A model generated the notes under the pieces. It saw nothing but the letters and a program-made list of their open reading frames with translations, searched no databases and was not told the origin of the DNA. DNA of 64,000 bases from Terriglobus albidus (GTDB lineage: Bacteria > Acidobacteriota > Terriglobia > Terriglobales > Acidobacteriaceae), in assembly GCF_025685425.1 (NCBI RefSeq), contig NZ_JAGTAS010000024.1:1-64000 (forward strand), given 5' to 3'. Position numbers and translations under genes: made by a program. Below, piece after piece: positions 1 through 64,000 of the stretch (positions within the stretch are counted from its first letter, which is position 1; every line of letters begins with the position of its first letter).

Positions 1-120
1 AAACTTCCTCCCGGAAATCTGTAGGCTAAACACCTCCAACCCATCAACTCAGACAATAAAGACACAACCACCATAACTAAAGTGATTCCCCCTCAACCGC
101 TCATACAAACACCTTGAAAC

Positions 121-230
121 GGCTGGCTTTAAGCCCTGGGCTTTTTCCCCCACTGACAGAGGAGGCCCAGGGCTAAAAGCCCGTCTACCTTTAAGCTTTT
201 ATCAGCGGGCTGAAGCCCGCTGCTCCCACC
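121..230. repeat. Dispersed GGGCTGAAGCCC-type palindromic repeat, copy 1
   Basis: Non-coding stretch downstream of ftsY. It holds two hairpins: one built on AGCCCTGGGC and its partner GCCCAGGGCT, the other on AGCGGGCTGAAGCCCGCTGC, ending in TCCCACC. The same two modules recur at 7322-7476 in the opposite order. Positions 1-120 show no gene or recognisable site. Confidence 0.75.
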
Positions 231-275
231 AGTTTCAGTCATGCTTGTCAGATCAACTGAATTTGTCGATACGCC

Positions 276-1271
276 TTAGCTAAAAAGCCCTTCAACAAAC
301 GCTGCCGAGTCAAACTGCAGCAGGTCTTCCATCTTCTCTCCGATACCGCAGAAGACAACGGGCAGCTTCAACTCGTGCGCGATGGCAACGACGATACCGC
401 CTTTGGCTGTGCCATCCAGCTTGGTGAGAACAATACCGGTGACGCCGGCACTCTCTGTGAACAGACGAGCCTGCTGCAGGCCGTTTTGCCCGGTAGTGGC
501 GTCGATGACCAGAAATACCTGGTGCGGAGCGCCTGCAACGAACTTCTGGGCGATACGGCGCATCTTGTCGAGTTCAGCCATCAGACCTGCCTTGGTGTGC
601 AGGCGTCCGGCGGTATCGACCAGTACCACCTGAGTCTCACGCTTCTTTGCGGCATCGAGAGCATCGAAGAGCGCTGCTGAAGGATCGCCGCCCTGGCGTG
701 TCTTGACGATCGGAACTCCCGAGCGCTGTGACCAGACCTCGAGCTGTTCAATGGCGGCGGCGCGGAAGGTATCGGCGGCACACAGCAGGGTGGAACGGTT
801 TTGGGATTGGAAGAAGGCTGCGAGTTTGCCGGAGGTAGTCGTCTTGCCGGTGCCGTTGACGCCCACCATCAGGATGACCTCCGGCGGCGTTGCTGGCGGG
901 CGTACGACGCGCTGCACATCATCCAGGATGGATTTGATCTCCTGCTTGAGCAGATCTTTCAGCGCCGCGCCGGATTCGATACCTTCGCGTTTGGCTCGCT
1001 CGCGAAGACGATCGATGATCTCAGTAGTGGTGGAAAGGCCGATATCTGCCGTCAGCAGAATCGCTTCCAGGTCTTCGAGGTCGCTCTCATCGACTGTCCG
1101 GGTAAACGAGAGGGCCTGGTCAAGCTGCGCGCTCAGGTTCTCGCGCGTGCGGGTGACCGCCTGCTTCATGCGGCTGAAAAAGCCGCGCGATGTTTCGAGT
1201 GCTTCCTCTTCCTGTTCCGGTTTACGGGGTTCGTCGTCCTTCAGCGAACCGAAGAGTGTCTGAATAGCCAT
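276..1271 (-). CDS. ftsY: Signal recognition particle receptor FtsY
   Basis: SRP-receptor GTPase that docks ribosome-nascent chain complexes carrying SRP at the inner membrane. The 331 residues have a short acidic N-terminal region (about 1-30, DDEPRKPEQEEEALE), a helical N domain (about 35-120) and an NG-type GTPase domain. Visible GTPase motifs are GVNGTGKTTTSGKLA (P-loop), DTFRAAA, VDTAGRLH, TKLDGTAKGG and a C-terminal GIGEKMEDL. The acidic A domain is much shorter than in E. coli, as in many non-enteric bacteria. It is the last gene of a minus-strand run, 53 bp after gpsA. Its partner RNA is encoded at 9187 in this window. Confidence 0.97.
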   Translation of the reverse strand: MAIQTLFGSLKDDEPRKPEQEEEALETSRGFFSRMKQAVTRTRENLSAQLDQALSFTRTVDESDLEDLEAILLTADIGLSTTTEIIDRLRERAKREGIESGAALKDLLKQEIKSILDDVQRVVRPPATPPEVILMVGVNGTGKTTTSGKLAAFFQSQNRSTLLCAADTFRAAAIEQLEVWSQRSGVPIVKTRQGGDPSAALFDALDAAKKRETQVVLVDTAGRLHTKAGLMAELDKMRRIAQKFVAGAPHQVFLVIDATTGQNGLQQARLFTESAGVTGIVLTKLDGTAKGGIVVAIAHELKLPVVFCGIGEKMEDLLQFDSAAFVEGLFS

Positions 1272-1324
1272 CCCTCTTAGTGTATCGCTCCCACAGGGGA
1301 CCGACGGGCAACCCGGGCAGGCCT

Positions 1325-2317
1325 TTACTCAGCCCGCAGAGACCGGGTCATCAGCTCGCGGATCGCCTCCATGGGGGCCTTGCCCTCATGCAGAATTGCC
1401 TCCATCTGCTGGGTGATCGGCATTTCCACGTCATGCTTGCGCGCCAGACCCAGTGCCGCGGAGGTGGAGAGGACGCCCTCGGCGACTTTGCCGTTGAGCG
1501 AGGCGATGATCTCCGGCAGTTTACGGCCCTTGCCGAGCTCGATGCCGACGGTGCGGTTCCGTGAGAGCGAGCCGGTACAGGTCAGCACCAGGTCGCCTAC
1601 GCCAGAAAGGCCGGCCAGCGTCTCAGGACGTCCGCCACAGGCGACGGCAAGGCGGGTGATCTCAGCGATACCGCGTGTCATCAGGGCGGCGGCGACGTTG
1701 TGTCCGAGTTCAAGACCGGCAACGACTCCGGCAGCCAGAGCGATGACATTCTTCAACGCACCGCCGAGCTCGACACCGACGACATCATCATTGGCATAGG
1801 TGCGGAAGGTCGAAGAAGAAAAGTCTGACTGTAACCGTTGTGCCAGGTCGCGGTCCTTCGATGCCATGGTGACCACGGTCGGCATCCCCTGGGCAACCTC
1901 CTGTGCGAAGGACGGACCAGAAAGTACAGCTAGCTTCGCCGGCGTCAACTCTTCGATCACCTGGCTCATACGCAGGTACGTGCCCTGTTCGATGCCCTTG
2001 GTCGCTGAGATCACTGCATGGTCAGGTGTCAGGAGCGAGGCGGCGTCGACAAAGGTGGCGCGCAGGTGCTCAGAAGGAACAACGCACAGCACAATCTCGG
2101 AAGAGGGAATCGCCTCCGTCAACGAGGTCGTGATCTTGAGGTCCTCAGGCAACGCAAAGCCGGGGAGAAATCTGCGGTTCTCCTGACGGGCGAGCATCTC
2201 TGTCGCGTCCTGTTCCGTATGCGCCCACAGTGTCAGCTCATGGCCGCCACGGCGTGCCAGCGACAACATGAGGGCAGTGCCCCATGCTCCTGCTCCCAGT
2301 ACAGCGATGCGGCTCAT
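1325..2317 (-). CDS. gpsA: Glycerol-3-phosphate dehydrogenase [NAD(P)+]
   Basis: Reduces dihydroxyacetone phosphate to sn-glycerol 3-phosphate, the backbone for phospholipid synthesis. The protein is 330 residues, the normal family length. It has an N-terminal Rossmann motif (IAVLGAGAWGTALM, residues 3-16), the SATKGIE and LSGPSFAQEVA segments, the catalytic-lysine region GGALKNVIALAAG, and GLSGVGDLVLTCTG. The start lies one base from the plsY stop, so the acyltransferase that consumes its product is transcribed immediately upstream in the same unit. Confidence 0.97.
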   Translation of the reverse strand: MSRIAVLGAGAWGTALMLSLARRGGHELTLWAHTEQDATEMLARQENRRFLPGFALPEDLKITTSLTEAIPSSEIVLCVVPSEHLRATFVDAASLLTPDHAVISATKGIEQGTYLRMSQVIEELTPAKLAVLSGPSFAQEVAQGMPTVVTMASKDRDLAQRLQSDFSSSTFRTYANDDVVGVELGGALKNVIALAAGVVAGLELGHNVAAALMTRGIAEITRLAVACGGRPETLAGLSGVGDLVLTCTGSLSRNRTVGIELGKGRKLPEIIASLNGKVAEGVLSTSAALGLARKHDVEMPITQQMEAILHEGKAPMEAIRELMTRSLRAE

Positions 2318-2318
2318 C

Positions 2319-2942
2319 CTACGCTTCCTTCTTTTTGCCGAAGCGGTTTTCCGTTCCCCTGAGCAGCCGCTGAATATTCGAGTGGTGCTTGAAGATGATG
2401 ACTGCGGGAATCAAAACGAAACTTGCCGCGACGATGGGGCTTACGTTGCCACGCGAGAACAGGAAGGCGAAGACTGGAAAGACCGCCGCTGCCACAATGC
2501 TGGCCAGAGAGACATACTTCCACAGCTGAAAGATCACGATAAAGACAGCCAGGCAGCACAACGTCGTCAGCGGTGAAATGGCGAGAAATACACCCAGGCC
2601 GGTGGCCACGCCCTTACCGCCGCGAAAGCCGAGCCACACAGGAAAGATATGGCCGAGTATCGCCATCGCCGCAGCGGCTGCCGCCATGTCCTCTGTATTC
2701 ATGCCGTAGGCCGCAGCGATATGTCGGGCAATGATCACCGCGGCGACTCCCTTCAACAGGTCCAGCAGCAGGGTGGCAATCGCCAGCCCCTTTTTACCGG
2801 AGCGCGCCACGTTGGTGGCGCCGGTGTTGCCGCTGCCGGTCTTACGAATGTCCTGCTTGAGAAAGAGACGGACGAGGATATAACCGAAGGGAATCGATCC
2901 CAACAGATAGGCGAGGACGAGAGTGAGAAGCCAGGGGTTCAT
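2319..2942 (-). CDS. plsY: Acyl-phosphate:glycerol-3-phosphate acyltransferase PlsY
   Basis: Integral membrane enzyme transferring an acyl group from acyl-phosphate to glycerol 3-phosphate, the first committed step of phospholipid synthesis. Diagnostic motifs are LAYLLGSIPFGYI near the N-terminus, GSGNTGATNVAR, and GFRGGKGVATGLG (the conserved glycine-rich PlsY loops), with several hydrophobic helices. The frame is open to a TTG at 2975, but the family begins just before the first helix, so the ATG at 2942 (MNPWLLTLV) was chosen. It is followed after one base by gpsA. Confidence 0.95.
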   Translation of the reverse strand: MNPWLLTLVLAYLLGSIPFGYILVRLFLKQDIRKTGSGNTGATNVARSGKKGLAIATLLLDLLKGVAAVIIARHIAAAYGMNTEDMAAAAAAMAILGHIFPVWLGFRGGKGVATGLGVFLAISPLTTLCCLAVFIVIFQLWKYVSLASIVAAAVFPVFAFLFSRGNVSPIVAASFVLIPAVIIFKHHSNIQRLLRGTENRFGKKKEA

Positions 2943-2971
2943 TGCGTCAGTTGAAAGTGTAGCAATCAACT

Positions 2972-3529
2972 TCAACTAAGTAATTCTTCTTCCAAAGGGG
3001 TAATCTCGGCACCCTCGTAAAGCAAGGCCTGCCTCGATCGCCACGACGGATCAAATCCATCCTCCCATGGGAAGACATTGCTAAGGTCAGGACAGATGCA
3101 CTGGTAGGCCGGAAAACGGAAATCTCTTCCGTAGAACCATGCGCAAGAGAGCATCGTGGGTTTAACGAATCGTGAGAGCATGGGACGGAAGACAACGTCT
3201 GCACCGCCTCCCAGAAAATCCGCATATCGGATATCAGACTGCGGTATGAAGCCATCCGCGTAACGTTTCGCCAGGTGATTGAGGATTGAATGCGCAAGTT
3301 CTACTGGGAATCCGGATAGTAAGGCTTCAGGCTGACCAAAGGTGTCGTAGAGACCAATGGAATAGCTGTAGTTCAAGCCTTCTTCATTCTCACGAGGACA
3401 GACATGAACAATTGAAAGTCCATAACGGTCGATATTTGTAAGGATATTGGTGAAGTAGGCTCCACTCTTGTCTTCTGATGTGGTTTCGGACTTTAGAGAA
3501 GCGAGCCTGTCTGTGAATCGTTGTGCCAT
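2972..3529 (-). CDS. DUF4262 domain-containing protein
   Basis: About 185 residues. The core, with IDRYGLSIVHVCP, YSIGLYDTFGQPEALLSG and a C-terminal LSNVFPWEDGFD, matches the DUF4262 family, whose function is unknown. The start is the ATG at 3529 (MAQRFTDRL), which overlaps the cinA stop by one base (TAATG) and so suggests translational coupling. The open frame continues upstream inside cinA but is not needed for the domain. The gene sits between cinA and plsY without obvious functional relation to either. Confidence 0.8.
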   Translation of the reverse strand: MAQRFTDRLASLKSETTSEDKSGAYFTNILTNIDRYGLSIVHVCPRENEEGLNYSYSIGLYDTFGQPEALLSGFPVELAHSILNHLAKRYADGFIPQSDIRYADFLGGGADVVFRPMLSRFVKPTMLSCAWFYGRDFRFPAYQCICPDLSNVFPWEDGFDPSWRSRQALLYEGAEITPLEEELLS

Positions 3530-4773
3530 TACATCAGCTTTCTGCGCAGCATATCCAGAGCATTCTGCGTGGCCCACCAGCGAATACGCTCACGGTCTCC
3601 GCTCAGGTTCAGCTTCTTCACATCGGTGTCCTGTCCATCGGCAAGCGCTACGAAGACCAGACCGACTGGTTTTTCGTCTGTGCCTCCGCCGGGGCCGGCG
3701 ATGCCGGTAATGCCGATACCAATCTCCGCCCCGGTCCTGGTGCGAATACCTTCCGCCATGGCACGCGCAACGGCACCACTGACCGCACCGAAGGCATCGA
3801 TGACTGATGCGGGGACATCCGTAAAGCTGCTCTTCAGGTCGTTGGAGTAGGCAACGACTCCCCCGAGAAAGGTACGCGATGCATTGGGAAGCGAGGTCAA
3901 ACGCTGCGCCAGCCAACCGCCGGTGCAACTTTCAGCGGTGGCCACGCGCACACCTTTCAGACCCAGCAGCAGTTGCACCACCTCTTCCAGAGATTCTCCG
4001 TGCGAGGAGAAGACATCATCCCCCATCTCCTGCTCGCACCGGCTGGCCACTTCATCGACGCGGGCCTGCGCCTGGTTCAGAGATACGCCGGCGTACTGAA
4101 AGTGCAACTGGATTTCGCCGTTGTGCGCCAGGATCGTGGTCTCCACATCGCTGTAGCCCTTGTAGATCGGGGCGACCCGTGCATCGACGGTCGATTCTGG
4201 CACCAGTGCAATCCGCAGCATGCGCTTGGTAATGAACCGTGGCGGCAGAATGGAATGCAGGCGGGGACGGACCTCAGCGTCGTAGAGCGCTTTCAACTCC
4301 TTCGGCGGTCCGGGTAGAAGGATGATGAGCTTGCGATGTTTGCCAAAGACGGTGTCCAGAAACTGTCCCGGAGCAGATCCGGTCGCATTGGGCAACACCA
4401 CTGCGCCGTCGATGACGTCAGCCTGTTTGGCGTTGTTATCCGACATGGCGATGCCGCGTTTGGCAAAGCGTGCATGCAGACCGGCGAGCAGATCGTTATT
4501 GCGTTTGAGATTGAGTTTGAGAACCGAGGCGACTGCCTCGCGCGTCAGGTCGTCCTCGGTTGGCCCCAGACCACCGGAGAGCAGCAGGATGTCAACACGC
4601 GACAATGCTGTCACAATAGCACCGGTGAGATGGGTGAAGTTATCGCCCACAATCGTTTTGAAGTCGACCGTAACTCCGAGGGAGTTAAGACGGTCAGTGA
4701 GAAAGAGCGAGTTGGTGTCCTGGCGATGCGGCGTCAGCATTTCAGAGCCGATCGCGATAATCTCTGCGTTCAT
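3529..4773 (-). CDS. cinA: CinA-family protein (competence/damage-inducible, NMN amidohydrolase type)
   Basis: About 414 residues, the usual two-domain CinA. The N-terminal molybdopterin-binding-like (COG1058) domain starts MNAEIIAIGSEML and carries LLLSGGLGPTEDDLTREA. The C-terminal amidohydrolase domain has VATAESCTGGWLAQRLT, containing the catalytic Ser, and GITGIAGPGGGTDEKPVGLV. The family deamidates nicotinamide mononucleotide and can have ADP-ribose pyrophosphatase activity. The start at 4773 is in an ATGA overlap with the stop of the upstream propeller gene, and the homology begins at that methionine. Confidence 0.94.
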   Translation of the reverse strand: MNAEIIAIGSEMLTPHRQDTNSLFLTDRLNSLGVTVDFKTIVGDNFTHLTGAIVTALSRVDILLLSGGLGPTEDDLTREAVASVLKLNLKRNNDLLAGLHARFAKRGIAMSDNNAKQADVIDGAVVLPNATGSAPGQFLDTVFGKHRKLIILLPGPPKELKALYDAEVRPRLHSILPPRFITKRMLRIALVPESTVDARVAPIYKGYSDVETTILAHNGEIQLHFQYAGVSLNQAQARVDEVASRCEQEMGDDVFSSHGESLEEVVQLLLGLKGVRVATAESCTGGWLAQRLTSLPNASRTFLGGVVAYSNDLKSSFTDVPASVIDAFGAVSGAVARAMAEGIRTRTGAEIGIGITGIAGPGGGTDEKPVGLVFVALADGQDTDVKKLNLSGDRERIRWWATQNALDMLRRKLM

Positions 4774-5825
4774 GAATTTGTAGATGGAAGAAGCTGTCCT
4801 TCGATACCGAGTTCGACGTGATAGAGCGCGTTGTTGGTAGCGATGGCGGCACAGCCGTCTTCCAGGAAACAAAACCCGACAATCGAGTTACCGGAGACAA
4901 GCAGTGATGCCTCTCGCCTGGGTGTGATGCGCACAATGCCGCGCTGTCCGTTCAGTGATGCTGCGACATAGAAGTTGCCGTCGATATCAAAGGCAGAACC
5001 CTGGGGCCGTCCCAGGCCGGCGTAGAAGGTGTCCACCTCTCCGTTCCGGTTGATGGTGTACACGTGGTCACGGCTGGAGGTCGTCGGCGCCGTCACGAAG
5101 AGTGTGCCGGTCGTGTCAAAGGTAAGGTGATAGGCAGCGACGCTGGGTTCCAGCGTGGCATAGACAAAGATCTGGCGCTCGCGATCAATCTTGAAGATGG
5201 TTCCGCTGCGGTCGCCTACAAAGAGATTGCCGTCGTTATCGAAAGCGATCCCCGTGGCGACACCCATGCCTTCGGCGTAAACAGCCATCGCTCCAGACGG
5301 AGAGATTCGATAGACGATCCCTTCCGCACGAGAGCTGGCGTAGAGGTAGCCTTCGGCGTCGAAGGCAAGGCCGGTGGGGTTCATGAGGTCGCGCACAAAG
5401 GGGCGCACCTGGAAGTCGCGATCGATGCGGAAGATCGAGACTGGTGTCTTTTGATTGCGCGGTCCAGAGAGTGTGGCATAGACATTGCCCTGCGCGTCGA
5501 CTGCCGGATTGGCGACAGGATGCAAGTTGTCCGCCATGGGGACAGCGACCCGCACAGGCAGGGGATTGCTGGTTGTGCCGTGAGAACGGACGACCAGGTC
5601 ACCGGTGATGGAGCCTTCCGGGACTCGTACCGACAGACGGGAACTCCGCGAGAGAGCAAGCCTTGCAGGCACATCGCCGATGGTAACCGTCGGCAGATGT
5701 CCTTCATACACGCCCAGAGCTTTGCCCTGTACCTGGAACTCGCCATTCGGCAGGGCCGCCAGCGGTGTTACCGAGTCGAGGTGAGGAGCTTCGACATTTG
5801 ACCCAAAACGAAAGGCTGGTGTCAT
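4770..5825 (-). CDS. NHL/SMP-30-like beta-propeller protein with N-terminal IPT/TIG-like domain
   Basis: 351 residues with no signal peptide. Residues about 15-95 look like an immunoglobulin-type IPT/TIG domain (VQGKALGVYEG, PEGSITGDLVVRSHG). The rest is a propeller of NHL-type blades, seen as repeated phrases such as GLAFDAEGYLYAS, GIAFDNDGNLFVG, LTFDTTGTLFVT and SAFDIDGNFYVAA. The substrate is unknown; related propellers include gluconolactonases and structural proteins. It is the first gene of the minus-strand run and overlaps cinA by four bases. Confidence 0.85.
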   Translation of the reverse strand: MTPAFRFGSNVEAPHLDSVTPLAALPNGEFQVQGKALGVYEGHLPTVTIGDVPARLALSRSSRLSVRVPEGSITGDLVVRSHGTTSNPLPVRVAVPMADNLHPVANPAVDAQGNVYATLSGPRNQKTPVSIFRIDRDFQVRPFVRDLMNPTGLAFDAEGYLYASSRAEGIVYRISPSGAMAVYAEGMGVATGIAFDNDGNLFVGDRSGTIFKIDRERQIFVYATLEPSVAAYHLTFDTTGTLFVTAPTTSSRDHVYTINRNGEVDTFYAGLGRPQGSAFDIDGNFYVAASLNGQRGIVRITPRREASLLVSGNSIVGFCFLEDGCAAIATNNALYHVELGIEGQLLPSTNS

Positions 5826-5926
5826 GGATTAAGCCTAACGCAGGTGGGAGCCTTCGCGCCTGCGACAGGTATTCAAGAGGTTTTAGTGGCCCACCCAAAC
5901 TCTGGGTGCTCCATCCATTGCATATC

Positions 5927-5962
5927 GGGGTTCCCGACGAACTTTGTTCGTTGGGGACCCCG
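5927..5962. repeat. Short hairpin repeat (GGGGTCCC...GTTCG family), copy 1
   Basis: The imperfect inverted repeat GGGGTTCCCGACGAAC / GTTCGTTGGGGACCCC lies in the pgpA/propeller intergenic region. It belongs to a dispersed family (13553, 37365, 37504, 50946) in which arm sequence varies while base pairing is kept. Confidence 0.7.
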
Positions 5963-5988
5963 GTATGTGGGGCATCCAGTTCCGGCGC

Positions 5989-6498
5989 CTAGAAATTAGG
6001 GAAGGTGTAATGTGCAATCAATACAAAGCAGATCAACGCGTATGCACCGGCCATCAGGTCATCGGCCATAATGCCTGCCCCTTTCGGCAGATGCTCCAAC
6101 TGGCGCACCGGGGGCGGCTTGAGGATGTCAAACAGCCGGAAAAGCACCAGGGCCAGCACGTAGTGTTTCCAGATCGGGGCGGCGAAGAGTAGCGCGATCC
6201 ACTGGCCGGCGACTTCATCGATCACCACGATCTGCGGGTCTTTCTGGCCGCTTTCGCGCGCAACGCGAGTTGCCGCCGGAATACCGGCCAGTGTCGCCAG
6301 AATCGCGAACACAAGGGTCAGGACCGTCAACTGGGGGCGGGTAAGGTCGAGAACATAAGCCGACAGACGCCAGATGAGCACTGCCGCTACCGATCCATAA
6401 GTTCCCGGGCCGGGCTTGAGCAGTCCCGCACCGAAGAATGTGCCAAGAATCCAAGCCCAGGGAGTTTTGCGTGTGTTTGCTCTGGCGTTAGTCGTCAT
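5989..6498 (-). CDS. pgpA: Phosphatidylglycerophosphatase A
   Basis: Dephosphorylates phosphatidylglycerol phosphate to phosphatidylglycerol. About 169 residues, a typical PgpA: WAWILGTFFGAGLLKPGPGTYGS at the N-terminus, central VVIDEVAGQWIAL with the conserved acidic residues, FRLFDILKPPPVRQLE, and GAGIMADDLMAGAYA. The ATG at 6498 (MTTNARANTRK) was taken because homology starts there; upstream of it the frame overlaps yacG. The 11-base overlap with yacG suggests co-transcription. Confidence 0.94.
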   Translation of the reverse strand: MTTNARANTRKTPWAWILGTFFGAGLLKPGPGTYGSVAAVLIWRLSAYVLDLTRPQLTVLTLVFAILATLAGIPAATRVARESGQKDPQIVVIDEVAGQWIALLFAAPIWKHYVLALVLFRLFDILKPPPVRQLEHLPKGAGIMADDLMAGAYALICFVLIAHYTFPNF

Positions 6499-6706
6499 CG
6501 TTGTCCCGCTGCGGACGCCGGGCATGTTCCGCAAGTCCTTCCAGTACCTCAGGATCCAGGATCGGGGAAGAAATACGGTAGTCTCCCGACGCCCATTTGC
6601 CGAGGTCGATACGGCGGCAGCGATCGCTGCAAAACGGGTAATCGGGGTTCTTTTCCAGCACCAGGGTGCGGCAAGTGGGACAGCGGAGTGCCTTCTTCGA
6701 AGCCAT
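6488..6706 (-). CDS. yacG: DNA gyrase inhibitor YacG-type zinc protein
   Basis: 72 residues. The four-cysteine zinc site is complete (RCPTCRTLV and FCSDRCRRIDLGKW), followed by an acidic tail. E. coli YacG binds GyrB and inhibits supercoiling. The ATG at 6706 (MASKKALRC) is preceded by GGAGAAAGGA at normal spacing; the longer open frame upstream lacks similarity. The end overlaps the pgpA start by 11 bases. Confidence 0.9.
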   Translation of the reverse strand: MASKKALRCPTCRTLVLEKNPDYPFCSDRCRRIDLGKWASGDYRISSPILDPEVLEGLAEHARRPQRDNDDD

Positions 6707-6891
6707 CGAGTTTCCTTTCTCCAAGGTACACCCTTGCAGGTTCGACCGCCGACCGTGAAAAAACGGCAAAAGAGCAGAAAAATAGCAGCGCCGACGCATT
6801 TGGCAACGTCTGTATCCCGGGCGTAGCATTTCACGCCGGAAGTAAAGCAGTGCGCAGTACGTCGTTGTTAGAACTAGAAAGGTAACACCGA

Positions 6892-7230
6892 ATGAAGAAA
6901 ACAACCCGTTTTATCACGCCGCTCGCAGTAGCGGCTATCCTTGCCAGCTCCTCGGTTATGACGCTGGCCCAGCAGACCCAGTCTCCCGCCACCGCGCAGT
7001 ACAACGGCTCGTTCGCAGGCTCTCCGGAACAGGAGCAGGCCTACAAGGACGGCATGGAGGCGGCCAAACTGGATACGCTGGCCAAGCGTAAGATCGACGC
7101 CACAACCTCGCATCTGTACAAGAACCCGCCTGCCCGCGTGAAGAAGGATCAGCGTGACGCATATCGCACTGCCTTCACCGCCGGCTACAACAAGGCGATC
7201 AACGATGCAAAGGCAAACGGCGGTTTTTAA
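6892..7230 (+). CDS. Small secreted protein of unknown function
   Basis: 112 residues. The N-terminus is a clear signal peptide (KKTTRF, hydrophobic core, cleavage probably after MTLAQ). The mature part is hydrophilic and Lys/Ala-rich with motifs YKDGMEAAKLD and YRTAFTAGYNKA; these look like paired helical segments with a conserved Y-x(2)-G/A pattern. GAAAGG precedes the ATG at good spacing and a strong terminator follows, so it is probably a single-gene transcript. The function is not recognised. Confidence 0.85.
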   Translation: MKKTTRFITPLAVAAILASSSVMTLAQQTQSPATAQYNGSFAGSPEQEQAYKDGMEAAKLDTLAKRKIDATTSHLYKNPPARVKKDQRDAYRTAFTAGYNKAINDAKANGGF

Positions 7231-7250
7231 AGCAGGGAACGCAGGTAAAG

Positions 7251-7280
7251 GAAAAAGGCCCCATTAGGGGCCTTTTTCAT
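7251..7280 (+). terminator. Intrinsic terminator after the small secreted protein
   Basis: The perfect stem AGGCCCC / GGGGCCT with a short ATTA loop, followed by TTTTT; a run of A on the 5' side makes it potentially bidirectional. Confidence 0.88.
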
Positions 7281-7321
7281 ATGCTTTGGTGATGTTGTTA
7301 GGAGCGCGTGGGAAGTAAGCC

Positions 7322-7476
7322 GGTGGGAGCAGCGGGCTTCAGCCCGCTGATAATGGACTTCCAAAAAGTTGGGCTTTCAGCCCTGGGCTCTCTCTGAGAA
7401 CTGGAACAACGGTCCAGGGCTAAAGCCCATTTCCTTGAGGACGATAGACCGTGGGCTGAAGCCCACGGCTCCCACC
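7322..7476. repeat. Dispersed GGGCTGAAGCCC-type palindromic repeat, copy 2
   Basis: The stretch begins GGTGGGAGCAGCGGGCTTC and ends GGGCTGAAGCCCACGGCTCCCACC-like, so its ends are inverted repeats. Inside is the AGCCCTGGGC/GTCCAGGGCT hairpin also present at 121-230. No gene is seen in 7281-7530. Confidence 0.75.
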
Positions 7477-7530
7477 GGTTCGAGCCGCGCGCTCGAACAT
7501 TACATTTTGGGTATCGCCAGTTCCCACGTC

Positions 7531-9099
7531 TTACTCGAGAATGCGGGCGACTACATCGTAGTCATGTGACTCGGTGATCTCGGCGCGATAGAAGGTGCCG
7601 GGAACCAGGGTTTCGTGTGGGCCAAAGTCATTGATCAGCACCTTGCCGTCGATCTCAGGAGCGTGCAGCATGGTGCGTGCGTCCCATAGCAGCGGTGTCT
7701 CTTCGTTCGGACCCTCGACCAGGACCTCGACTTCACGACCAACCCATGCCTTCTTTGCCTTGGTGCTGAGCTTCTGTTGCAGGCGCATCAGCTTGCGGCG
7801 GCGTGATTCGATGGTGCGCGAAGGCACCTTCTCATCCAGATCGAAAGCCTTGGCGCCCTCTTCATCCGAGTAGGAGAAGACACCCAGCCAATCGATCTGA
7901 GCCTTCTGGATAAAGTCCATCAGCTCCTCGAACTCGGCATCGGTCTCACCGGGGAAGCCGACGATGAAGCTGGTCCGCAGTACGATGCCAGGCACCGTCG
8001 CGCGGGCACGTTCAATCATCTTGAGGAAGATCTCGCCGGAGCCGCCGCGCTTCATACGCTTCAAGGCAGAGGGCGAGGCGTGCTGCAGCGGAACATCGAG
8101 GTACTTGGAGATGTTGTCGTGCTTCGCGATGGTCTCGAGGAGAAGCGGTGTGACCTTGTTGGGGTATGCGTAGAGGAACCGCAGCCACTTGATGCCGCCT
8201 ATGCGGGGCACGTTGATCTGCGCCAGGGCATCGAGCAGTTGCGCCAGGCCATCCTTCAGGCCGAGATCCTCGCCGTAACAGGTGGTTTCCTGGCCGATCA
8301 GCGTAATCTCGCGTACCCCCTGTTTCACCAGTGACTCGGCTTCAGTGATGATCGATGACATTCTGCGCGAGCGGAACTTGCCGCGAAGCTGCGGAATGAT
8401 GCAGAAGGTGCAGGGGTGATCGCAGCCTTCTGCAATCTTGATATACGCCGAGGCCTTCGGCGTGGTGAGAATGCGCGGCGTCTCGTCAGAGTAGAGATAC
8501 TCGGGCAAGGATGGCGATGCGCCATCCCATGCATCGCGGCTGAAGCGGCCCTGCTCTTCGCGCAGATCGCCCTCGGGGCGAGAGTGTTTCTTGACCGCCG
8601 AGGGAGCACGGTCGATCAGCTCAGACCCAACCGACGGCGATGCATTGATGATGTTGAAGGGAGAAGGCTCTTGTTTGATTGGAGCCATGCCTGCGGCTGC
8701 GAGTACAGCTTCCAGCTCACCGGTGCCGATGACGGCGTCGACCTCGGGGATGTTCTTGCGGATCTCGTCGCGATAGCGCTCGACCAGGCAGCCGGCAACG
8801 ATGAGCTTCTGCGCGCGGCCCGAGGTCTTGTGCTGGGCCATCTCAAGGATCGCGTTGACTGACTCCTGCTTGGCAGAGTCGATGAAGCTGCACGTGTTCA
8901 CGACAATGACTTCGGCTTGTTCTGCATGCGGTGTCAGCTCGGCGCCTGCGTGATGCAGCAGGCCCATCATGACTTCAGAGTCGACAAGGTTCTTCGGGCA
9001 GCCGAGAGAGACAAATCCGATGCGTGTTTTTTGCGTTGCGGCGTCGCGGTCGAGCACAGCTTCAGACGCGAAATCGCCAGATTTTACAGGGGTAGACAC
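7531..9099 (-). CDS. rimO: Ribosomal protein uS12 methylthiotransferase RimO
   Basis: Radical-SAM methylthiotransferase that modifies an aspartate of ribosomal protein S12. The first [4Fe-4S] cluster ligands appear as LGCPKN, NTCSF and AGCLVERY. The radical-SAM motif is EGCDHPCTFCIIP (CxxxCxxC), and a TRAM-like domain occupies roughly the last 75 residues. At 522 residues it is about 80 longer than typical RimO: there is a short N-terminal extension and a polar insertion of about 65 residues (roughly 140-205) between the cluster-binding domain and the radical-SAM domain. MiaB is the alternative family, but LGCPKN and the C-terminus fit RimO. Confidence 0.93.
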   Translation of the reverse strand: MSTPVKSGDFASEAVLDRDAATQKTRIGFVSLGCPKNLVDSEVMMGLLHHAGAELTPHAEQAEVIVVNTCSFIDSAKQESVNAILEMAQHKTSGRAQKLIVAGCLVERYRDEIRKNIPEVDAVIGTGELEAVLAAAGMAPIKQEPSPFNIINASPSVGSELIDRAPSAVKKHSRPEGDLREEQGRFSRDAWDGASPSLPEYLYSDETPRILTTPKASAYIKIAEGCDHPCTFCIIPQLRGKFRSRRMSSIITEAESLVKQGVREITLIGQETTCYGEDLGLKDGLAQLLDALAQINVPRIGGIKWLRFLYAYPNKVTPLLLETIAKHDNISKYLDVPLQHASPSALKRMKRGGSGEIFLKMIERARATVPGIVLRTSFIVGFPGETDAEFEELMDFIQKAQIDWLGVFSYSDEEGAKAFDLDEKVPSRTIESRRRKLMRLQQKLSTKAKKAWVGREVEVLVEGPNEETPLLWDARTMLHAPEIDGKVLINDFGPHETLVPGTFYRAEITESHDYDVVARILE

Positions 9100-9186
9100 T
9101 TTAATATTCTACCCTGATTTCCACTGCTTCCCGGAGCTCTCAGGTGTGTCATCAGCAGGGTTTGCGAAACACTGCTAAACTAAACA

Positions 9187-9286
9187 AGTGCCGGGACCTA
9201 CGCGACGTAATCCCGCGAACCCCGCCAGGTCCGGAAGGAAGCAACGGTAACGGGCCAGTACGTGCGCAGTAGGCTCCCCGGTACTT
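9187..9286 (+). ncRNA. ffs: Signal recognition particle RNA, small bacterial (4.5S) type
   Basis: The apical SRP-RNA signature GCCAGGTCCGGAAGGAAGCA is present. The 5' segment GTGCCGGGACCTAC pairs with the 3' segment GTAGGCTCCCCGGTAC, giving the single long hairpin of the small SRP RNA. It binds Ffh, which works with FtsY (encoded at 276). A TAAACT about ten bases upstream could be the -10 element. It lies between divergent rimO and fabH, and the T run after 9286 could serve termination. Confidence 0.92.
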
Positions 9287-9371
9287 TTCAAAGCACTCTT
9301 CAATTGTCTTCCCCACTCTACAATCCATCGCTGGTCCGATATCCTTCCTATTGGAAGTGTGAGGTGACCGT

Positions 9372-10388
9372 TTGTCTCTTGAGTTGAAGCCACACGTCAG
9401 CGTGCGGGCGAAGATCAGTTCTCTTGGAACCTATGTCCCCCCTCGGCTGTTGACCAACGCCGATCTGGAGAAGATGGTCGAAACCAGCGACCAATGGATC
9501 GTGGAGCGCACTGGAATTCGTGAGCGCCACATTGTTGACAAGGGCGTAGCAACCAGCGATCTGGCGGCAGAGGCAGCAAAGAGGTGCCTGGAGGCGCGTG
9601 GAGTCTCTCCTGATGAGGTCGACGCCATCATCGTCGCCACCGTGACTCCGGACATGATGTTCCCCTCCACCGCTTGCCTCGTACAGAACAAGCTGGGCGC
9701 TCGCGGTGCATGGGGCTTCGATCTCTCTGCAGCCTGCTCCGGTTTTCCATATGCCCTGCAGGTGGGAGCCAAACTGGTAGAAAGCGGTGCTCACAAAAAA
9801 GTGTTGGTCATCGGCGCCGACACGATGTCCTCCATCATCGACTACACGGATCGTACGACTTGTATCCTCTTCGGTGACGGCGCCGGTGCGGTCCTGATCG
9901 AGCCCTGTGAGGGCGATGAAGTCGGGCTGGTGGACTTCTGGCATGAGGTCGACGGCGCCGGCGGAGTTTCGCTCAATATGCCCGGCGGCGGCAGCCTGCA
10001 TCCTTCCAGCCACGAGACCATCGACCAGAAGATGCACTATGTGCATCAGGATGGACAAGCGGTCTATAAGTTTGCCGTACGGAAGATGGCAGAGGCCGCT
10101 GAGGCGGTACTCACGCGGAATGGCGTGAAGGGCGACGAGCTTGGCTGCTTTATTCCGCATCAGGCGAACAAGCGCATTATCCTGTCGACGGCGGATCGTC
10201 TCGGGATGCCCGAAGACCGCGTCATCATCAATATCGATCGCTACGGCAACACCACCGCCGGAACCATTCCTCTTGCCATGGGGACGGCCGTCGAGGAAAA
10301 ACGGCTGAAGAAAGGCGACCTGGTGCTGTTGGCCTCCGTCGGGGCAGGGTTTACCGTCGCTTCTACGCTTCTACGCTGGGAGATCTAA
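9372..10388 (+). CDS. fabH: 3-oxoacyl-[acyl-carrier-protein] synthase III
   Basis: Condenses acetyl-CoA with malonyl-ACP to start fatty acid synthesis. 338 residues. The Cys-His-Asn triad is visible in [20 protein letters not shown] and [12 protein letters not shown]. The start is TTG at 9372 (MSLELKPHV), preceded by GAGGTG; no in-frame ATG lies before the conserved N-terminus. The stop codon TAA abuts the first copy of the stop-associated palindromic element. Confidence 0.96.
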
Positions 10389-10498
10389 TCGCATTTTCCC
10401 TGTTGCTGGGTATCCCGGAAGAGAAGTGCAGCGGCGTTTTCATTGCGGAAAACGCCCATAGATCCGGAGGCCCTACTTTACACCTACAGGGAGATGCC
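10386..10498 (+). repeat. Stop-codon-associated palindromic element, copy 1
   Basis: The left arm (GCATTTTCCCTG) follows the fabH stop TAA after two bases. The internal hairpin GGCGTTTTC / GAAAACGCC is intact, and the right arm (CAGGGAGATGC) is degenerate. This is the most diverged left junction of the six copies: the stop is TAA and one extra base is present. Confidence 0.9.
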
Positions 10499-10518
10499 CC
10501 AGCAGGGAGACAAATGAC

Positions 10519-10553
10519 ACCGGCGCCTCTTCTGGGGCGCCGGCGCGTTTTTA
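10519..10553 (+). terminator. Intrinsic terminator downstream of fabH
   Basis: A GC-rich stem CCGGCGCC / GGCGCCGG followed by CGCGTTTTT, 130 bases after the fabH stop and beyond the palindromic element. This implies that the element is part of the fabH 3' untranslated region. Confidence 0.8.
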
Positions 10554-10597
10554 AGTGCTAACTCTGAAAGCACGCCAGACGATTGACAGCGTCGTCG

Positions 10598-11500
10598 ATG
10601 TCATTGAATCAAGGTAGTCTGTTGTCATTCATGCGCCGATTCTGGGCTCATCTGCGGCTGGCTGCGCGCAACGGCTTCTACCACGATGTCTTTGGCACCG
10701 CCAAAGGCTGTGCCTATTCCGCTGTCTTTGCGTTGTTCCCGGCGCTCATCGTCACTGCTGCGGTGATTGCGCGACTACCGGATAGCTCTCTCTTCCGGCA
10801 GCAGTTTTCTCTGATCTTTGTACGGGTGCTGCCGCCCCAGGTATTGGGGTTGCTGGCATCGTACTTTCGGCATACCAGTGAGACGAGTGCAGGCTTGCCT
10901 GTAGGCGCTTCCATTGTGAGTTTGACCGGCGCCTCGGGTGTCCTGCTGACTCTAATGGAGGGCTTTCGTCGCGCCTACGATGTCCCGCAGGGGACATGGG
11001 GATTCTGGAGACGTCGCATCACCTCGTTTCTGCTGGTGCCGATTTCCATACTGCCGCTCGGCCTGGCCAGCGTGCTGGTCGTCTTCGGCCATTACATCGC
11101 TCTCTGGTTTTACGTTCTTGCTCCGTATCATTCACGCGACATCATCTATTTCGTGGCAACTGCCGCACGTTGGGTGATCGCACTTACAGGCACGGTGAGT
11201 GTGCTGTCGTTCATCTACCACTTCGGCACGGCGAGTTCAGTCTCATGGCGGAGGACTCTCCCAGGAGCTTTGTTCGCGACGCTGCTCTGGTTTGCATCGA
11301 CGCTTGGGTTCGGATGGTATGTCACGCACTTTGCCAACTATTCGCGGGTCTACGGATCGCTGGGCGCAGGTATTGCGCTGCTGGTCTGGCTATATCTGGC
11401 AAGCATCAGCGTGCTGCTTGGAGCAGAGCTCAATGCCGTGCGTCAGGCTCATCACGTTCTGGTGCATCGAACGGCCAGCAGTCCACTTCAGGGCCGATAA
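10598..11500 (+). CDS. YihY/virulence factor BrkB family membrane protein
   Basis: About 300 residues with six predicted membrane segments. Family features include YHDVFGTAKGCAYSAVFALFPALI near the N-terminus, SGVLLTLMEGFRRAYDV, a central VPISILPLGLASVLV helix and YGSLGAGIALLVWLYLASISVLLGAELNA near the end. The family was once called ribonuclease BN, but nuclease activity is not supported; its role is unknown. The frame opens with TTG at 10583; the ATG at 10598 (MSLNQG) is preferred, although no strong ribosome-binding site is visible for either. Confidence 0.88.
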   Translation: MSLNQGSLLSFMRRFWAHLRLAARNGFYHDVFGTAKGCAYSAVFALFPALIVTAAVIARLPDSSLFRQQFSLIFVRVLPPQVLGLLASYFRHTSETSAGLPVGASIVSLTGASGVLLTLMEGFRRAYDVPQGTWGFWRRRITSFLLVPISILPLGLASVLVVFGHYIALWFYVLAPYHSRDIIYFVATAARWVIALTGTVSVLSFIYHFGTASSVSWRRTLPGALFATLLWFASTLGFGWYVTHFANYSRVYGSLGAGIALLVWLYLASISVLLGAELNAVRQAHHVLVHRTASSPLQGR

Positions 11501-11591
11501 AATATGGTGGTCGAACCAGTCACAAGGGCAAAGCAGGTAGAATGGCTGCGGACTACTGCTGTATTGCCGCATATAGGGGACTGAATCGCAC

Positions 11592-13154
11592 ATGTTGAAT
11601 GGTTTGAGCCTGGGAGAGAGCGGCCAGCGCCGCGCAAAGATCGTCGCAACGCTGGGACCCACGTCGAGTGATGAGCTCATCTTCGGGCAACTCGTCCGCG
11701 CCGGGCTTGATGTTGCCCGCCTGAATTTTTCACATGGCACCCATGCCCAGAAAGCCGAACTGATCCGGATGGTCCGCCGCGTCTCCCAGCAGGAGAAGAA
11801 GGCCATCTGTATCCTGGCTGACCTGCAGGGGCCGAAGATCCGTACCGGCAAGCTGAAGGGCGGCAAGCCCGTCCTGCTGGAGCAGGGAAAGCTGCTCACG
11901 ATCTCTCCCAAGATCAAGGAGGGTACGGCGGACGCTGTCGGAACCACCTTCACCACGCTGGCCGAGAACCTCGAGCCTGGCGCCCGCATTCTGTTGAGCG
12001 ACGGCCTGATCGAGCTGATCGTCCGCGAAGTCAAGGGTGAAGATGTCGTCTGCGACATCCTCAATGGCGGCATGCTCGGCGAGAACAAGGGCATTAACCT
12101 CCCGGGCATTCCGGTGAAGGTTCCCTCGCTGACCGAGAAGGACGAGGAAGACCTCGAATTTGCGATTGGCGAAGGCGTCGATACCGTCGCGGTCTCATTT
12201 GTTCGGACGGCAGATGATGTGCGTCACGTGAAGACCCGCCTGGCGGCGCTGAAGAGCGATGCCTGGATCATCGCCAAGCTGGAAAAGCCGCAGGCGATCG
12301 AGCACCTGGATTCGATTCTGGAGGTTGCTGACGGCATCATGGTGGCCCGCGGCGATCTGGGTGTCGAGGTCCCACCGGAGAAGGTCCCCGCGATCCAGAA
12401 GCACATCATCGCCAAGGCGAATGAGGCGCGTAAACCGGTCATTACGGCAACCCAGATGCTGGAGTCGATGATCGAGAATCCGCGTCCGACCCGCGCCGAA
12501 GCCAGCGACGTGGCCAATGCCATCTACGATGGCACCGACGCTGTAATGCTCTCGGCTGAGACGGCAAACGGTAAGTATCCGGTCAATGCCGTTGCGATGA
12601 TGGCCAAGATTGTTGCCGAGACGGAGCTGCAGATCCGCAACAATCCTGCACCTAAGGTTCGTTCTTCGCGTCGTGGAGCGTTATCGGTTACCGAGACCAT
12701 CTGCGAGTGCATGGCCCTGGCCGCCCAGGATCTTGATCTGACCGCGATTGCAATCTTTACCGAGAGCGGTTACTCGGGCCGTCTGTTGTCGAAGTATCGT
12801 CCTGAGACTCCGATCTACGTTCTCTCGCCGGACCAGGCAGTCATCAATCGCTCGATGCTGCTGTGGGGCACAACGCCGGTGCTCTGCGCCCGCTTCCATG
12901 ACACTGACGTTCTGGTCAGTATGGCCGACGACATTCTGCGCGATCTTGGTTATGTGCAGGATCGTCAGATTCTCGGTATTGTTGCCGGCACCCGCACCAA
13001 GTCCGGCGGCACTAACTTCATGCGCCTGCATATGGTCGGTGACCAGGAGTCGACTCTTAAGACTCTTTCTCTTAAGACTCTCTCGAAGAAGAAGTCCAAA
13101 AAGGACAAAACAAAGGACAAGTCCAAAGGGAAGTCGAAGTCCAAGAAGAAGTAA
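11592..13154 (+). CDS. pyk: Pyruvate kinase with lysine-rich C-terminal tail
   Basis: Transfers phosphate from phosphoenolpyruvate to ADP in glycolysis. The A domain is complete (AKIVATLGPTSS, ARLNFSHG, AKLEKPQAIEHLD, MVARGDLGVEVP, ITATQMLESMIENPRPTRAE, GTDAVMLSAETANGKYP), followed by the usual C-terminal allosteric domain. At 520 residues it is about 45 longer than typical bacterial enzymes. The last 35 residues are an unusual repeat: LKTLSLKTLS followed by almost pure Lys/Ser/Asp (KKKSKKDKTKDKSKGKSK). Confidence 0.96.
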   Translation: MLNGLSLGESGQRRAKIVATLGPTSSDELIFGQLVRAGLDVARLNFSHGTHAQKAELIRMVRRVSQQEKKAICILADLQGPKIRTGKLKGGKPVLLEQGKLLTISPKIKEGTADAVGTTFTTLAENLEPGARILLSDGLIELIVREVKGEDVVCDILNGGMLGENKGINLPGIPVKVPSLTEKDEEDLEFAIGEGVDTVAVSFVRTADDVRHVKTRLAALKSDAWIIAKLEKPQAIEHLDSILEVADGIMVARGDLGVEVPPEKVPAIQKHIIAKANEARKPVITATQMLESMIENPRPTRAEASDVANAIYDGTDAVMLSAETANGKYPVNAVAMMAKIVAETELQIRNNPAPKVRSSRRGALSVTETICECMALAAQDLDLTAIAIFTESGYSGRLLSKYRPETPIYVLSPDQAVINRSMLLWGTTPVLCARFHDTDVLVSMADDILRDLGYVQDRQILGIVAGTRTKSGGTNFMRLHMVGDQESTLKTLSLKTLSKKKSKKDKTKDKSKGKSKSKKK

Positions 13155-13175
13155 AACAAGAAGAAGTAAAATAGG

Positions 13176-13232
13176 GCGTGTCATCCAGTGGAAGACACGC
13201 ATGGCCTTCGCAGGCAGCAGGCCATCCATGTA
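13176..13232 (+). other. Two stem-loops upstream of a 32-residue ORF
   Basis: GCGTGTC-N11-GACACGC is followed by GCCATCC-ATGTA-GGATGGC. Neither has a T tract, so they look more like a structured leader of the small gene at 13260, or a 3' stabiliser of pyk mRNA, than a terminator. Confidence 0.5.
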
Positions 13233-13259
13233 GGATGGCAGAAGGAGATTATTACCGCG

Positions 13260-13358
13260 ATGTCGCACGCAAACGAATCGTTCCTCGAACGCTACTGGCA
13301 GGTATTCCTTATTCTCTTCGGTGCTTTCTTCGCCTTCTTCTGCGGTACCTTCAAGTAG
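13260..13358 (+). CDS. Putative 32-residue single-pass membrane peptide
   Basis: ATG TCG CAC reads MSHANESFLERYWQVF, then a hydrophobic stretch (LILFGAFFAFFCG) and TFK. It is preceded by GAAGGAG (12 bases before the ATG) and followed by a clear terminator, which argues for a real gene between pyk and mutL. The N-terminal ERYWQVF with a short helix suggests a membrane-anchored peptide. No family is recognised. Confidence 0.55.
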   Translation: MSHANESFLERYWQVFLILFGAFFAFFCGTFK

Positions 13359-13370
13359 AGTTGATGACCG

Positions 13371-13409
13371 CGTCCGCATCCGATGCTCCGGATGCGGGCG
13401 TTTGTATTT
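13371..13409 (+). terminator. Intrinsic terminator after the 32-residue ORF
   Basis: The stem CGTCCGCATCCG / CGGATGCGGGCG is followed by TTTGTATTT. Confidence 0.8.
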
Positions 13410-13431
13410 AAGCCTGTCTTTCCTCAAACCT

Positions 13432-13737
13432 GGGGTGTGTCATCCAATTCCTGCCAGTCAGCGCCGGGAGCAGATTTTTCTGAGATTGAGGAACGAGGAG
13501 AGAACTGTAGCTGGTCTACTGGAACGACGAGTGATAACGAGATCGGGCCATCGGGGTCCCCAGCTAGCTTCTGCTGGCTGGGGTGAAGAAAATCTGCCCG
13601 GCCCTTGGGTTTCGGCGCAAATTGGTCCATACGTCGTTGTCAATCTCGACTGTGGACCCGCCACAGCCTTCGGCCTCCGCCTCGTCTGGACCAATTTGTG
13701 CCGAAACGCTGACGGCAGGAATTGGATGGCACACCCC
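13432..13737. repeat. Non-autonomous palindromic element of about 306 bp
   Basis: The outer inverted repeat GGGGTGTGTCATCCAATTC pairs with its partner ending at 13737 (GAATTGGATGGCACACCCC), and the match continues through CTGCC and GTCAGCG. A second, inner inverted repeat of 20 bases is at 13610-13629 and 13687-13706 with one mismatch. No convincing ORF lies inside. The short GGGGTCCC hairpin (13553) is nested in it. It fills the stretch before mutL. Confidence 0.75.
13553..13586. repeat. Short hairpin repeat (GGGGTCCC family), copy 2
   Basis: GGGGTCCCCAGCTAGC, a TTCT loop and GCTGGCTGGGGTGA. It has the same frame sequence as the copy at 37365, but the arm is AGCTAGC/GCTGGCT instead of GGCGAAC/GTTCGCT. 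Confidence 0.7.
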
Positions 13738-13756
13738 GACCCCATAAAATATCCGG

Positions 13757-15718
13757 ATGGGCCGTATCCGTGTGCTGTCAGACCAGGTAGCGAATCAGAT
13801 TGCTGCCGGTGAGGTGGTAGAGCGTCCAGCGTCCGTCGTTAAGGAGCTGCTGGAGAACGCCCTCGATGCTGGCGCTGCGCGGATCCGGATCGAGGTCGAA
13901 GCAGGCGGGCGCAAGCTTATTCGTATCGCCGACGACGGACACGGCATGGGGCGCGATGACTCTCTGCTTGCTTTCGAGCGGCACGCGACCTCTAAGCTGC
14001 GCAGCTCCGATGACTTGCTGCAAATTGCTACACTCGGCTTCCGCGGCGAGGCGCTGCCTTCTATCGCTTCGGTCTCCCGGTTGACGATGGAGACGCGCGC
14101 ACCGGAGGACGAAGCCGGCACGCTGCTGGAGATCGCAGGCGGCAAACTCCTCCGGGTAGAGGATCTCGGGCGCCCGGCGGGCACGACCCTGACGATCCGG
14201 GACCTGTTCTTCAATACTCCAGCGCGCCGGAAGTTTCTGCGCAGCGAATCGACTGAGCTGCAGCATGTCGCTGCTCTGGTGACGCACTATGCCCTGGCGA
14301 ATCCGACCAAGCACTTTGAGCTGCACTCGGCCACACACGCGCTGTTGGTGGCTCCTGCGGTGACCTCCGCGGCGGACCGCATGTTCCAGATCTTTGGCCG
14401 CGAGACCGTGGACCAGATGATCCCGGTGGCCGCCGAGACTGACTTTGCCCGCGTCGGAATTCCGGAGCCACCGCCATGGAAGCGGGACGAGAACTACGAA
14501 CCGCCCGAGCCGGGCGTGATGCGCATAAGTGGTTTTGTATCAAAGCCAGAGCTGCAGAAGCTCAACCGAAACTCGATCTATGTTTTCGTGAATGGGCGGC
14601 TGATTCGTGACCGGTTGGTGCTGCATGCCCTCTCAGAGGCTTATCGCAACGTCATCCCGCCGACCAGCTTTCCGGTAGTGCTGCTGTTTCTCGAAATCCC
14701 ACCTGCCGAGGTGGACGTGAATGTGCATCCGGCGAAGACGGAGGTGCGCTTCCGGCAGCAGTCCATCGTGCATGACTTTTTGCGCGATTCGGTCCGGACG
14801 GCGTTGATGGCCGCAAGGCCGGTGATGAGTTTTGCGATGGCGCTTACGGATTCTCCGTTAGCAGCCGAGGCGCTGCGTATCGACGTCAGCCCCATGCCAG
14901 GGGCGCCCGATCTTCCGCCAGCCTCCGAAGGAGATCCGCAAGCGGGCGATGCCTCGGCATTTTCGCTGCAGCCTGATCCGTTTCTGGCTACCGAGCAGCG
15001 TATTGTCTTCCCCCCGCAGGCGGCGGCCTCTGTCGATGAGCCGCCATTTTTACGCGAGCCGGAACAGCGGGTGTCAGGGCGGCACTCCTGTTCTTCGGCA
15101 ACGCCGGAGGAAGGAGACGAGCGTTCGGAGACCCTGCATTCGCTGGCGACCTTGCGGCCGGTGGGACAGTTACGCAATTCCTTCATCCTGGCGGTGAATG
15201 AAGACGGTCTTTGGATCATTGACCAGCACGTGGCTCACGAGCGGGTTCTGTTTGAGAAGATCCTGCGTGAGCGCCGTACGGAGTCGGTGCAAAGGCAAAG
15301 ACTGCTGATGCCGCTGCTGGTCGATCTGCAGCCGGCGCAGATGCTTGCCTTTGCGGACTTGGCCGACGAACTGGATCGCAACGGTTTTGAAGCCGAGCCC
15401 TTTGGTCCGCGGACTCTGGCTGTCAAAGCAGCTCCTGTCGGTCTGGAGGGCAAGGAACTGGAGCATCTGCTGGACGAGGTGCTGGCGGATGATCGTACGG
15501 GGCAGGTTGAGAACGCCGAGGCACGTCGCAGGCGGATTGCGGCTTCGATCGCCTGCCATGCGGCCATCAAGATCAATATGCCGCTCGATCCGGCAAAGAT
15601 TGAGTGGCTGTTGGCGGAGCTGGCGAAGACGCAGCATCCAACCAGCTGTCCGCATGGACGGCCGATTGCGTTGCGCTACTCGCTCAAAGAGATTCAGCGG
15701 GCCTTCAACCGCATTTAG
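13757..15718 (+). CDS. mutL: DNA mismatch repair protein MutL, endonuclease type
   Basis: 653 residues. The N-terminal GHKL ATPase is complete (QIAAGEVVERPASVVKELLE, IADDGHGM, GFRGEALPSIASV, then NGRLIRDR and VDVNVHPAKTEVRF). A variable linker of about 100 residues (roughly 370-470) precedes the dimerisation domain. That domain has DQHVAHERVLFE, matching DQHA-x2-E-x4-E, and CPHGRP, the metal site of endonuclease-active MutL. This predicts nicking-type MutL and a MutH-independent pathway. The stop TAG is the first three bases of palindromic element copy 2. Confidence 0.96.
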   Translation: MGRIRVLSDQVANQIAAGEVVERPASVVKELLENALDAGAARIRIEVEAGGRKLIRIADDGHGMGRDDSLLAFERHATSKLRSSDDLLQIATLGFRGEALPSIASVSRLTMETRAPEDEAGTLLEIAGGKLLRVEDLGRPAGTTLTIRDLFFNTPARRKFLRSESTELQHVAALVTHYALANPTKHFELHSATHALLVAPAVTSAADRMFQIFGRETVDQMIPVAAETDFARVGIPEPPPWKRDENYEPPEPGVMRISGFVSKPELQKLNRNSIYVFVNGRLIRDRLVLHALSEAYRNVIPPTSFPVVLLFLEIPPAEVDVNVHPAKTEVRFRQQSIVHDFLRDSVRTALMAARPVMSFAMALTDSPLAAEALRIDVSPMPGAPDLPPASEGDPQAGDASAFSLQPDPFLATEQRIVFPPQAAASVDEPPFLREPEQRVSGRHSCSSATPEEGDERSETLHSLATLRPVGQLRNSFILAVNEDGLWIIDQHVAHERVLFEKILRERRTESVQRQRLLMPLLVDLQPAQMLAFADLADELDRNGFEAEPFGPRTLAVKAAPVGLEGKELEHLLDEVLADDRTGQVENAEARRRRIAASIACHAAIKINMPLDPAKIEWLLAELAKTQHPTSCPHGRPIALRYSLKEIQRAFNRI

Positions 15719-15831
15719 AGCATTTTTCCTGTTGCTGGGTATCCCGGAAGAGGAGTGCAGCGGCGTTTTCATTGCGGAAAACGCCCATAAATGCGGAATC
15801 CCTACGCTACACCTACAGGAAAAATGCTCTA
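15716..15831 (+). repeat. Stop-codon-associated palindromic element, copy 2 (most intact)
   Basis: 116 bp with perfect 16-base terminal inverted repeats, TAGAGCATTTTTCCTG and CAGGAAAAATGCTCTA. The first TAG is the mutL stop codon. Internal hairpin GGCGTTTTC-ATTGC-GGAAAACGCC. No ORF of note is inside. It is the reference copy for the family. Confidence 0.95.
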
Positions 15832-15903
15832 GTTGCTTTGTATTGCGGGATAAAGGCCATGCTGGCGGCACTGGACAGCAATTGCCGATAGACTTAAAAG
15901 GTT

Positions 15904-18060
15904 ATGACTCGTGAGCAATTGGATCTTGCGCGGCGTCGTGCCTTCGGGCTGGACAGCAATGCGCTTTTAATTTTGGAAGACGCCCGTGCGTGGGTTGACC
16001 GCATGGGACTCGTTCTGTGGACGCCGAAGACGCAGCTTGCTGCCCCCGCCCCCGTCTTCGTTTCGGCGGTAAGTGGAGTTGCGGAACCTGGAGTGGCCGA
16101 GGCAGAGGCTGCAAAACAGATGCTGGGCCGTCTGGTCCGTGAGGGAGCGGCCGTACCGCTGCTCCTGCTGGGAGGCGCCGCCCCCGGCGATATTCCGGAT
16201 TTCGTCGTGAGCGCAGCCGCGTTGCCTTATCTCTACACACTGCGCGGCGACAAGAGCTGGAAGGCAGCCCCGGCGGCATCGTCGCTCTCCCCGCTCGCAC
16301 TGAAGGTCTGGGGCGTGTTGAAGTCCAAGGGACCGCAGACCGTCTCCAACCTGCTTCCCGAGCTTGGCCGCGAGCTGACGCATGCCGCCGTGCTACGGGC
16401 GCTTAGCGAGTTGTGGGCGATGCTGCGCGTAATTCCGGTGTACCAGGATGGCGAAGAAGAGACCCAGTGGGAGCTGCTCACTGCTCGGTTTACCAAGCAG
16501 ATCAAGGCCGGCGGCAATGCCGGTGTGCCGACCGCTCTCTCCGCCATGATCTCGCTGTATCTGACTGCGGTGTTGGTTGCGGAGCTCGATGAGATTGAGG
16601 CGTTCCTCTCGCCGCTGGTGGCGCGTTCGAAGGTACGGGACGCCGTTAGCGGCTTGAACGCCGCCCGCCAGCTCGACGAAGTGGTGCTCGAAGGCAAGAC
16701 GTTGCTGCACATTCGCGGCGAGCTGCCGGAGATGCCTGAGATCGTTCCTGTTGAGGTGAGTGCAGAGGGCGCAAGCGAAGAAGGCGACACCATCGACGTG
16801 GGCGATGTCGGCGAAGCTGAGCCCGATCGTGAAAATCTGCTGGAGCGCGCTCGTCAGCGTACCGAGAAGACCTTTACAGAAGACCGTCGCCGCGTAGAAC
16901 GCCGGCCGGCGGCCCGAGAAGGCGAGCGTCCAGCACGGAGAAGCTCCCGCGCCGAGGAAGGTACTGAAGGCGCAGAGCGTAAGCCGTTCCGCCCACGCAA
17001 GGAGTTTGGCGATCGCAAGCCCTTTGATGGGGAGCGGAGACCGTTCCGTCCTCGCGAAGCCGGTGAAGGCAGTGAACGCCCAGCGCGTCGTAGCTTTGGC
17101 GGAGATCGTGACCGCAAGCCGTTCCAGCGCAAACCGTTCGATGGAGAGCGCAAGCCCTTCCGTCCTCGCGAAGAAGGTGAGGGCAGTGAGCGTCCGGCGC
17201 GCCGCAGCTTCGGCGGCGACCGTGACCGTAAGCCTTTCCAGCGCAAGCCATTTGATGGAGAGCGTAAGCCGTTCCGTCCGCGCGAAGAAGGTGAAGGTAG
17301 TGAGCGTCCGGCACGCCGCAGCTTCGGCGGCGACCGTGATCGGAAGCCGTTCCAGCGCAAGCCATTCGATGGCGAGCGTAAGCCATTCCGTCCCCGCGAA
17401 GAGGGTGAGGGTAGCGAGCGTCCGGCCCGTCGCAGCTTTGGCGGGGACCGCGACCGGAAGCCCTTCCAGCGTAAGCCGTTTGATGGCGAGCGTAAGCCGT
17501 TCCGCAAGCGGGAAGAGGGTGAGGGTGGTGAGCGTCCTTCACGTCGTAGCTTTGGCGGCGACCGCGAGCGTAAGCCGTTCCAGCGCAAGCCATTCGACGG
17601 TGAGCGCAAGCCGTTCCGCAAGCGTGAAGAGGGTGAGGGAAGTGAGCGTCCTGCACGCCGCAGCTTTGGCGGCGATCGTGATCGCAAACCCTTCGACGGA
17701 GAGCGTAAGCCTTTCCGTAAGCGTGAAGAGGGAGGAGAGGGTGGCGAACGTCCGGCACGCCGCAGCTTCGGCGGCGACCGTGATCGTAAGCCGTTCCAGC
17801 GCAAACCGTTTGATGGGGAGCGCAAGCCGTTCCGCAAGCGCGAAGAAGGAGCAGGGGAAGATCGTCCGCGCCGTACCTTCAAGGCTGACGGAGGTAAGCC
17901 ATCCTTCGGCGGCAAGAAGTTCGGTGGAGCTCCTAAGAAGTTTGGCGGGGCGCCCAAGAAGTTTGGGTCGAAGCCGGGCGGAAGATCCGGAGCTCCGAAG
18001 AAGTTCGGCAAGCCCGGCGCCGCGAAGCCGTTCCGCAAAAAGCGGGAGAGTGATGAGTAA
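15904..18060 (+). CDS. Winged-helix-like protein with long Arg/Lys/Phe-Gly repeat tail
   Basis: 718 residues. Residues 1-290 are a folded region with several helix-rich, winged-helix-like segments (SPLALKVWGVLKSKGPQTVSNLLPEL resembles a wHTH); the layout recalls AlkZ-related proteins, but this is not certain. An acidic linker follows (about 290-330). From about residue 340 the protein is low complexity: roughly seven 38-residue units of the pattern RKPFQRKPFDGERKPF then an EGEGSERPARRSFGGDRD part, ending with KKFGGAPKKFG. Such basic RG/FG-rich tails usually bind RNA or DNA. The stop overlaps the cmk start (TAATG). Confidence 0.75.
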   Translation: MTREQLDLARRRAFGLDSNALLILEDARAWVDRMGLVLWTPKTQLAAPAPVFVSAVSGVAEPGVAEAEAAKQMLGRLVREGAAVPLLLLGGAAPGDIPDFVVSAAALPYLYTLRGDKSWKAAPAASSLSPLALKVWGVLKSKGPQTVSNLLPELGRELTHAAVLRALSELWAMLRVIPVYQDGEEETQWELLTARFTKQIKAGGNAGVPTALSAMISLYLTAVLVAELDEIEAFLSPLVARSKVRDAVSGLNAARQLDEVVLEGKTLLHIRGELPEMPEIVPVEVSAEGASEEGDTIDVGDVGEAEPDRENLLERARQRTEKTFTEDRRRVERRPAAREGERPARRSSRAEEGTEGAERKPFRPRKEFGDRKPFDGERRPFRPREAGEGSERPARRSFGGDRDRKPFQRKPFDGERKPFRPREEGEGSERPARRSFGGDRDRKPFQRKPFDGERKPFRPREEGEGSERPARRSFGGDRDRKPFQRKPFDGERKPFRPREEGEGSERPARRSFGGDRDRKPFQRKPFDGERKPFRKREEGEGGERPSRRSFGGDRERKPFQRKPFDGERKPFRKREEGEGSERPARRSFGGDRDRKPFDGERKPFRKREEGGEGGERPARRSFGGDRDRKPFQRKPFDGERKPFRKREEGAGEDRPRRTFKADGGKPSFGGKKFGGAPKKFGGAPKKFGSKPGGRSGAPKKFGKPGAAKPFRKKRESDE
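17019..17862 (+). repeat. In-frame tandem repeats, about 114-bp period
   Basis: Consecutive units are spaced 114 bases (38 codons) apart, for example around SFGG codons near 17208, 17322, 17436 and 17550. One later unit has lost the QRKPF part. Synonymous differences between units show that the array is not freshly expanded. Confidence 0.9.
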
Positions 18061-18740
18061 TGGCGGATCGCAAGCCCGTCGTTGCCATTGACGGACCATC
18101 CGGCGCCGGTAAAAGCACGATCGCCACCTTTCTCGCAAAGCGCTTCGGCCTGTTGAACCTGGAGAGCGGTGCGATGTACCGCGCTGTCGCGTTGAAGGCT
18201 CTCCGTCTGGGGCTTCCCCTTGACGATGAGCCGGCGCTCGCGTCGATGGCCGAGACCATGGTCATCGAGCTGCAGCCGACCGAGAACGGAAACCGGGTGC
18301 TTCTGGATGGAGAGGACGTGACCGCGCAGTTGCGGGAGAAGGATGTGACGCAGGCCGCCTCAAAGGTCAGCGTTCATCCGAAGGTCCGCGCCCTGATGGT
18401 CGCCGCGCAGCAGCGGATGGGAGCCCAGGGTGGCGTGGTTATGGAAGGCCGCGATATCGGTACGGTCGTCTTCCCGCATGCTGAGGTGAAGATCTTTCTC
18501 GATGCCTCGGCCGATGCACGCGGGCACCGCCGTTTTGTGCAGACCGGTCCCAGTGAAGGCCAACCGACAGAAGATGCCGTCAAGAAAGAGTTGCGGGAAC
18601 GCGATGAGCGCGACCGTAATCGCACCGAATCACCGCTGCGGCCTGCCGAAGATGCTGTACTGGTGGACTCCACCGCGCTGACGCTGGATGAGGTTAAGGC
18701 CCGGGCGGAGGCGATTGTGCTGGAGAAGTGGCCGCGATAG
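18060..18740 (+). CDS. cmk: Cytidylate kinase
   Basis: Phosphorylates CMP and dCMP. 226 residues with the P-loop DGPSGAGKSTIATFLAKRFG near the N-terminus, LESGAMYRAVA, VMEGRDIGTVVFPHA (the conserved CMP-binding region) and a C-terminal RDERDRNR lid followed by ALTLDEV. The ATG shares its A with the stop of the upstream gene (TAATG), so the two are translationally coupled. Its 3' end overlaps the convergent CPBP protease by about 47 bases. Confidence 0.96.
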   Translation: MADRKPVVAIDGPSGAGKSTIATFLAKRFGLLNLESGAMYRAVALKALRLGLPLDDEPALASMAETMVIELQPTENGNRVLLDGEDVTAQLREKDVTQAASKVSVHPKVRALMVAAQQRMGAQGGVVMEGRDIGTVVFPHAEVKIFLDASADARGHRRFVQTGPSEGQPTEDAVKKELRERDERDRNRTESPLRPAEDAVLVDSTALTLDEVKARAEAIVLEKWPR

Positions 18741-19611
18741 AGACCGTTTCAGCGAACTGCCGATCAGATGGAGAAGGTACGCGATTTCCTTGCGCCATCA
18801 TTCGAATCAATACGACTAGACCAAGAAGGCCGTACAGCACAAACACGGCGTCCACCACGCTCTGTTTGCTCAGCAACGAGAGCGGCGCGTTGACGCTGGC
18901 GTGGGCCACGGCGAGCACGAAAATATTCCCGTTCACGCGCTCCCACAGTGCCGTGAAGAGAAATGACAAGCCGAATACGCCGAACAGAAACGCAGACGCT
19001 GTTCGTAAGCCGCTGAGAAGAATGAAAACGTGCCAGCAGCCCCATATCGCCGCTACGATCATGGTCGCAACAATGGCCCGGTGACGAGTCATCAGTTGCG
19101 GAAGCAGCCATCCGCGCCATCCCAATTCCTCCCCGCATCCGGCGAACACAAACTGCAGCAGTGCGTGCGCCGCAAACAAGGGCCACGCATGAGCGGTGCG
19201 GGCGAGGTCTCCCGGTTTTACTCCAACTACGAGCGACGCCACGACTATGCACACCACGCCCGCGGTCAGTAGCACGGGCACCCAGAGCCATTGCCCACGC
19301 GGATTGAGTTTCCGCAGCAAGCTGCCGGCGCCCTCTCTTCCGGTGACCAGCAGGGCAGCTATCGCCGGCGCGTAGACGACGCCGGTCCTTGGAAGGTATT
19401 GCCGAGCCAGACCCGAGGCCGGGGGCCAAAGCCACAGCAGACCGTACCCCACCGTATACGCGATCAGGAACGTTAGCAGAACAAATTTCAGTGTGGGGTC
19501 TATGCGCCGAAGCCGTTCGATTGGATTTGCCTCTTCGCCTGATACCTGCCCGCCAGGCAGGCACGCTGAATAATCTCGATAGCCCGCAACGATAAAGCCC
19601 GCCTGGAGCAT
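18694..19611 (-). CDS. CPBP-family intramembrane metalloprotease
   Basis: About 305 residues, eight or so membrane segments. The three Abi/CAAX motifs are present: EELGWRGWLLPQL (EExxxR), IWGCWHVFIL (xxxxH) and VAHASVN (HxxxN). The likely start is the ATG at 19611 (MLQAGFIVAG), which lies inside the right arm of palindromic element copy 3. The next codons contain no ATG, GTG or TTG before the first helix, and the longer open frame (to 19644) simply reads through the element. Substrate unknown. The last ~15 codons overlap cmk antisense. Confidence 0.85.
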   Translation of the reverse strand: MLQAGFIVAGYRDYSACLPGGQVSGEEANPIERLRRIDPTLKFVLLTFLIAYTVGYGLLWLWPPASGLARQYLPRTGVVYAPAIAALLVTGREGAGSLLRKLNPRGQWLWVPVLLTAGVVCIVVASLVVGVKPGDLARTAHAWPLFAAHALLQFVFAGCGEELGWRGWLLPQLMTRHRAIVATMIVAAIWGCWHVFILLSGLRTASAFLFGVFGLSFLFTALWERVNGNIFVLAVAHASVNAPLSLLSKQSVVDAVFVLYGLLGLVVLIRMMAQGNRVPSPSDRQFAETVSIAATSPAQSPPPGP

Positions 19612-19716
19612 TTTCCCTGTAGGTGTAGAGTAGGGCTTCCGCACCTAGGGGCGTTTTCCGCATGAAACGCCGCTTCACGCCATTCCGGAACACCCAGCAA
19701 CAGGGAAAATGCTCTA
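19606..19716 (-). repeat. Stop-codon-associated palindromic element, copy 3
   Basis: In the minus orientation it begins TAGAGCATTTTCCCTG, and that TAG (19714-19716) is the HU-gene stop codon. The other arm ends AAAATGCTCC, whose ATG is the best start of the downstream CPBP gene. The internal hairpin is GGCGTTTC / GAAAACGCC with one mismatch or gap. Confidence 0.93.
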
Positions 19717-20040
19717 CATGGCGGGCGGGTGGTGGATATCGATCTCCTCGGGCTCAGAGGATTCCTTCGGGTTAACGAGGTCGCGCAATTCCTTGGCCGG
19801 CTTGAAGTACGGCACCCGCTTTGCGGGGACGTCGACTTTGGCGCCGGTCTTCGGATTGCGGCCGATGCGTGGTTTTCTCTGGCGCGTGCGGAACGATCCG
19901 AAGCCGCGAATCTCGATCTTGTCGCCGGTTTTCAGGGCGCCGATCACGGAGTCAAAGAGGGTATCGACAATAATCTCTCCGTCGCGGCGGGTCAGGTCTC
20001 CGAGAGCAGTGACTTTTTCAACGAGGTCGGCCTTGGTCAT
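19714..20040 (-). CDS. HU/IHF-family DNA-binding protein
   Basis: Histone-like dimeric DNA-bending protein. About 108 residues: MTKADLVEKV, then RDGEIIVDTLFDSVIGALKTG, GFGSFRTRQRKPRIGRNPKTG (HU/IHF signature) and VPAKRVPYFKPAKELRD. The acidic tail of about 18 residues (NPKESSEPEEID...) is an extension beyond classic HU. Of two nearby ATGs, the second (20040) is chosen because AAAGG sits six bases before it and would be directly adjacent to the first. The stop TAG is the first triplet of element copy 3. Confidence 0.94.
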   Translation of the reverse strand: MTKADLVEKVTALGDLTRRDGEIIVDTLFDSVIGALKTGDKIEIRGFGSFRTRQRKPRIGRNPKTGAKVDVPAKRVPYFKPAKELRDLVNPKESSEPEEIDIHHPPAM

Positions 20041-20163
20041 CGGCATCCTTTCGGGGCTTGCGTGTACGGGGGATCCGAAATCACGCGTAAATGCGAGACA
20101 GCTTTAGCTTTACACGTTTTTGACGAACAACGGCAAAAGGTGGTTTCAACATTTTTTGCCGGG

Positions 20164-21237
20164 TTACTTCCACATGAAATAGAAACCGGGTGCCTCATTC
20201 AGCAGTTTGCTCGGGTTTGGGAAGATATCGTCCGGATCGGAGTCCATCAGTGCCGAGAGCAGGCCCGTCTTCTCCTTCCTGGGGCGAACGATGCCAGGCT
20301 CGCCCGAAATTCCAACCTCTTTCGCGGTTTCCATCAGAGCGTCGCGATAGCCGCCCTGGCGGTCGATCAGGCCGAGCGGAAGAGCCTGTTCGCCGGTCCA
20401 AACCTGTCCCGTAGCCAGGGGTTTGATCTTGTCATCGGCAACATGACGCCCCGTGGCGACATCGTGAATGAACTGGACGTGCATGTTGTCCACCAGCGTC
20501 TGGAAGTAAGCCTGTTCCTGGGGTGTGAGATCGCGGGCGGGGTTTCCGGCGTCTTTCAACTCGCCGGCCTTGAGAACGACGTTCTTCAGCTTGGCCCAGC
20601 GCAACAGGTCGCCGTAGTTCATCCACTCCATGATGACGCCGATGGAGCCGACGACCGAGGCCTGGTTGGCGTAGATACGGTCGCAGCCCGAAGCGATGTA
20701 GTAGGCGCCCGACGCACCGACAGACTCGATGCTGGCAATGATCTTCTTGTGCTTGGCCTGCTTGACGCGCAGGACTTCGTGGTAGATCTCCTGCGAGGCC
20801 GCAGCTCCGCCGCCGGGTGAGTTGATGCGCAGGATGATGGCTTTGACGTCGTCATTGTCCGCCATCTTGCGAAGCTGCTCATTGAACTTGTCTGACGAAA
20901 GAATGACGCCGTTGACTTCAATGACACCGATCTTGCCGCCGGAACCGAAGCTGCCCGCCGTGGACTCCGTGTCAACGCCGCCGGCCTTGATGATGGCATA
21001 GACAAAGAGCGAGAAGAGGCAGACCAGGACGATTGCGGCTCCGCCGAGGATGCCGATCCAGAACCACGGAGAGCGCGGCCGCCGCGGCGGGCGAGCGGCA
21101 TAGTAGCCATAGGGCTGCTGTGGAGGCGGTGGAGGAGGAGGCGGAGCGTAGGTATAGGCCTGCTGTGCGGCCGGGGCAGGTTGAGACTGCGGCGGAGGTG
21201 GATCCTGTGGCGGCGGGCTCTGGAACTCGTCCTGCAT
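20164..21237 (-). CDS. sppA: Signal peptide peptidase SppA, short type, with proline-rich cytosolic N-terminus
   Basis: 357 residues. Residues 1-55 are a Pro/Gln-rich disordered stretch (PPPPPPPPQQPYGYY), then a basic RRPRSP, one membrane anchor (about 57-80) and a single S49 domain of the short, Bacillus-like type. GVIEVNGVI, INSPGGGAAASQEIY and VGASGAYYIASGCDRIYA, containing the catalytic Ser, are visible; the partner Lys is expected in the segment ending ELKDAGN. It degrades residual signal peptides in the membrane. Confidence 0.93.
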   Translation of the reverse strand: MQDEFQSPPPQDPPPPQSQPAPAAQQAYTYAPPPPPPPPQQPYGYYAARPPRRPRSPWFWIGILGGAAIVLVCLFSLFVYAIIKAGGVDTESTAGSFGSGGKIGVIEVNGVILSSDKFNEQLRKMADNDDVKAIILRINSPGGGAAASQEIYHEVLRVKQAKHKKIIASIESVGASGAYYIASGCDRIYANQASVVGSIGVIMEWMNYGDLLRWAKLKNVVLKAGELKDAGNPARDLTPQEQAYFQTLVDNMHVQFIHDVATGRHVADDKIKPLATGQVWTGEQALPLGLIDRQGGYRDALMETAKEVGISGEPGIVRPRKEKTGLLSALMDSDPDDIFPNPSKLLNEAPGFYFMWK

Positions 21238-21305
21238 AGATGTCGTTGAGTGTACACCGCAAAACTGCGTCTGAGGGTATGTCGCTCACGTCTAAAAGGA
21301 AGAGT

Positions 21306-22160
21306 ATGATAAGCGGCGACAAACCCTTATCATTGCGAAAGCCGGCTATGCAGCACCCGAAGATCAGTATCGTCATCCCCGCGTTCAACGAACAGGCGCG
21401 TATTGAAAGAACCCTGGACCGCGTTCTGACGTGTGTGAACGATCGTGGATGGGATGCTGAGGTACTGGTCGTCGATGACGGCTCTACCGATCAGACACCC
21501 GCCATCATTAAGCGGTGGATGGAGCACCATCCGGGTCTCAAACTCATCCATAATCGCGGCAACCGGGGGAAGGGTTACAGCGTCCGAAATGGACTATTAC
21601 AGGCCGCGGGCGAAGTCGTGATGTTTACGGATGCCGACCTGTCGGCCCCGATGGAGGAGGCGGAACGGCTGTTCGCCGCTCTGAATGCCGGCGCCGATGT
21701 CGCCATCGGTTCGCGCTGGCTGGAACGCCAGCGGCAGACGATCCATCAGCCGTTCTACCGGCGTTTCTTCGGACGCTGCTTCAATGCCATGACACGGCTG
21801 GTGATGGGGCTTCCGTACAAGGACACCCAGTGCGGTTTTAAGGCTTTTCGCCGCAGCGCCGCGCAGGTCATCTTCCGGCTGCAGCGCATCGAGCGCTGGG
21901 GATTCGACCCCGAGATCCTTTTCATCGCCCGCAAGCTGCGTTACGTCGTCCGCGAGGTTCCAGTAACCTGGGGCCACGACGAGCGGTCACAGATGAGCTA
22001 CCTGAAAGACGGCGCCAAGATGCTGGAAGAGCTGGCCATCATCCGCTGGAACTCGCTGGTCGGCCGTTACGACAAGGACATTGCCGCCATGAAAGACACC
22101 AGCGGCATGGTGACACCGCAGGTTGAGCGTCCAGTGCCGGTCGAGGCGGCAAGACGGTAA
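21306..22160 (+). CDS. Family 2 glycosyltransferase, dolichyl-phosphate glucosyltransferase-like
   Basis: About 284 residues. GT2 motifs are KISIVIPAFNEQARIERTL, VVDDGSTDQTP, MFTDADLSAPMEEAERL (DxD-type) and KDTQCGFKAFRR, with FDPEILFIARK further on. The pattern matches the ALG5/dolichyl-phosphate glucosyltransferase branch, which in bacteria probably glycosylates a polyprenyl phosphate. The start at 21306 (MISGDKP) is chosen for AAAAGGA five bases upstream; a second ATG at 21348 begins nearer to the domain. It is divergent from sppA. Confidence 0.9.
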   Translation: MISGDKPLSLRKPAMQHPKISIVIPAFNEQARIERTLDRVLTCVNDRGWDAEVLVVDDGSTDQTPAIIKRWMEHHPGLKLIHNRGNRGKGYSVRNGLLQAAGEVVMFTDADLSAPMEEAERLFAALNAGADVAIGSRWLERQRQTIHQPFYRRFFGRCFNAMTRLVMGLPYKDTQCGFKAFRRSAAQVIFRLQRIERWGFDPEILFIARKLRYVVREVPVTWGHDERSQMSYLKDGAKMLEELAIIRWNSLVGRYDKDIAAMKDTSGMVTPQVERPVPVEAARR

Positions 22161-22226
22161 GTTTTCCTTTCAAAAGAGGGAAGTCGATGGGTTCGGTGTG
22201 ACCGGACATCCGTTCACGACTTCATC

Positions 22227-22364
22227 GCGAAGGGTGGGGTATCGAGCGAAGCGAGACCGTCTTTCGCTTGAGAGACCGAGTAATCATCCCGTTGAAATTC
22301 ATCTGAAATGAAGAACCATCGCGCGGAGCGCGATACCCACCTTTGCTGCGCAAAGAATGGGGCA
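22227..22364. repeat. Imperfect inverted repeat downstream of the glycosyltransferase
   Basis: GAAGGGTGGGGTATCG near 22229 is mirrored by CGATACCCACCTTTG near 22331, with AT-rich and GCG-rich hairpins between (GCGCGGAGCGCG). No ORF is supported in 22161-22390. Confidence 0.5.
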
Positions 22365-22390
22365 ATGAGAGTACGGGCTGCCCGACTTGT

Positions 22391-23155
22391 CTACGAAGCG
22401 AAACGACAGCAACTGATCCAGCATGTTGTCGGCTGGGTGAGCAGCCCTTTATCGCTGAACCGCTGAAAAAAGTCTTCCAAGGCATTCACAAACGCCGCAT
22501 GACGCGGGTCGCCGGGGAGAGGAGCCATGGAGTATGACATCGCTTGGCCCCGCAGGGCATCCAATGTCAGCTTCTGCTCGCCCGCGATCGCCGTCTGGCG
22601 AATCTCTCCTCCAGGAAAGAGTGATTCCAGCTTGTCATGCACACGATAACCGTCACGGACGTAGCGGTAGTCGGTTCCATAGGTGGTGAGCAGCGACTCA
22701 AACGCCTGCGAGAGGGGTGAATCGTCCTTTGACCGCCCGATACTGACCAGAGCTACCCAGTGCCGGGGCTTGAGGATGCGCTGAAACTCCGGAATTGCCC
22801 GTGCATGATCGAACCAGTGAAAGGCTCTGCCTGCTGCGATCAGATCGGCGGAGTGATCGGGCAGCGTTGTCGCTTCGGCAGTGGCGTCGATCAGGGTAAG
22901 CGCCGGATACCCGCCGTTCTGCGTCGCACAGGCTGCTCGCATCTCAGCATTTGGCTCGATGGCGATGGTGGGGTTGCCGTTATCGAGGAAGAGCTCGGTC
23001 AGCATGCCGGTGCCGGCGCCGATATCGGCAACCGTATCGCTCGATGTCAGGCCAGTCCACTCACGCAGCGTGCGTATGATGTCGGCTGCGGGATAACCAA
23101 GCCGGTATTGCTGATAGGCACCGGCGCGGCCTGTGAAACGATCCGTGTGGCCCAT
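22391..23155 (-). CDS. Class I SAM-dependent methyltransferase
   Basis: 254 residues. Motif I is VADIGAGTGMLTELFLD, motif II region AIEPNAEM, and FHWFDHARAIPEFQRILKP is typical of the UbiE/COQ5-like Methyltransf_11 group. The N-terminus FTGRAGAYQQYRLGYP is typical of small-molecule methyltransferases; the substrate cannot be told. It lies 12 bases after ccmD and may be co-transcribed with it. Confidence 0.88.
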   Translation of the reverse strand: MGHTDRFTGRAGAYQQYRLGYPAADIIRTLREWTGLTSSDTVADIGAGTGMLTELFLDNGNPTIAIEPNAEMRAACATQNGGYPALTLIDATAEATTLPDHSADLIAAGRAFHWFDHARAIPEFQRILKPRHWVALVSIGRSKDDSPLSQAFESLLTTYGTDYRYVRDGYRVHDKLESLFPGGEIRQTAIAGEQKLTLDALRGQAMSYSMAPLPGDPRHAAFVNALEDFFQRFSDKGLLTQPTTCWISCCRFAS

Positions 23156-23167
23156 GGCAGTTGGACG

Positions 23168-23266
23168 CTAGCGCGACTTCCGCCAGCGATTCAGGGCGAA
23201 GAGGAAGTAAGCCGCCTGGGCGCCGATCACAAATGCATAGATGAGTACGAGATGCCTGTGCGCCAC
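23168..23266 (-). CDS. ccmD: CcmD-like small membrane protein
   Basis: 32 residues: a GTG start, AHRHLVLIYAFVIG, the rest of one hydrophobic helix (AQAAYFLFAL) and a basic tail NRWRKSR. The GTG overlaps the ccmC stop by one base (TAGTG). Position after ccmC, length, a single helix and the basic C-terminus fit CcmD, which holds CcmE to the CcmABC exporter. The sequence is too short for homology alone; synteny carries the call. Confidence 0.75.
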   Translation of the reverse strand: MAHRHLVLIYAFVIGAQAAYFLFALNRWRKSR

Positions 23267-23958
23267 TAGAGAACAACCTCCAACTCGGCCTGACGTTCGC
23301 GCCGTGCGCTGATGTAACGCAGCCCCATTACGAAACATCCCCAAAGGAACCAGGCAGTCAGATTCCAGAGGAAAGCGGGGTACATGGACTTGTCCATACC
23401 TGAACCATCGCCCCCACCAAAAACGGGAGCCGGATGCTGGGTACGGAACCAGCGGATCGAGAAGTAAACAATCGGAATATCTACCGCAGCAAAGACCGAG
23501 AGCACAGAAGCAAGAGTGGAGGTCTGTCCCGGCGGGCTGAACCTGCGCAGCAGAAGATAGCTGACATAGAGCAGCCAGAGCAGCAGCGTCGTGGTCAAGC
23601 GCTCATCCCATGTCCACCAGATGCCCCAGGCGACACGTCCCCAGAGAGAACCGGTCACGAGGCAGACGGTGCAATACACGACGGTCACTTCCGCACCTGC
23701 AATGGCGAGCGCATCCCATGCTGCTGCTTTGAGCGGGTCGCGGCTCCTGAAATACAGAACCCCCAGGGCTCCGATCAGGTTGACGTAGCCAAAGCAGAGA
23801 GCCCAGATCGCGTTCGGAACGTGATAGTAGATAGCGCGGTAAATCTCGCCCTGCTGTGCATCAACGGGGGCAACCATCGCCTTTTGGAAACCAATGACGA
23901 GGACGACTAACGTTGCCACAAAAAAGGCAAATACGAGAGCTTTTTTCAGGCCTTGCAC
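23266..23958 (-). CDS. ccmC: Heme exporter/cytochrome c biogenesis protein CcmC
   Basis: 230 residues with six membrane helices. The tryptophan-rich heme-handling motif appears as WGIWWTWDERLTT (about residue 113). Conserved histidines lie near YYHVPNAIW and later FRTQHPAP. CcmC presents heme to CcmE in the periplasm. A 170-base gap separates it from ccmB and may contain its own promoter. It is followed by overlapping ccmD. Confidence 0.93.
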   Translation of the reverse strand: MQGLKKALVFAFFVATLVVLVIGFQKAMVAPVDAQQGEIYRAIYYHVPNAIWALCFGYVNLIGALGVLYFRSRDPLKAAAWDALAIAGAEVTVVYCTVCLVTGSLWGRVAWGIWWTWDERLTTTLLLWLLYVSYLLLRRFSPPGQTSTLASVLSVFAAVDIPIVYFSIRWFRTQHPAPVFGGGDGSGMDKSMYPAFLWNLTAWFLWGCFVMGLRYISARRERQAELEVVL

Positions 23959-24128
23959 GGTGTCATCAGTGTATCAACGCAACGCTGCGGTATTCAGGGG
24001 ACGGCCCACATTGTGTGCGCTAAGCGGACAGCGCGGAAGGCGCAGAGCTATATAAATTCGAGGTCATCTCCGCCCAGCCTAACGTTGTGAGGGAGGGGCA
24101 TCCGGCAGGATAAGCGCAGATGCTGACC

Positions 24129-24809
24129 TCATTCCGCCGAAAGGATGGTCTCAAACAGCAGCAGGGAGACGGTGGTGTAGACCGTGTCATAGATGCCCAG
24201 GATGCGCAGTCCTGATTGTGGCTCGGTCTCTCCCGTCAAGATTCCCGTAGCCGCCGAGATCATCGCCAGCAGGGCAGGCAGGGCAATCGGAAAGAGGATA
24301 AGAGGCAACAGCAGCTCCCGGCTGCGTGCGCGGAGGCCAAGTGCGGCAAAGAAGGTGCCGTTAACCACGATGGCCCAGGTGCCCAGGGGGAGCAACGCGA
24401 GAAGCATGCTGGCTTGCCCTAAGATGTGCAAATTGAAAAAGATAAAGAAGATTGGTGCAAGTACTACTTCTACGATTGTGACGAACAGGAAATTCGCCAG
24501 CGCCTTGCCGAGGAAGAGTGCAGACGGCGGTGAAGGCGACATCCGCTGGGCATCGAGTACGCCGTTTCGCATCTCGCGCGACCAGGACTGATTCAGTGCC
24601 GTCGTGGAGGCAAAGAGCAGGCCGACCCAGAGCAGGCCGCCGGCGATCTGCCGGGCGAGCGTGGGCTGCGAGGTGGGGTCGAAGGCCAGTGAGAACACGA
24701 CCACGACGAGCAGGGTAAAGAAGAGCATGCCCATCAGGGCATCGCGCGAGCGGAACTCGAGGCGAAGCTCCTTTTCCAGGTGCAGCCAGACCGTGCGGAG
24801 ATAGTTCAT
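24129..24809 (-). CDS. ccmB: Heme exporter membrane subunit CcmB
   Basis: 226 residues with about six helices; KELRLEFRSRDALMGMLFFTLLVVVVFSLAF at the N-terminus and LNQSWSREMRNGVLDAQRMSP, the segment that typically contacts CcmA, are characteristic. It partners CcmA in the ATPase step that releases holo-CcmE. The start overlaps the ybaK stop by four bases (ATGA). Confidence 0.92.
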   Translation of the reverse strand: MNYLRTVWLHLEKELRLEFRSRDALMGMLFFTLLVVVVFSLAFDPTSQPTLARQIAGGLLWVGLLFASTTALNQSWSREMRNGVLDAQRMSPSPPSALFLGKALANFLFVTIVEVVLAPIFFIFFNLHILGQASMLLALLPLGTWAIVVNGTFFAALGLRARSRELLLPLILFPIALPALLAMISAATGILTGETEPQSGLRILGIYDTVYTTVSLLLFETILSAE

Positions 24810-25309
24810 GCCTGCTGCACCGGGGCTTTCGTGAGGTCGACGACTTCAGCTCCGGAGGCGCGCAGGTAATCTGCGGGGGACATCAGGAGCTGCATACCGC
24901 GCTGACCGGCGGAGACGGAGATGCGATCCCAGAGCTCAAGTGTCTCGTCAGCGAAGGCGCGGAAGGCTTTCTTTGCGCCCATCACAGTTACCCCGCCGCG
25001 GATATAACCGGTGAGCGGCTCTACATCTTTGAGCGAAGCCAGTTCGGCCTTCTTTTCGCCGGCGGCGGCTGCGAGCTTTTTCAGGTCAAGCTCGGCATCA
25101 CCGGGCACAACGGCAAAGACGTATTCGCCTGAGTGCAGACGGGAGAGCAGTGTCTTGTAGACCTGCTCGATCGGCATCTCGATCTTCTTCGCGACGGAGA
25201 TGGCGGTGAGGTCGTTGGGGTCGACCTCGTAGGTACGAATCTCGTAGGAGATGCCAAGCTGGTCGAGGATACGGGCAGCGTTTGTTTTGGAGACGTGTGG
25301 AGAGCTCAT
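24806..25309 (-). CDS. ybaK: YbaK/EbsC-type Cys-tRNA(Pro)/Cys-tRNA(Cys) deacylase
   Basis: 167 residues. It matches the YbaK editing domain: ARILDQLGISYEIRTYEVDP, VYKTLLSRLHSGEYVFAVVPGDAELDLKK, GYIRGGVTVMGAKKAFRAF and a final ISVSAGQRGMQLLMSPADYL. It hydrolyses mischarged Cys-tRNA(Pro). It is inserted between ccmA and ccmB with ATGA overlaps at both ends, so it is translated as part of the cytochrome c maturation unit. Confidence 0.93.
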   Translation of the reverse strand: MSSPHVSKTNAARILDQLGISYEIRTYEVDPNDLTAISVAKKIEMPIEQVYKTLLSRLHSGEYVFAVVPGDAELDLKKLAAAAGEKKAELASLKDVEPLTGYIRGGVTVMGAKKAFRAFADETLELWDRISVSAGQRGMQLLMSPADYLRASGAEVVDLTKAPVQQA

Positions 25310-25980
25310 GCTGTCTGGGTAGCCTCCATCGAGACAAACTCCCCGGCCTGAATACGCAGGACATGATCAGCCAGAGGCATGGCCAGCTCTGCCTGGTGGG
25401 TCGTGAGAACGATGGTGCGGGGGTGACCGTTGGCCAGCGGCCAGGTGCGGAAGTCTTTCAATAGGTCGAGCATCTGGGCAACGGAGTGGACATCCAGGTT
25501 GGAGAAGGGCTCGTCGAGTAAGAGCATTTCGGGATCTGCGGAGAGGACACGCGCCAGCGAGACCCGTTGCCGCATTCCCTGCGAATACTGGCTGACTGGT
25601 TTGTTGAGGTGCGGATCAAGACCAACCGCGCGCAAGGCCATCTCGGGAGATCCCATGCATGCGCAATCTCCTGCGCTCTTGCGGAGTTTGGTGTAGTAGG
25701 TCAGATTCTCCATGGCGGTCAGCTCGTCATAGAGCATGGTTGCGTGGCTCATGTAGGCGACGCGCCGCTGTTGCCTGTTGGCAGGCCCATCAAGAACGGT
25801 AAGCGTGCCGCGGGTCGGCAGTGAGAGCCCCGCGAGCAACCGCAGCAGCGTGGATTTGCCGGCTCCATTCTCGCCCAGGACAAGGTAGACGGCGCCTGCC
25901 TCCAGCGTGACCGAAAAGCTCTTCAGGGCGGCGAAGCGGCCATAGAGTTTCGTGACGTTGGTGAGGACGGCAGCTTGCAT
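25306..25980 (-). CDS. ccmA: Heme ABC exporter ATP-binding protein CcmA
   Basis: 224 residues, a single ABC ATPase domain: Walker A GENGAGKSTLLRLLAG, Q-loop region VAYMSHATMLYDEL, signature YSQGMRQRVSLARVL, Walker B LLLDEPFSNLD, and the switch histidine in VLTTHQAEL. The first gene of the ccm cluster here, with the downstream reading frame overlapping by four bases. Neighbouring ccmB/C identifies it as CcmA rather than a generic ABC protein. Confidence 0.92.
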   Translation of the reverse strand: MQAAVLTNVTKLYGRFAALKSFSVTLEAGAVYLVLGENGAGKSTLLRLLAGLSLPTRGTLTVLDGPANRQQRRVAYMSHATMLYDELTAMENLTYYTKLRKSAGDCACMGSPEMALRAVGLDPHLNKPVSQYSQGMRQRVSLARVLSADPEMLLLDEPFSNLDVHSVAQMLDLLKDFRTWPLANGHPRTIVLTTHQAELAMPLADHVLRIQAGEFVSMEATQTA

Positions 25981-26053
25981 GCGCTAGAGAAAGTATAGGT
26001 GCTTCGATGGCAGGGTGTCTGATGAGTAGGATGGTGCCTGAGGGAAATGCACG

Positions 26054-27487
26054 ATGAAGACAGCGGCGGGAATAGTGCTGGGGGTAGTTTGTACGATTGG
26101 CGTTTCTGCGCAATCCACCGGTGTTAGCGCCGGAAGTAGTGAAGTGGCCGAAGCGAGGGCGATCTTTAAGCAACTGATCGAGATCAATACGACTGACTCC
26201 GTCGGCAGTGTTACGAAGGCAGCAGAGGCTATGCGGCAGAGACTGCTGCATGGGGGCTTTCCTGCCGAGGACCTGAAGCTGCTCGGCCCCAATGACCGCA
26301 AGATGAACCTGGTGGCGCGTTATCGCGGCAAGGCGGGATCGACGCTGAAGCCCATGCTGGTGATCTGCCATCTGGATGTGGTGGAAGCGAATCGCTCCGA
26401 CTGGACGACCGATCCATTTGTCTTTACGGAGAAGGATGGCTACTTCTATGGCCGCGGAGCCTATGACGTCAAAGACGGAGACGCCGCAGCCATCGAGGCC
26501 TTCCTGCGCATGAAGCGTGAGGGCTTTGTGCCCAGCCGTGACATCATTCTGGCGCTCACCGCAGATGAAGAAGGCGGCGCCTCGAATGGTGTGGGTTGGT
26601 TAATGAAGAATCATCCGGAGGAGATGCAGGCCGAGTTCGTCATCAATCCGGATGGCGGCGGAATGACCACCGTGAACGGCAAGCCGTACTCTCTCAATGT
26701 TGAAGCGACTGAAAAGACCTATGCCGATTACGTGCTGATTGCTACCTCGCCCGGAGGCCACTCCTCAGAACCGATGCCTGGGAATGCGATCTATCGTCTG
26801 GTGGCGGCCCTCGCAAAGGTAGAGAAGTATCAGTTTCCGTTCGAACAGAATGAGGTCACGCGGGCACAGTTTGCTGCGCTGGCAAAGTTGGATGGCGGAC
26901 GTGCTGGTGCAGATCGAATGGCTGTCCTGAAGACTCCTCCGGACCCGGGGGCGTTGAAGCGGCTCAACGAGAATCCCGAGATCTATCCCGCACTGCACAC
27001 CACCTGCGTGGCGACGATGATCCAGGGAGGACATGCTCCCAATGCCTTGCCGAATAAAGTACAGGCGAATGTGAACTGCCGCATCCTTCCAGGGCATACG
27101 CAGGAGGAGGTCCGTCAGGAGCTGGCCCGTGTGATTGGGGATAACGAGGTGAAGGTGGCTTATAAGAGCGACGGAGGCCAGGTGAGCGATACCGCGCCCA
27201 ATCGCACCAGTGCGCCGCCTCCTCCTCCGCTACCGGCGGTCTTCGATCCGCTCAAGCAGGTAGTCGGGCAGATGTGGCCGGGGCTGGTGATTGTGCCGTC
27301 GATGGAGTTCGGCGCGACCGATTCCATCTACACCATGGCTGCAGGTATTCCGAGCTATGGTATTTCCGGCATGGGAATGGATCGCGACGAGAACCGTGCG
27401 CACGGGAAGGATGAACGGATCAAGGTCTCGGATTTCGATGCGGGCTGTGAATTCTTTTATCGCTACCTGAAGGCGGTTGCGAAGTAA
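26054..27487 (+). CDS. Secreted M20 family metallopeptidase
   Basis: 477 residues with an N-terminal signal peptide (KTAAGIVLGVVCTIGVSAQS). Zinc-site motifs of the M20/ArgE-CPG2 family are visible: VICHLDVVEA (His and Asp), YGRGAYDVKDGDAA, ALTADEEGGASNGVGWL (catalytic and metal Glu) and a C-terminal GISGMGMDRDENRAHGKDER (final His). It is probably a periplasmic di/tripeptidase or carboxypeptidase. Divergent from ccmA. Confidence 0.9.
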   Translation: MKTAAGIVLGVVCTIGVSAQSTGVSAGSSEVAEARAIFKQLIEINTTDSVGSVTKAAEAMRQRLLHGGFPAEDLKLLGPNDRKMNLVARYRGKAGSTLKPMLVICHLDVVEANRSDWTTDPFVFTEKDGYFYGRGAYDVKDGDAAAIEAFLRMKREGFVPSRDIILALTADEEGGASNGVGWLMKNHPEEMQAEFVINPDGGGMTTVNGKPYSLNVEATEKTYADYVLIATSPGGHSSEPMPGNAIYRLVAALAKVEKYQFPFEQNEVTRAQFAALAKLDGGRAGADRMAVLKTPPDPGALKRLNENPEIYPALHTTCVATMIQGGHAPNALPNKVQANVNCRILPGHTQEEVRQELARVIGDNEVKVAYKSDGGQVSDTAPNRTSAPPPPPLPAVFDPLKQVVGQMWPGLVIVPSMEFGATDSIYTMAAGIPSYGISGMGMDRDENRAHGKDERIKVSDFDAGCEFFYRYLKAVAK

Positions 27488-27576
27488 CCCGGGTACCCTC
27501 GGGGTCCATTTTTTTCTTCGCCGTGTGCCCCCTCGCAACGCTGAGGTGGGTTCGGAACCGATGCGTTTTTCACTGC

Positions 27577-27615
27577 AAGCTTGGGCTGCGGTCATTGACC
27601 GCAGCCCAAAGCAAT
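27577..27615. terminator. Probable bidirectional terminator hairpin
   Basis: The perfect 13-base stem TTGGGCTGCGGTC / GACCGCAGCCCAA with a short loop lies between the convergent M20 peptidase and SDR genes. The T tract is weak on both sides. Confidence 0.55.
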
Positions 27616-27646
27616 TTGGATCGTGTATGAACTGGAAAATCGGGCC

Positions 27647-28399
27647 TTAGATTCCTGCGCCGCCACCGACCTTGATGATCTCGCCGGTGATCCAGCGCGC
27701 ATCGTCAGAGACAAGGAAGGCAGTCGGAAGGGCAATGTCCTCCGGCTGACCGGCACGTCCAAGCGGGGTAATCGAGATGAAGAACTCTTCCTGTGGGGAA
27801 CCGGTGACCCCGACCTTTTCGGTGCCTTCCGTGACGACATAGCCGGGATTGATGGCATTGACACGGATCTTCTTCGGCGCAAGCTCCTTCGCGAGCACCT
27901 TGGTGATGGTGTCGACCGCACCCTTGGTTCCGCTGTAGATGCTGGTCGTGGGGGGCGCGAAGGTGCTGGCAATCGAGCTGATGTTTACCACGCTGCCGCC
28001 CTCCGCAGGGAAGTGCTTCACTGCTTCGCGCGTGGCCTGCAGAAGGCCAAGAACGTTGGTGTTGTACTGGCGGGCGTACTCTTCGGCAGTGATCTCCTCA
28101 AGCGGTACGAACGCGTAAACACCGGCGTTGTTGATGAGGATATCGATCTTGCCGTAAGTCTTTTTGGCCTCTTCAAAGAGTTTTACGGTCTGGCCGTTGT
28201 CTGCGACCGAGCCGCCGATGGCAACGGCGTTTCCGCCCGCAGCCTTAATCTCGGCGACGACCTTGTCCGCGCCTTGTTTCGACGATGCATAGTTAACGAC
28301 GACGCTGGCTCCATCCTTTGCAAGCTGTTTTGCAATCGCTGCGCCAATTCCTTTGCTCGCTCCTGTGACGACGGCAACCTTATTCGATAGCTTTCCCAT
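27647..28399 (-). CDS. SDR family oxidoreductase (FabG-like)
   Basis: 250 residues, classical short-chain dehydrogenase: VTGASKGIGAAIAKQLA (TGxxxGxG), NNAGVYAF, the catalytic Ser in NISSIAS and SIYSGTKGAVD (YxxxK with a Gly between), and NAINPGYVVT. NADP(H) specificity and substrate cannot be deduced. GGAGG lies eight bases before the ATG. Probably a stand-alone glucose/3-ketoacyl-type reductase rather than the fatty-acid FabG. Confidence 0.88.
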   Translation of the reverse strand: MGKLSNKVAVVTGASKGIGAAIAKQLAKDGASVVVNYASSKQGADKVVAEIKAAGGNAVAIGGSVADNGQTVKLFEEAKKTYGKIDILINNAGVYAFVPLEEITAEEYARQYNTNVLGLLQATREAVKHFPAEGGSVVNISSIASTFAPPTTSIYSGTKGAVDTITKVLAKELAPKKIRVNAINPGYVVTEGTEKVGVTGSPQEEFFISITPLGRAGQPEDIALPTAFLVSDDARWITGEIIKVGGGAGI

Positions 28400-28618
28400 G
28401 AAATCCTCCGTGTCGAATGTTGTGAAAGTATTTCGACAGTCATCTAATTGATGTCATGCGAAGAATGAGGATTCATAAAGTGCGGTGACCAGGCGTATGC
28501 GGAAAATTTTGCTGATCCGTAGAGTGCTGGGAGGCATAGCACTGGCAATGGTTTTGTCGCGAGTGCTGAGGTCTTTCCTTTTGAGGTACAGCCTGGCGAT
28601 CCTGCGACCGTAGCCTAC

Positions 28619-29533
28619 TTAGTTCAAGGCTGGAATCACAGTCTCGAAATATCGCACGTGATCGAGATCTGAAATGAGGCCAGGCTGTCTCGGGCGCCAT
28701 CCCAACAATTTCTGAGTGGCCTTGCTGGAAGCCGGCATATCGAGATTCAGGAGGCGACCGAGAAAGCCGAAATGTTCAATTGCTTCGCCTGCCGATTTGC
28801 CGACGATGGGCAATCGCAGCCGCCGGCCGATCACCTCCGCAATCTCACGTATCGGCACTCCTTCGTCTGCGATTCCGTTATACGTGGTTCCCGCTGTTCC
28901 TTTCTCCAGTGCCAGCCGGAAGAGGCGAGCGGCATCGAGCCGATGCACCGCAGGCCAGCGATTGAAACCGTCGCCTACATATGCTGAAACGCCGCGCTTT
29001 CGAGCTATGGCGACCATCTCCGGGATGAATCCGTTATCGCCTTCACCGTGGACGGTTGGAGGAAGGCGAACCACAGAAGCTGGTACCCCCTGTGCTGTCA
29101 GGGCTTGCACGGCCTCTTCTGACGCTGTGCGGGGAATCCCGGTGGAGATGGATTGCGGATCGTCTTCAGTTGCGAGCTGGCCCGCGACGCGTGCAACTCC
29201 AGTGCCAGAGGCAGCTACCAGAGGGCGATTGCTGCCGGCGAGTCCGGAGCCAAGGGCCTCGATTGCCTGGCGATCGATCTCGCAGCTCATCTTCCAGTTT
29301 GTGAAGTCGTGGACGAAGGCTGTGTGGATCACACCATCGCACATCGATGCTCCAAGACGGAGGCGTTCCGGATCTTCCAGATCCCCCAGATGTACCTCGG
29401 CGCCGGCGGCGATCAACGATTTTGTGCCGGCAGCAGAGCGGGTAAGGCCTAATACCTGATGCCCTGCATGGACGAATTCCCTAACGATTGCGGAACCGAT
29501 AAAACCCGTCGCTCCTGTGACGAAAACGCGCAC
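28619..29533 (-). CDS. NAD-dependent epimerase/dehydratase family protein (extended SDR)
   Basis: 304 residues. It starts [20 protein letters not shown], with the GxxGxxG nucleotide site and the central [17 protein letters not shown] segment of the atypical SDR5-like group. The usual YxxxK is not obvious; [11 protein letters not shown] occupies that region. Such proteins are commonly annotated as SDR reductases of unknown substrate. The 219 bases between this gene and the SDR at 28399 show no other gene. Confidence 0.85.
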
Positions 29534-29643
29534 AAGCCCATCCCACCCTCATTGTATGAGCTGCAACGCTGATTCTCTTACTATCGGGTTTCAGGTTTTG
29601 AGTCAGCGATACACAGGGAGTCCGCGGTTCATTTCGATGCTGC

Positions 29644-32313
29644 TTACTCCATGCGGAGTGCTTCAACCGGGTTGACGGATGCGGCGCGCCTGGCGGGCAG
29701 AAAGGCAGCGGTGAATCCTCCGATAGCCAGCAGGAGAGCGACCGCGATCAGGGTTACGGTGTCGTGTGCGCGAACTCCATAAAGATAGCTGGAGAGAAAG
29801 CGGCTGCTGAACCAGGCCAGGGTAAGACCAGTGCAGGCGCCGGCAAGAATCATGCCTCCTGCTTGACGGAGGACGAGCCAGACGACCTGGCTGCGGCTGG
29901 CTCCGAGGGCAACGCGGACGCCGATCTCGCGGGTGCGCTGGGTGACGAGTTGAGCAAGCAGCCCGTAGAGTCCGGAGAGACAGAGGAGCAGCGCGGAGCC
30001 TCCGAAGACGATGAGAAGCCGGGAGATGAGCTGCTGGCTGCCATAGGAGTCCTCGACGATCTGGGTCATGGTGCTGAACTCCGTGTTGGCGAACTCGGGG
30101 CTCGCCTGGGTCATGATGGAGCGCAACTCCGGAACGATGGAATCGGTGCTGCGGCTGGTACGGAGTGCAAGCGACATGGCGATGCCGCCGGATACCTTGT
30201 AGGTGCCCGAGTCAGGCGTGAGCTGCGGGAAGTAGACCTGGATCTCAGGCGCAGGTTGTTCGGTCACAGAGACCTGGCGCGAGTCATCGAGGACACCAAT
30301 GACGATCGCGCGACGCTCTTTTCCAAAGTTCATAATGTTCTGGCCGATGATCTTGTCGGGATCATTCGACTGGGAGAACTCCTTGACGAACTCATGGTTC
30401 ACGACGACGACTGCCTGCGAGCCGGCGGTGTCGTCCTGGTTGAAGTAGCGCCCACGAAGCATGGTGAAACCGAAGACACGCTGAGCGTCAGAGTTGACCG
30501 CGCGGAAGTTGGCGCGAATGTCACGCCGGCGAATAGCGTCGGCGGAGTTCCCTTCCGCGGAAAAGCTGAACATCATACGGAAGCTGTGGCCGAGGGGAAC
30601 CTCGGTCATGAGGGTGGCTGCCTCAACTCCGGGCAGAGCGCGGACTCTTTTAAGGATTGGCGCATAGAGGGTAGCGTTGAGGTCGTGATTGACGAACCGG
30701 TATGAGGGGATGGCCATGCTGCCGACGAGGATGTTGTCGGTACGGAAGCCAAGCGGAACCTGGCGAAGAGCGTAGATAGTGCGTAGCAGAAGACCGCAGG
30801 AGAACAGAAGTACGAGTGCGAGCGAAATCTGGCTGACGACGAGAAGCGAACGGGTACGGTGCTGGCTCGGGCTGATGCCGGACTGCCGTGCTCCCTGACG
30901 AAGGGCAGGCTCGATAGAGGCGCGGGCACTGGTGAGGGCAGGCCAGAGAGCAGAAACGAGCGCGCTGCATACCGTAAGAGCGAGAAGTACAGCGATGGAC
31001 TTCCAGCCAGGAGAGGCATCATGGAGGTTCAGCTGCAGGGAGAGGCCATGCGCAAAGAGGCGTAGAAGACCGAAAGCGATCACAAGGCCGAGAAGCGAAC
31101 CGCCGATGCTGAGCGAGAGGCCTTCGAGAATGAGCTGTTGGACAATGCGAATACGGCTTGCGCCAAGGGCTCCGCGAACTGCAATTTCGCATTGGCGGGT
31201 GACGCGGCGGGCAAACAGCAGGCCACCGACGTTAATGCAGGCGATGATCCATAGAAGAGCGGAAGCGGCGAATAGTGCGAGCACGGCGCGCCGAACCTCG
31301 GGCTCCACCAACGAAGCGGCGTAACTGCTGACAGAGGCAGAGGAGACCAGCTCTCGCAGGTACATGTCAGTGTATTGTGCGGCGACCGAGGGCTGGATCG
31401 CCTTTATCTCTGCGTCGGCAGATTGGATGCTGGCTCCGGCACGAAGCCGTGCAACAACCATGTATGTGGGCGTTTCACTGGTGTGAGTCTTGCTGGCTTC
31501 CGTAAATGGCGCGGGAGTCCAGACCTCGGCCGTTGTGGTGGAGAGAGGAAGGGCAAAGCCACGGGGCATTACCCCGACGACGGTGTAGGATTTCCCATTG
31601 ATCCTGGCGATACGGCCGATGATATCGGGGCGAGCGCCAAAGAATTGGCGCCACGCCGTGTCGCTGAGGATGACCGTACTCTCTTCGCCAGTATTTGCGA
31701 AAGTGTCCGTAGTGCCGCTGAAGCCGGAGCCCAGCGCGGGGCTGACGCCAAGGACGTGAAAGAGGTTGGTGCTGACGAGTTGATTCCTGATCTGTTGCGC
31801 CCCGCCGTCACCCTCAAGAAAGAAGCGGCCATTTGCGGGTGTGTGAAAGCCGAGGGACTCGAAGGAGCGGGCTTTGAGCCGCCACTGCTGGATGTCGAGC
31901 CAACAGATGTTAGGAGAGTCACCGCGACGGCCCGACTCCTGAACTTTGACCAGCCGTTGAGGTGAAGCGTAAGGGAGTACCTGGAGAAGGACGCGCTCGA
32001 CAACGGTGAACATGGCAAGCGTTGCACCAACGCCGAGCGCGAGGGTGGCAATGACTGTAATGCTGAAGGCGGGGGAGCGGCGCATCTGACGCCACGCGTA
32101 TCGAATATCCTGCAGGACGTGTTCTAGCCACTCGCCGGGCCACATGCGCTGAGTCGTCTCGCGGACGAGCAGTGGGTTACCAAACTCGCGATGCGCAGCC
32201 CGGCGAGCCTCTTCAGGAGACGCGCCCTGGGCGACGCGGTCGGCAATGGACATGGCGATATGGCTGGCGATCTCTTCGTCAACCTCGTTGGCTCGGCGGC
32301 GCCAGAATCTCAT
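29644..32313 (-). CDS. ADOP-family (acidobacterial duplicated orphan permease) MacB/FtsX-type ABC permease
   Basis: 889 residues. An N-terminal cytosolic segment, RRRANEVDEEIASHIAMSIADR with RRAAHREFGNPLLVRE, is the hallmark of the family. It is followed by two MacB-periplasmic-core plus FtsX units (DIRYAWRQMRRSPAFSITVIATLALGVG; later RTREIGVRVALGASRSQVV). About eight membrane helices are expected. No ATPase partner is adjacent, hence "orphan". Members are often preceded by a PadR regulator, which is absent here, though a candidate operator palindrome precedes the gene. The function is unknown, perhaps export or lipoprotein/antibiotic efflux. Confidence 0.93.
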   Translation of the reverse strand: MRFWRRRANEVDEEIASHIAMSIADRVAQGASPEEARRAAHREFGNPLLVRETTQRMWPGEWLEHVLQDIRYAWRQMRRSPAFSITVIATLALGVGATLAMFTVVERVLLQVLPYASPQRLVKVQESGRRGDSPNICWLDIQQWRLKARSFESLGFHTPANGRFFLEGDGGAQQIRNQLVSTNLFHVLGVSPALGSGFSGTTDTFANTGEESTVILSDTAWRQFFGARPDIIGRIARINGKSYTVVGVMPRGFALPLSTTTAEVWTPAPFTEASKTHTSETPTYMVVARLRAGASIQSADAEIKAIQPSVAAQYTDMYLRELVSSASVSSYAASLVEPEVRRAVLALFAASALLWIIACINVGGLLFARRVTRQCEIAVRGALGASRIRIVQQLILEGLSLSIGGSLLGLVIAFGLLRLFAHGLSLQLNLHDASPGWKSIAVLLALTVCSALVSALWPALTSARASIEPALRQGARQSGISPSQHRTRSLLVVSQISLALVLLFSCGLLLRTIYALRQVPLGFRTDNILVGSMAIPSYRFVNHDLNATLYAPILKRVRALPGVEAATLMTEVPLGHSFRMMFSFSAEGNSADAIRRRDIRANFRAVNSDAQRVFGFTMLRGRYFNQDDTAGSQAVVVVNHEFVKEFSQSNDPDKIIGQNIMNFGKERRAIVIGVLDDSRQVSVTEQPAPEIQVYFPQLTPDSGTYKVSGGIAMSLALRTSRSTDSIVPELRSIMTQASPEFANTEFSTMTQIVEDSYGSQQLISRLLIVFGGSALLLCLSGLYGLLAQLVTQRTREIGVRVALGASRSQVVWLVLRQAGGMILAGACTGLTLAWFSSRFLSSYLYGVRAHDTVTLIAVALLLAIGGFTAAFLPARRAASVNPVEALRME

Positions 32314-32373
32314 GGTGTGCTGCTCCTATCCTGCGTGGCGTCAAGACTGTCTCCTCCGGTTCCCCCGGGGAAG

Positions 32374-32390
32374 ATGTAGACACTCTACAT
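32374..32390. promoter_or_regulatory. Perfect 17-bp palindrome, candidate PadR-type operator
   Basis: ATGTAGACACTCTACAT, 61 bases upstream of the ADOP permease start, with a further half-site GTCTACAT at 32409-32416. PadR regulators typically bind ATGT-N8/9-ACAT sequences and are usual partners of ADOP permeases. Confidence 0.5.
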
Positions 32391-32421
32391 GGAGAGAGGT
32401 AGGACGTCTACATCTGTCCTT

Positions 32422-32496
32422 AGCGCGCGGATAAACCTTATCCAGCACAAGGACCTGGAACGAACCCGAGTCCCTACGAAAGAAATTGTGCTGACA
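32422..32496 (+). pseudogene. 5' remnant of a PQQ-propeller gene fused ahead of nhaA
   Basis: This segment reads INLIQHKDLERTRVPTKE and is homologous, in DNA and in frame, to the start of the propeller gene at 34051-34127 (VSVLTQHNDLERTGVNAKE). It looks like what remains of a paralogous gene's 5' end and is open into nhaA. Confidence 0.65.
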
Positions 32497-32553
32497 TACA
32501 CACTCATTGTGAGTCTCTCAGCGAGCTACTCTCAATCTCGATACGATGAGCAA

Positions 32554-33921
32554 GTGGACGTGGCTTACTCCATTCGCGATGATCGGCCTGTACTTCGACT
32601 TGTTCGGCCCTTTATGCGCTTTGCACAGGTCGAGTCGAGTAGCAGTATTGTGCTGCTACTCGCGACATGCATCGCCCTATACCTCGCAAATTCCCGGTTC
32701 GCTCCGCTATATCAGGACATCCTGAGACTTCCGCTCAAAGCCGGTGTGGGTGGGACGGCATTTATCTGGCCTGTTGAGCTTTGGATCAATGATGTCCTGA
32801 TGGCGGTCTTCTTCCTTATGGTTGGACTCGAGGTTAAGCGAGAGATCCTGATTGGCGAACTAGCGTCGTTCCGTCGTGCCATCCTGCCGGGGTTCGCGGC
32901 TCTGGGCGGTATGGTCGTGCCTGCCGGAATCTACCTTGCTCTGAATCACTCCACGTCCACTGCGCAGGGCTGGGGAGTTCCGGTTGCGACAGATATTGCA
33001 TTCTCGCTGGCTGTTCTAGGTGCGTTCGGCAAGCGCATTCCGCTGGCGCTGCGAGTATTCGTTGCGTCCCTTGCGATTGCTGACGATATCGGGGGAGTGT
33101 TCGTCATTGCTGTTGCATATACGCGAGAGTTGCACCTGGCGTGGATAGCGGCCGGTGCGGGCATCTTTATGATCTGTCTTCTGCTGAACCGACTCGGCGT
33201 TGCTGACCTGCCGGCATATCTGATCCTCGGTGCACTGCTCTGGGGATGCCTACAGCAGTCCGGGGTCCACCCTACGCTGGCAGGAGTCCTGCTTGCCTCG
33301 ACCATTCCATCCAGGAGCTTCCTTCCGGCTGACCATTTTGTTGAAGGCGGGCAGGTTCGGCTTAGGGAGTTCAAGAGAGCCAGGGACGTTGCGGGTCACA
33401 GCCGTGGCGCCCGTGAATCGTTACAGGGACTTGCACATTACCTTCGGCTGGTGGAGTCGCCGCTCGACCGGCTGCAGGCAAAGTTGCAGCCGTGGGTCAG
33501 TTATGGGATCCTGCCTCTTTTCGCCCTGGCGAATGCCGGAATCTCGTTTCATATCTTCCAGCCCACGCTGTTGAAGCAGCCTGCATTCACTGGGGTGGCA
33601 TTAGGTCTGCTACTCGGAAAACCAATCGGAATCATGTTGTTCTCATCGCTCGCGGTACGGCTCCATATCGCCGATCTGTCGCATTCCATGACCTGGAAGC
33701 AACTACACGCAGTCAGTTGGATTGCGGGTATCGGCTTCACCGTCTCAATCTTTATAGCGGGATTGGCCTTCGGAGATGGGCCGGAATACATGCAGAGCCG
33801 GATGGCGATTCTGTTCGCTTCTATCTGCGCCGCAATGATCGGGGCCATCCTGCTTCGGTTTGCTCCGAGTGCAGTATCGCCCCAGTGTGAGGCTCACAGC
33901 ATTGACAGCGCATTGGCATGA
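32554..33921 (+). CDS. nhaA: Na+/H+ antiporter NhaA
   Basis: Sodium/proton antiporter, about 455 residues from the chosen start, with 11-12 helices. Family signatures: RFAQVESSSSIVLLLATCIALYLANS, LMAVFFLMVGLEVKREIL, VATDIAFSLAVLGAFG and SLAIADDIGGVFVIA, which hold the transport aspartates corresponding to the TDIAF and DD pair. The frame is open back to 32389, but that part is a propeller-gene remnant; the GTG at 32554 leaves the usual ~20 residues before RPFMRF. An ATG at 32614 is an alternative. No clear ribosome-binding site decides it. Confidence 0.9.
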   Translation: MDVAYSIRDDRPVLRLVRPFMRFAQVESSSSIVLLLATCIALYLANSRFAPLYQDILRLPLKAGVGGTAFIWPVELWINDVLMAVFFLMVGLEVKREILIGELASFRRAILPGFAALGGMVVPAGIYLALNHSTSTAQGWGVPVATDIAFSLAVLGAFGKRIPLALRVFVASLAIADDIGGVFVIAVAYTRELHLAWIAAGAGIFMICLLLNRLGVADLPAYLILGALLWGCLQQSGVHPTLAGVLLASTIPSRSFLPADHFVEGGQVRLREFKRARDVAGHSRGARESLQGLAHYLRLVESPLDRLQAKLQPWVSYGILPLFALANAGISFHIFQPTLLKQPAFTGVALGLLLGKPIGIMLFSSLAVRLHIADLSHSMTWKQLHAVSWIAGIGFTVSIFIAGLAFGDGPEYMQSRMAILFASICAAMIGAILLRFAPSAVSPQCEAHSIDSALA

Positions 33922-33993
33922 CCAATACAGTTGGGCTTCAACTGTTCAGTCACGGCTGCTGTGCCCTTTTTGTTCCTCGGGATTCAACCTTAA

Positions 33994-35835
33994 ATGTATA
34001 CGTGTACATATGTTGCCGCGGTCGCGGCTCTTCTTGTCTCTTCTCACCTTGGCGCGCAGGTAAGCGTCCTTACCCAGCACAACGACCTGGAACGAACCGG
34101 TGTGAATGCGAAAGAGACGGTGCTTACGCCGGCCAATGTCAACACCAGCCACTTTGGTTTGCTCTTCAAGCGTCCGGTTGACGATCAGGTTTATACGCAA
34201 CCGCTGCTGGCGACGGGAGTCCAGATCAATGGTGGAACGCACGATCTGGTCTATGTCACCACGGTCAATAACAGTGTCTATGCCTTCGATGCGAACGATC
34301 CGGAAGCTTCAACACCGATCTGGCATGTGAACTTCGGTACACCTGCTGGGCTGCATGACGCGGAGTTCGGCTGTCTCGACATCAATGGCAAGATGGGCAT
34401 TCTCGGAACGCCCGTGATTGATGTGGCTGAGCACGCCCTCTATGTGGTCGTTTTGACCAAGGCGGGCGACGGCTTCATGCAACGCTTGCACGCACTCGAT
34501 CTGGCAACGGGAGCCGATCTTCCGAACAGTCCGGTGACGATCTCAGCTCCCGGTTTTGATCCGTTATTGCAGGCCCAGCGGCCTGGGCTGGTGCTCGCGA
34601 ATCAGACTATCTATATTGGCTACTCCTCGCACTGTGACAAGGGACCGTACCACGGCTTTCTGCTCGCCTACGACCAGAAGACGCTTCGTCAGACAGCGGT
34701 TTTCAATGCGACTCCCACCGGGCAGGCAGCGAGTATCTGGCAGTCCGGCCAGGCGCCGTCAGTCGATGCGCAGGGAAATATCTATATCGTTACAGGGAAT
34801 GGCTCCTGGGACGGGGAGCAGAACTTCAGCGAGAGCTTTCTCAAGCTGAGCCCAGATCTAAAGGTGCTTGACTGGTTTACGCCCACAAATCATTTCGACC
34901 TAGACAAGCGGGATATAGATCTCAACTCTTCGGGCGCCACGCTGGTTCCGGGGACGAATCTGGTGCTCGGCGGCGGGAAAGAGGGTGTGCTGTATCTGCT
35001 CGACCGTGGCAGTTTTGGCCATCTGGGAGATGAGCATGCACTGCAGCACTTTCCAGCGACCGGTTCACATCTGCATAGCCTGGTCTTCTGGAACAGCGCA
35101 CAGCGTGGATCGCTACTTTATATATGGGGACAGCGGGATCGCCCTCGTGTCTATCGGTTGCAGGGCGACAGGATCGATTCCACACCGGTGATGAGCCGGC
35201 CGGAGGTCAATGACGGACATCCGGGCGCGATGCTTTCGCTCTCGTCGAACGGTGGACGGGATGGCATTCTGTGGGCTGCGATTCATGCGAGCGGAGATTC
35301 GTGGCATGAATCTCGCCCTGGGATACTGCACGCCTATGACGCGAATGACATTGGTCACGAGCTTTGGAACTCGCTTGAGAACCGGTCGCGCGATGACTGT
35401 GGCAACTACGCCAAGATGGCTCCTCCGACTATTGCCAATGGGAAGGTCTATCTAGCGAGCTTTGGAACGAAAAATATCGGCACAGGGCAGTTCTGTGTCT
35501 ACGGTTTGCTTCCCGACGGAGCTCCTCCGGCTCGTCCGCTGAAGGTGAGCGCAGCAAAGCAGCCTTCCGGAGTAGCGCTTAGCTGGGATGCTGCCGCGGC
35601 AGGCTCCATAGGTCATGTGACCTATCGTGTGAGCAAGGCGGAAGGTAACGGCGCCTTCAGGAATATCGCGCTGGGGCTCACAATGCCGGCCTATTTCGAC
35701 AATTCCGTATCTACAGGCCACAGCTATCGTTATGTGGTTACGGCTCAGGATGCAAATGGCGTCGGCGCCCGCTCTGACGAGGCCGCGATCGCTATTCCGA
35801 AACAGAGGGAGGCAGCCAATCACGTGGCACATTGA
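33994..35835 (+). CDS. Secreted PQQ-like beta-propeller protein with C-terminal fibronectin type III-like domain
   Basis: 613 residues. Short signal peptide (YTCTYVAAVAALLVSSHLGA). The body has QHNDLERTG, LVYVTTVNNSVYAFDAND and several blades like GKEGVLYLLDRG and HAYDANDIGHELW of the pyrrolo-quinoline-quinone-like propeller. The last ~90 residues (KQPSGVALSWDAA ... GHSYRYVVTAQDANGVGARSDEA) are a fibronectin-III-like domain. The ATG directly follows an in-frame TAA, so no longer form exists. Catalysis is not evident; it may bind carbohydrate or be a structural exoprotein. Confidence 0.88.
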   Translation: MYTCTYVAAVAALLVSSHLGAQVSVLTQHNDLERTGVNAKETVLTPANVNTSHFGLLFKRPVDDQVYTQPLLATGVQINGGTHDLVYVTTVNNSVYAFDANDPEASTPIWHVNFGTPAGLHDAEFGCLDINGKMGILGTPVIDVAEHALYVVVLTKAGDGFMQRLHALDLATGADLPNSPVTISAPGFDPLLQAQRPGLVLANQTIYIGYSSHCDKGPYHGFLLAYDQKTLRQTAVFNATPTGQAASIWQSGQAPSVDAQGNIYIVTGNGSWDGEQNFSESFLKLSPDLKVLDWFTPTNHFDLDKRDIDLNSSGATLVPGTNLVLGGGKEGVLYLLDRGSFGHLGDEHALQHFPATGSHLHSLVFWNSAQRGSLLYIWGQRDRPRVYRLQGDRIDSTPVMSRPEVNDGHPGAMLSLSSNGGRDGILWAAIHASGDSWHESRPGILHAYDANDIGHELWNSLENRSRDDCGNYAKMAPPTIANGKVYLASFGTKNIGTGQFCVYGLLPDGAPPARPLKVSAAKQPSGVALSWDAAAAGSIGHVTYRVSKAEGNGAFRNIALGLTMPAYFDNSVSTGHSYRYVVTAQDANGVGARSDEAAIAIPKQREAANHVAH

Positions 35836-36031
35836 GATGGTCAAACAAACGGTTGTTGATGAGCGGTCTGGCGTTTGCGTTCGTCTAAGAAGCATTCGTC
35901 GAAACCGAAGCGGGCCCTCAGGCATCAGGTTGTTGGAGAGTGTTATAAAAAGTCGACGGTAATCCCGGCCTGTCTGGTGGAAGCAGGGCTTGCTGGCGCC
36001 TGGTTAATCCATACCAATCGAGGAAGACGTG

Positions 36032-37252
36032 ATGAAACAGTTAGTGTTCGCGGGAGTTTCTCTCGCGCTGGCGGCGTCCCATGCCATGGGGCAGATCAAT
36101 GCGGGTGACCAGAAGCCTGAGGCGAGCGTGCCGTTCAATATGGTTCAAGTGACAACGCTCGATCTTCCCTGGCGAATTGCGTTCCTCCCTGATGGGCGGA
36201 TGTTGATTACGGAGAAGACCGGAGCTCTGTGGCTGGTAACACAGCAGGGCGCCAAGATGCAGGTGTCGAATGTTCCTGCTGTTCTTTATGGAGGACAGGG
36301 CGGCATGCTGGGCGTCTTTACCTCACCGCACTACGCCAAAGACCATAGCGTCTATCTCACCTATTCCGAGCCCGGCGAGGGTGGATCGAGCCTGGCGCTT
36401 GCGCGTGCACAACTGAAGTGCAGCCAGGACGCGGCGAGTCTGGAAGATCTGAAGGTGATCTGGCGTGATGGCGAGCGTGGCAAGGGCGGCCAGTTCGGTG
36501 CGCAGATTGCGTTCTCTCCGGATAAGAAATATCTCTACCTGACCATTGGCGACCGGCAACGCATGACACCGGCCCAGGATCCGAATCAGCCGTTGGGCAA
36601 GATTCTCCGTCTGACGCTTGATGGTAAGCCTGCGCCTGGCAATCCGATGGCAGGCAAGACGGGCGCGGCGAGTGTGCCTGTGATTGATCCGCCCGAGGAT
36701 ACCGAGGCTGCGAAGGTCGCTCCTGTAGTGAGGACCTACACCTTCCCCGGCCCAAACCTGACGCCATCGGAGACCTGGAGCATTGGACATCGCACTCCTT
36801 ATGGACTTGCCTTTGCGCCTGACGGCAAGCTGTGGGAGGTGGAACATGGTCCGCGCGGCGGCGACGAGCTGAATCTGATTCAGTCGGGTAAGAACTATGG
36901 CTGGCCGTTGGTCTCGTATGCAGTCAACTACAACGGTGTGCCGATTCCCAGTCCGGATACGCGGTCTGATCTGACCAAGCCTGTCATCTACTGGACGCCG
37001 ATCATCGCACCGGGAAACCTGATGTTCTATACCGGCTCAATGTTCCCGCAGTGGAAGGGATCCGCTCTGATCAGTGCACTGGCAGGGAAGTCGTTGATCC
37101 GGATTACCTTTGACGGTAAGGGCGGAGCCAAGCCGGCTGAGCGCTGGGATGTTGGGCACCGCATCCGCGACGTGGAGCAGGCGCCCGATGGCGCATTGTG
37201 GCTGCTGGAGGATGCCAGAGGGGGCGGCGTCTATCGTGTGACGCCGAAGTAG
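36032..37252 (+). CDS. PQQ-dependent sugar dehydrogenase (soluble aldose dehydrogenase type)
   Basis: About 406 residues with a signal peptide (KQLVFAGVSLALAASHAMG). It matches the glucose/sorbosone dehydrogenase propeller: LDLPWRIAFLPDGRMLITEKTG, GGQGGMLGVFTSPHYAKD, SIGHRTPYGLAFAPDGKLWEVEHGPRGGDELN and a C-terminal RDVEQAPDGALWLL. It oxidises aldose sugars in the periplasm using PQQ. AGGAAG five bases before ATG 36032 decides the start over the adjacent GTG. Confidence 0.92.
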   Translation: MKQLVFAGVSLALAASHAMGQINAGDQKPEASVPFNMVQVTTLDLPWRIAFLPDGRMLITEKTGALWLVTQQGAKMQVSNVPAVLYGGQGGMLGVFTSPHYAKDHSVYLTYSEPGEGGSSLALARAQLKCSQDAASLEDLKVIWRDGERGKGGQFGAQIAFSPDKKYLYLTIGDRQRMTPAQDPNQPLGKILRLTLDGKPAPGNPMAGKTGAASVPVIDPPEDTEAAKVAPVVRTYTFPGPNLTPSETWSIGHRTPYGLAFAPDGKLWEVEHGPRGGDELNLIQSGKNYGWPLVSYAVNYNGVPIPSPDTRSDLTKPVIYWTPIIAPGNLMFYTGSMFPQWKGSALISALAGKSLIRITFDGKGGAKPAERWDVGHRIRDVEQAPDGALWLLEDARGGGVYRVTPK

Positions 37253-37272
37253 TTCGAGCTATTTGGAAAAGG

Positions 37273-37309
37273 AAACGGGTGACGAGAATTCGTCGCCCGT
37301 TTTGTTTTG
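37273..37309 (+). terminator. Intrinsic terminator after the sugar dehydrogenase
   Basis: The stem AAACGGGTGACGA / TCGTCGCCCGTTT with loop GAAT, followed by TTGTTTTG. Confidence 0.85.
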
Positions 37310-37364
37310 TACCTGGTGTATCTCAGAAGTGTTCTTGTTATAAATTTTGTCGTCCTGAATGTTC

Positions 37365-37396
37365 GGGGTCCCCGGCGAACTTGTTCGCTGGGGTGA
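37365..37396. repeat. Short hairpin repeat (GGGGTCCC family), copy 3
   Basis: GGGGTCCCCGGCGAAC-TT-GTTCGCTGGGGTGA, the same frame as the copy at 13553, but with arms GGCGAAC/GTTCGCT. Confidence 0.75.
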
Positions 37397-37503
37397 TTAG
37401 TGAAGGACCTGCTTGTTGAAGCTTCGCGCCTGTGCCCTTAAGCAAAACAGGAGCGGGCTTCGGTATAGCACGAGAATCTGGCTTGCCGCAGGCTCGTATC
37501 CGC

Positions 37504-37527
37504 CTAACGAACGTGTTCGTTGGGGAC
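37504..37527. repeat. Short hairpin repeat (GGGGTCCC family), copy 4 (partial)
   Basis: TAACGAACGTGTTCGTTGGGGAC, a shortened member with arms AACGAAC/GTTCGTT immediately downstream of ccmE. The 285 bases between the terminator at 37309 and ccmE hold only these repeats. Confidence 0.6.
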
Positions 37528-37538
37528 AGCCAAGGGAT

Positions 37539-38003
37539 TTAGCGAGCGGGAATAACTGCGGCAGCCGCTTTTGGAGTAGAGACTGCGGGCTGCTGACCTG
37601 GCTGCTGCTGTCCGGGTTGGGCCGGAGCGTACTTGCTGGCGCACTTGGCCTGGATCTGAGTGGCGTGGAAGACGCCGTCGCGGCCGTAGGTTCCCATGGC
37701 GAGCGCCTGGGCATCGTCCTTGAAGGTGTCGGGAAGCGGCTCCATGCCCTGGTAGCTGACGCGAACCGTCTTATCCAGTTCCACGAGCGTGAAGTCGGCG
37801 TGAGTTCCGCTGCGAACGACGGAGCCGGGCTGTACGTTGCCGGCAACGCGCAGGTGACGCGTATAGGCCTTGTTGCCCATCTTCTGCAGCTCACTGATCG
37901 TGACGTAGTAGCTCTTCGAGTCGCCGATACCGGAGAGGGCAAGGTACACCACTGCGGCGATGACGACGGCACAGGCAAGACCGATTCGGGTAGTGCTGTT
38001 CAT
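37539..38003 (-). CDS. ccmE: Cytochrome c maturation protein CcmE, CxxxY type
   Basis: Periplasmic heme chaperone, 154 residues: N-terminal membrane anchor (RIGLACAVVIAAVVYLALSG), then the OB-fold with LRVAGNVQPGSVVR, FTLVELDKTVRVSYQG and LPDTFKDDAQALAMGTY. The heme attachment segment reads QAKCASKYAP: a cysteine replaces the usual histidine (HxxxY becomes CxxxY), as described for Desulfovibrio and some archaeal CcmE. The C-terminus is Gln/Pro/Ala-rich. It is separated from ccmABCD in this window. Confidence 0.93.
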   Translation of the reverse strand: MNSTTRIGLACAVVIAAVVYLALSGIGDSKSYYVTISELQKMGNKAYTRHLRVAGNVQPGSVVRSGTHADFTLVELDKTVRVSYQGMEPLPDTFKDDAQALAMGTYGRDGVFHATQIQAKCASKYAPAQPGQQQPGQQPAVSTPKAAAAVIPAR

Positions 38004-38005
38004 AA

Positions 38006-39595
<1,590 letters not shown>

Positions 39596-39613
39596 CCTCT
39601 CGCAAACATAAAA

Positions 39614-39648
39614 GAAGGGCCGCTTCCGATTCGGGGCGGCCCTTTCTA
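39614..39648 (+). terminator. Intrinsic terminator after thiC
   Basis: The stem AAGGGCCGC / GCGGCCCTT with loop TTCCGATTCGGG-like, followed by TCT; 18 bases after the thiC stop. Confidence 0.85.
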
Positions 39649-39667
39649 CTGCAATGGTTTTCTTTGT

Positions 39668-39766
39668 TTAAAGTTCATTTTCCGGAGCAGCCTCGGACCT
39701 GACGACTAAAACTGGTACCCAGATCAGGGCTAAAATCACAACGCCGAAGATGAGGGTATGAGGCAT
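39668..39766 (-). CDS. Putative 32-residue single-pass membrane peptide
   Basis: ATG CCT CAT ACC codes MPHTLIFGVVILALIW, then VPVLVVRSEAAPENEL and TAA. One hydrophobic helix with a short acidic tail. AAGGA sits at good spacing before the ATG. It occupies the only open space between the thiC terminator and element copy 4 and has coding-like composition. No family recognised. Confidence 0.55.
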   Translation of the reverse strand: MPHTLIFGVVILALIWVPVLVVRSEAAPENEL

Positions 39767-39858
39767 GCCGGTTTTCCTTACAAGAATCATCCGCCTTTTT
39801 CCTGTGGATCGTTATCCCTGAACCGGGCTATCGGGATACACCGAAAGTTGCAAAGTTG

Positions 39859-39971
39859 GAGTATTTTCCCTGTGGGCGTAGTCCAGAGCATCCGCATGTA
39901 TAGGCGTTTTCCGCAATGAAAACGCCACTGCACGCTCTCCGGGATACGCAGCAACAGGGAAAAATGGTCTA
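39859..39971 (-). repeat. Stop-codon-associated palindromic element, copy 4
   Basis: In the minus orientation it begins TAGACCATTTTTCCCTG, that TAG (39969-39971) being the stop of the BNR-repeat gene. The internal hairpin GGCGTTTTC / GGAAAACGCC is intact. It ends GGGAAAATACTC. Confidence 0.92.
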
Positions 39972-41225
39972 ATGCATCGTGGCGCGGGCCAGGAAGGTTT
40001 TTGGCTGCTCCTCTTCCGTTGACCAGGCGACATAGACCGAGCCATCCTGACCGAGGGACGTAGCGGGATACCGTCCTCCCAAAACGACAGAAGGCAGCGC
40101 CGAGGCACGCGAGACGGCGCCTTCGGCGGAGACGCCATAGACATACGGCACCAGTGGAGACCACTCGCCAGTCTGGCCTGCAGCGCGTCCTGAGAAGGAG
40201 ACGGCGATGGAGCCGTCTTCCCGTTGCGCCAAATAGGGATGATTGGCCGAGAGACTTCCGTCACTTACCGGTCTCGCCGCTTGGAAGGTCTTTCCCCTGT
40301 CGGAGGAAACTGCCAGGCGGATGCCCGGTTTCTGCTCTGACGCGGTGTACCAGCTCACGATCGGGTTGTTCTTCTGAATGGCGATCACCGGGCCGGATTC
40401 AGGACAGCCGAAGAGCTTCCAGCGGTCGGTCGAGACGCGAATCGGGGAGCTCCAATGTTGTCCACCATCGTGCGAGCTGACCATGGCGATATCCCGCTCA
40501 TTGTCATCGTAGACATGTCGGTAGACCACATACACCGTGCCGTCCGGTGCAACCGCAGCCGCCGGACGGCAGCAGGGGCAGGAGAGATCTGCCACACGGA
40601 CGTTGGGCTGGAAGGTCATGCCTTTATCGGTCGATCGCGCCAGGTAGACAGAGAAGGTTCCAGCGGCCGAAGCCGGCGCGCGGCCGTCGAGCCAGACTGC
40701 ATAGATATCGCCGTTTGGGGCGACCGTGAAGCTGGCAAAGCCTGTGTAGCTCGTATCGCCGGCGGGTTTGTCCACCGGCGAGACGACATGCGGTGGCATG
40801 TGCGCCATGCCGGGCGAGGTGCGGGCAAACTGCAGCGTCGTTGAACCTGCCTCATCGTGCTGCTGCCACAGCGCATAGGCATACATGCCGCGTGCCGCTA
40901 TCTGCGGTGCGTTTTCCGCTGCGGTGGAGACCATGGTTCCGGCGGCGTTGAGCACCGCTGGTTGGCCCCAGTGATCGCCCGCGTCGTTGCTGATTGCTAG
41001 TGCGAGCTTCGACCCGCCCTGGGAGCGGTCAACGCCCAGCAGATAGAGGTCTCCGTTGACCGCCGAGGCCACGACCGGCCTCATCAACGCGAACGGCAGC
41101 TGATGCGGCTGTGGCTCGAAGCGGAAGCCTGATTCGGCTGTCGCCGCACTCTGCCCATGCCGGCATGCAGTTGCCAGCATGGACAACAGCAGCGCAGCCG
41201 TGGGTGCGAGGCAACGAGCCATCAT
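39969..41225 (-). CDS. BNR/Asp-box sialidase-like propeller lipoprotein
   Basis: 418 residues. N-terminal lipoprotein signal (CLAPTAALLLSMLATAC, lipobox LATAC), so an outer-membrane or periplasmic lipoprotein. At least four Asp-box repeats: SNDAGDHWGQP, STDKGMTFQP, SHDGGQHWSSP and SSDRGKTFQA. This fold is shared by sialidases and other exo-glycosidases, but the Arg triad was not identified, so enzymatic activity is open. Its ATG overlaps the M28 peptidase stop (TGATG), suggesting coupling. Stop TAG is part of element copy 4. Confidence 0.85.
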   Translation of the reverse strand: MMARCLAPTAALLLSMLATACRHGQSAATAESGFRFEPQPHQLPFALMRPVVASAVNGDLYLLGVDRSQGGSKLALAISNDAGDHWGQPAVLNAAGTMVSTAAENAPQIAARGMYAYALWQQHDEAGSTTLQFARTSPGMAHMPPHVVSPVDKPAGDTSYTGFASFTVAPNGDIYAVWLDGRAPASAAGTFSVYLARSTDKGMTFQPNVRVADLSCPCCRPAAAVAPDGTVYVVYRHVYDDNERDIAMVSSHDGGQHWSSPIRVSTDRWKLFGCPESGPVIAIQKNNPIVSWYTASEQKPGIRLAVSSDRGKTFQAARPVSDGSLSANHPYLAQREDGSIAVSFSGRAAGQTGEWSPLVPYVYGVSAEGAVSRASALPSVVLGGRYPATSLGQDGSVYVAWSTEEEQPKTFLARATMH

Positions 41226-43366
41226 CAGTGGGCAACGCCTTCCAGAATCTGTGCGGCCTGGTTGAGCGCTTCGGTCAGGACTCCAAGCTGCGCCTGGGCA
41301 AGAGCCGCATCCGGCTTGTTGTTGATGCCGCCTTCCATGGCCTCATTCACTCCTGGAATCACCACCGCGGCATAGCCGGTGTACTCACCCGGGGCGTAGA
41401 TGACGTGCTTGTACCAGGGGCGATTGGGCAGGCCCTGTGAAGAGATGAAAGCGCCTTCGACAGCTCGCAGGCTGTCATTCAGCGCCTTCAGGTTGCCGCT
41501 GAAGCTGTTCTGCCGTGTGCGGACTGCCGAACCGGCAGCCTCAAACCGCTTGGCCGCGGCGGCTGCGGCGTCGAAGTTCAGTGTCAAACCATCGGTCGAT
41601 GCCTTCTTCTTCGCGGTGGAGATGTACTCCTCTACCGCCTTTCCATACGCCTGATAGTCATACGGCAGCACGTCGGCATCGGCCATGTGCAGAATCTCCA
41701 GCCCGAAGACGCGGGCCTGCTGCTGCTCGTAGACGAAGGTCGGGTCAGCGTTCTTGACGAACCATGCGTAGTTATCGAACACCGAATGATAGACGCCGTA
41801 GCGGCCGCTGGAGCCGATATCCGTCGCCGGCACGCCGATATGCTGAATAAACGGGGTGTAGTCGGAGCCGGAGCCAAGAGCGTCGACCTTTACGTCATTA
41901 TCGACGGAGGTCACGACGTTGCTGGCGCTGGTGGAGGTTCCACGTCCGCGACCCTCTTCCTGTGACTTCTTCCATTGGTCGTAGACGCTGCCGCCCTTGG
42001 GGCTGGGGACAGACTTGGTAACTTCGCGAACAAACTGCTGCAGGGAGGGGACAGAAGAGGCTCCGAAATCCGGACCGCTGACACCCACGTCCGTATTGAA
42101 GTAGGCGACGGCATGCTGGAGCTCGGCAGCGTGTTCCTCGGCCCACTCGGTCGACCCGACCAGACCCTCTTCTTCCGCGTCCCAGCTTCCGATGATGACG
42201 GTGCGCTTCGGCTTCCAACCCTGTTTGAGCAGCTCGCCCAGACCGTGAACCGTCTCCAGCATGGCGGCTGTTCCGCTGTTCGGGTCAACTGCTCCGTAGA
42301 CCCAGGCATCGCGGTGATTGCCGGCGATCACCCATTCATCCGGAGCGTCCGTGCCAGGGATCTTGCCGATGACGTTCCAGATCGTACGTACGGCGTAATC
42401 CTGCTCCAGATGCATGTGTGCGGTAACGCCTTTGCCGCCGAGATGGTAGGTGAAGGGAAGTGCGCCCTGCCACGGGCGGGGTGACTCCGGCCCGCCGAGA
42501 GCACGCAGAATTGGCTGGGCATCCTGGTAGCTCAGGGGATTGGCCGGGATGCTGGGCTGGTCGTCCTGCAGCTTGTTCTCGGGCAGGCGGGCGGAGTCCG
42601 GCAGCTTCTCGGTGGAGGCGACTCCGGGCGTCTCGGGATCGCCGGTGTATTTGGCGATGAACTGCACGCTGCCACGTTGGACGGCGTTGTCCGGACGGAA
42701 GGCGCCTTGCGGATACTTGTCACCTTTGACCCAGCCATCGTCGGCCGGATCGGAGTAGATCAGCACACCGGAGGCCCCCATCTGCTGGGCGATATAGACC
42801 TTTACGCCGCGGAAGTTCTGGCCGTAGCGCACAAGGGCAATCTTGCCGTGCATATCGATGCCGAGTTCCTTGATCTTTCGGAAATCGGCAAGCGTGCCGT
42901 AGTTGCAGTAGATGACCTCGCCGGTGACATCACCCGAAGGGGAGGAGCCGTTGAAGGCCGGCAGAACGCGCGGATCGTCCTGGAAGGGGTCGCCGTCGAC
43001 ATGCTCTTTGGTCGGGCCGGACATCAACTTTTTGCCCTTGCTGTCGAAGGCCTCGATGCTGATCTTCTTTGGTTTGTTCAGAAGCACGCGATAGGGGACG
43101 ATCTCGGTTTGCAGACCGGCTTCTTTGAACTTAGCCGCGACGTACTGTGCTGTCTTCAGGTCTTCGGGGGAACTGGCCCAGTGGGGCTCGGCCGTAAGAG
43201 TCTTGAGGTGCTGGCCGGCGAGTTTGGGGTCGGGCACGGCAAGAAAGGTCGTATCCCACTTCTGCTGCTGGGTGAAGTCACGATACCCGAAGACGGACGG
43301 CGACTGCGCTACGGCGGCGAGGCTGACAAAGGCAAGAGAGATGGCAACAGCCTGGGTGCGATGCAC
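41225..43366 (-). CDS. Secreted M28 family peptidase, glutamate carboxypeptidase II-like
   Basis: 713 residues with a signal peptide (TQAVAISLAFVSLAAVAQSPSV). Order: protease-associated (PA) domain about 120-290, M28 zinc peptidase about 330-570, transferrin-receptor-like dimerisation domain at the C-terminus. Two-zinc ligands and base are seen in GNHRDAWVYGAVDPNSG, WDAEEEGLVGSTEWAEE, FNTDVGVSG and YHSVFDNY. Similar enzymes cleave N-acetyl-aspartyl-glutamate or folyl-polyglutamate; the natural bacterial substrate is probably peptide. Overlaps the lipoprotein gene downstream by one base. Confidence 0.92.
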   Translation of the reverse strand: MHRTQAVAISLAFVSLAAVAQSPSVFGYRDFTQQQKWDTTFLAVPDPKLAGQHLKTLTAEPHWASSPEDLKTAQYVAAKFKEAGLQTEIVPYRVLLNKPKKISIEAFDSKGKKLMSGPTKEHVDGDPFQDDPRVLPAFNGSSPSGDVTGEVIYCNYGTLADFRKIKELGIDMHGKIALVRYGQNFRGVKVYIAQQMGASGVLIYSDPADDGWVKGDKYPQGAFRPDNAVQRGSVQFIAKYTGDPETPGVASTEKLPDSARLPENKLQDDQPSIPANPLSYQDAQPILRALGGPESPRPWQGALPFTYHLGGKGVTAHMHLEQDYAVRTIWNVIGKIPGTDAPDEWVIAGNHRDAWVYGAVDPNSGTAAMLETVHGLGELLKQGWKPKRTVIIGSWDAEEEGLVGSTEWAEEHAAELQHAVAYFNTDVGVSGPDFGASSVPSLQQFVREVTKSVPSPKGGSVYDQWKKSQEEGRGRGTSTSASNVVTSVDNDVKVDALGSGSDYTPFIQHIGVPATDIGSSGRYGVYHSVFDNYAWFVKNADPTFVYEQQQARVFGLEILHMADADVLPYDYQAYGKAVEEYISTAKKKASTDGLTLNFDAAAAAAKRFEAAGSAVRTRQNSFSGNLKALNDSLRAVEGAFISSQGLPNRPWYKHVIYAPGEYTGYAAVVIPGVNEAMEGGINNKPDAALAQAQLGVLTEALNQAAQILEGVAH

Positions 43367-43448
43367 TCGTGAAGATCCTTCCTATCGTGAATCTTGTATG
43401 AAGGACAGAGTACAGCACCCAGGCCACGCTTGCCGACCGCGACGCGAG

Positions 43449-43850
43449 CTAGGCGGCAGTTACTGGCTGCGTGCAGTACCTGCAGCGTGTGGCGTCCTTG
43501 GGAATGTCGCTTTTGCACTCCGGGCAGGCGCGGGTATCGGCCGGAGGAGGAGGATTGAATCGCCTGAGCAGGTACTGCATGGGCAGCACCATAAAGAAGT
43601 AGACGACGGCGGCATTCAGCAGGAAGGTGATGATGGCATTTAGAAAGTTGCCGTATTTCACGACACCGCTACCGACGTGCAGCTCCAGGTAACCGAAGTT
43701 CGGTTTGCCCACCGTAGCGGCGATCAGCGGGGTAACGACATCACCAACCAGGGAAGTGGTAATTGCGCCAAATGCCGCACCGATGATGACGGCGACGGCA
43801 AGGTCAACGACGTTGCCACGAAGAATAAAGTCGCGAAAGCCTTTCAGCAT
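43449..43850 (-). CDS. mscL: Large-conductance mechanosensitive channel MscL with zinc ribbon
   Basis: Opens under membrane tension to release osmolytes. 133 residues: FRDFILRGNVVDLAVAVIIGAAFGAI (M1), SLVGDVVTPLIA, YGNFLNAIITFLLNAAVVYFFMV (M2). The C-terminus carries a CPECKSDIPKDATRCRYC zinc ribbon instead of the usual charged helix alone; this variant occurs in several phyla. Confidence 0.95.
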   Translation of the reverse strand: MLKGFRDFILRGNVVDLAVAVIIGAAFGAITTSLVGDVVTPLIAATVGKPNFGYLELHVGSGVVKYGNFLNAIITFLLNAAVVYFFMVLPMQYLLRRFNPPPPADTRACPECKSDIPKDATRCRYCTQPVTAA

Positions 43851-43894
43851 GCCAGGTCTCCTTACGCGTATTCAACGCGTGCCGACGATAGCCA

Positions 43895-44203
43895 TCAGCG
43901 CGCGTTAGTAAGCCAATGCGCATAAGGATACAGAAGAAAGAAGAGCAATAGGGTGATAACCAGCAGATCGGCGTATATCAGCAAAAGTACGCCTCCGTGA
44001 TACCAGGACCATTGGCGGCGCATGCAGCGGAGGCAGTCGACGGTTCCGAGGAAGGAGGCCAGCGTTGGCAATATGAGCCACAGCGTTGCCCGGCTATTGG
44101 GGAAGTCGGAGAGCCAGATGCCGATGGCAAATGATCCAAAGACCAGCAGACCCCCACGTAACAGCGACTTGTGACGAAGGTCGAGCAAGGCCGGTACTGC
44201 CAT
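43895..44203 (-). CDS. Small membrane protein of unknown function
   Basis: 102 residues, three hydrophobic segments (about 18-32, 42-56 and 72-95). It begins AVPALLDLRHKSLLRGGLL and ends LLFFLLYPYAHWLTNAR. A degraded paralogue follows upstream at 44243-44467. No family recognised. Confidence 0.75.
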   Translation of the reverse strand: MAVPALLDLRHKSLLRGGLLVFGSFAIGIWLSDFPNSRATLWLILPTLASFLGTVDCLRCMRRQWSWYHGGVLLLIYADLLVITLLLFFLLYPYAHWLTNAR

Positions 44204-44242
44204 CTTTCCATGGTACTGCTCTCGCGAGGAAGGCGCTTGCTG

Positions 44243-44467
44243 CTACCAGGCTGCACAGGGCAACCAGTGAGCATAGGGATACAGCAGAAAGAGGAGCACC
44301 ATCATCAGCACCATCAGAGCGGTGTAGATACGCAGCAGCACGCTTTCGCGATAGCAGCCGGAAAGAAGAAACCCTGCGCAAAGCTCAGCATGGACAGCAG
44401 CGAGCCTCGCAGCAGGGATTTCAGATGGGGTTGAAACAGGGCAAAGAGGGCTTCGCTCTGGGGATAA
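44243..44467 (-). pseudogene. Decayed paralogue of the adjacent small membrane protein
   Basis: One frame reads ALFQPHLKSLLRGSLLSML, matching ALLDLRHKSLLRGGLLVFG in the intact neighbour; a second frame reads LLRIYTALMVLMMVLL and FLLYPYAHWL, matching its C-terminus. About 30 central residues (the region around LSDFPNSRATLW and DCLRCMRRQ) are missing and the frame shifts, so it cannot encode a full protein. Confidence 0.75.
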
Positions 44468-45535
44468 CTAATCGGCCGACACCGCAGACTCCGCATCAAG
44501 CATCTCCTTCATCGACATCTCGTAAGGTGCCTGAAGGACGCCGCGCTCCGTTATGATCGCCGTCACATACTTCGCGGGAGTGACGTCAAATGCGGGGTTT
44601 TCGATGCCCACACCGTGCGGGGTCATCTGCTTGCCGTTCGAGTGCGTGACCTCAACCGGAGAACGCTGCTCGATCGGGATCTGGTCACCGTGCTCTGTCG
44701 CCAGATCGATGGTCGACCATGGGGCGGCTACGTAGAACGGAATGCCGTGTTCCTTGGCCAGAACTGCGACGGAGTACGTGCCGACCTTGTTGGCGACGTC
44801 GCCGTTGGCGGCGATGCGGTCCGCGCCGACAATCACGGCCTGAATGCGGCCCTGACGCATCAGGGTGCCGGCCATGTTGTCGCACAGAACGGTGGTGGGG
44901 ATGTTGTCCTGCATCAGCTCCCAGGCGGTGAGACGCGCGCCCTGGAGATAGGGTCGCGTCTCGTCGGCGAGAACGTCGATCTTGTGGCCACGTTCTACGG
45001 CGGCGCGGATAACACCGAGCGCGGTTCCATAGCCGCAGGTGGCCAGAGCGCCGGCGTTGCAGTGGGTCAGTACGGTGCCTTTCCGCGGAAGCAGGGCAGC
45101 GCCGTGAGCCCCCATCTCCCTGCAGGCTTCGATATCGGCGTCGTACATGGCCTGTGCCTCTGCGATGAGCGCGGCCTTGATCTTCGGAATGGTGATGCCG
45201 GGCTTTGCGAGCAGCTCCTTGTACTTCTCATTCATGCGATCGATCGCCCAGAAAAGATTCACCGCGGTGGGACGGGTAGCCGCGAGCACCTTGCTCATCT
45301 CTTCGACTTCAGCGCTGAGCTGGTCAAGCGTGGCGGCGGAGCTGCGGTCGACACCGAGGGCGATGCCCATGGCGGCGGAGACGCCGATGGCAGGAGCGCC
45401 GCGCACGATCATGTCGCGGATGATGGTGGCAACGTCCTGATAGCTGGTCGCGGTGACGTAGATTTCATCAAGCGGCAGCTTCGTCTGGTCGATAAAGCGG
45501 ACGCCTTCGGGTGTCCATTCGAGGGTAGGAATCAT
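44468..45535 (-). CDS. mtnA: S-methyl-5-thioribose-1-phosphate isomerase
   Basis: Converts methylthioribose 1-phosphate to methylthioribulose 1-phosphate in methionine salvage. 355 residues: [35 protein letters not shown] with the catalytic Cys, [17 protein letters not shown] with the catalytic Asp, [18 protein letters not shown] and [16 protein letters not shown]. These exactly follow the mtnA subgroup of eIF2B-like proteins. Confidence 0.96.
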
Positions 45536-45554
45536 GTCTATTACAGTTTACCGC

Positions 45555-46028
45555 TCAGGAAGCCGGGTCGGGGCGGGATGGAGATGCAGGGAATGTGCGG
45601 AGGAAGGCTTCTATTTCAGAACGGGTTATGGCCCATTCGGAGATTTTGTCTCCACTGTCTTCGGAGATCGTTCGACGATTGTGGAGGAGAGCGAACGGAG
45701 CATCCAGAGAAAACGGCTCCCGAAACCGATCATGCCAGGGCATCTGGTTTTGAAAATAGACGATATCTCCGTCGGGATACATCGGCCACCATTCCATATT
45801 CGAAGAGTGCTCGGGGCTAACGTAGTACACGATAAGAGCCGCCTTTTGGCCGGAAAGAACCGTCTCCAGTGCGAGCTTCCAGAGTGCTTCGTAGTCAGCC
45901 CTGCTCAGTTCAAACACATTGGCGTAGAGCTCCTCATGAAATGTTCCAATAACGAGATCGCCATGGGCTAAACGCAGCTCTTCGTCAATCACATCTGGTT
46001 CACCGCGGAAGCTGATCGAGAAGGACAT
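45555..46028 (-). CDS. Conserved protein of unknown function, possibly immunity-like
   Basis: 157 residues, soluble. Distinct segments are FHEELYANVFELSRADYEALWKLA, MEWWPMYPDGDIVYFQNQMPWHDRFREPFSLDAPF and SEWAITRSEIEAFLRTF. The EWWPMYPDGDIVYFQNQ stretch recalls the CdiI-type contact-dependent inhibition immunity proteins, but no toxin gene lies nearby, so that is a weak suggestion. A palindromic hairpin of CCCATGTCCC and GGGACATGGG follows at 46042-46066. Confidence 0.65.
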   Translation of the reverse strand: MSFSISFRGEPDVIDEELRLAHGDLVIGTFHEELYANVFELSRADYEALWKLALETVLSGQKAALIVYYVSPEHSSNMEWWPMYPDGDIVYFQNQMPWHDRFREPFSLDAPFALLHNRRTISEDSGDKISEWAITRSEIEAFLRTFPASPSRPDPAS

Positions 46029-46041
46029 ATCTAAAGGCCGG

Positions 46042-46066
46042 GCCCATGTCCCCGAGGGACATGGGG
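46042..46066. repeat. Perfect hairpin between the unknown gene and pyrE
   Basis: CCCATGTCCC / GGGACATGGG, with a short CGA loop, in the gap upstream of the unknown gene's start. Confidence 0.6.
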
Positions 46067-46115
46067 CACCCAGAGCATGGTCAGATCTTAGGGTATCGGC
46101 GAACCTTACCTATTG

Positions 46116-46712
46116 CTACTTTTGAGTTGGAAGCGCGATATGCGCGGCACGCACGTCATTTGCGGTGAAGGTGCTAATGAACGGCGCACCCGCTGCAGCA
46201 GCCTCGATGTTGGCTCGGCCGCCTTGCTCGCGGTCTACAAGGCAGAGAATGCCGATAACGTCCATGCCTGCCGCCTTTACGGCATCGATGGCGGTGATGG
46301 TGCTGCCGCCGGTGGTGCAGACGTCATCCACAACCACGACCTTGGCTCCGTGCTTCAGGAAGCCTTCGATCTGGCGTCCCGCGCCGTGTCCTTTGGGCTG
46401 CTTGCGGACGAGGAAGCCATTGAGCAGCGGTGTGCCTGGATGCTCCTTGGCGTACCAGGCAGAGGCGCTGGCGGTGTTGGAGACGACCGGGTCCGCACCC
46501 ATGGTCAGGCCGCCTACCGCTTCAGCCTGAGGAAAGTGTTGCCGGATCAGATCGTAGAGCACCAGGCCGGTCAGACGGCCGCCTTCAGCGTGCAGCGTGG
46601 TGATACGGCAGTCGATGTAGTAGTCCGACTTGGCGCCGGAGGAGAGCGTGAAATCGCCCAGACGGAAGGAGAGTGTGGCGATGAGGTTCAGAAGGGCTTC
46701 GCGGTCGTTCAT
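46116..46712 (-). CDS. pyrE: Orotate phosphoribosyltransferase
   Basis: Forms orotidine 5'-phosphate in pyrimidine synthesis. About 198 residues: FTLSSGAKSDYYIDCR, GGLTMGADPVVS, FLVRKQPKGHGAGRQIEG (loop lysine) and the PRPP motif VVVVDDVCTTGGSTITA. The ATG at 46712 (MNDREALLNL) starts the homologous region; the open frame extends further upstream without similarity. Confidence 0.95.
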   Translation of the reverse strand: MNDREALLNLIATLSFRLGDFTLSSGAKSDYYIDCRITTLHAEGGRLTGLVLYDLIRQHFPQAEAVGGLTMGADPVVSNTASASAWYAKEHPGTPLLNGFLVRKQPKGHGAGRQIEGFLKHGAKVVVVDDVCTTGGSTITAIDAVKAAGMDVIGILCLVDREQGGRANIEAAAAGAPFISTFTANDVRAAHIALPTQK

Positions 46713-46744
46713 CTCAATGGAGATTGTAGAACCTGGAGTATGCC

Positions 46745-47631
46745 CTAGTGCTGCAGCTTCTCCAGATGCTGGTAACCGCCGGTAGCAATGAAGGTCACCA
46801 TAAAGAGCGTGGCATTGTACGAAGCGTGCAGCAGCGTGGAGGCCGCCAGAGAGTTCAACCGCACGCGGACGCTGGTAAGCACGCAACTGACACAGAAGAG
46901 AAGAAACACCGCACCCCAGGTGTTGGCCAACTGAGAGGCATGCAGCGCGGCAAATCCAATGCTGGTAAAGATGCCCGAGAAGATCACCGCCTGCAGGCTG
47001 ACGGTACTGCTCGATTCCCAGTGAGCGCGAGCGGCATCCGAGCGTTCAAGCCGCAGCCAGTCAAAGGCGATGGCCACGCCAGGAAGAAAATAGCCGCGAA
47101 ACATCATCTCTTCGAAGAAGGGCGCGACGGTGGAACCGAAGATTGTGATCAGCCATAGATCGGCACGATCTTTGAAGAAAGCATTCATCGGTGCGGTGTC
47201 CGGTACAGAGACAAAGCGCTCGGCAATTCCCGCTGCAACGGATAGGCCCACTCCGCCCGTGAGCAGCAAAGGCCAGTAACGGCGTACTGCTGCGAAGTTC
47301 CACTGCAGCACATCGAAGTAGGGCCGCTTCCAGAAGTGAGGGTAAAGAAAGAAGCTCCAGACCAAGGTGCCTAGATAGCCGATCCCCATGGCATAGACGG
47401 ACATGCGAGGCAGACTCGCAATTCTCTCCAGACTATCCTTCTGTACCTTGCCGTCGTGGCTTCCGATGACAAAGGACAGGACGAGGGTTGCGACGACCAA
47501 CAACAGGAAGGCGGAAGCAGCAAAGGCGACTCCGTAGCCGAGATGCGGCTGGCGGACTACCGGAGCTCGGGACTGAAGAGCCTCCTCCAGGCGCCGGAAG
47601 TTCTCTTCTGCCCGTTCCTTGTCGATGTCGT

Positions 47632-47635
<4 letters not shown>
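46745..47635 (-). CDS. CPBP-family intramembrane metalloprotease (second copy)
   Basis: 296 residues with several membrane helices. Motifs: [10 protein letters not shown] (EExxxR), GFAALHASQ and [11 protein letters not shown] (HxxxN). The start is GTG at 47635 in a GTGA overlap with the uvrA stop, which implies co-translation. It differs from the 18694 gene by having an N-terminal cytosolic segment. Substrate unknown. Confidence 0.87.
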
Positions 47636-50451
<2,816 letters not shown>

Positions 50452-50656
50452 AGGCGCCGATTTGCGGTCAGGCCGCAAAACTCTAGAGTACATCCTCCGG
50501 AAACCGGAGGTATTCATCGGCAGGCAATGCTATTTCGGGAAAGTCGTATCTGAAGCGGCAATAGTATGGGGTAATGTCGTACTTGCTTAACACACATGTG
50601 TTGAAATAATAGGGACGCTGACCACACAGGTGCGTGTTCAGCAGGGAGTGGTCGTG

Positions 50657-50821
50657 GTGACATCAGTCATGATTCTGTGTGCGGTTCTGGCATCACTGGC
50701 AGCAGGTGTTTTGCTGGCTTACGGCATTTGCCAGGCGTTGTTCGCCATCTTCCGTGTGCATGCGCGTTCGGTTGCGGCGACACGTGTCTCCGCGGCGCCG
50801 GCACGGACGATTGCCGGATAG
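50657..50821 (+). CDS. Small membrane protein, 54 residues
   Basis: One long hydrophobic segment (VMILCAVLASLAAGVLLAYG) and then a basic FRVHARSVAATRV tail. GTG at 50657 is chosen because CAGGGAG lies eight bases upstream; other GTGs occur nearby. A 10-base palindrome (ACACATGTGT) sits about 55 bases upstream. A strong terminator follows the stop, supporting a genuine transcript. Function unknown. Confidence 0.6.
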   Translation: MTSVMILCAVLASLAAGVLLAYGICQALFAIFRVHARSVAATRVSAAPARTIAG

Positions 50822-50845
50822 AGAGATTCGAAAGTATTCAACAGA

Positions 50846-50880
50846 AAAGGGAGCCCCTGGGCTCCCTTCTTTCGTTTTTT
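50846..50880 (+). terminator. Intrinsic terminator after the 54-residue protein
   Basis: GGGAGCCC / GGGCTCCC with a two-base CT loop, followed by TTCTTTCGTTTTTT. Confidence 0.9.
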
Positions 50881-50945
50881 GTTTGTCATTTCGTAACGAT
50901 AGCGGAGAAATCTGCTCTCTACCGACAAACAGGCTTCGCTTCATC

Positions 50946-50980
50946 AACCCAGACAGCAAGCTGTCTGGGGACCCCTTTCG
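50946..50980. repeat. Short hairpin repeat (GGGGTCCC family), copy 5
   Basis: Read on the minus strand: GGGGTCCCCAGACAGC-TT-GCTGTCTGGGTT. Same frame as the copies at 13553 and 37365; arms AGACAGC/GCTGTCT. Just upstream, TGTCATTTCGTA-N-CGATAGCGGAGAAATCTGCT resembles 55814-55845. Confidence 0.7.
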
Positions 50981-51030
50981 TTCAGCAGATGACAACATTT
51001 CTGACAAGAACTTCTGAGACAACGCCCTAG

Positions 51031-51807
51031 CTATTTCGGAGTTTGCTGTTGGCGCATCTGCATGAGCTGCTGCAGGAGCTGCTCCGGCGTCTTCACACCG
51101 TTCGGCGTTTGTTGCTGTTGGGGTTGCTGCTGAGGATTCGAGTCGGGTGTTGACGAGTCAGATGGTGTTGGCAGGGGCTGCTGGGCGCCATCCTGCTGTT
51201 GGGCGGGCTGCGGCTGTCCGCCGGGTCCATACCCGAGGGGACCGGGTTGGGGCTGCCCCGGGCGTACGGCGTCGGACCGGGGAATGACCGGCTCATCCTC
51301 ATTGCCGGCGCGCTCGGCTGCCGCTGAAAAGACATTAGGCGGCGTTGCTGTACCCTGGCGCGCGGTAAGCGTCAGGTGCGCCGGAGAGGCCGCCGTGGCC
51401 TCCTGGTACAGCATGTTGCTCTTTGTGCCGTCGAGCAACTGGCGCAGGACCTCGCCGGCAGGCGCCGGCCCGTAGGTGCCGAAGACCCGCTCTTCGCTGA
51501 CGCCTCCGGTGATGCTCATCCCGGTTTTGCGGGAGATCTCACGAAGAATCTGGTTCAGGCTGGAATTCTGGGTCTTTACCGTCAGAGTGCCGTTGTCAAA
51601 CGTAATGGACGCTGGCTCCGCCGGCGGAACTGGTGTGGCCTGAGGGACGGGTGCGGGAGCCGGTGCAAGGGCCGTCGGCGCCGTTGGCGGAAGCGTGGCA
51701 GATGGTTTCTGCTGCGCTGATTTCTGCTGCGCCTGGGCAAAGGTGACGAGCACAGGCGAGGCCAGCAGAACGAGAAAAACGCCGGAAACAGTAGGATTGC
51801 GCGGCAT
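51031..51807 (-). CDS. Secreted STN/secretin-N-like domain protein with Pro/Gln-rich tail
   Basis: 258 residues. Signal peptide (NPTVSGVFLVLLASPVLVTFAQA), Pro/Ala-rich linker, then a compact domain ITFDNGTLTVKTQNSSLNQILREISRKTG with VSEERVFGTYGPAPAGEVLRQLLDGT. This is the alpha/beta STN (secretin and TonB N-terminal) pattern. The last 80 residues are Pro/Gln-rich (QQQPQQQQ). Here the domain is stand-alone, without a secretin or receptor barrel. Confidence 0.8.
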   Translation of the reverse strand: MPRNPTVSGVFLVLLASPVLVTFAQAQQKSAQQKPSATLPPTAPTALAPAPAPVPQATPVPPAEPASITFDNGTLTVKTQNSSLNQILREISRKTGMSITGGVSEERVFGTYGPAPAGEVLRQLLDGTKSNMLYQEATAASPAHLTLTARQGTATPPNVFSAAAERAGNEDEPVIPRSDAVRPGQPQPGPLGYGPGGQPQPAQQQDGAQQPLPTPSDSSTPDSNPQQQPQQQQTPNGVKTPEQLLQQLMQMRQQQTPK

Positions 51808-51929
51808 ATATAGGGATTAGACGCTGATCGGGCGCGAAATAGGCGCATTTCGCGTCTATTCCAATAGACTATCAATGCTGCGGGCTGGCCGGAGGCAATG
51901 GCCGAAACATCCGCAGGCGGGGTTCCGAA

Positions 51930-52931
51930 ATGAAGCGTTTGTCTGCGCTGTTTGCTGTTCTGTTAGCCGCCGGTCCGTTGATGGCGGAGACGTGCACGAC
52001 CCAGTCTCAGATGCAGGCGGCCGAGCGCGACGGCATTGCCACAGTTGCCCGTACGGTAGCCGCCGCGTTGCAGGCAAACGATGCGACTTCCATCAAGGCG
52101 CAGAGCAGTGCCCAGCTCGCGGGCAACTTCGCTGCAGTAGCGTCATTGACCGGGGATACGGCTCCTAAATTGAAGGGCGCGGCGCTGGCCGTGGAGAGTG
52201 TGTGGCTTCTTGACGCTACTTCCTTGAAGCCCAATGCGGATGGGTCTCCTGCAACGGGGCAGTTTTTCTGCACGCTGAACCAGAGCTCGGCGGAGACGGA
52301 TTTCACGATCGCCGGGTTGCCGGCGGGCAAATATGCCTTCGCCATTGTCAATGCATCCGGTACGAATCCATGGCGAATCAGCATGCTGCTACGCGACGAG
52401 AGTGGATGGAAGCTTGCCGGCCTGTATCCCAAGGCGTCGACCTCGGCAGGGAAGGATGGCCTGTACTACTGGACGACGGCCCGCACGATGGCCAAGCAGA
52501 ACCAGCCATGGAATGCGTGGCTGTACTATCAGCAGGCTGCGGCGCTACTGCAGCCGGTAGGGTTTATAAGCAGCACACATCTGGAAAAGCTGCAGACAGA
52601 GGCGTCCACCGCTGCGCCGCCGGTACTACAGAAAGGTGTCTCCGTGGACCAGCCGCTGGTACTGCGTGCGACCGATGGGACAGAGTACCGGATTACGGGC
52701 TTTGGTTTCGACGATAGCTCCAGCAAAGAGAAGGTGGACTTGGTCGTACATCTCAAGGTAGATACGGCCGGTGATGCCGCGGCCACCCGAAAACGAAACT
52801 CTGAGGCTGCGCGAACGCTCGTCCTCGCGTATCCTGAGCTTCGTTCAGCGTTTCATGGAGTATGGGTATCATCGGAGACGCCGGGGGCAAGCCCATTTGC
52901 CACCGAAGAGCCGATGGAGAACCTGCGTTGA
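51930..52931 (+). CDS. Conserved secreted protein of unknown function
   Basis: 333 residues with a signal peptide (KRLSALFAVLLAAGPLMAE). Mature region has CTTQSQMQAAERDGIATVAR at the N-terminus, FTIAGLPAGKYAFAIVNASG, then ISMLLRDESGWKLAGLYPK and a helical TARTMAKQNQPWNAWLYYQQAAALLQP that looks TPR-like. Two cysteines close to the signal site. No enzyme family recognised; a nitroreductase gene follows after 50 bases. Confidence 0.78.
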   Translation: MKRLSALFAVLLAAGPLMAETCTTQSQMQAAERDGIATVARTVAAALQANDATSIKAQSSAQLAGNFAAVASLTGDTAPKLKGAALAVESVWLLDATSLKPNADGSPATGQFFCTLNQSSAETDFTIAGLPAGKYAFAIVNASGTNPWRISMLLRDESGWKLAGLYPKASTSAGKDGLYYWTTARTMAKQNQPWNAWLYYQQAAALLQPVGFISSTHLEKLQTEASTAAPPVLQKGVSVDQPLVLRATDGTEYRITGFGFDDSSSKEKVDLVVHLKVDTAGDAAATRKRNSEAARTLVLAYPELRSAFHGVWVSSETPGASPFATEEPMENLR

Positions 52932-52981
52932 GCAGTACGGGCCACGGCCACGTTTTTGAGGGAGTAGAAGAACAGGAACGC

Positions 52982-53632
52982 ATGAGCCGCGCCGAGATCA
53001 AATCACTCGCCCAGGCGATTCGTGACCGCCGTGCAAGCCAAAGCTTTGACGGCGAACCGATGCCGCAGGACGATCTGCGGAAGATTCTGGAAGCGGGGTT
53101 GCAGGCCCCCAGCAGCTATAACCTGCAGCCCTGGCGTTTCATCGTGGTGCAGCAGCCGGAGCAGAAGCGCCGCCTGCGTGGAGCCTGTTTCAACCAGGCC
53201 AAGGTGGAAGAGGCCAGTGCAGTGATTGTCGCCTGTGGTGATGCCGACGCCTGGCGTAAGGATCTGGATGAAGTGATCACGTCCGGGCTCCGCGGTGGCA
53301 TGTCCGAGAGCCTGGCAGCGGCATCGCGAGAGAGCATTCCCCACTACTTCGCCGAGTTCAACTCCGACCAGATGCATGGCTGGCTGAATAAGCAGGTCAT
53401 GGTGGCCTTTACGCACATGCTGTTGATGGCCGAGGTCTTGGGCTACGACACGGCTCCGATGGAAGGCTTCGAGCAGGATAAGGTGCATGAAGTACTGCGC
53501 CTGCCCATGAGCTACTGGGTTGTCGCCGTACTGGCGCTCGGACGGATGCAGGGACCTGACAAATTCAATGGTGGCCGTTTCCCGTTCTCGCACACGGTCT
53601 TCTGCGAAGAGTTCGGCAAACCGCTGAAATGA
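52982..53632 (+). CDS. Nitroreductase family protein
   Basis: About 216 residues, FMN-dependent. RDRRASQSFDGEPMPQDDLRKILEAG with APSSYNLQPWRFIVV is the FMN-binding segment; the C-terminal part ends WVVAVLALGRMQG. AGGAACGC precedes the ATG at 52982; the longer open frame upstream overlaps the previous gene and is not needed. Its stop overlaps the NUDIX gene start (ATGA). Confidence 0.92.
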   Translation: MSRAEIKSLAQAIRDRRASQSFDGEPMPQDDLRKILEAGLQAPSSYNLQPWRFIVVQQPEQKRRLRGACFNQAKVEEASAVIVACGDADAWRKDLDEVITSGLRGGMSESLAAASRESIPHYFAEFNSDQMHGWLNKQVMVAFTHMLLMAEVLGYDTAPMEGFEQDKVHEVLRLPMSYWVVAVLALGRMQGPDKFNGGRFPFSHTVFCEEFGKPLK

Positions 53633-54072
53633 GCGACACACGCGAGTATCCCAGCGTTCCTGTTGTTGGGGTAGGGGCTATCGTCTTTCGGGACCGCAAG
53701 GTCCTGCTGGTGCGGCGCGGACGAGAACCGCTCAAGGGCGAGTGGTCGTTACCTGGCGGCCGTCTGGAACTAGGAGAACACCTGGAAGCCGCAGTGATCC
53801 GCGAGGTCAGGGAAGAGACCGGGCTGGACGTCCGGGTGGTACGCCACGCCGAGACCCTGGAACGGATCTTCCGCGAAGAAGATCGTGTTCGATACCACTA
53901 CGTCCTGGTGGATTTTCTCTGTGAAGTCACAGGAGGTGAGCTGCTTTGCGGAGATGATGCCGCAGATGCGGCCTGGTTTCCGCTGGACGCTGTCTTGCGC
54001 GGCGAGATCGCGGTTGCGCAGTTCACCCTTGAAGTTCTGGAGAGGGTGGCAGCTGGAACATTTTCCGTGTAG
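53629..54072 (+). CDS. NUDIX hydrolase
   Basis: 147 residues with the Nudix box GGRLELGEHLEAAVIREV then REETGL, in the MutT/ADP-ribose-type layout. It is coupled to the nitroreductase by an ATGA overlap. The last codons (TFSV, stop TAG) come from the right arm of palindromic element copy 5, so the element has replaced or extended its natural C-terminus. Confidence 0.92.
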   Translation: MSDTREYPSVPVVGVGAIVFRDRKVLLVRRGREPLKGEWSLPGGRLELGEHLEAAVIREVREETGLDVRVVRHAETLERIFREEDRVRYHYVLVDFLCEVTGGELLCGDDAADAAWFPLDAVLRGEIAVAQFTLEVLERVAAGTFSV

Positions 54073-54169
54073 GTGTAGAGTAGGAATTCCGCATCTATGG
54101 GCGTTTTCCGCAATGAAAACGCCGCCGCACGCCTCTTCCGGGATACCCAGCAACAGGGAAAATGCTCTA
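54056..54169 (-). repeat. Stop-codon-associated palindromic element, copy 5
   Basis: In the minus orientation it begins TAGAGCATTTTCCCTG, whose TAG (54167-54169) ends the molybdopterin-fold gene. The other arm, GAACATTTTCCGTGTAG on the plus strand, ends the convergent NUDIX gene. The internal hairpin GGCGTTTTC / GGAAAACGCC is intact. Confidence 0.95.
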
Positions 54170-54697
54170 CTCGATCGCTTTGACCGTAATGGCGGTCAGA
54201 TTCCGCACCCAGCGCGCGGGCCGCTTCTCTTCCGTGGAGACCAGCTTGAAGGCTCCGTCGGCGGCGAGGCGCTTCCCGTCGATCTGGTCTGCAACCAGGA
54301 CATCGCCGGTATGGTTGGCGGAATCCACTTCGGCAAGGGAATAGAGCACGCGATAGTGGTCTGTGCCCTCGGCGATGACTCCCAATAGATAGAGTTTGCC
54401 GCGGAGCTTCTCTCCGGTAGGTGCATCGACTTGCTTCAGCAAGTCAGTCAGAGGCACACCCGTGTAGGTTTCCTTTACCTTTCTGTGTTCGTTGAAGAGC
54501 TCCACAGACTTGTGCGGCATGGCTTTCAGATCGTCCGGGGACAGCTTCAGAACCTTGCCGGTTGGGCCGGTTACCGTCAACGAGGTAGAAGGAGTGGCTG
54601 GTTCGTGCGCATGGGCCATCGCCGGCTGCTGACCGGCCTGGGCGAAGACGGGCAAGCCGATGAAAATGCAGGCGAGAGCAAGGATGGTTGGGCGCAT
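54167..54697 (-). CDS. Secreted oxidoreductase-like molybdopterin-binding-fold protein
   Basis: About 176 residues with a signal peptide (RPTILALACIFIGLPVFAQA). The mature part LTVTGPTGKVLKLSPDDLKAMPHKSVEL, YTGVPLTDLLKQV and ALVADQIDGKR-type segments belong to the sulfite-oxidase-like SUOX fold. The cysteine that coordinates Mo is absent, so the cofactor is uncertain. The ATG at 54697 begins the signal peptide; the longer open frame is not needed. It diverges from nuoI, 42 bases away. Confidence 0.8.
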   Translation of the reverse strand: MRPTILALACIFIGLPVFAQAGQQPAMAHAHEPATPSTSLTVTGPTGKVLKLSPDDLKAMPHKSVELFNEHRKVKETYTGVPLTDLLKQVDAPTGEKLRGKLYLLGVIAEGTDHYRVLYSLAEVDSANHTGDVLVADQIDGKRLAADGAFKLVSTEEKRPARWVRNLTAITVKAIE

Positions 54698-54727
54698 GGC
54701 GAATACCAGCGTAACCCCGGTGTGGCA

Positions 54728-54733
54728 TATACT
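54728..54733 (+). promoter_or_regulatory. Candidate -10 element for leaderless nuoI
   Basis: TATACT ends six bases before the nuoI ATG at 54740. This spacing puts the transcription start at about the A of ATG. There is no ribosome-binding site before the start. Confidence 0.4.
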
Positions 54734-54739
54734 CAAACT

Positions 54740-55243
54740 ATGTCTATCGTCAGCAACGTCGCCGCGATTGCCAAAGGCATGAGCATCACCTTCAAGGAAA
54801 TGCTGCAGCCCACCGAGGTAGAAAATTACCCCGACGGTCCTGGACCGATGCGCGGCGCTCAGTTCCAGGAGCGCTTCCGCGGTAAGCACCAGTTACAGCG
54901 TGACGAGAACGGCCTGGAGAAGTGCGTGGCATGTTTCCTGTGCGCTGCCGCTTGCCCTTCCAACTGCATCTTTATCGAAGCGGCGGACAACACGGAGCAG
55001 AAGCGCATTAGCTCTTCGGAGCGGTACGCCAAGGTCTACAACATCGACTACAACCGCTGCATCTTCTGCGGTTATTGCGTTGAGGCTTGCCCGACGGACG
55101 CGATCACGCATGGCCACGGCTTTGAGCTGGCCAGCCTGAACGCTACCTCCCTGGTGATGCGTAAGGAAGACCTGCTGGTGCCGATGCAGGCTCTGCCGGC
55201 GCATACCGGTTCCGCGGAAGAGAAGTCCGAAGTCCTGGCCTAA
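54740..55243 (+). CDS. nuoI: NADH-quinone oxidoreductase subunit I (unlinked)
   Basis: 167 residues with both 8-cysteine 2[4Fe-4S] motifs complete: CVACFLCAAACPSNCI and CIFCGYCVEACPTDAI. N-terminal SIVSNVAAIAKGMSITFKEML is the amphipathic helix. It is the complex I arm subunit carrying N6a/N6b. No other nuo gene is present in the window, so it is separate from the nuo operon or is a second copy. The start is at the ATG at 54740, where homology begins. Confidence 0.92.
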   Translation: MSIVSNVAAIAKGMSITFKEMLQPTEVENYPDGPGPMRGAQFQERFRGKHQLQRDENGLEKCVACFLCAAACPSNCIFIEAADNTEQKRISSSERYAKVYNIDYNRCIFCGYCVEACPTDAITHGHGFELASLNATSLVMRKEDLLVPMQALPAHTGSAEEKSEVLA

Positions 55244-55314
55244 GGGTCTTTGGTGAGCCCTTCTTTGCTGAAAGAAATAGCATTCGTTCCCCCAACCAGG
55301 CAAGCACCTCCCTT

Positions 55315-55683
55315 ATGGATTCACCCCATCGGAAAGCTATTCTTCATGTCTGTAAGCGAGACATGCTGCGCCCCCTGCGCGATCAGATCCTGCGCCTCTC
55401 AGGCTATGAAGTGGATTCGGTCATGAGTGTGGACGAAGGACGTTCGAGCTTCTGGCAGAAGCACTACGATCTCGTGTTGATGGATGTAGAAGGCGACCCG
55501 GGTATCGCCGAGGCGGAAGCGTTCTGCAGCGAGCTTAAGACAGTGCAGCCCGATCAGCTTGTGGCCTTTGTATGCAACTGGCGCGTGGCCCTGATGACGG
55601 ATTGCCCCGACGACATTCTCCGCATGGAGTTCGATCCAGCCAGCTTCGTTGAAGGTGTAAAAGAGATGGTCAAGCTGGATTAG
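55315..55683 (+). CDS. Receiver-like (degenerate response-regulator) protein
   Basis: 122 residues resembling a lone CheY-like domain: KAILHVCKRDMLRPLRDQIL in place of the usual acidic N-terminal pair, DLVLMDVEGDPG carrying the phospho-acceptor Asp, and FDPASFVEGVKEMV at the end. The typical DD pair after beta-1 is missing, and the Lys near beta-5 is not identified, so phosphorylation is doubtful. The stop TAG is the first triplet of element copy 6. Confidence 0.65.
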   Translation: MDSPHRKAILHVCKRDMLRPLRDQILRLSGYEVDSVMSVDEGRSSFWQKHYDLVLMDVEGDPGIAEAEAFCSELKTVQPDQLVAFVCNWRVALMTDCPDDILRMEFDPASFVEGVKEMVKLD

Positions 55684-55793
55684 AGCATTTTCCCTGTCGC
55701 TGTATCCCGGAAGAGGAGTGCAGTGGCGTTTTCATTGCGGAAACGACCATAGATGCGGAAGCCCTACACTACACCTACAGGGAAATGCGCTCG
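55681..55793 (+). repeat. Stop-codon-associated palindromic element, copy 6
   Basis: It starts TAGAGCATTTTCCCTG with TAG = the stop of the receiver-like gene. The internal hairpin is decayed (GGCGTTTTC / GGAAACGACC), and the right end is CAGGGAAATGCGCTC. Between 55794 and 56022 there is no gene; 55877-55940 holds another palindromic stretch (GGCTAAAGCC...GGGACAGCTGAAGCC). Confidence 0.92.
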
Positions 55794-56022
55794 CTGGGCG
55801 TTGATCCTTCAGGGTGTCATTTTGTAGGGAAGCGGAGAAATCTGCTTAGGATCAGATCCAAATACACTTCCTCCTAGCCTCAGCGGCTAAAGCCGGTTCT
55901 TTCAGTCCCTGATACGGGACAGCTGAAGCCGTCCCCTTAAGCAATGCATTCGCGCTACGCGCGAATCGGGTGGAATGACCCGGGAGCCACCAATTAGGTG
56001 ATTAGCCCGCGATAGTGCGATA

Positions 56023-57483
56023 TCACTCCATTCCATAGAAGGCGCCGAAGAATTTATAGATGGACCAGTGGTCTACCTTTGAGCTCATCTCGTAAGTCGC
56101 ATGCATGCTGAGCAGCGGAATACCGACGTCCAGCACTTCCATGTTCCGCGCCGAGAGGAAGCCTCCAATCGTGCCTCCTCCACCAACTTCGACACGCGGC
56201 GTCTGCGTCTGCCATGCGATGTTGTTCTTGTCGAGCAGAGCGATGATGCGGGCGGTGAACTCTGCGTTCGGATCAAAGCCTGCGCCATAGCGTTTGATGG
56301 TCACACCATAGCCGACGACCGCCGCATTCGATGCTTCTGAGTTACCGGGGAAGAGCGGGTTTACGCCGTCATTGCAATCGGCCGAGAGCACGGCGGCGTT
56401 GCGTAGCGCATGACGGACATCGAGTGCCGAAGCCCCTTTCTTTTGCGCGTCCATCAGTTCCGTAAAGACCGTGTCGAGGAATTGCGAGTTGGCGCCAGTG
56501 TTGTTGATGGAGCCGACTTCTTCGAAATTGGTAGCGTAGACCATCGCGGTCTTCTTCGGCGTGCCTTTCAGATCGAAGATGCCGCGTGAGGCTGCATAGC
56601 TGAGCGCCTTGTCATCCTGACCCCAGCTTCCGGTCAGTCCGCTGTCGATACCGACGTCGGCGGGTTGTGTTGCCGGCACAAGTTCCAGCTCAGCGGCAAC
56701 AAGATCCTCGTCCTTGATGTTGAACTTCGCACGCAGGGCGGCCATCACCTGGTCGGCGACAGAGCTCTTCTCGCTGGGAATCGAACCGGCGACCGGATTC
56801 ATTTCCTCGCCCGCGAGGACGGTGGTGTAGGTGCGGGTGCGTAACAGCGAGTCGGAGTGAGGCGCGGCATCGGCAATGACGAAGACAGGATCTCCGGGAG
56901 CGAAGCCGATATTTACCTGCAGGTGCCGGCCGTCGGTGGTATCGATGCGACCGACCAATGCCAGCGGAAGATTCGACCACTGGTACTTCTTGATGCCGCC
57001 GTAGAGGGTGGTCTTCAGCAGAGCAACGGAGCCCGGAGCGCCGACAACCGGGCGCGACTTCAGGTTCAGATGGGGTGAGTCCTGGTGGGTGGCGACGATG
57101 CGTGTGCCCGTCTCTACGGGATCAGCACCGATGATGGCAAAGACTAGAGCGCGGTCACGATTGTCGAAGATGAGCTTGGCGCCCGGCTTGATCTGCGAGG
57201 GAGAGGTGAATTCGCTGAACCCAGCAGCTTTGGCCAGTCGGAGGAACTCCGCAGTGGAAAGGCCGGCGCTCTTGGCGTGCCGCAGGTAGTCCTTATAGGG
57301 CTCGGCGAAGGCGAAGACGTCCGACTTCTGCTGAGCCGTAAGCGTGAGCCATGCGGACCTGGCTGCGACCTTGCCGTCCGGGTTTAGTGAGGCCTCTTGT
57401 GCGGCGAGGGGAAGCGCAGCCAGGGGCGCGAATATAACGGCGAGAGCCGCCAGGACGGCGGTACGGACCAGGAATCTCGGCAT
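56023..57483 (-). CDS. Secreted M18 family aminopeptidase
   Basis: About 486 residues with a signal peptide (PRFLVRTAVLAALAVIFAPLAALPLAAQ), which is unusual because M18 enzymes are normally cytosolic. Metal-site motifs: ATHQDSPHLNLK (HxD), TNFEEVGSINNTGANSQF (EE), SADCNDGVNP (metal Asp) and SMHATYEMSSKVDH (metal His). Cleaves N-terminal acidic or neutral residues. The start at 57483 begins the signal peptide. Divergent from the SAM-riboswitch operon. Confidence 0.9.
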   Translation of the reverse strand: MPRFLVRTAVLAALAVIFAPLAALPLAAQEASLNPDGKVAARSAWLTLTAQQKSDVFAFAEPYKDYLRHAKSAGLSTAEFLRLAKAAGFSEFTSPSQIKPGAKLIFDNRDRALVFAIIGADPVETGTRIVATHQDSPHLNLKSRPVVGAPGSVALLKTTLYGGIKKYQWSNLPLALVGRIDTTDGRHLQVNIGFAPGDPVFVIADAAPHSDSLLRTRTYTTVLAGEEMNPVAGSIPSEKSSVADQVMAALRAKFNIKDEDLVAAELELVPATQPADVGIDSGLTGSWGQDDKALSYAASRGIFDLKGTPKKTAMVYATNFEEVGSINNTGANSQFLDTVFTELMDAQKKGASALDVRHALRNAAVLSADCNDGVNPLFPGNSEASNAAVVGYGVTIKRYGAGFDPNAEFTARIIALLDKNNIAWQTQTPRVEVGGGGTIGGFLSARNMEVLDVGIPLLSMHATYEMSSKVDHWSIYKFFGAFYGME

Positions 57484-57626
57484 GGCGGAAGGATAAACCG
57501 AAAAGAGCGGTTTTCCTGCATTTCGCTGCACTTAGCCGCCATTGGCTGCGGCTATGGCTTGTCTGGAGGCGCATAGCGTGATACAAACAGTACATTCAAG
57601 CAAGCCCGCAAGGGTAAGCGCGAATT

Positions 57627-57732
57627 TCATGAAGAGTGGTTGAGGGACGAGCCCTGTGACACCACGACAACCGGACAGAACAAAGGCGTACCGGTGTCAA
57701 CTCTCTCCTGGCGACAGGGAACATGAGATTCG
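57627..57732 (+). ncRNA. SAM-I-clan riboswitch
   Basis: The sequence keeps the S-box order: P1 strand TTTCATGA, GAGTGGTTGAGGGACGAGCCC, TGTGACACCACGACAACC, a P3 stem (CCGG...CCGG), GGTGTCAACTCTC, P4 stem CCTG-GCGA-CAGGG, and the closing P1 strand ACATGAGA. Stems GTGGT/ACCAC, GGG/CCC and CATGA pair as required. It precedes threonine-synthase-like and MoaD-like genes. Downstream, CTCCACATGGAG (near 57827) can form a hairpin next to the ribosome-binding site, a candidate expression platform. Confidence 0.85.
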
Positions 57733-57845
57733 GAGTAGGAAAGTTGCAAGTTCCCACCCCGCGCTCCTCGTTCCTGAGTTAAGAGCGCCACTTCCAGAGA
57801 GACAGTCACACGCAGAACCCTCCTCCACATGGAGAGCAAGGCCCT

Positions 57846-59129
57846 ATGTCTTCTGGTGCGTGTGCGCCCTACGATCTGAAGTGTAAAGAGTGCGGCAAGA
57901 GCTACGGCAAGCAGCCGCTTTCAATCTGCGATGAGTGCTTTTCGCCGCTTGAAGTCTTTTACGACCTCGATGCGGTGAAGGGTAGCGTGACCCGGGAGTC
58001 CATTGCTGCCGGGCCTGCAAGCATCTGGCGCTATCGTGCGCTGCTTCCCATTCCTGAGGGCTTCCAGCCCGATCTTCCGGTTGGCTTCACACCGTTGGTC
58101 AAGGCCAACAACCTGGGCAAGCGTCTCGGCGCTTCCGATATCTACGTAAAGAACGATGCTGTTTGTTTCCCGACACTGAGCTTCAAAGATCGTGTCGTCG
58201 CCGTGGCCCTGGCCAATGCCCGCTCCTTCGGCTTCGACACTGTCGGCGCCAGCTCGACGGGCAACCTGGCAAACTCGGTGGCTGCGCAGGCCGCCCGGCT
58301 GGGGCTGAAGAGCTGCATCCTGATTCCGGCTGACCTCGAGCCGGCAAAGATTCTGAATACACTGATCTACGGTGCGCGCCTGGTGCGCATCGACGGCAAC
58401 TACGACCACGTCAACCGTCTCTGCTCGTTGATCGCCGACCAGTACAACTGGGGCTTCGTCAATGTGAATCTGCGGCCTTACTATGCCGAGGGCTCGAAGA
58501 CGATGGGTTATGAGATCGCCGAGCAGCTCGGCTGGCGTCTGCCCGACAACGTCGTGGTGCCGATGGCCGGCGGATCGCTGATCCGCAAGATCAAGAAGGC
58601 CTTCGACGAGCTGGTGTATCTCGGTATCGTCGAGGCGAAACACGTGAAGTTCTTCGGGGCGCAGGCTACGGGCTGCTCGCCCATTACACACGCGGTGAAG
58701 AACAACCTCGACCGCCATGAGCCGCAGAAGCCAAACACCATCGCCCGCTCGCTGGCGATTGGTAATCCGGCCGACGGCCCATATGCGGCCCGTCTGATCC
58801 GCGATACCGGCGGCTGGGGTGAGGATGTCTCCGACGTCGAAGTCGTCTCCGGCATTCAGGAGCTGGCGGAGACCGAAGGTATCTTCACGGAGACGGCAGG
58901 CGGCGTAACCACGGCTGTGACCGCGAAGCTCTTCGCACAGGGCCGCATTGGTAAGGACGAGACCACAGTGGTCTGCATTACCGGCAACGGCCTGAAGACC
59001 ACCGATGTGCTGCAGGGCCGCTACGACATCGGACGCGCGGTGAAGCCGCGGCTGGCCGAGTTTGACGCTTATCTGTGCGAGCTGGACGGTCTGCCCGCTG
59101 CGGAAGAGGCCGAGCTGGTAGCTCAGTAG
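57846..59129 (+). CDS. Threonine synthase-like PLP enzyme with N-terminal zinc ribbon
   Basis: 427 residues. An N-terminal ribbon LKCKECGKSYG with ICDECFSPLEV (four cysteines), then the PLP fold: SFKDRVVAVALA with the Schiff-base Lys, ASSTGNLANSVAAQAARLG, VVVPMAGGSLIRKI, FTETAGGVTTAVTAKL and CITGNGLKT. This is threonine-synthase-like, which acts on O-phosphohomoserine. SAM-riboswitch control and the MoaD-like partner argue that the product could be homocysteine rather than threonine. Ordinary ThrC remains possible. Confidence 0.88.
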   Translation: MSSGACAPYDLKCKECGKSYGKQPLSICDECFSPLEVFYDLDAVKGSVTRESIAAGPASIWRYRALLPIPEGFQPDLPVGFTPLVKANNLGKRLGASDIYVKNDAVCFPTLSFKDRVVAVALANARSFGFDTVGASSTGNLANSVAAQAARLGLKSCILIPADLEPAKILNTLIYGARLVRIDGNYDHVNRLCSLIADQYNWGFVNVNLRPYYAEGSKTMGYEIAEQLGWRLPDNVVVPMAGGSLIRKIKKAFDELVYLGIVEAKHVKFFGAQATGCSPITHAVKNNLDRHEPQKPNTIARSLAIGNPADGPYAARLIRDTGGWGEDVSDVEVVSGIQELAETEGIFTETAGGVTTAVTAKLFAQGRIGKDETTVVCITGNGLKTTDVLQGRYDIGRAVKPRLAEFDAYLCELDGLPAAEEAELVAQ

Positions 59130-59159
59130 ACGAGAAACAGAAAGAGCAGGGAAGATTCA

Positions 59160-59441
59160 ATGTCAATCAAAGTACTTTTGCCTACCGCCTTTATCCGCCA
59201 CACCGATGGTGTGAAGAAGGTTGACTCCGTCGCTACCAATCTTCCGGGCCTGGTCGATGACCTGGGTGTGAAGTTCCCGGCGCTTGGTGCGCATATCAAG
59301 GACGAGCAGGGCAAGCTGCGCCCGTTCATCAATGTCTACGTGAACGATGAGGACATCCGCTTCCTCGGTGGCGAGTCGCATACCTTCGAAGATGGAGACG
59401 AGATCATGTTGATTCCGTCGATCGCCGGTGGGTGTGTGTAA
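59160..59441 (+). CDS. MoaD/ThiS-family sulfur-carrier-like protein ending in GGCV
   Basis: 93 residues, beta-grasp (ubiquitin-like) fold: IKVLLPTAFIRHTDGVKKV, DLGVKFPALGAHIKDEQGKLRPFINVYVNDEDI, and DGDEIMLIPSIAGGCV. The body resembles CysO of mycobacteria and ThiS/MoaD. Those normally end in Gly-Gly for adenylation; here two extra residues (CV) follow, so a protease would be needed to expose it. Translated 30 bases after the threonine-synthase-like gene. Confidence 0.9.
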   Translation: MSIKVLLPTAFIRHTDGVKKVDSVATNLPGLVDDLGVKFPALGAHIKDEQGKLRPFINVYVNDEDIRFLGGESHTFEDGDEIMLIPSIAGGCV

Positions 59442-59464
59442 GGCTTCGTTCCGCTTGAAGTAAG

Positions 59465-59490
59465 AAAGCCCGCCAGATGGCGGGCTTTTG
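59465..59490 (+). terminator. Intrinsic terminator closing the riboswitch operon
   Basis: AAGCCCGCC-AGAT-GGCGGGCTTTTG, perfect stem with T run, 24 bases after the MoaD-like stop. Confidence 0.92.
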
Positions 59491-59631
59491 CTTTGGGGTC
59501 AAACAGAACCTTCGTATGCTTGAGCACTGGACGGCTGCTTTTTCTCCTACTTGTGCTTCTGCGAGAGGGCAGGGAAATGCTCATCACGGATAGCATCGAG
59601 CCGTTTATCGAGGGTCTCAGGTGAGGACAAA

Positions 59632-60036
59632 TCATCCCAGCGATGGAGTGAGAGGTCGCAGCTTCCTTTCGAGTGCCAGTAGGCTGCGGATCGTATCGAT
59701 GCATTGAATCGCGACAAAGGTGAAGAAGCGATAACGATCGTTACTTGCATGTTCCCTGGATGCAATGGTCAGGAAGTAGACAAATCCGAGCAAGACCATA
59801 ACGGCATCGATAATCTTCAGCCAGAGGGGCACCCATAACGGATAACGAGACCAGAAAGACTTTTTCGGTGGGAAACCTTCTGTGATGCTCACCAGCATTG
59901 CGAGCGGAAATATGATCCAGACAGCTGTTCTGGCGAATGGAAGAAGCACTTCAACGAAGCTGGCCATCAGTACAAGAAAGCCACTGACACAAAGTGTGAC
60001 AGAGACATTCTTCATTACCTTTGAGGTCAGCTTCAT
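59632..60036 (-). CDS. Membrane protein of unknown function
   Basis: 134 residues with about three to four hydrophobic segments (SVTLCVSGFLVLMASFVEVL, TAVWIIFPLAMLVSI, WLKIIDAVMVLLGFVYFL and a last short one). Basic N- and C-termini. Twelve bases downstream of the aminotransferase stop on the same strand, so possibly co-transcribed with it. No family recognised. Confidence 0.7.
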   Translation of the reverse strand: MKLTSKVMKNVSVTLCVSGFLVLMASFVEVLLPFARTAVWIIFPLAMLVSITEGFPPKKSFWSRYPLWVPLWLKIIDAVMVLLGFVYFLTIASREHASNDRYRFFTFVAIQCIDTIRSLLALERKLRPLTPSLG

Positions 60037-60047
60037 TGATGTGGGCT

Positions 60048-61223
60048 TTAGAGTGATCTCAATCGTCTGCAGGCTTCGTCCAGAGCGTCATCCTTCTTTG
60101 CATAGCAGAAACGCAAGAGATTTTCCCCTTTACCCGCACGGAAGAACGCTGACCCCGCCACGGCAGCCACACCGACCTGCTTGAGCAGGTTACGTGCCTT
60201 CTCCTTGGAGGTGGAGCCTTCAACCCGCGAGACATCGGCAAGGATGTAATACGCACCTTGTGGAATGGTGGGTGTAAGGCCGGCGTCAGATAGCGCTGCG
60301 ACGGTCTTGTCACGCTTGGCGACGTACTCGGTCCGCATCTCGGTGTAGAAGCTGTCAGGGAGGTCGCACAGGCCCGCGGCAACACCATGCTGCAACGGCG
60401 CTGGAGCCGAGATGAACAGCAGATCGTGAAAGTAGGCAATTGACGGCGTCCAGCGCTTGCTGGCGTGCAGGTAGCCAAGGCGCCATCCGGTGACGGAGAA
60501 GGTTTTGGAGAAGCCGGCAATGGTAATCGTCCGTTCCGCCATGCCGGGCAGTGTCGCCGGAGAGATATGCTCGTGACCGTCGTACAGGAAGTACTCGTAG
60601 ATCTCGTCGGTGATGACAAAGAGATCGGCATCGATTGCGATGGCCGCCAGCGCCTCCAGCTCCGTACGCGTGAAGACCTTGCCTGACGGGTTGCCGGGTG
60701 TATTGACGAGAATGGCGCGTGTCTTCGGCGTGATGGCGTTGGCCAGAGCTTCGGGATCGAAGTCCCAGCGGGGCGCTGTCAACGGAACGATGACGGGCTT
60801 CAGGTTCAGCCCCAACAGCATATTGACGTGGTAGCCGTAGAAGGGCTCGAAGACGATGACTTCATCACCTGGGTCAAACAGAGCCATGCAGGTCGCCAGC
60901 ATGGCTCCGGTGGTCCCGGTTGTGACCAGGATTTCGCCATCGGGATCGGCCGTAATGGCGTTATAGTGTGCGAACTTACGCGCGATGGCATGACGCAGAG
61001 AATCGATGCCGTCCATGCGCGCATAGATATTGAAGCCATTGCGCATGGCATTGACGGCGCCTTCAATCACCGGATGAGGCGGATCCGTATCGCAGACGCC
61101 CTGGGACATATTGATGCCATCGATCGCGTTGCATGCGATGGTCATGGCGCGGATCTCAGACTGGACAATGGAGGGAGCCAGCTTGCTGAGTCGCAGGGCG
61201 GAGGTAGTGGAAGCAATCGGCAT
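60048..61223 (-). CDS. PLP-dependent aminotransferase, class I/II
   Basis: About 391 residues. Fold-type I: MSQGVCDTDPPHPVIEGAVNAM, TTGTTGAMLATCMALFDPGDEVIVFEPFYGYH, NTPGNPSGKVFTRTELEAL, ITDEIYEYFLYDG, TIAGFSKTFSVTGWRLGYLHA with the PLP Lys, and a C-terminal NLLRFCYAKKDDALDEA. Close to the KAT/YbdL/aspartate-like subgroup. AGGAG eight bases before ATG 61223 sets the start over the GTG at 61232. Confidence 0.92.
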   Translation of the reverse strand: MPIASTTSALRLSKLAPSIVQSEIRAMTIACNAIDGINMSQGVCDTDPPHPVIEGAVNAMRNGFNIYARMDGIDSLRHAIARKFAHYNAITADPDGEILVTTGTTGAMLATCMALFDPGDEVIVFEPFYGYHVNMLLGLNLKPVIVPLTAPRWDFDPEALANAITPKTRAILVNTPGNPSGKVFTRTELEALAAIAIDADLFVITDEIYEYFLYDGHEHISPATLPGMAERTITIAGFSKTFSVTGWRLGYLHASKRWTPSIAYFHDLLFISAPAPLQHGVAAGLCDLPDSFYTEMRTEYVAKRDKTVAALSDAGLTPTIPQGAYYILADVSRVEGSTSKEKARNLLKQVGVAAVAGSAFFRAGKGENLLRFCYAKKDDALDEACRRLRSL

Positions 61224-61285
61224 CGAAGACACTCCTGGGATGTGCCTTCGATGATAGCAATTGTCCGGCGGTTAGAGGACACCCC

Positions 61286-61435
61286 CTAAGTCCCGCGTGT
61301 GAGCAATAGCACCAGCACAATCAGCACGATCAGGCCGAGACCGCCACTCGGGTAATAGCCCCAGCCGCGGCTGTAAGGCCAGGCGGGAAATGCGCCAAAC
61401 ATCAGGACAAGCAGAACGATCAAAAGGATCAGCAT
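61286..61435 (-). CDS. DUF3309-like 49-residue membrane protein
   Basis: MLILLIVLLVLMFGAFPAWP then YSRGWGYYPSGGLG and a second hydrophobic stretch (LIVLIVLVLLLLTRGT). The aromatic-glycine middle with helix on each side is the DUF3309 pattern. GGAGG seven bases before the ATG. Function unknown; such proteins are small envelope/stress proteins in many soil bacteria. Confidence 0.85.
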   Translation of the reverse strand: MLILLIVLLVLMFGAFPAWPYSRGWGYYPSGGLGLIVLIVLVLLLTRGT

Positions 61436-61611
61436 AAAAAACCTCCAGAAAGATCAATCAGATAGATGCCGAACATACTCCTTTGGGCTGCCCATTCGGT
61501 GCATCCCGCTAAATACAGGTAGCTAAAGCAACAAAAAAGCTTCTATGGGACTCTTACTTCCCGCATGCCGCGCGATGTTGCGGATTTGACGATAAAAGGG
61601 AGGGCACAACA

Positions 61612-61764
61612 ATGTTCCTAGTTCTGGCAATCATTCTGGTTCTTGCGTGGCTTGGAGGATTCACGCTGATGCATGTCTCAGGTTTTCTGATCCACCTGTT
61701 GCTCATCTTCGCGGTGATTTCACTGATCATGCACTTCATCGGCGGGTCGCGTAAGTCCGTATAG
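61612..61764 (+). CDS. Lmo0937-like (DUF5670) 50-residue membrane protein
   Basis: MFLVLAIILVLAWLGGFTLM, HVSGFLIHLLLIFAVISLIM, HFIGGSRKSV: two short helices with the GFxxxH-L pattern of the lmo0937 family. AAAAGGGAGG sits before the ATG. Divergent from the DUF3309-like protein at 61286 and closed by a terminator shared with lon. Confidence 0.85.
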   Translation: MFLVLAIILVLAWLGGFTLMHVSGFLIHLLLIFAVISLIMHFIGGSRKSV

Positions 61765-61782
61765 AAACGCAGCCAGCAAAAA

Positions 61783-61816
61783 AAGAAGGCCGGGCAACCG
61801 CCCGGCCTTCTTTCCT
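61783..61816. terminator. Bidirectional terminator between the DUF5670-like gene and lon
   Basis: GAAGGCCGGG-CAACCG-CCCGGCCTTC with A-run on one side and TTTCC on the other, between two convergent genes. Confidence 0.9.
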
Positions 61817-61824
61817 ATATTTGC

Positions 61825-64000
61825 TTACTGATGAGTGACGACAGGCTGGACGCTCTCAGTGAGCGGGACCCCCAGCGCATCCGGTGTTTCTTCCTTCAAA
61901 TCCGGTAGCTTGCCTTCCAGGGCGATCTGCAGCACCTCATCCATGTTCTCGACGAAATGCATCTTCATGCTGCTTTTCACCAGGTCAGGAAGGTCGGCAA
62001 GGTCCTTCCGGTTATCCGCCGGCAGGATCGCTTCAAAGATGCCGGCGCGGTGTGCGGCCAGTAGCTTCTCTTTCAGGCCACCGATGGCCAGTACCTTGCC
62101 GCGCAGCGTGACCTCTCCCGTCATGGCGACATCCCGGCGCACCGGGATCTTCGTCAGGGCAGAGGAGAGCGCAGTTGCCAGCGTAATGCCGGCCGACGGG
62201 CCATCCTTGGGAATGGCGCCCTCGGGCACGTGTACGTGGATATCGATGTTGCGATAGAAGTCCTTGCTGAGGCCCAGGTGATGCGCCCGTGAACGGACGT
62301 AGCTGAGGGCTGCCTGCGCCGATTCCTGCATCACGTCGCCAAGCTGGCCGGTGGTGGTCAGCTTACCCTTGCCGTCCAGGACCTGTACTTCGGTCTGCAG
62401 AATGCTGCCGCCGACCTCGGTCCAGGCAAGACCGGTAACCAGGCCAACCTCGCTCTTCTCCTGTACCTGCGACTCGCGGAAGCGGGGTACGCCCAGGAAG
62501 TCGGAGAGGTTATCCTTCGTCACCTCTTCCTTGTGCTTTGGCCCGTTCTTTACGACGCGGCGAGCCACCTTGCGGCAGACGTTGCCGATCTCGCGTTCCA
62601 GGTTACGAACACCGGCTTCGCGTGTGTAGGACCGGATAATGTCCTGCAGAGCATCGTCGGAGAAGACGACCTGCTTCTCGGTCAGACCCGTCCCCTCGCG
62701 CTGTTTCTTGAGCAGGTACTGCTTGGCGATCTCGAGCTTCTCGATGTCGGTGTAGCCCGACAGCCGCAGAATCTCCATACGGTCCTGCAGGGGGCCGGGA
62801 ATGGTATGCAGTACGTTGGCTGTTGCTACGAAGAGCACCTGCGAGAGATCGTATTCGACGTCGAGGTAGTGATCCTGGAAGCTGTTGTTCTGCTCCGGAT
62901 CGAGGACTTCGAGCATGGCCGAAGCAGGATCGCCGCGGAAGTCAGACGCCATCTTGTCGATTTCATCGAGCATGATGACCGGGTTCTTCGTTCCGGCCTT
63001 CTTCATCGACTGAATAATCTGGCCGGGAAGGGCGCCGATGTAGGTACGGCGATGACCGCGAATCTCAGCTTCATCGCGTACGCCGCCCAGAGACATACGG
63101 ACGAACTTACGTCCGGTGGCCTTCGCGATCGACATACCGAGAGATGTCTTACCGACACCCGGAGGTCCGACGAAGCAAAGGATCGAGCCCTTTGGATTCT
63201 TCACCAGCTGACGCACAGCCAGGAACTCGAGAATGCGGTCCTTGATCTTATCCAGTCCGTAGTGATCCTGGTTCAGGACCTTCTCTGCATGCTCAATGGA
63301 GCGGATCTCCTTGGACTTCTTCTTCCATGGCACCGCCAGCAGCCAGTCAAGATAGTTGCGCGAGACGGTCGACTCGGCGGACATCGGCGGCATGGCTTCA
63401 AGCTTCTTGAGCTCCTGCATCGCCTTATCGAAGGCTTCTTTGGGCATGCCGGCGGCTTCGATCTTTTTCTTCAGATCGTCGAACTCGCTCTTCTCACCGC
63501 GGCCCAGCTCCTTCTGAATCGCCTTGATCTTCTCGTTGAGGTAGTACTCTTTCTGGGCGCGCTCCATCTGGCGCTTTACGCGCGACTGGATGGTGCGGTC
63601 CATGTTCAGCTTTTCGATCGCGGTCTCGAGCGTATCGGCAACACGCGACAGACGCAACTCAGGAGCGAAGACCTCCAGCAGCTCCTGCTTCTCATCAATG
63701 CGAAGCTGCAGGTTGGCCGCGATCATATCGGCCAGCTTGGCGGGCTCATCCAGACGAACGCTGGCGGCCATCGTCTCGTAGTTCAATGACTGCTGCAGCT
63801 TGACGTACTGTTCGAAGAGCGAGTGCACCTTCTGCACCAGGCCTTCTACCTGTGGAGTCATTTCAAGCTGGGTGCGGCCGGTACGCAGTGTCGCAACGAA
63901 GAAGCCATCTTCGTCATTGAGTTCGGTTGCACGGGCGCGTTCAATGCCTTCTACCAGCACCTTGATGTTGCCATCAGGCATTTTGACGCTTTGCACAATA
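61825..64000 (-). CDS. lon: ATP-dependent protease Lon, C-terminal ~725 residues (cut by window edge)
   Basis: ATP-dependent serine protease. The part seen has the end of the N-terminal substrate-binding domain, a long coiled-coil segment ([32 protein letters not shown]), AAA+ domain with Walker [23 protein letters not shown] and Walker B MLDEIDKM, and the Lon protease domain with [14 protein letters not shown] (catalytic Ser) and a catalytic Lys near [20 protein letters not shown]. The open frame runs off position 64000; the true start lies beyond. Residue 1 here is an internal GTG codon, not a start. Confidence 0.97.

Follow-up and report, generated by a model that had tools for sequence, protein, structure and literature searches.

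The window (the whole 64,000-nt stretch of DNA that was analysed) carries a SAM-I riboswitch followed on the same strand by the gene of a PLP enzyme with the threonine-synthase fold and by the gene of a CysO-type sulfur carrier (Table 1). This unit is predicted to be a homocysteine-synthase operon of the MetM/MetO type that is repressed by SAM, a reading to which we assign a probability of roughly 0.86. The pathway itself is already known from Streptomyces MetM and is not new. Beyond what is in print, we found three genomes with SAM-II-type switches, carrier tails that in our sample occur only together with a JAMM protease, a branch of 28 genomes mostly devoid of a linked carrier, and carrier genes at 29 of 29 cyanobacterial loci among the best 80 loci of the contig search.

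Table 1. Coordinates of the operon features in the window and of the SAM-II-type matches at three related loci
Feature	Position	Strand	Basis
SAM-I (S-box) riboswitch aptamer	57624..57729	+	RF00162, 71 bits, E 1.4e-14
Putative expression platform: CTCC (57820-57823) pairing with Shine-Dalgarno-like GGAG (57831-57834)	57820..57834	+	predicted fold
MetM-type PLP enzyme (threonine-synthase fold), predicted homocysteine synthase using O-phosphohomoserine	57846..59129	+	PALP, residues, tree, model
MetO/CysO-type beta-grasp sulfur carrier, precursor ending SIAGG-CV	59160..59441	+	ThiS, CysO 3dwg, conserved adjacency
Possible intrinsic terminator, GCCCGCC...GGCGGGC followed by a T run, 3' of the carrier	59466..59490	+	by eye
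RF00521 match upstream of the enzyme, L052	6285-6359
RF00521 match upstream of the enzyme, L053	5365-5439
RF00521 match upstream of the enzyme, L054	5470-5543

RESULTS

The SAM-I riboswitch and its leader

The aptamer matched RF00162 (gathering score, 44.4) over the full length of the model, in agreement with the SAM-I-clan riboswitch that had been claimed in an earlier note on this DNA; the interval given there for the whole unit (57627-59441) was right to within 3 nt. In a search of the whole 6.1-Mb genome this was the sole SAM-I match. A chance riboswitch was ruled out by the score and by the retention of the element in relatives. The SAM-I helices, including the junction, are present in the predicted fold of the leader, and the 243-nt leader as a whole folds no better than shuffled sequences (z −1.2). 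The Shine-Dalgarno-like GGAG lies 11 nt upstream of the enzyme ATG, and its predicted pairing with CTCC in a hairpin over the ribosome-binding site suggests translational control. By eye, a CTCC...GGAG leader was seen in five of nine relatives (L022, L025, L026, L029 and L033) and was not obvious in the others (L023, L027, L041 and L043). A scan of positions 57450-57900, which include the stretch between aptamer and ATG, yielded neither an intrinsic terminator nor a promoter match.

For the comparison of loci, a covariance model (R1) was built from 27 SAM-I matches, that of the window among them. With this model SAM-I was found in 22 of the 23 other loci of the same family that were fetched (L022-L044), being missing in L044, as well as in 38 of 70 loci of the phylum and in 27 of the best 80 loci of a wider contig search, none of these belonging to the 29 cyanobacterial loci (0/29). 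The switch can also lie far 5' of the enzyme gene, as in L051 (2.3 kb) and L074 (1.3 kb). Three genomes (f70) have no SAM-I match and carry a SAM-II-type RF00521 match 0.2-1.0 kb upstream of the enzyme gene (Table 1), with scores of 36.3-40.2 bits, just above the cut-off of 36.

The enzyme departs from canonical threonine synthases

The window enzyme (P0001, 427 aa) has PALP as the only domain found (E 9e-68) and is thus not a Cys_Met_Meta_PP enzyme. It reached 272 bits with TIGR00260 (thrC), above the cut-off of 167, and 281 bits with the threonine synthase model NF006050, below the cut-off of 303. For its part, the cysteine synthase A model PRK10717 gave 38 bits against a cut-off of 387 (among the best 25 of 39 families), a score so far under the cut-off that P0001 is not a cysteine-synthase-type PLP enzyme. 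An AlphaFold2 model computed from a 27-row alignment had a mean pLDDT of 88, and its top PDB matches were threonine synthases. Among the 27 aligned orthologues, P0001 included, one of the zinc-ribbon-like cysteines is invariant (C28) and the other three (C13, C16 and C31) are present in at least 90%, so that the threonine-synthase fold with a zinc ribbon proposed earlier stands.

Five canonical threonine synthases were used for comparison, namely those of Thermus and Bacillus, the ThrC encoded on contig C39 of the same genome, and those of loci L081 and L082. Residues common to all five, Thermus T88, S155, N157, R160, N191 and S248-W249, at positions which we take to be substrate binding, are replaced in P0001 by L141, N208, R210, Y213, L245 and D310-G311, and the canonical ThrC set is thus absent from it. 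This L/N/R/Y/L/DG signature was found in 99% or more of the 123 main-branch homologues, in 28 of 28 homologues of a second branch (branch B; see below) and in the actinomycete homologue Nonomuraea L175. A paralogue on contig C28 of the same genome also deviates from the canonical set, but keeps R160.

In the tree, P0001 falls within a threonine-synthase-related clade distinct from ThrC, and 112 homologues split from five paralogues with an SH-aLRT of 99; the value comes from a quick tree search with SH-aLRT and without bootstrap, which gave a warning for long outgroup branches and in which the deepest forks of the family have no clear order. The 8 of 29 cyanobacterial homologues that were included fall with the MetM-type enzymes, and Nonomuraea L175 sits on a long branch without a settled position.

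The carrier gene and its linkage to the enzyme

The second gene begins 30 nt after the enzyme stop codon, on the same strand, an arrangement from which we infer that both genes form one transcript. Its 93-aa product ends in SIAGGCV, matches ThiS (E 2e-10) and has M. tuberculosis CysO (3dwg) as the closest solved structure (E 3e-17), which confirms the MoaD/CysO-like carrier ending in GGCV recognized previously.

Among the best 80 loci of the contig search, which cover several phyla, a carrier gene lies at most 500 nt downstream of the enzyme gene in 71; the rest comprise three loci with a carrier 1.4-1.6 kb away, four without one and two at a contig edge. At the 29 cyanobacterial loci among these 80 it stands directly behind the enzyme homologue in every case. 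In the main branch of the phylum, the fetched stretch contains a carrier at 36 of 42 enzyme loci, including L039, where the gene (tail, TL) was seen by six-frame search and translation, and the loci without one are L042, L048, L058, L061, L062 and L063. Locus L042 belongs to genome G023 of the same family as the window and has SAM-I and the enzyme, but the 965 nt that follow contain no carrier; G023 has a single carrier, encoded on a different contig close to the JAMM gene. A switch and enzyme without an adjacent carrier within the family count against the operon reading. Nonomuraea L175 has SAM-I 5' of the enzyme and a GG-ending carrier 3' of it.

Fused carriers were also observed. Three loci, each with a SAM-I match, encode a 171-aa protein in which the carrier is fused to a further domain (L123, 8167-8679; L134, 6336-6848; L141, 7257-7769). 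Pfam identified the L141 protein as ThiS plus a NIL domain, and the L123 and L134 proteins are equally long, with similar tails; NIL domains occur in methionine transporters. By eye, an apparent fusion of a carrier with a MoeB/ThiF domain is encoded a few kilobases from the enzyme in L053 (7838-9001) and L057 (7859-8500).

Distribution across the phylum

The sample consisted of 297 genomes from one phylum, the window's own genome included. We take this phylum to be Acidobacteriota, since the nearest named loci (L094, L095 and L096) are Acidobacteria, Edaphobacter and Granulicella records. P0001 had matches at 1e-40 in 202 of them, from which a set of 72 orthologue-bearing genomes (70 with at least 48% identity, and G112 and G215 with fragments) was separated by an identity gap from paralogues at 39% or less. 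The Fisher tests that follow treat related genomes as independent, and their significance is therefore overstated.

A CysO-type carrier was found in 71 of the 72 enzyme-bearing genomes and in 73 of the 225 enzyme-free ones (P = 1.5e-26; counted at E 1e-10, linked carriers included, with a model made from carriers at these loci and at others). JAMM proteins (E 1e-8) were present in 65 of 72 and 71 of 225, respectively (P = 2e-19). Within the family of the window, 24 of 25 enzyme-bearing genomes have at least two carriers, compared to 0 of 6 others (P = 1e-5).

Homoserine acyltransferases showed the opposite trend. MetX-type proteins occurred in 6 of 72 enzyme-bearing genomes versus 67 of 225 others (P = 1.3e-4) above a line of 215 bits that was drawn after the scores were known; the TIGR01392 cut-off (500 bits) was reached by 0 of the 297 genomes and 0 of 14 controls. 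Adding nine further genomes at 150-178 bits did not weaken the contrast. In the window's family MetX was present in one of 25 enzyme-bearing and five of six enzyme-free genomes (P = 2e-4). Weaker matches to the MetX model, found in many genomes with and without the enzyme and, at 147-149 bits, in the enzyme-bearing G249 and G257 of the same family, are probably other hydrolases. MetX or MetA, taken together, were rarer with the enzyme (10/72 versus 87/225; P = 8e-5), and MetA alone showed no contrast (4/72 versus 20/225; P = 0.46). The six enzyme-bearing genomes with a MetX-type protein and the four with a MetA-type protein count against the homocysteine reading. None of the 10 genomes of the phylum with HcyBio has the enzyme.

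Carrier tails and the JAMM protease

Residues follow the GG in 23 of the 37 carriers of the phylum that lie beside or near the enzyme gene, all 23 in JAMM-bearing genomes, whereas the 14 that end in GG come from nine genomes with and five without JAMM (P = 0.005); 21 of the 23 tailed carriers belong to the window's family, so that they amount to nearly one evolutionary case. The tails vary among close relatives (CV, CM, CK, IA, SF and CC), and thus, to judge from these sequences, only the presence of a tail and not its residues seems to be conserved. Elsewhere, carriers end in GG at all 29 cyanobacterial loci among the best 80, and 17 of 19 carriers of other phyla have an extension after GG.

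Seven of the 72 enzyme-bearing genomes gave no JAMM match at 1e-8, which counts against the operon reading. Five of these (G019, G026, G128, G153 and G169; assembly completeness, 92-100%) combine the enzyme with a plain-GG carrier, and the other two (G140 and G215) were outside the tail count. The five genomes suggest that JAMM serves to trim a tail and is not required by the synthase reaction. A requirement of JAMM for product release was also considered, and is opposed by the same five genomes if their assemblies are complete.

A branch mostly without linked carriers

Branch B of the tree comprises 28 rows, all from the phylum. At least two carriers were found in only 9 of its 28 genomes, compared to 42 of the 44 other enzyme-bearing genomes (P = 9e-9). 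The carrier stands beside the enzyme in one locus (L073) and 2.6 kb off in another (L077), and the branch mostly has no linked carrier. Model R1 detected SAM-I at 10 of the 28 loci. Gene calls in these neighbourhoods are rough (codon-position GC rule); by eye, genes resembling homoserine dehydrogenase or kinase stand at several loci, and some loci carry genes for sulfite reductase, siroheme synthase and PAPS reductase, assignments that Pfam bore out for all three in L081 and for sulfite reductase in L084. Having few dedicated carriers and homoserine and sulfite-reduction neighbours, the enzymes of this branch may share CysO, the carrier of the cysteine pathway, or use sulfide.

Two observations on this branch are added. 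Positions 445-9100 of L081 encode, on one strand, a homoserine dehydrogenase-like protein, a thrC paralogue, a thrB-like protein, the MetM-type enzyme, PAPS reductase, siroheme synthase and sulfite reductase, the homoserine dehydrogenase-like and thrB-like genes being identified by eye. Long open frames around the remote carriers hint that carrier-MoeB/ThiF fusions are common in the branch.

Related genes in the rest of the genome

The genome has two further threonine-synthase-type genes, 34-35% identical to P0001. That on C39 adjoins a homoserine kinase gene (thrC-thrB), and the C28 paralogue passes NF006050 (535 versus the cut-off of 303). Given that the only SAM-I of the genome lies in the window, the thrC on C39 is a separate one without the switch, as the earlier note had anticipated; the absence of any other threonine synthase, which the note had named, together with an enzyme making only threonine, as fatal to its proposal, is thus not what was found. 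The JAMM protease and the E1-like MoeB/ThiF protein for which the note had proposed a search are both present. A single Prok-JAB match at 0.01, with the motif HxHx7SxxD intact, belongs to a CysM-JAMM-CysO-MoeZ cluster on C31, and two ThiF/MoeB proteins were detected, of which that on C31 also has a rhodanese-like part (by eye).

Neither MetX (at E 1e-20), MetA (at E 1e-10) nor HcyBio (at E 1e-15) was detected in the genome, and the HcyBio/DUF39 route was rejected for it on the last result. Four clear Cys_Met_Meta_PP enzymes are encoded, including a tandem pair on C24. Among the matches listed, none reached an NCBIfam cut-off, and the models assign them no substrates; as such, the four count against the homocysteine reading and are its main loose end. 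The whole-genome search placed no SAM-I switch at the separate thrC or at these four genes.

Other features were noted in the window: a ThiC-like ORF (38120-39595, by eye), the window having no TPP riboswitch at or above the Rfam gathering score; an MtnA-like ORF (44468-45535, minus strand, by eye; methylthioribose-1-phosphate isomerase) of methionine salvage, about 12 kb from the operon and without a SAM switch; an ORF (15904-18060) whose N-terminal part is followed by numerous, almost identical repeats in which R, K, F, E and G abound; and a bacterial small SRP RNA (9189-9286, 70.5 bits).

DISCUSSION

The predicted operon would work as follows. At low SAM the leader would open the ribosome site, and enzyme and carrier would be made. 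The carrier would then be trimmed after Gly-Gly by the single JAMM protease of the genome and adenylated by the E1/rhodanese protein (MoeZ-like), leading to a C-terminal thiocarboxylate. The PLP enzyme would take O-phosphohomoserine from ThrB, eliminate phosphate and add the sulfur of the carrier at the gamma carbon, rendering homocysteine. Such a route would replace homoserine acyltransferase plus sulfhydrylase, and the acyltransferase step was not found in the genome at the thresholds given above.

Several known systems resemble it. The carrier belongs to the CysO family, as in the CysM/CysO/Mec system of mycobacteria, where the same carrier, E1 and JAMM logic serves a fold type II PLP enzyme; unlike CysM, the window enzyme is on the threonine-synthase branch, its predicted product is homocysteine, and a separate CysM cluster is present elsewhere in the genome. 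HcyS/HcyD/MetY of Wolinella succinogenes, ascribed to Krishnamoorthy and Begley in 2011, reportedly constitutes a protein-thiocarboxylate route to homocysteine in which a JAMM protease trims the carrier. MetY is a Cys_Met_Meta_PP enzyme using acylated homoserine, unlike P0001, which is a PALP protein. The carrier MetO, encoded downstream of MetM in Streptomyces, is said to have Gly-Gly, to act as a thiocarboxylate and to be the partner of MetM; the window likewise has a Gly-Gly carrier gene directly 3' of the enzyme, and differs in its phylum and in the two residues after GG of the carrier precursor.

As related in the available text of PMC12172450, which cites Hasebe et al. 2024 (AEM 90:e01247-24), Streptomyces MetM is a threonine-synthase relative with an upstream SAM riboswitch that converts O-phosphohomoserine into homocysteine. 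The window enzyme is equally threonine-synthase related, with a SAM riboswitch 5' (RF00162, 71 bits). On this precedent, the homocysteine-synthase route from O-phosphohomoserine put forward in the earlier note is probably right, and it is not original. The likeness to S. albulus MetM follows the published description, and the sequence anchor is Nonomuraea L175 (56% identity). The literature search returned no paper on this enzyme-carrier gene pair in Acidobacteriota; the portion of a Granulicella proteome study available to us (PMC7315648) has merely a ThrC in a list.

An assayed relative is the cyanobacterial enzyme described as a "moonlighting ThrC" (Kim et al. 2025, PMC12172450), for which the authors' BLAST gave 51.6% identity to S. 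albulus MetM. According to the accessible parts of that paper, the M. aeruginosa enzyme forms threonine from O-phosphohomoserine in vitro and deaminates threonine, yields only an unidentified peak with Na2S, and has no SAM riboswitch; its authors hold that it does not appear to be fully a MetM homologue in the cell. The terms "moad" and "sulfur-carrier protein" do not occur in the text of the paper that was available. The 29 cyanobacterial loci among the best 80 show 57-61% identity to the window-enzyme alignment and have a carrier behind the gene, so this ThrC probably belongs to the same family; it differs from the window in lacking a SAM riboswitch and in having been assayed, in the text available, as a threonine synthase and deaminase.

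An ordinary or moonlighting threonine synthase with a deaminase side activity, that happens to be controlled by a SAM switch, with O-phosphohomoserine being divided between threonine and methionine, would account for the TIGR00260 score (272 versus 167), for the fold and for the activity measured with the cyanobacterial relative (PMC12172450, available text). However, the genome has another ThrC beside ThrB, the residues common to the canonical enzymes are replaced in P0001, and 71 of 72 enzyme-bearing genomes have a CysO-type carrier. To our knowledge such a carrier has no role in threonine synthesis, and from the S-box regulons known to us SAM control of threonine synthesis would be unexpected. 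We regard this explanation as improbable. The carrier is nearest to CysO, and S-box control of cysteine genes occurs in other bacteria, both of which could point to a second, SAM-controlled CysM-like enzyme making cysteine from O-phosphoserine and the carrier thiocarboxylate; yet a dedicated CysM-JAMM-CysO-MoeZ cluster on C31 already stands elsewhere in the genome, for which reason this reading was rejected as hardly credible. The 38 bits of P0001 with the cysteine synthase model against 272 with thrC (best 25 of 39 families), and the homoserine genes adjoining several distant relatives, also speak against it.

It is very unlikely, too, that homocysteine comes from a plant-like cystathionine synthase with O-phosphohomoserine as its substrate, with the operon only trimming the O-phosphohomoserine pool. 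The four clear Cys_Met_Meta_PP enzymes, with their tandem pair on C24, offer candidates for such an activity, but none of the four (0/4) has a SAM-I switch, and the linked carrier and its co-occurrence with the enzyme would be left unexplained. The homocysteine-synthase operon is thus the reading that we prefer.

A broader proposal is put forward tentatively, at somewhat less than even odds. In these Acidobacteriota the homocysteine carrier would be made as a masked precursor, GG being followed by one to many highly variable residues, and the single JAMM protease of the cysteine cluster would gate both cysteine and homocysteine synthesis. Branch B would mostly borrow CysO, one thiocarboxylate protein serving two amino acids, and the cyanobacterial "moonlighting threonine synthases" would be homocysteine synthases that depend on the carrier and were assayed in its absence. 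The claim made for the cyanobacterial ThrC is now directly testable.

The interest of the system lies in the spread of the family, the replacement of one switch by another, the pattern of tails and JAMM, and the re-reading of the cyanobacterial ThrC. Many genes that pass threonine synthase models are suggested to be homocysteine synthases, easily mislabelled as belonging to threonine synthesis; the distinguishing marks are a downstream carrier and, in Thermus numbering, L for T88, R for N157 and Y for R160. Price et al. 2018 (PMC5764234, as far as the available text goes) expected at least one more homocysteine pathway still to be found, for which the MetM route is a candidate. Bacteria with no detected homoserine acyltransferase may thus make their methionine by a MetM-type route.
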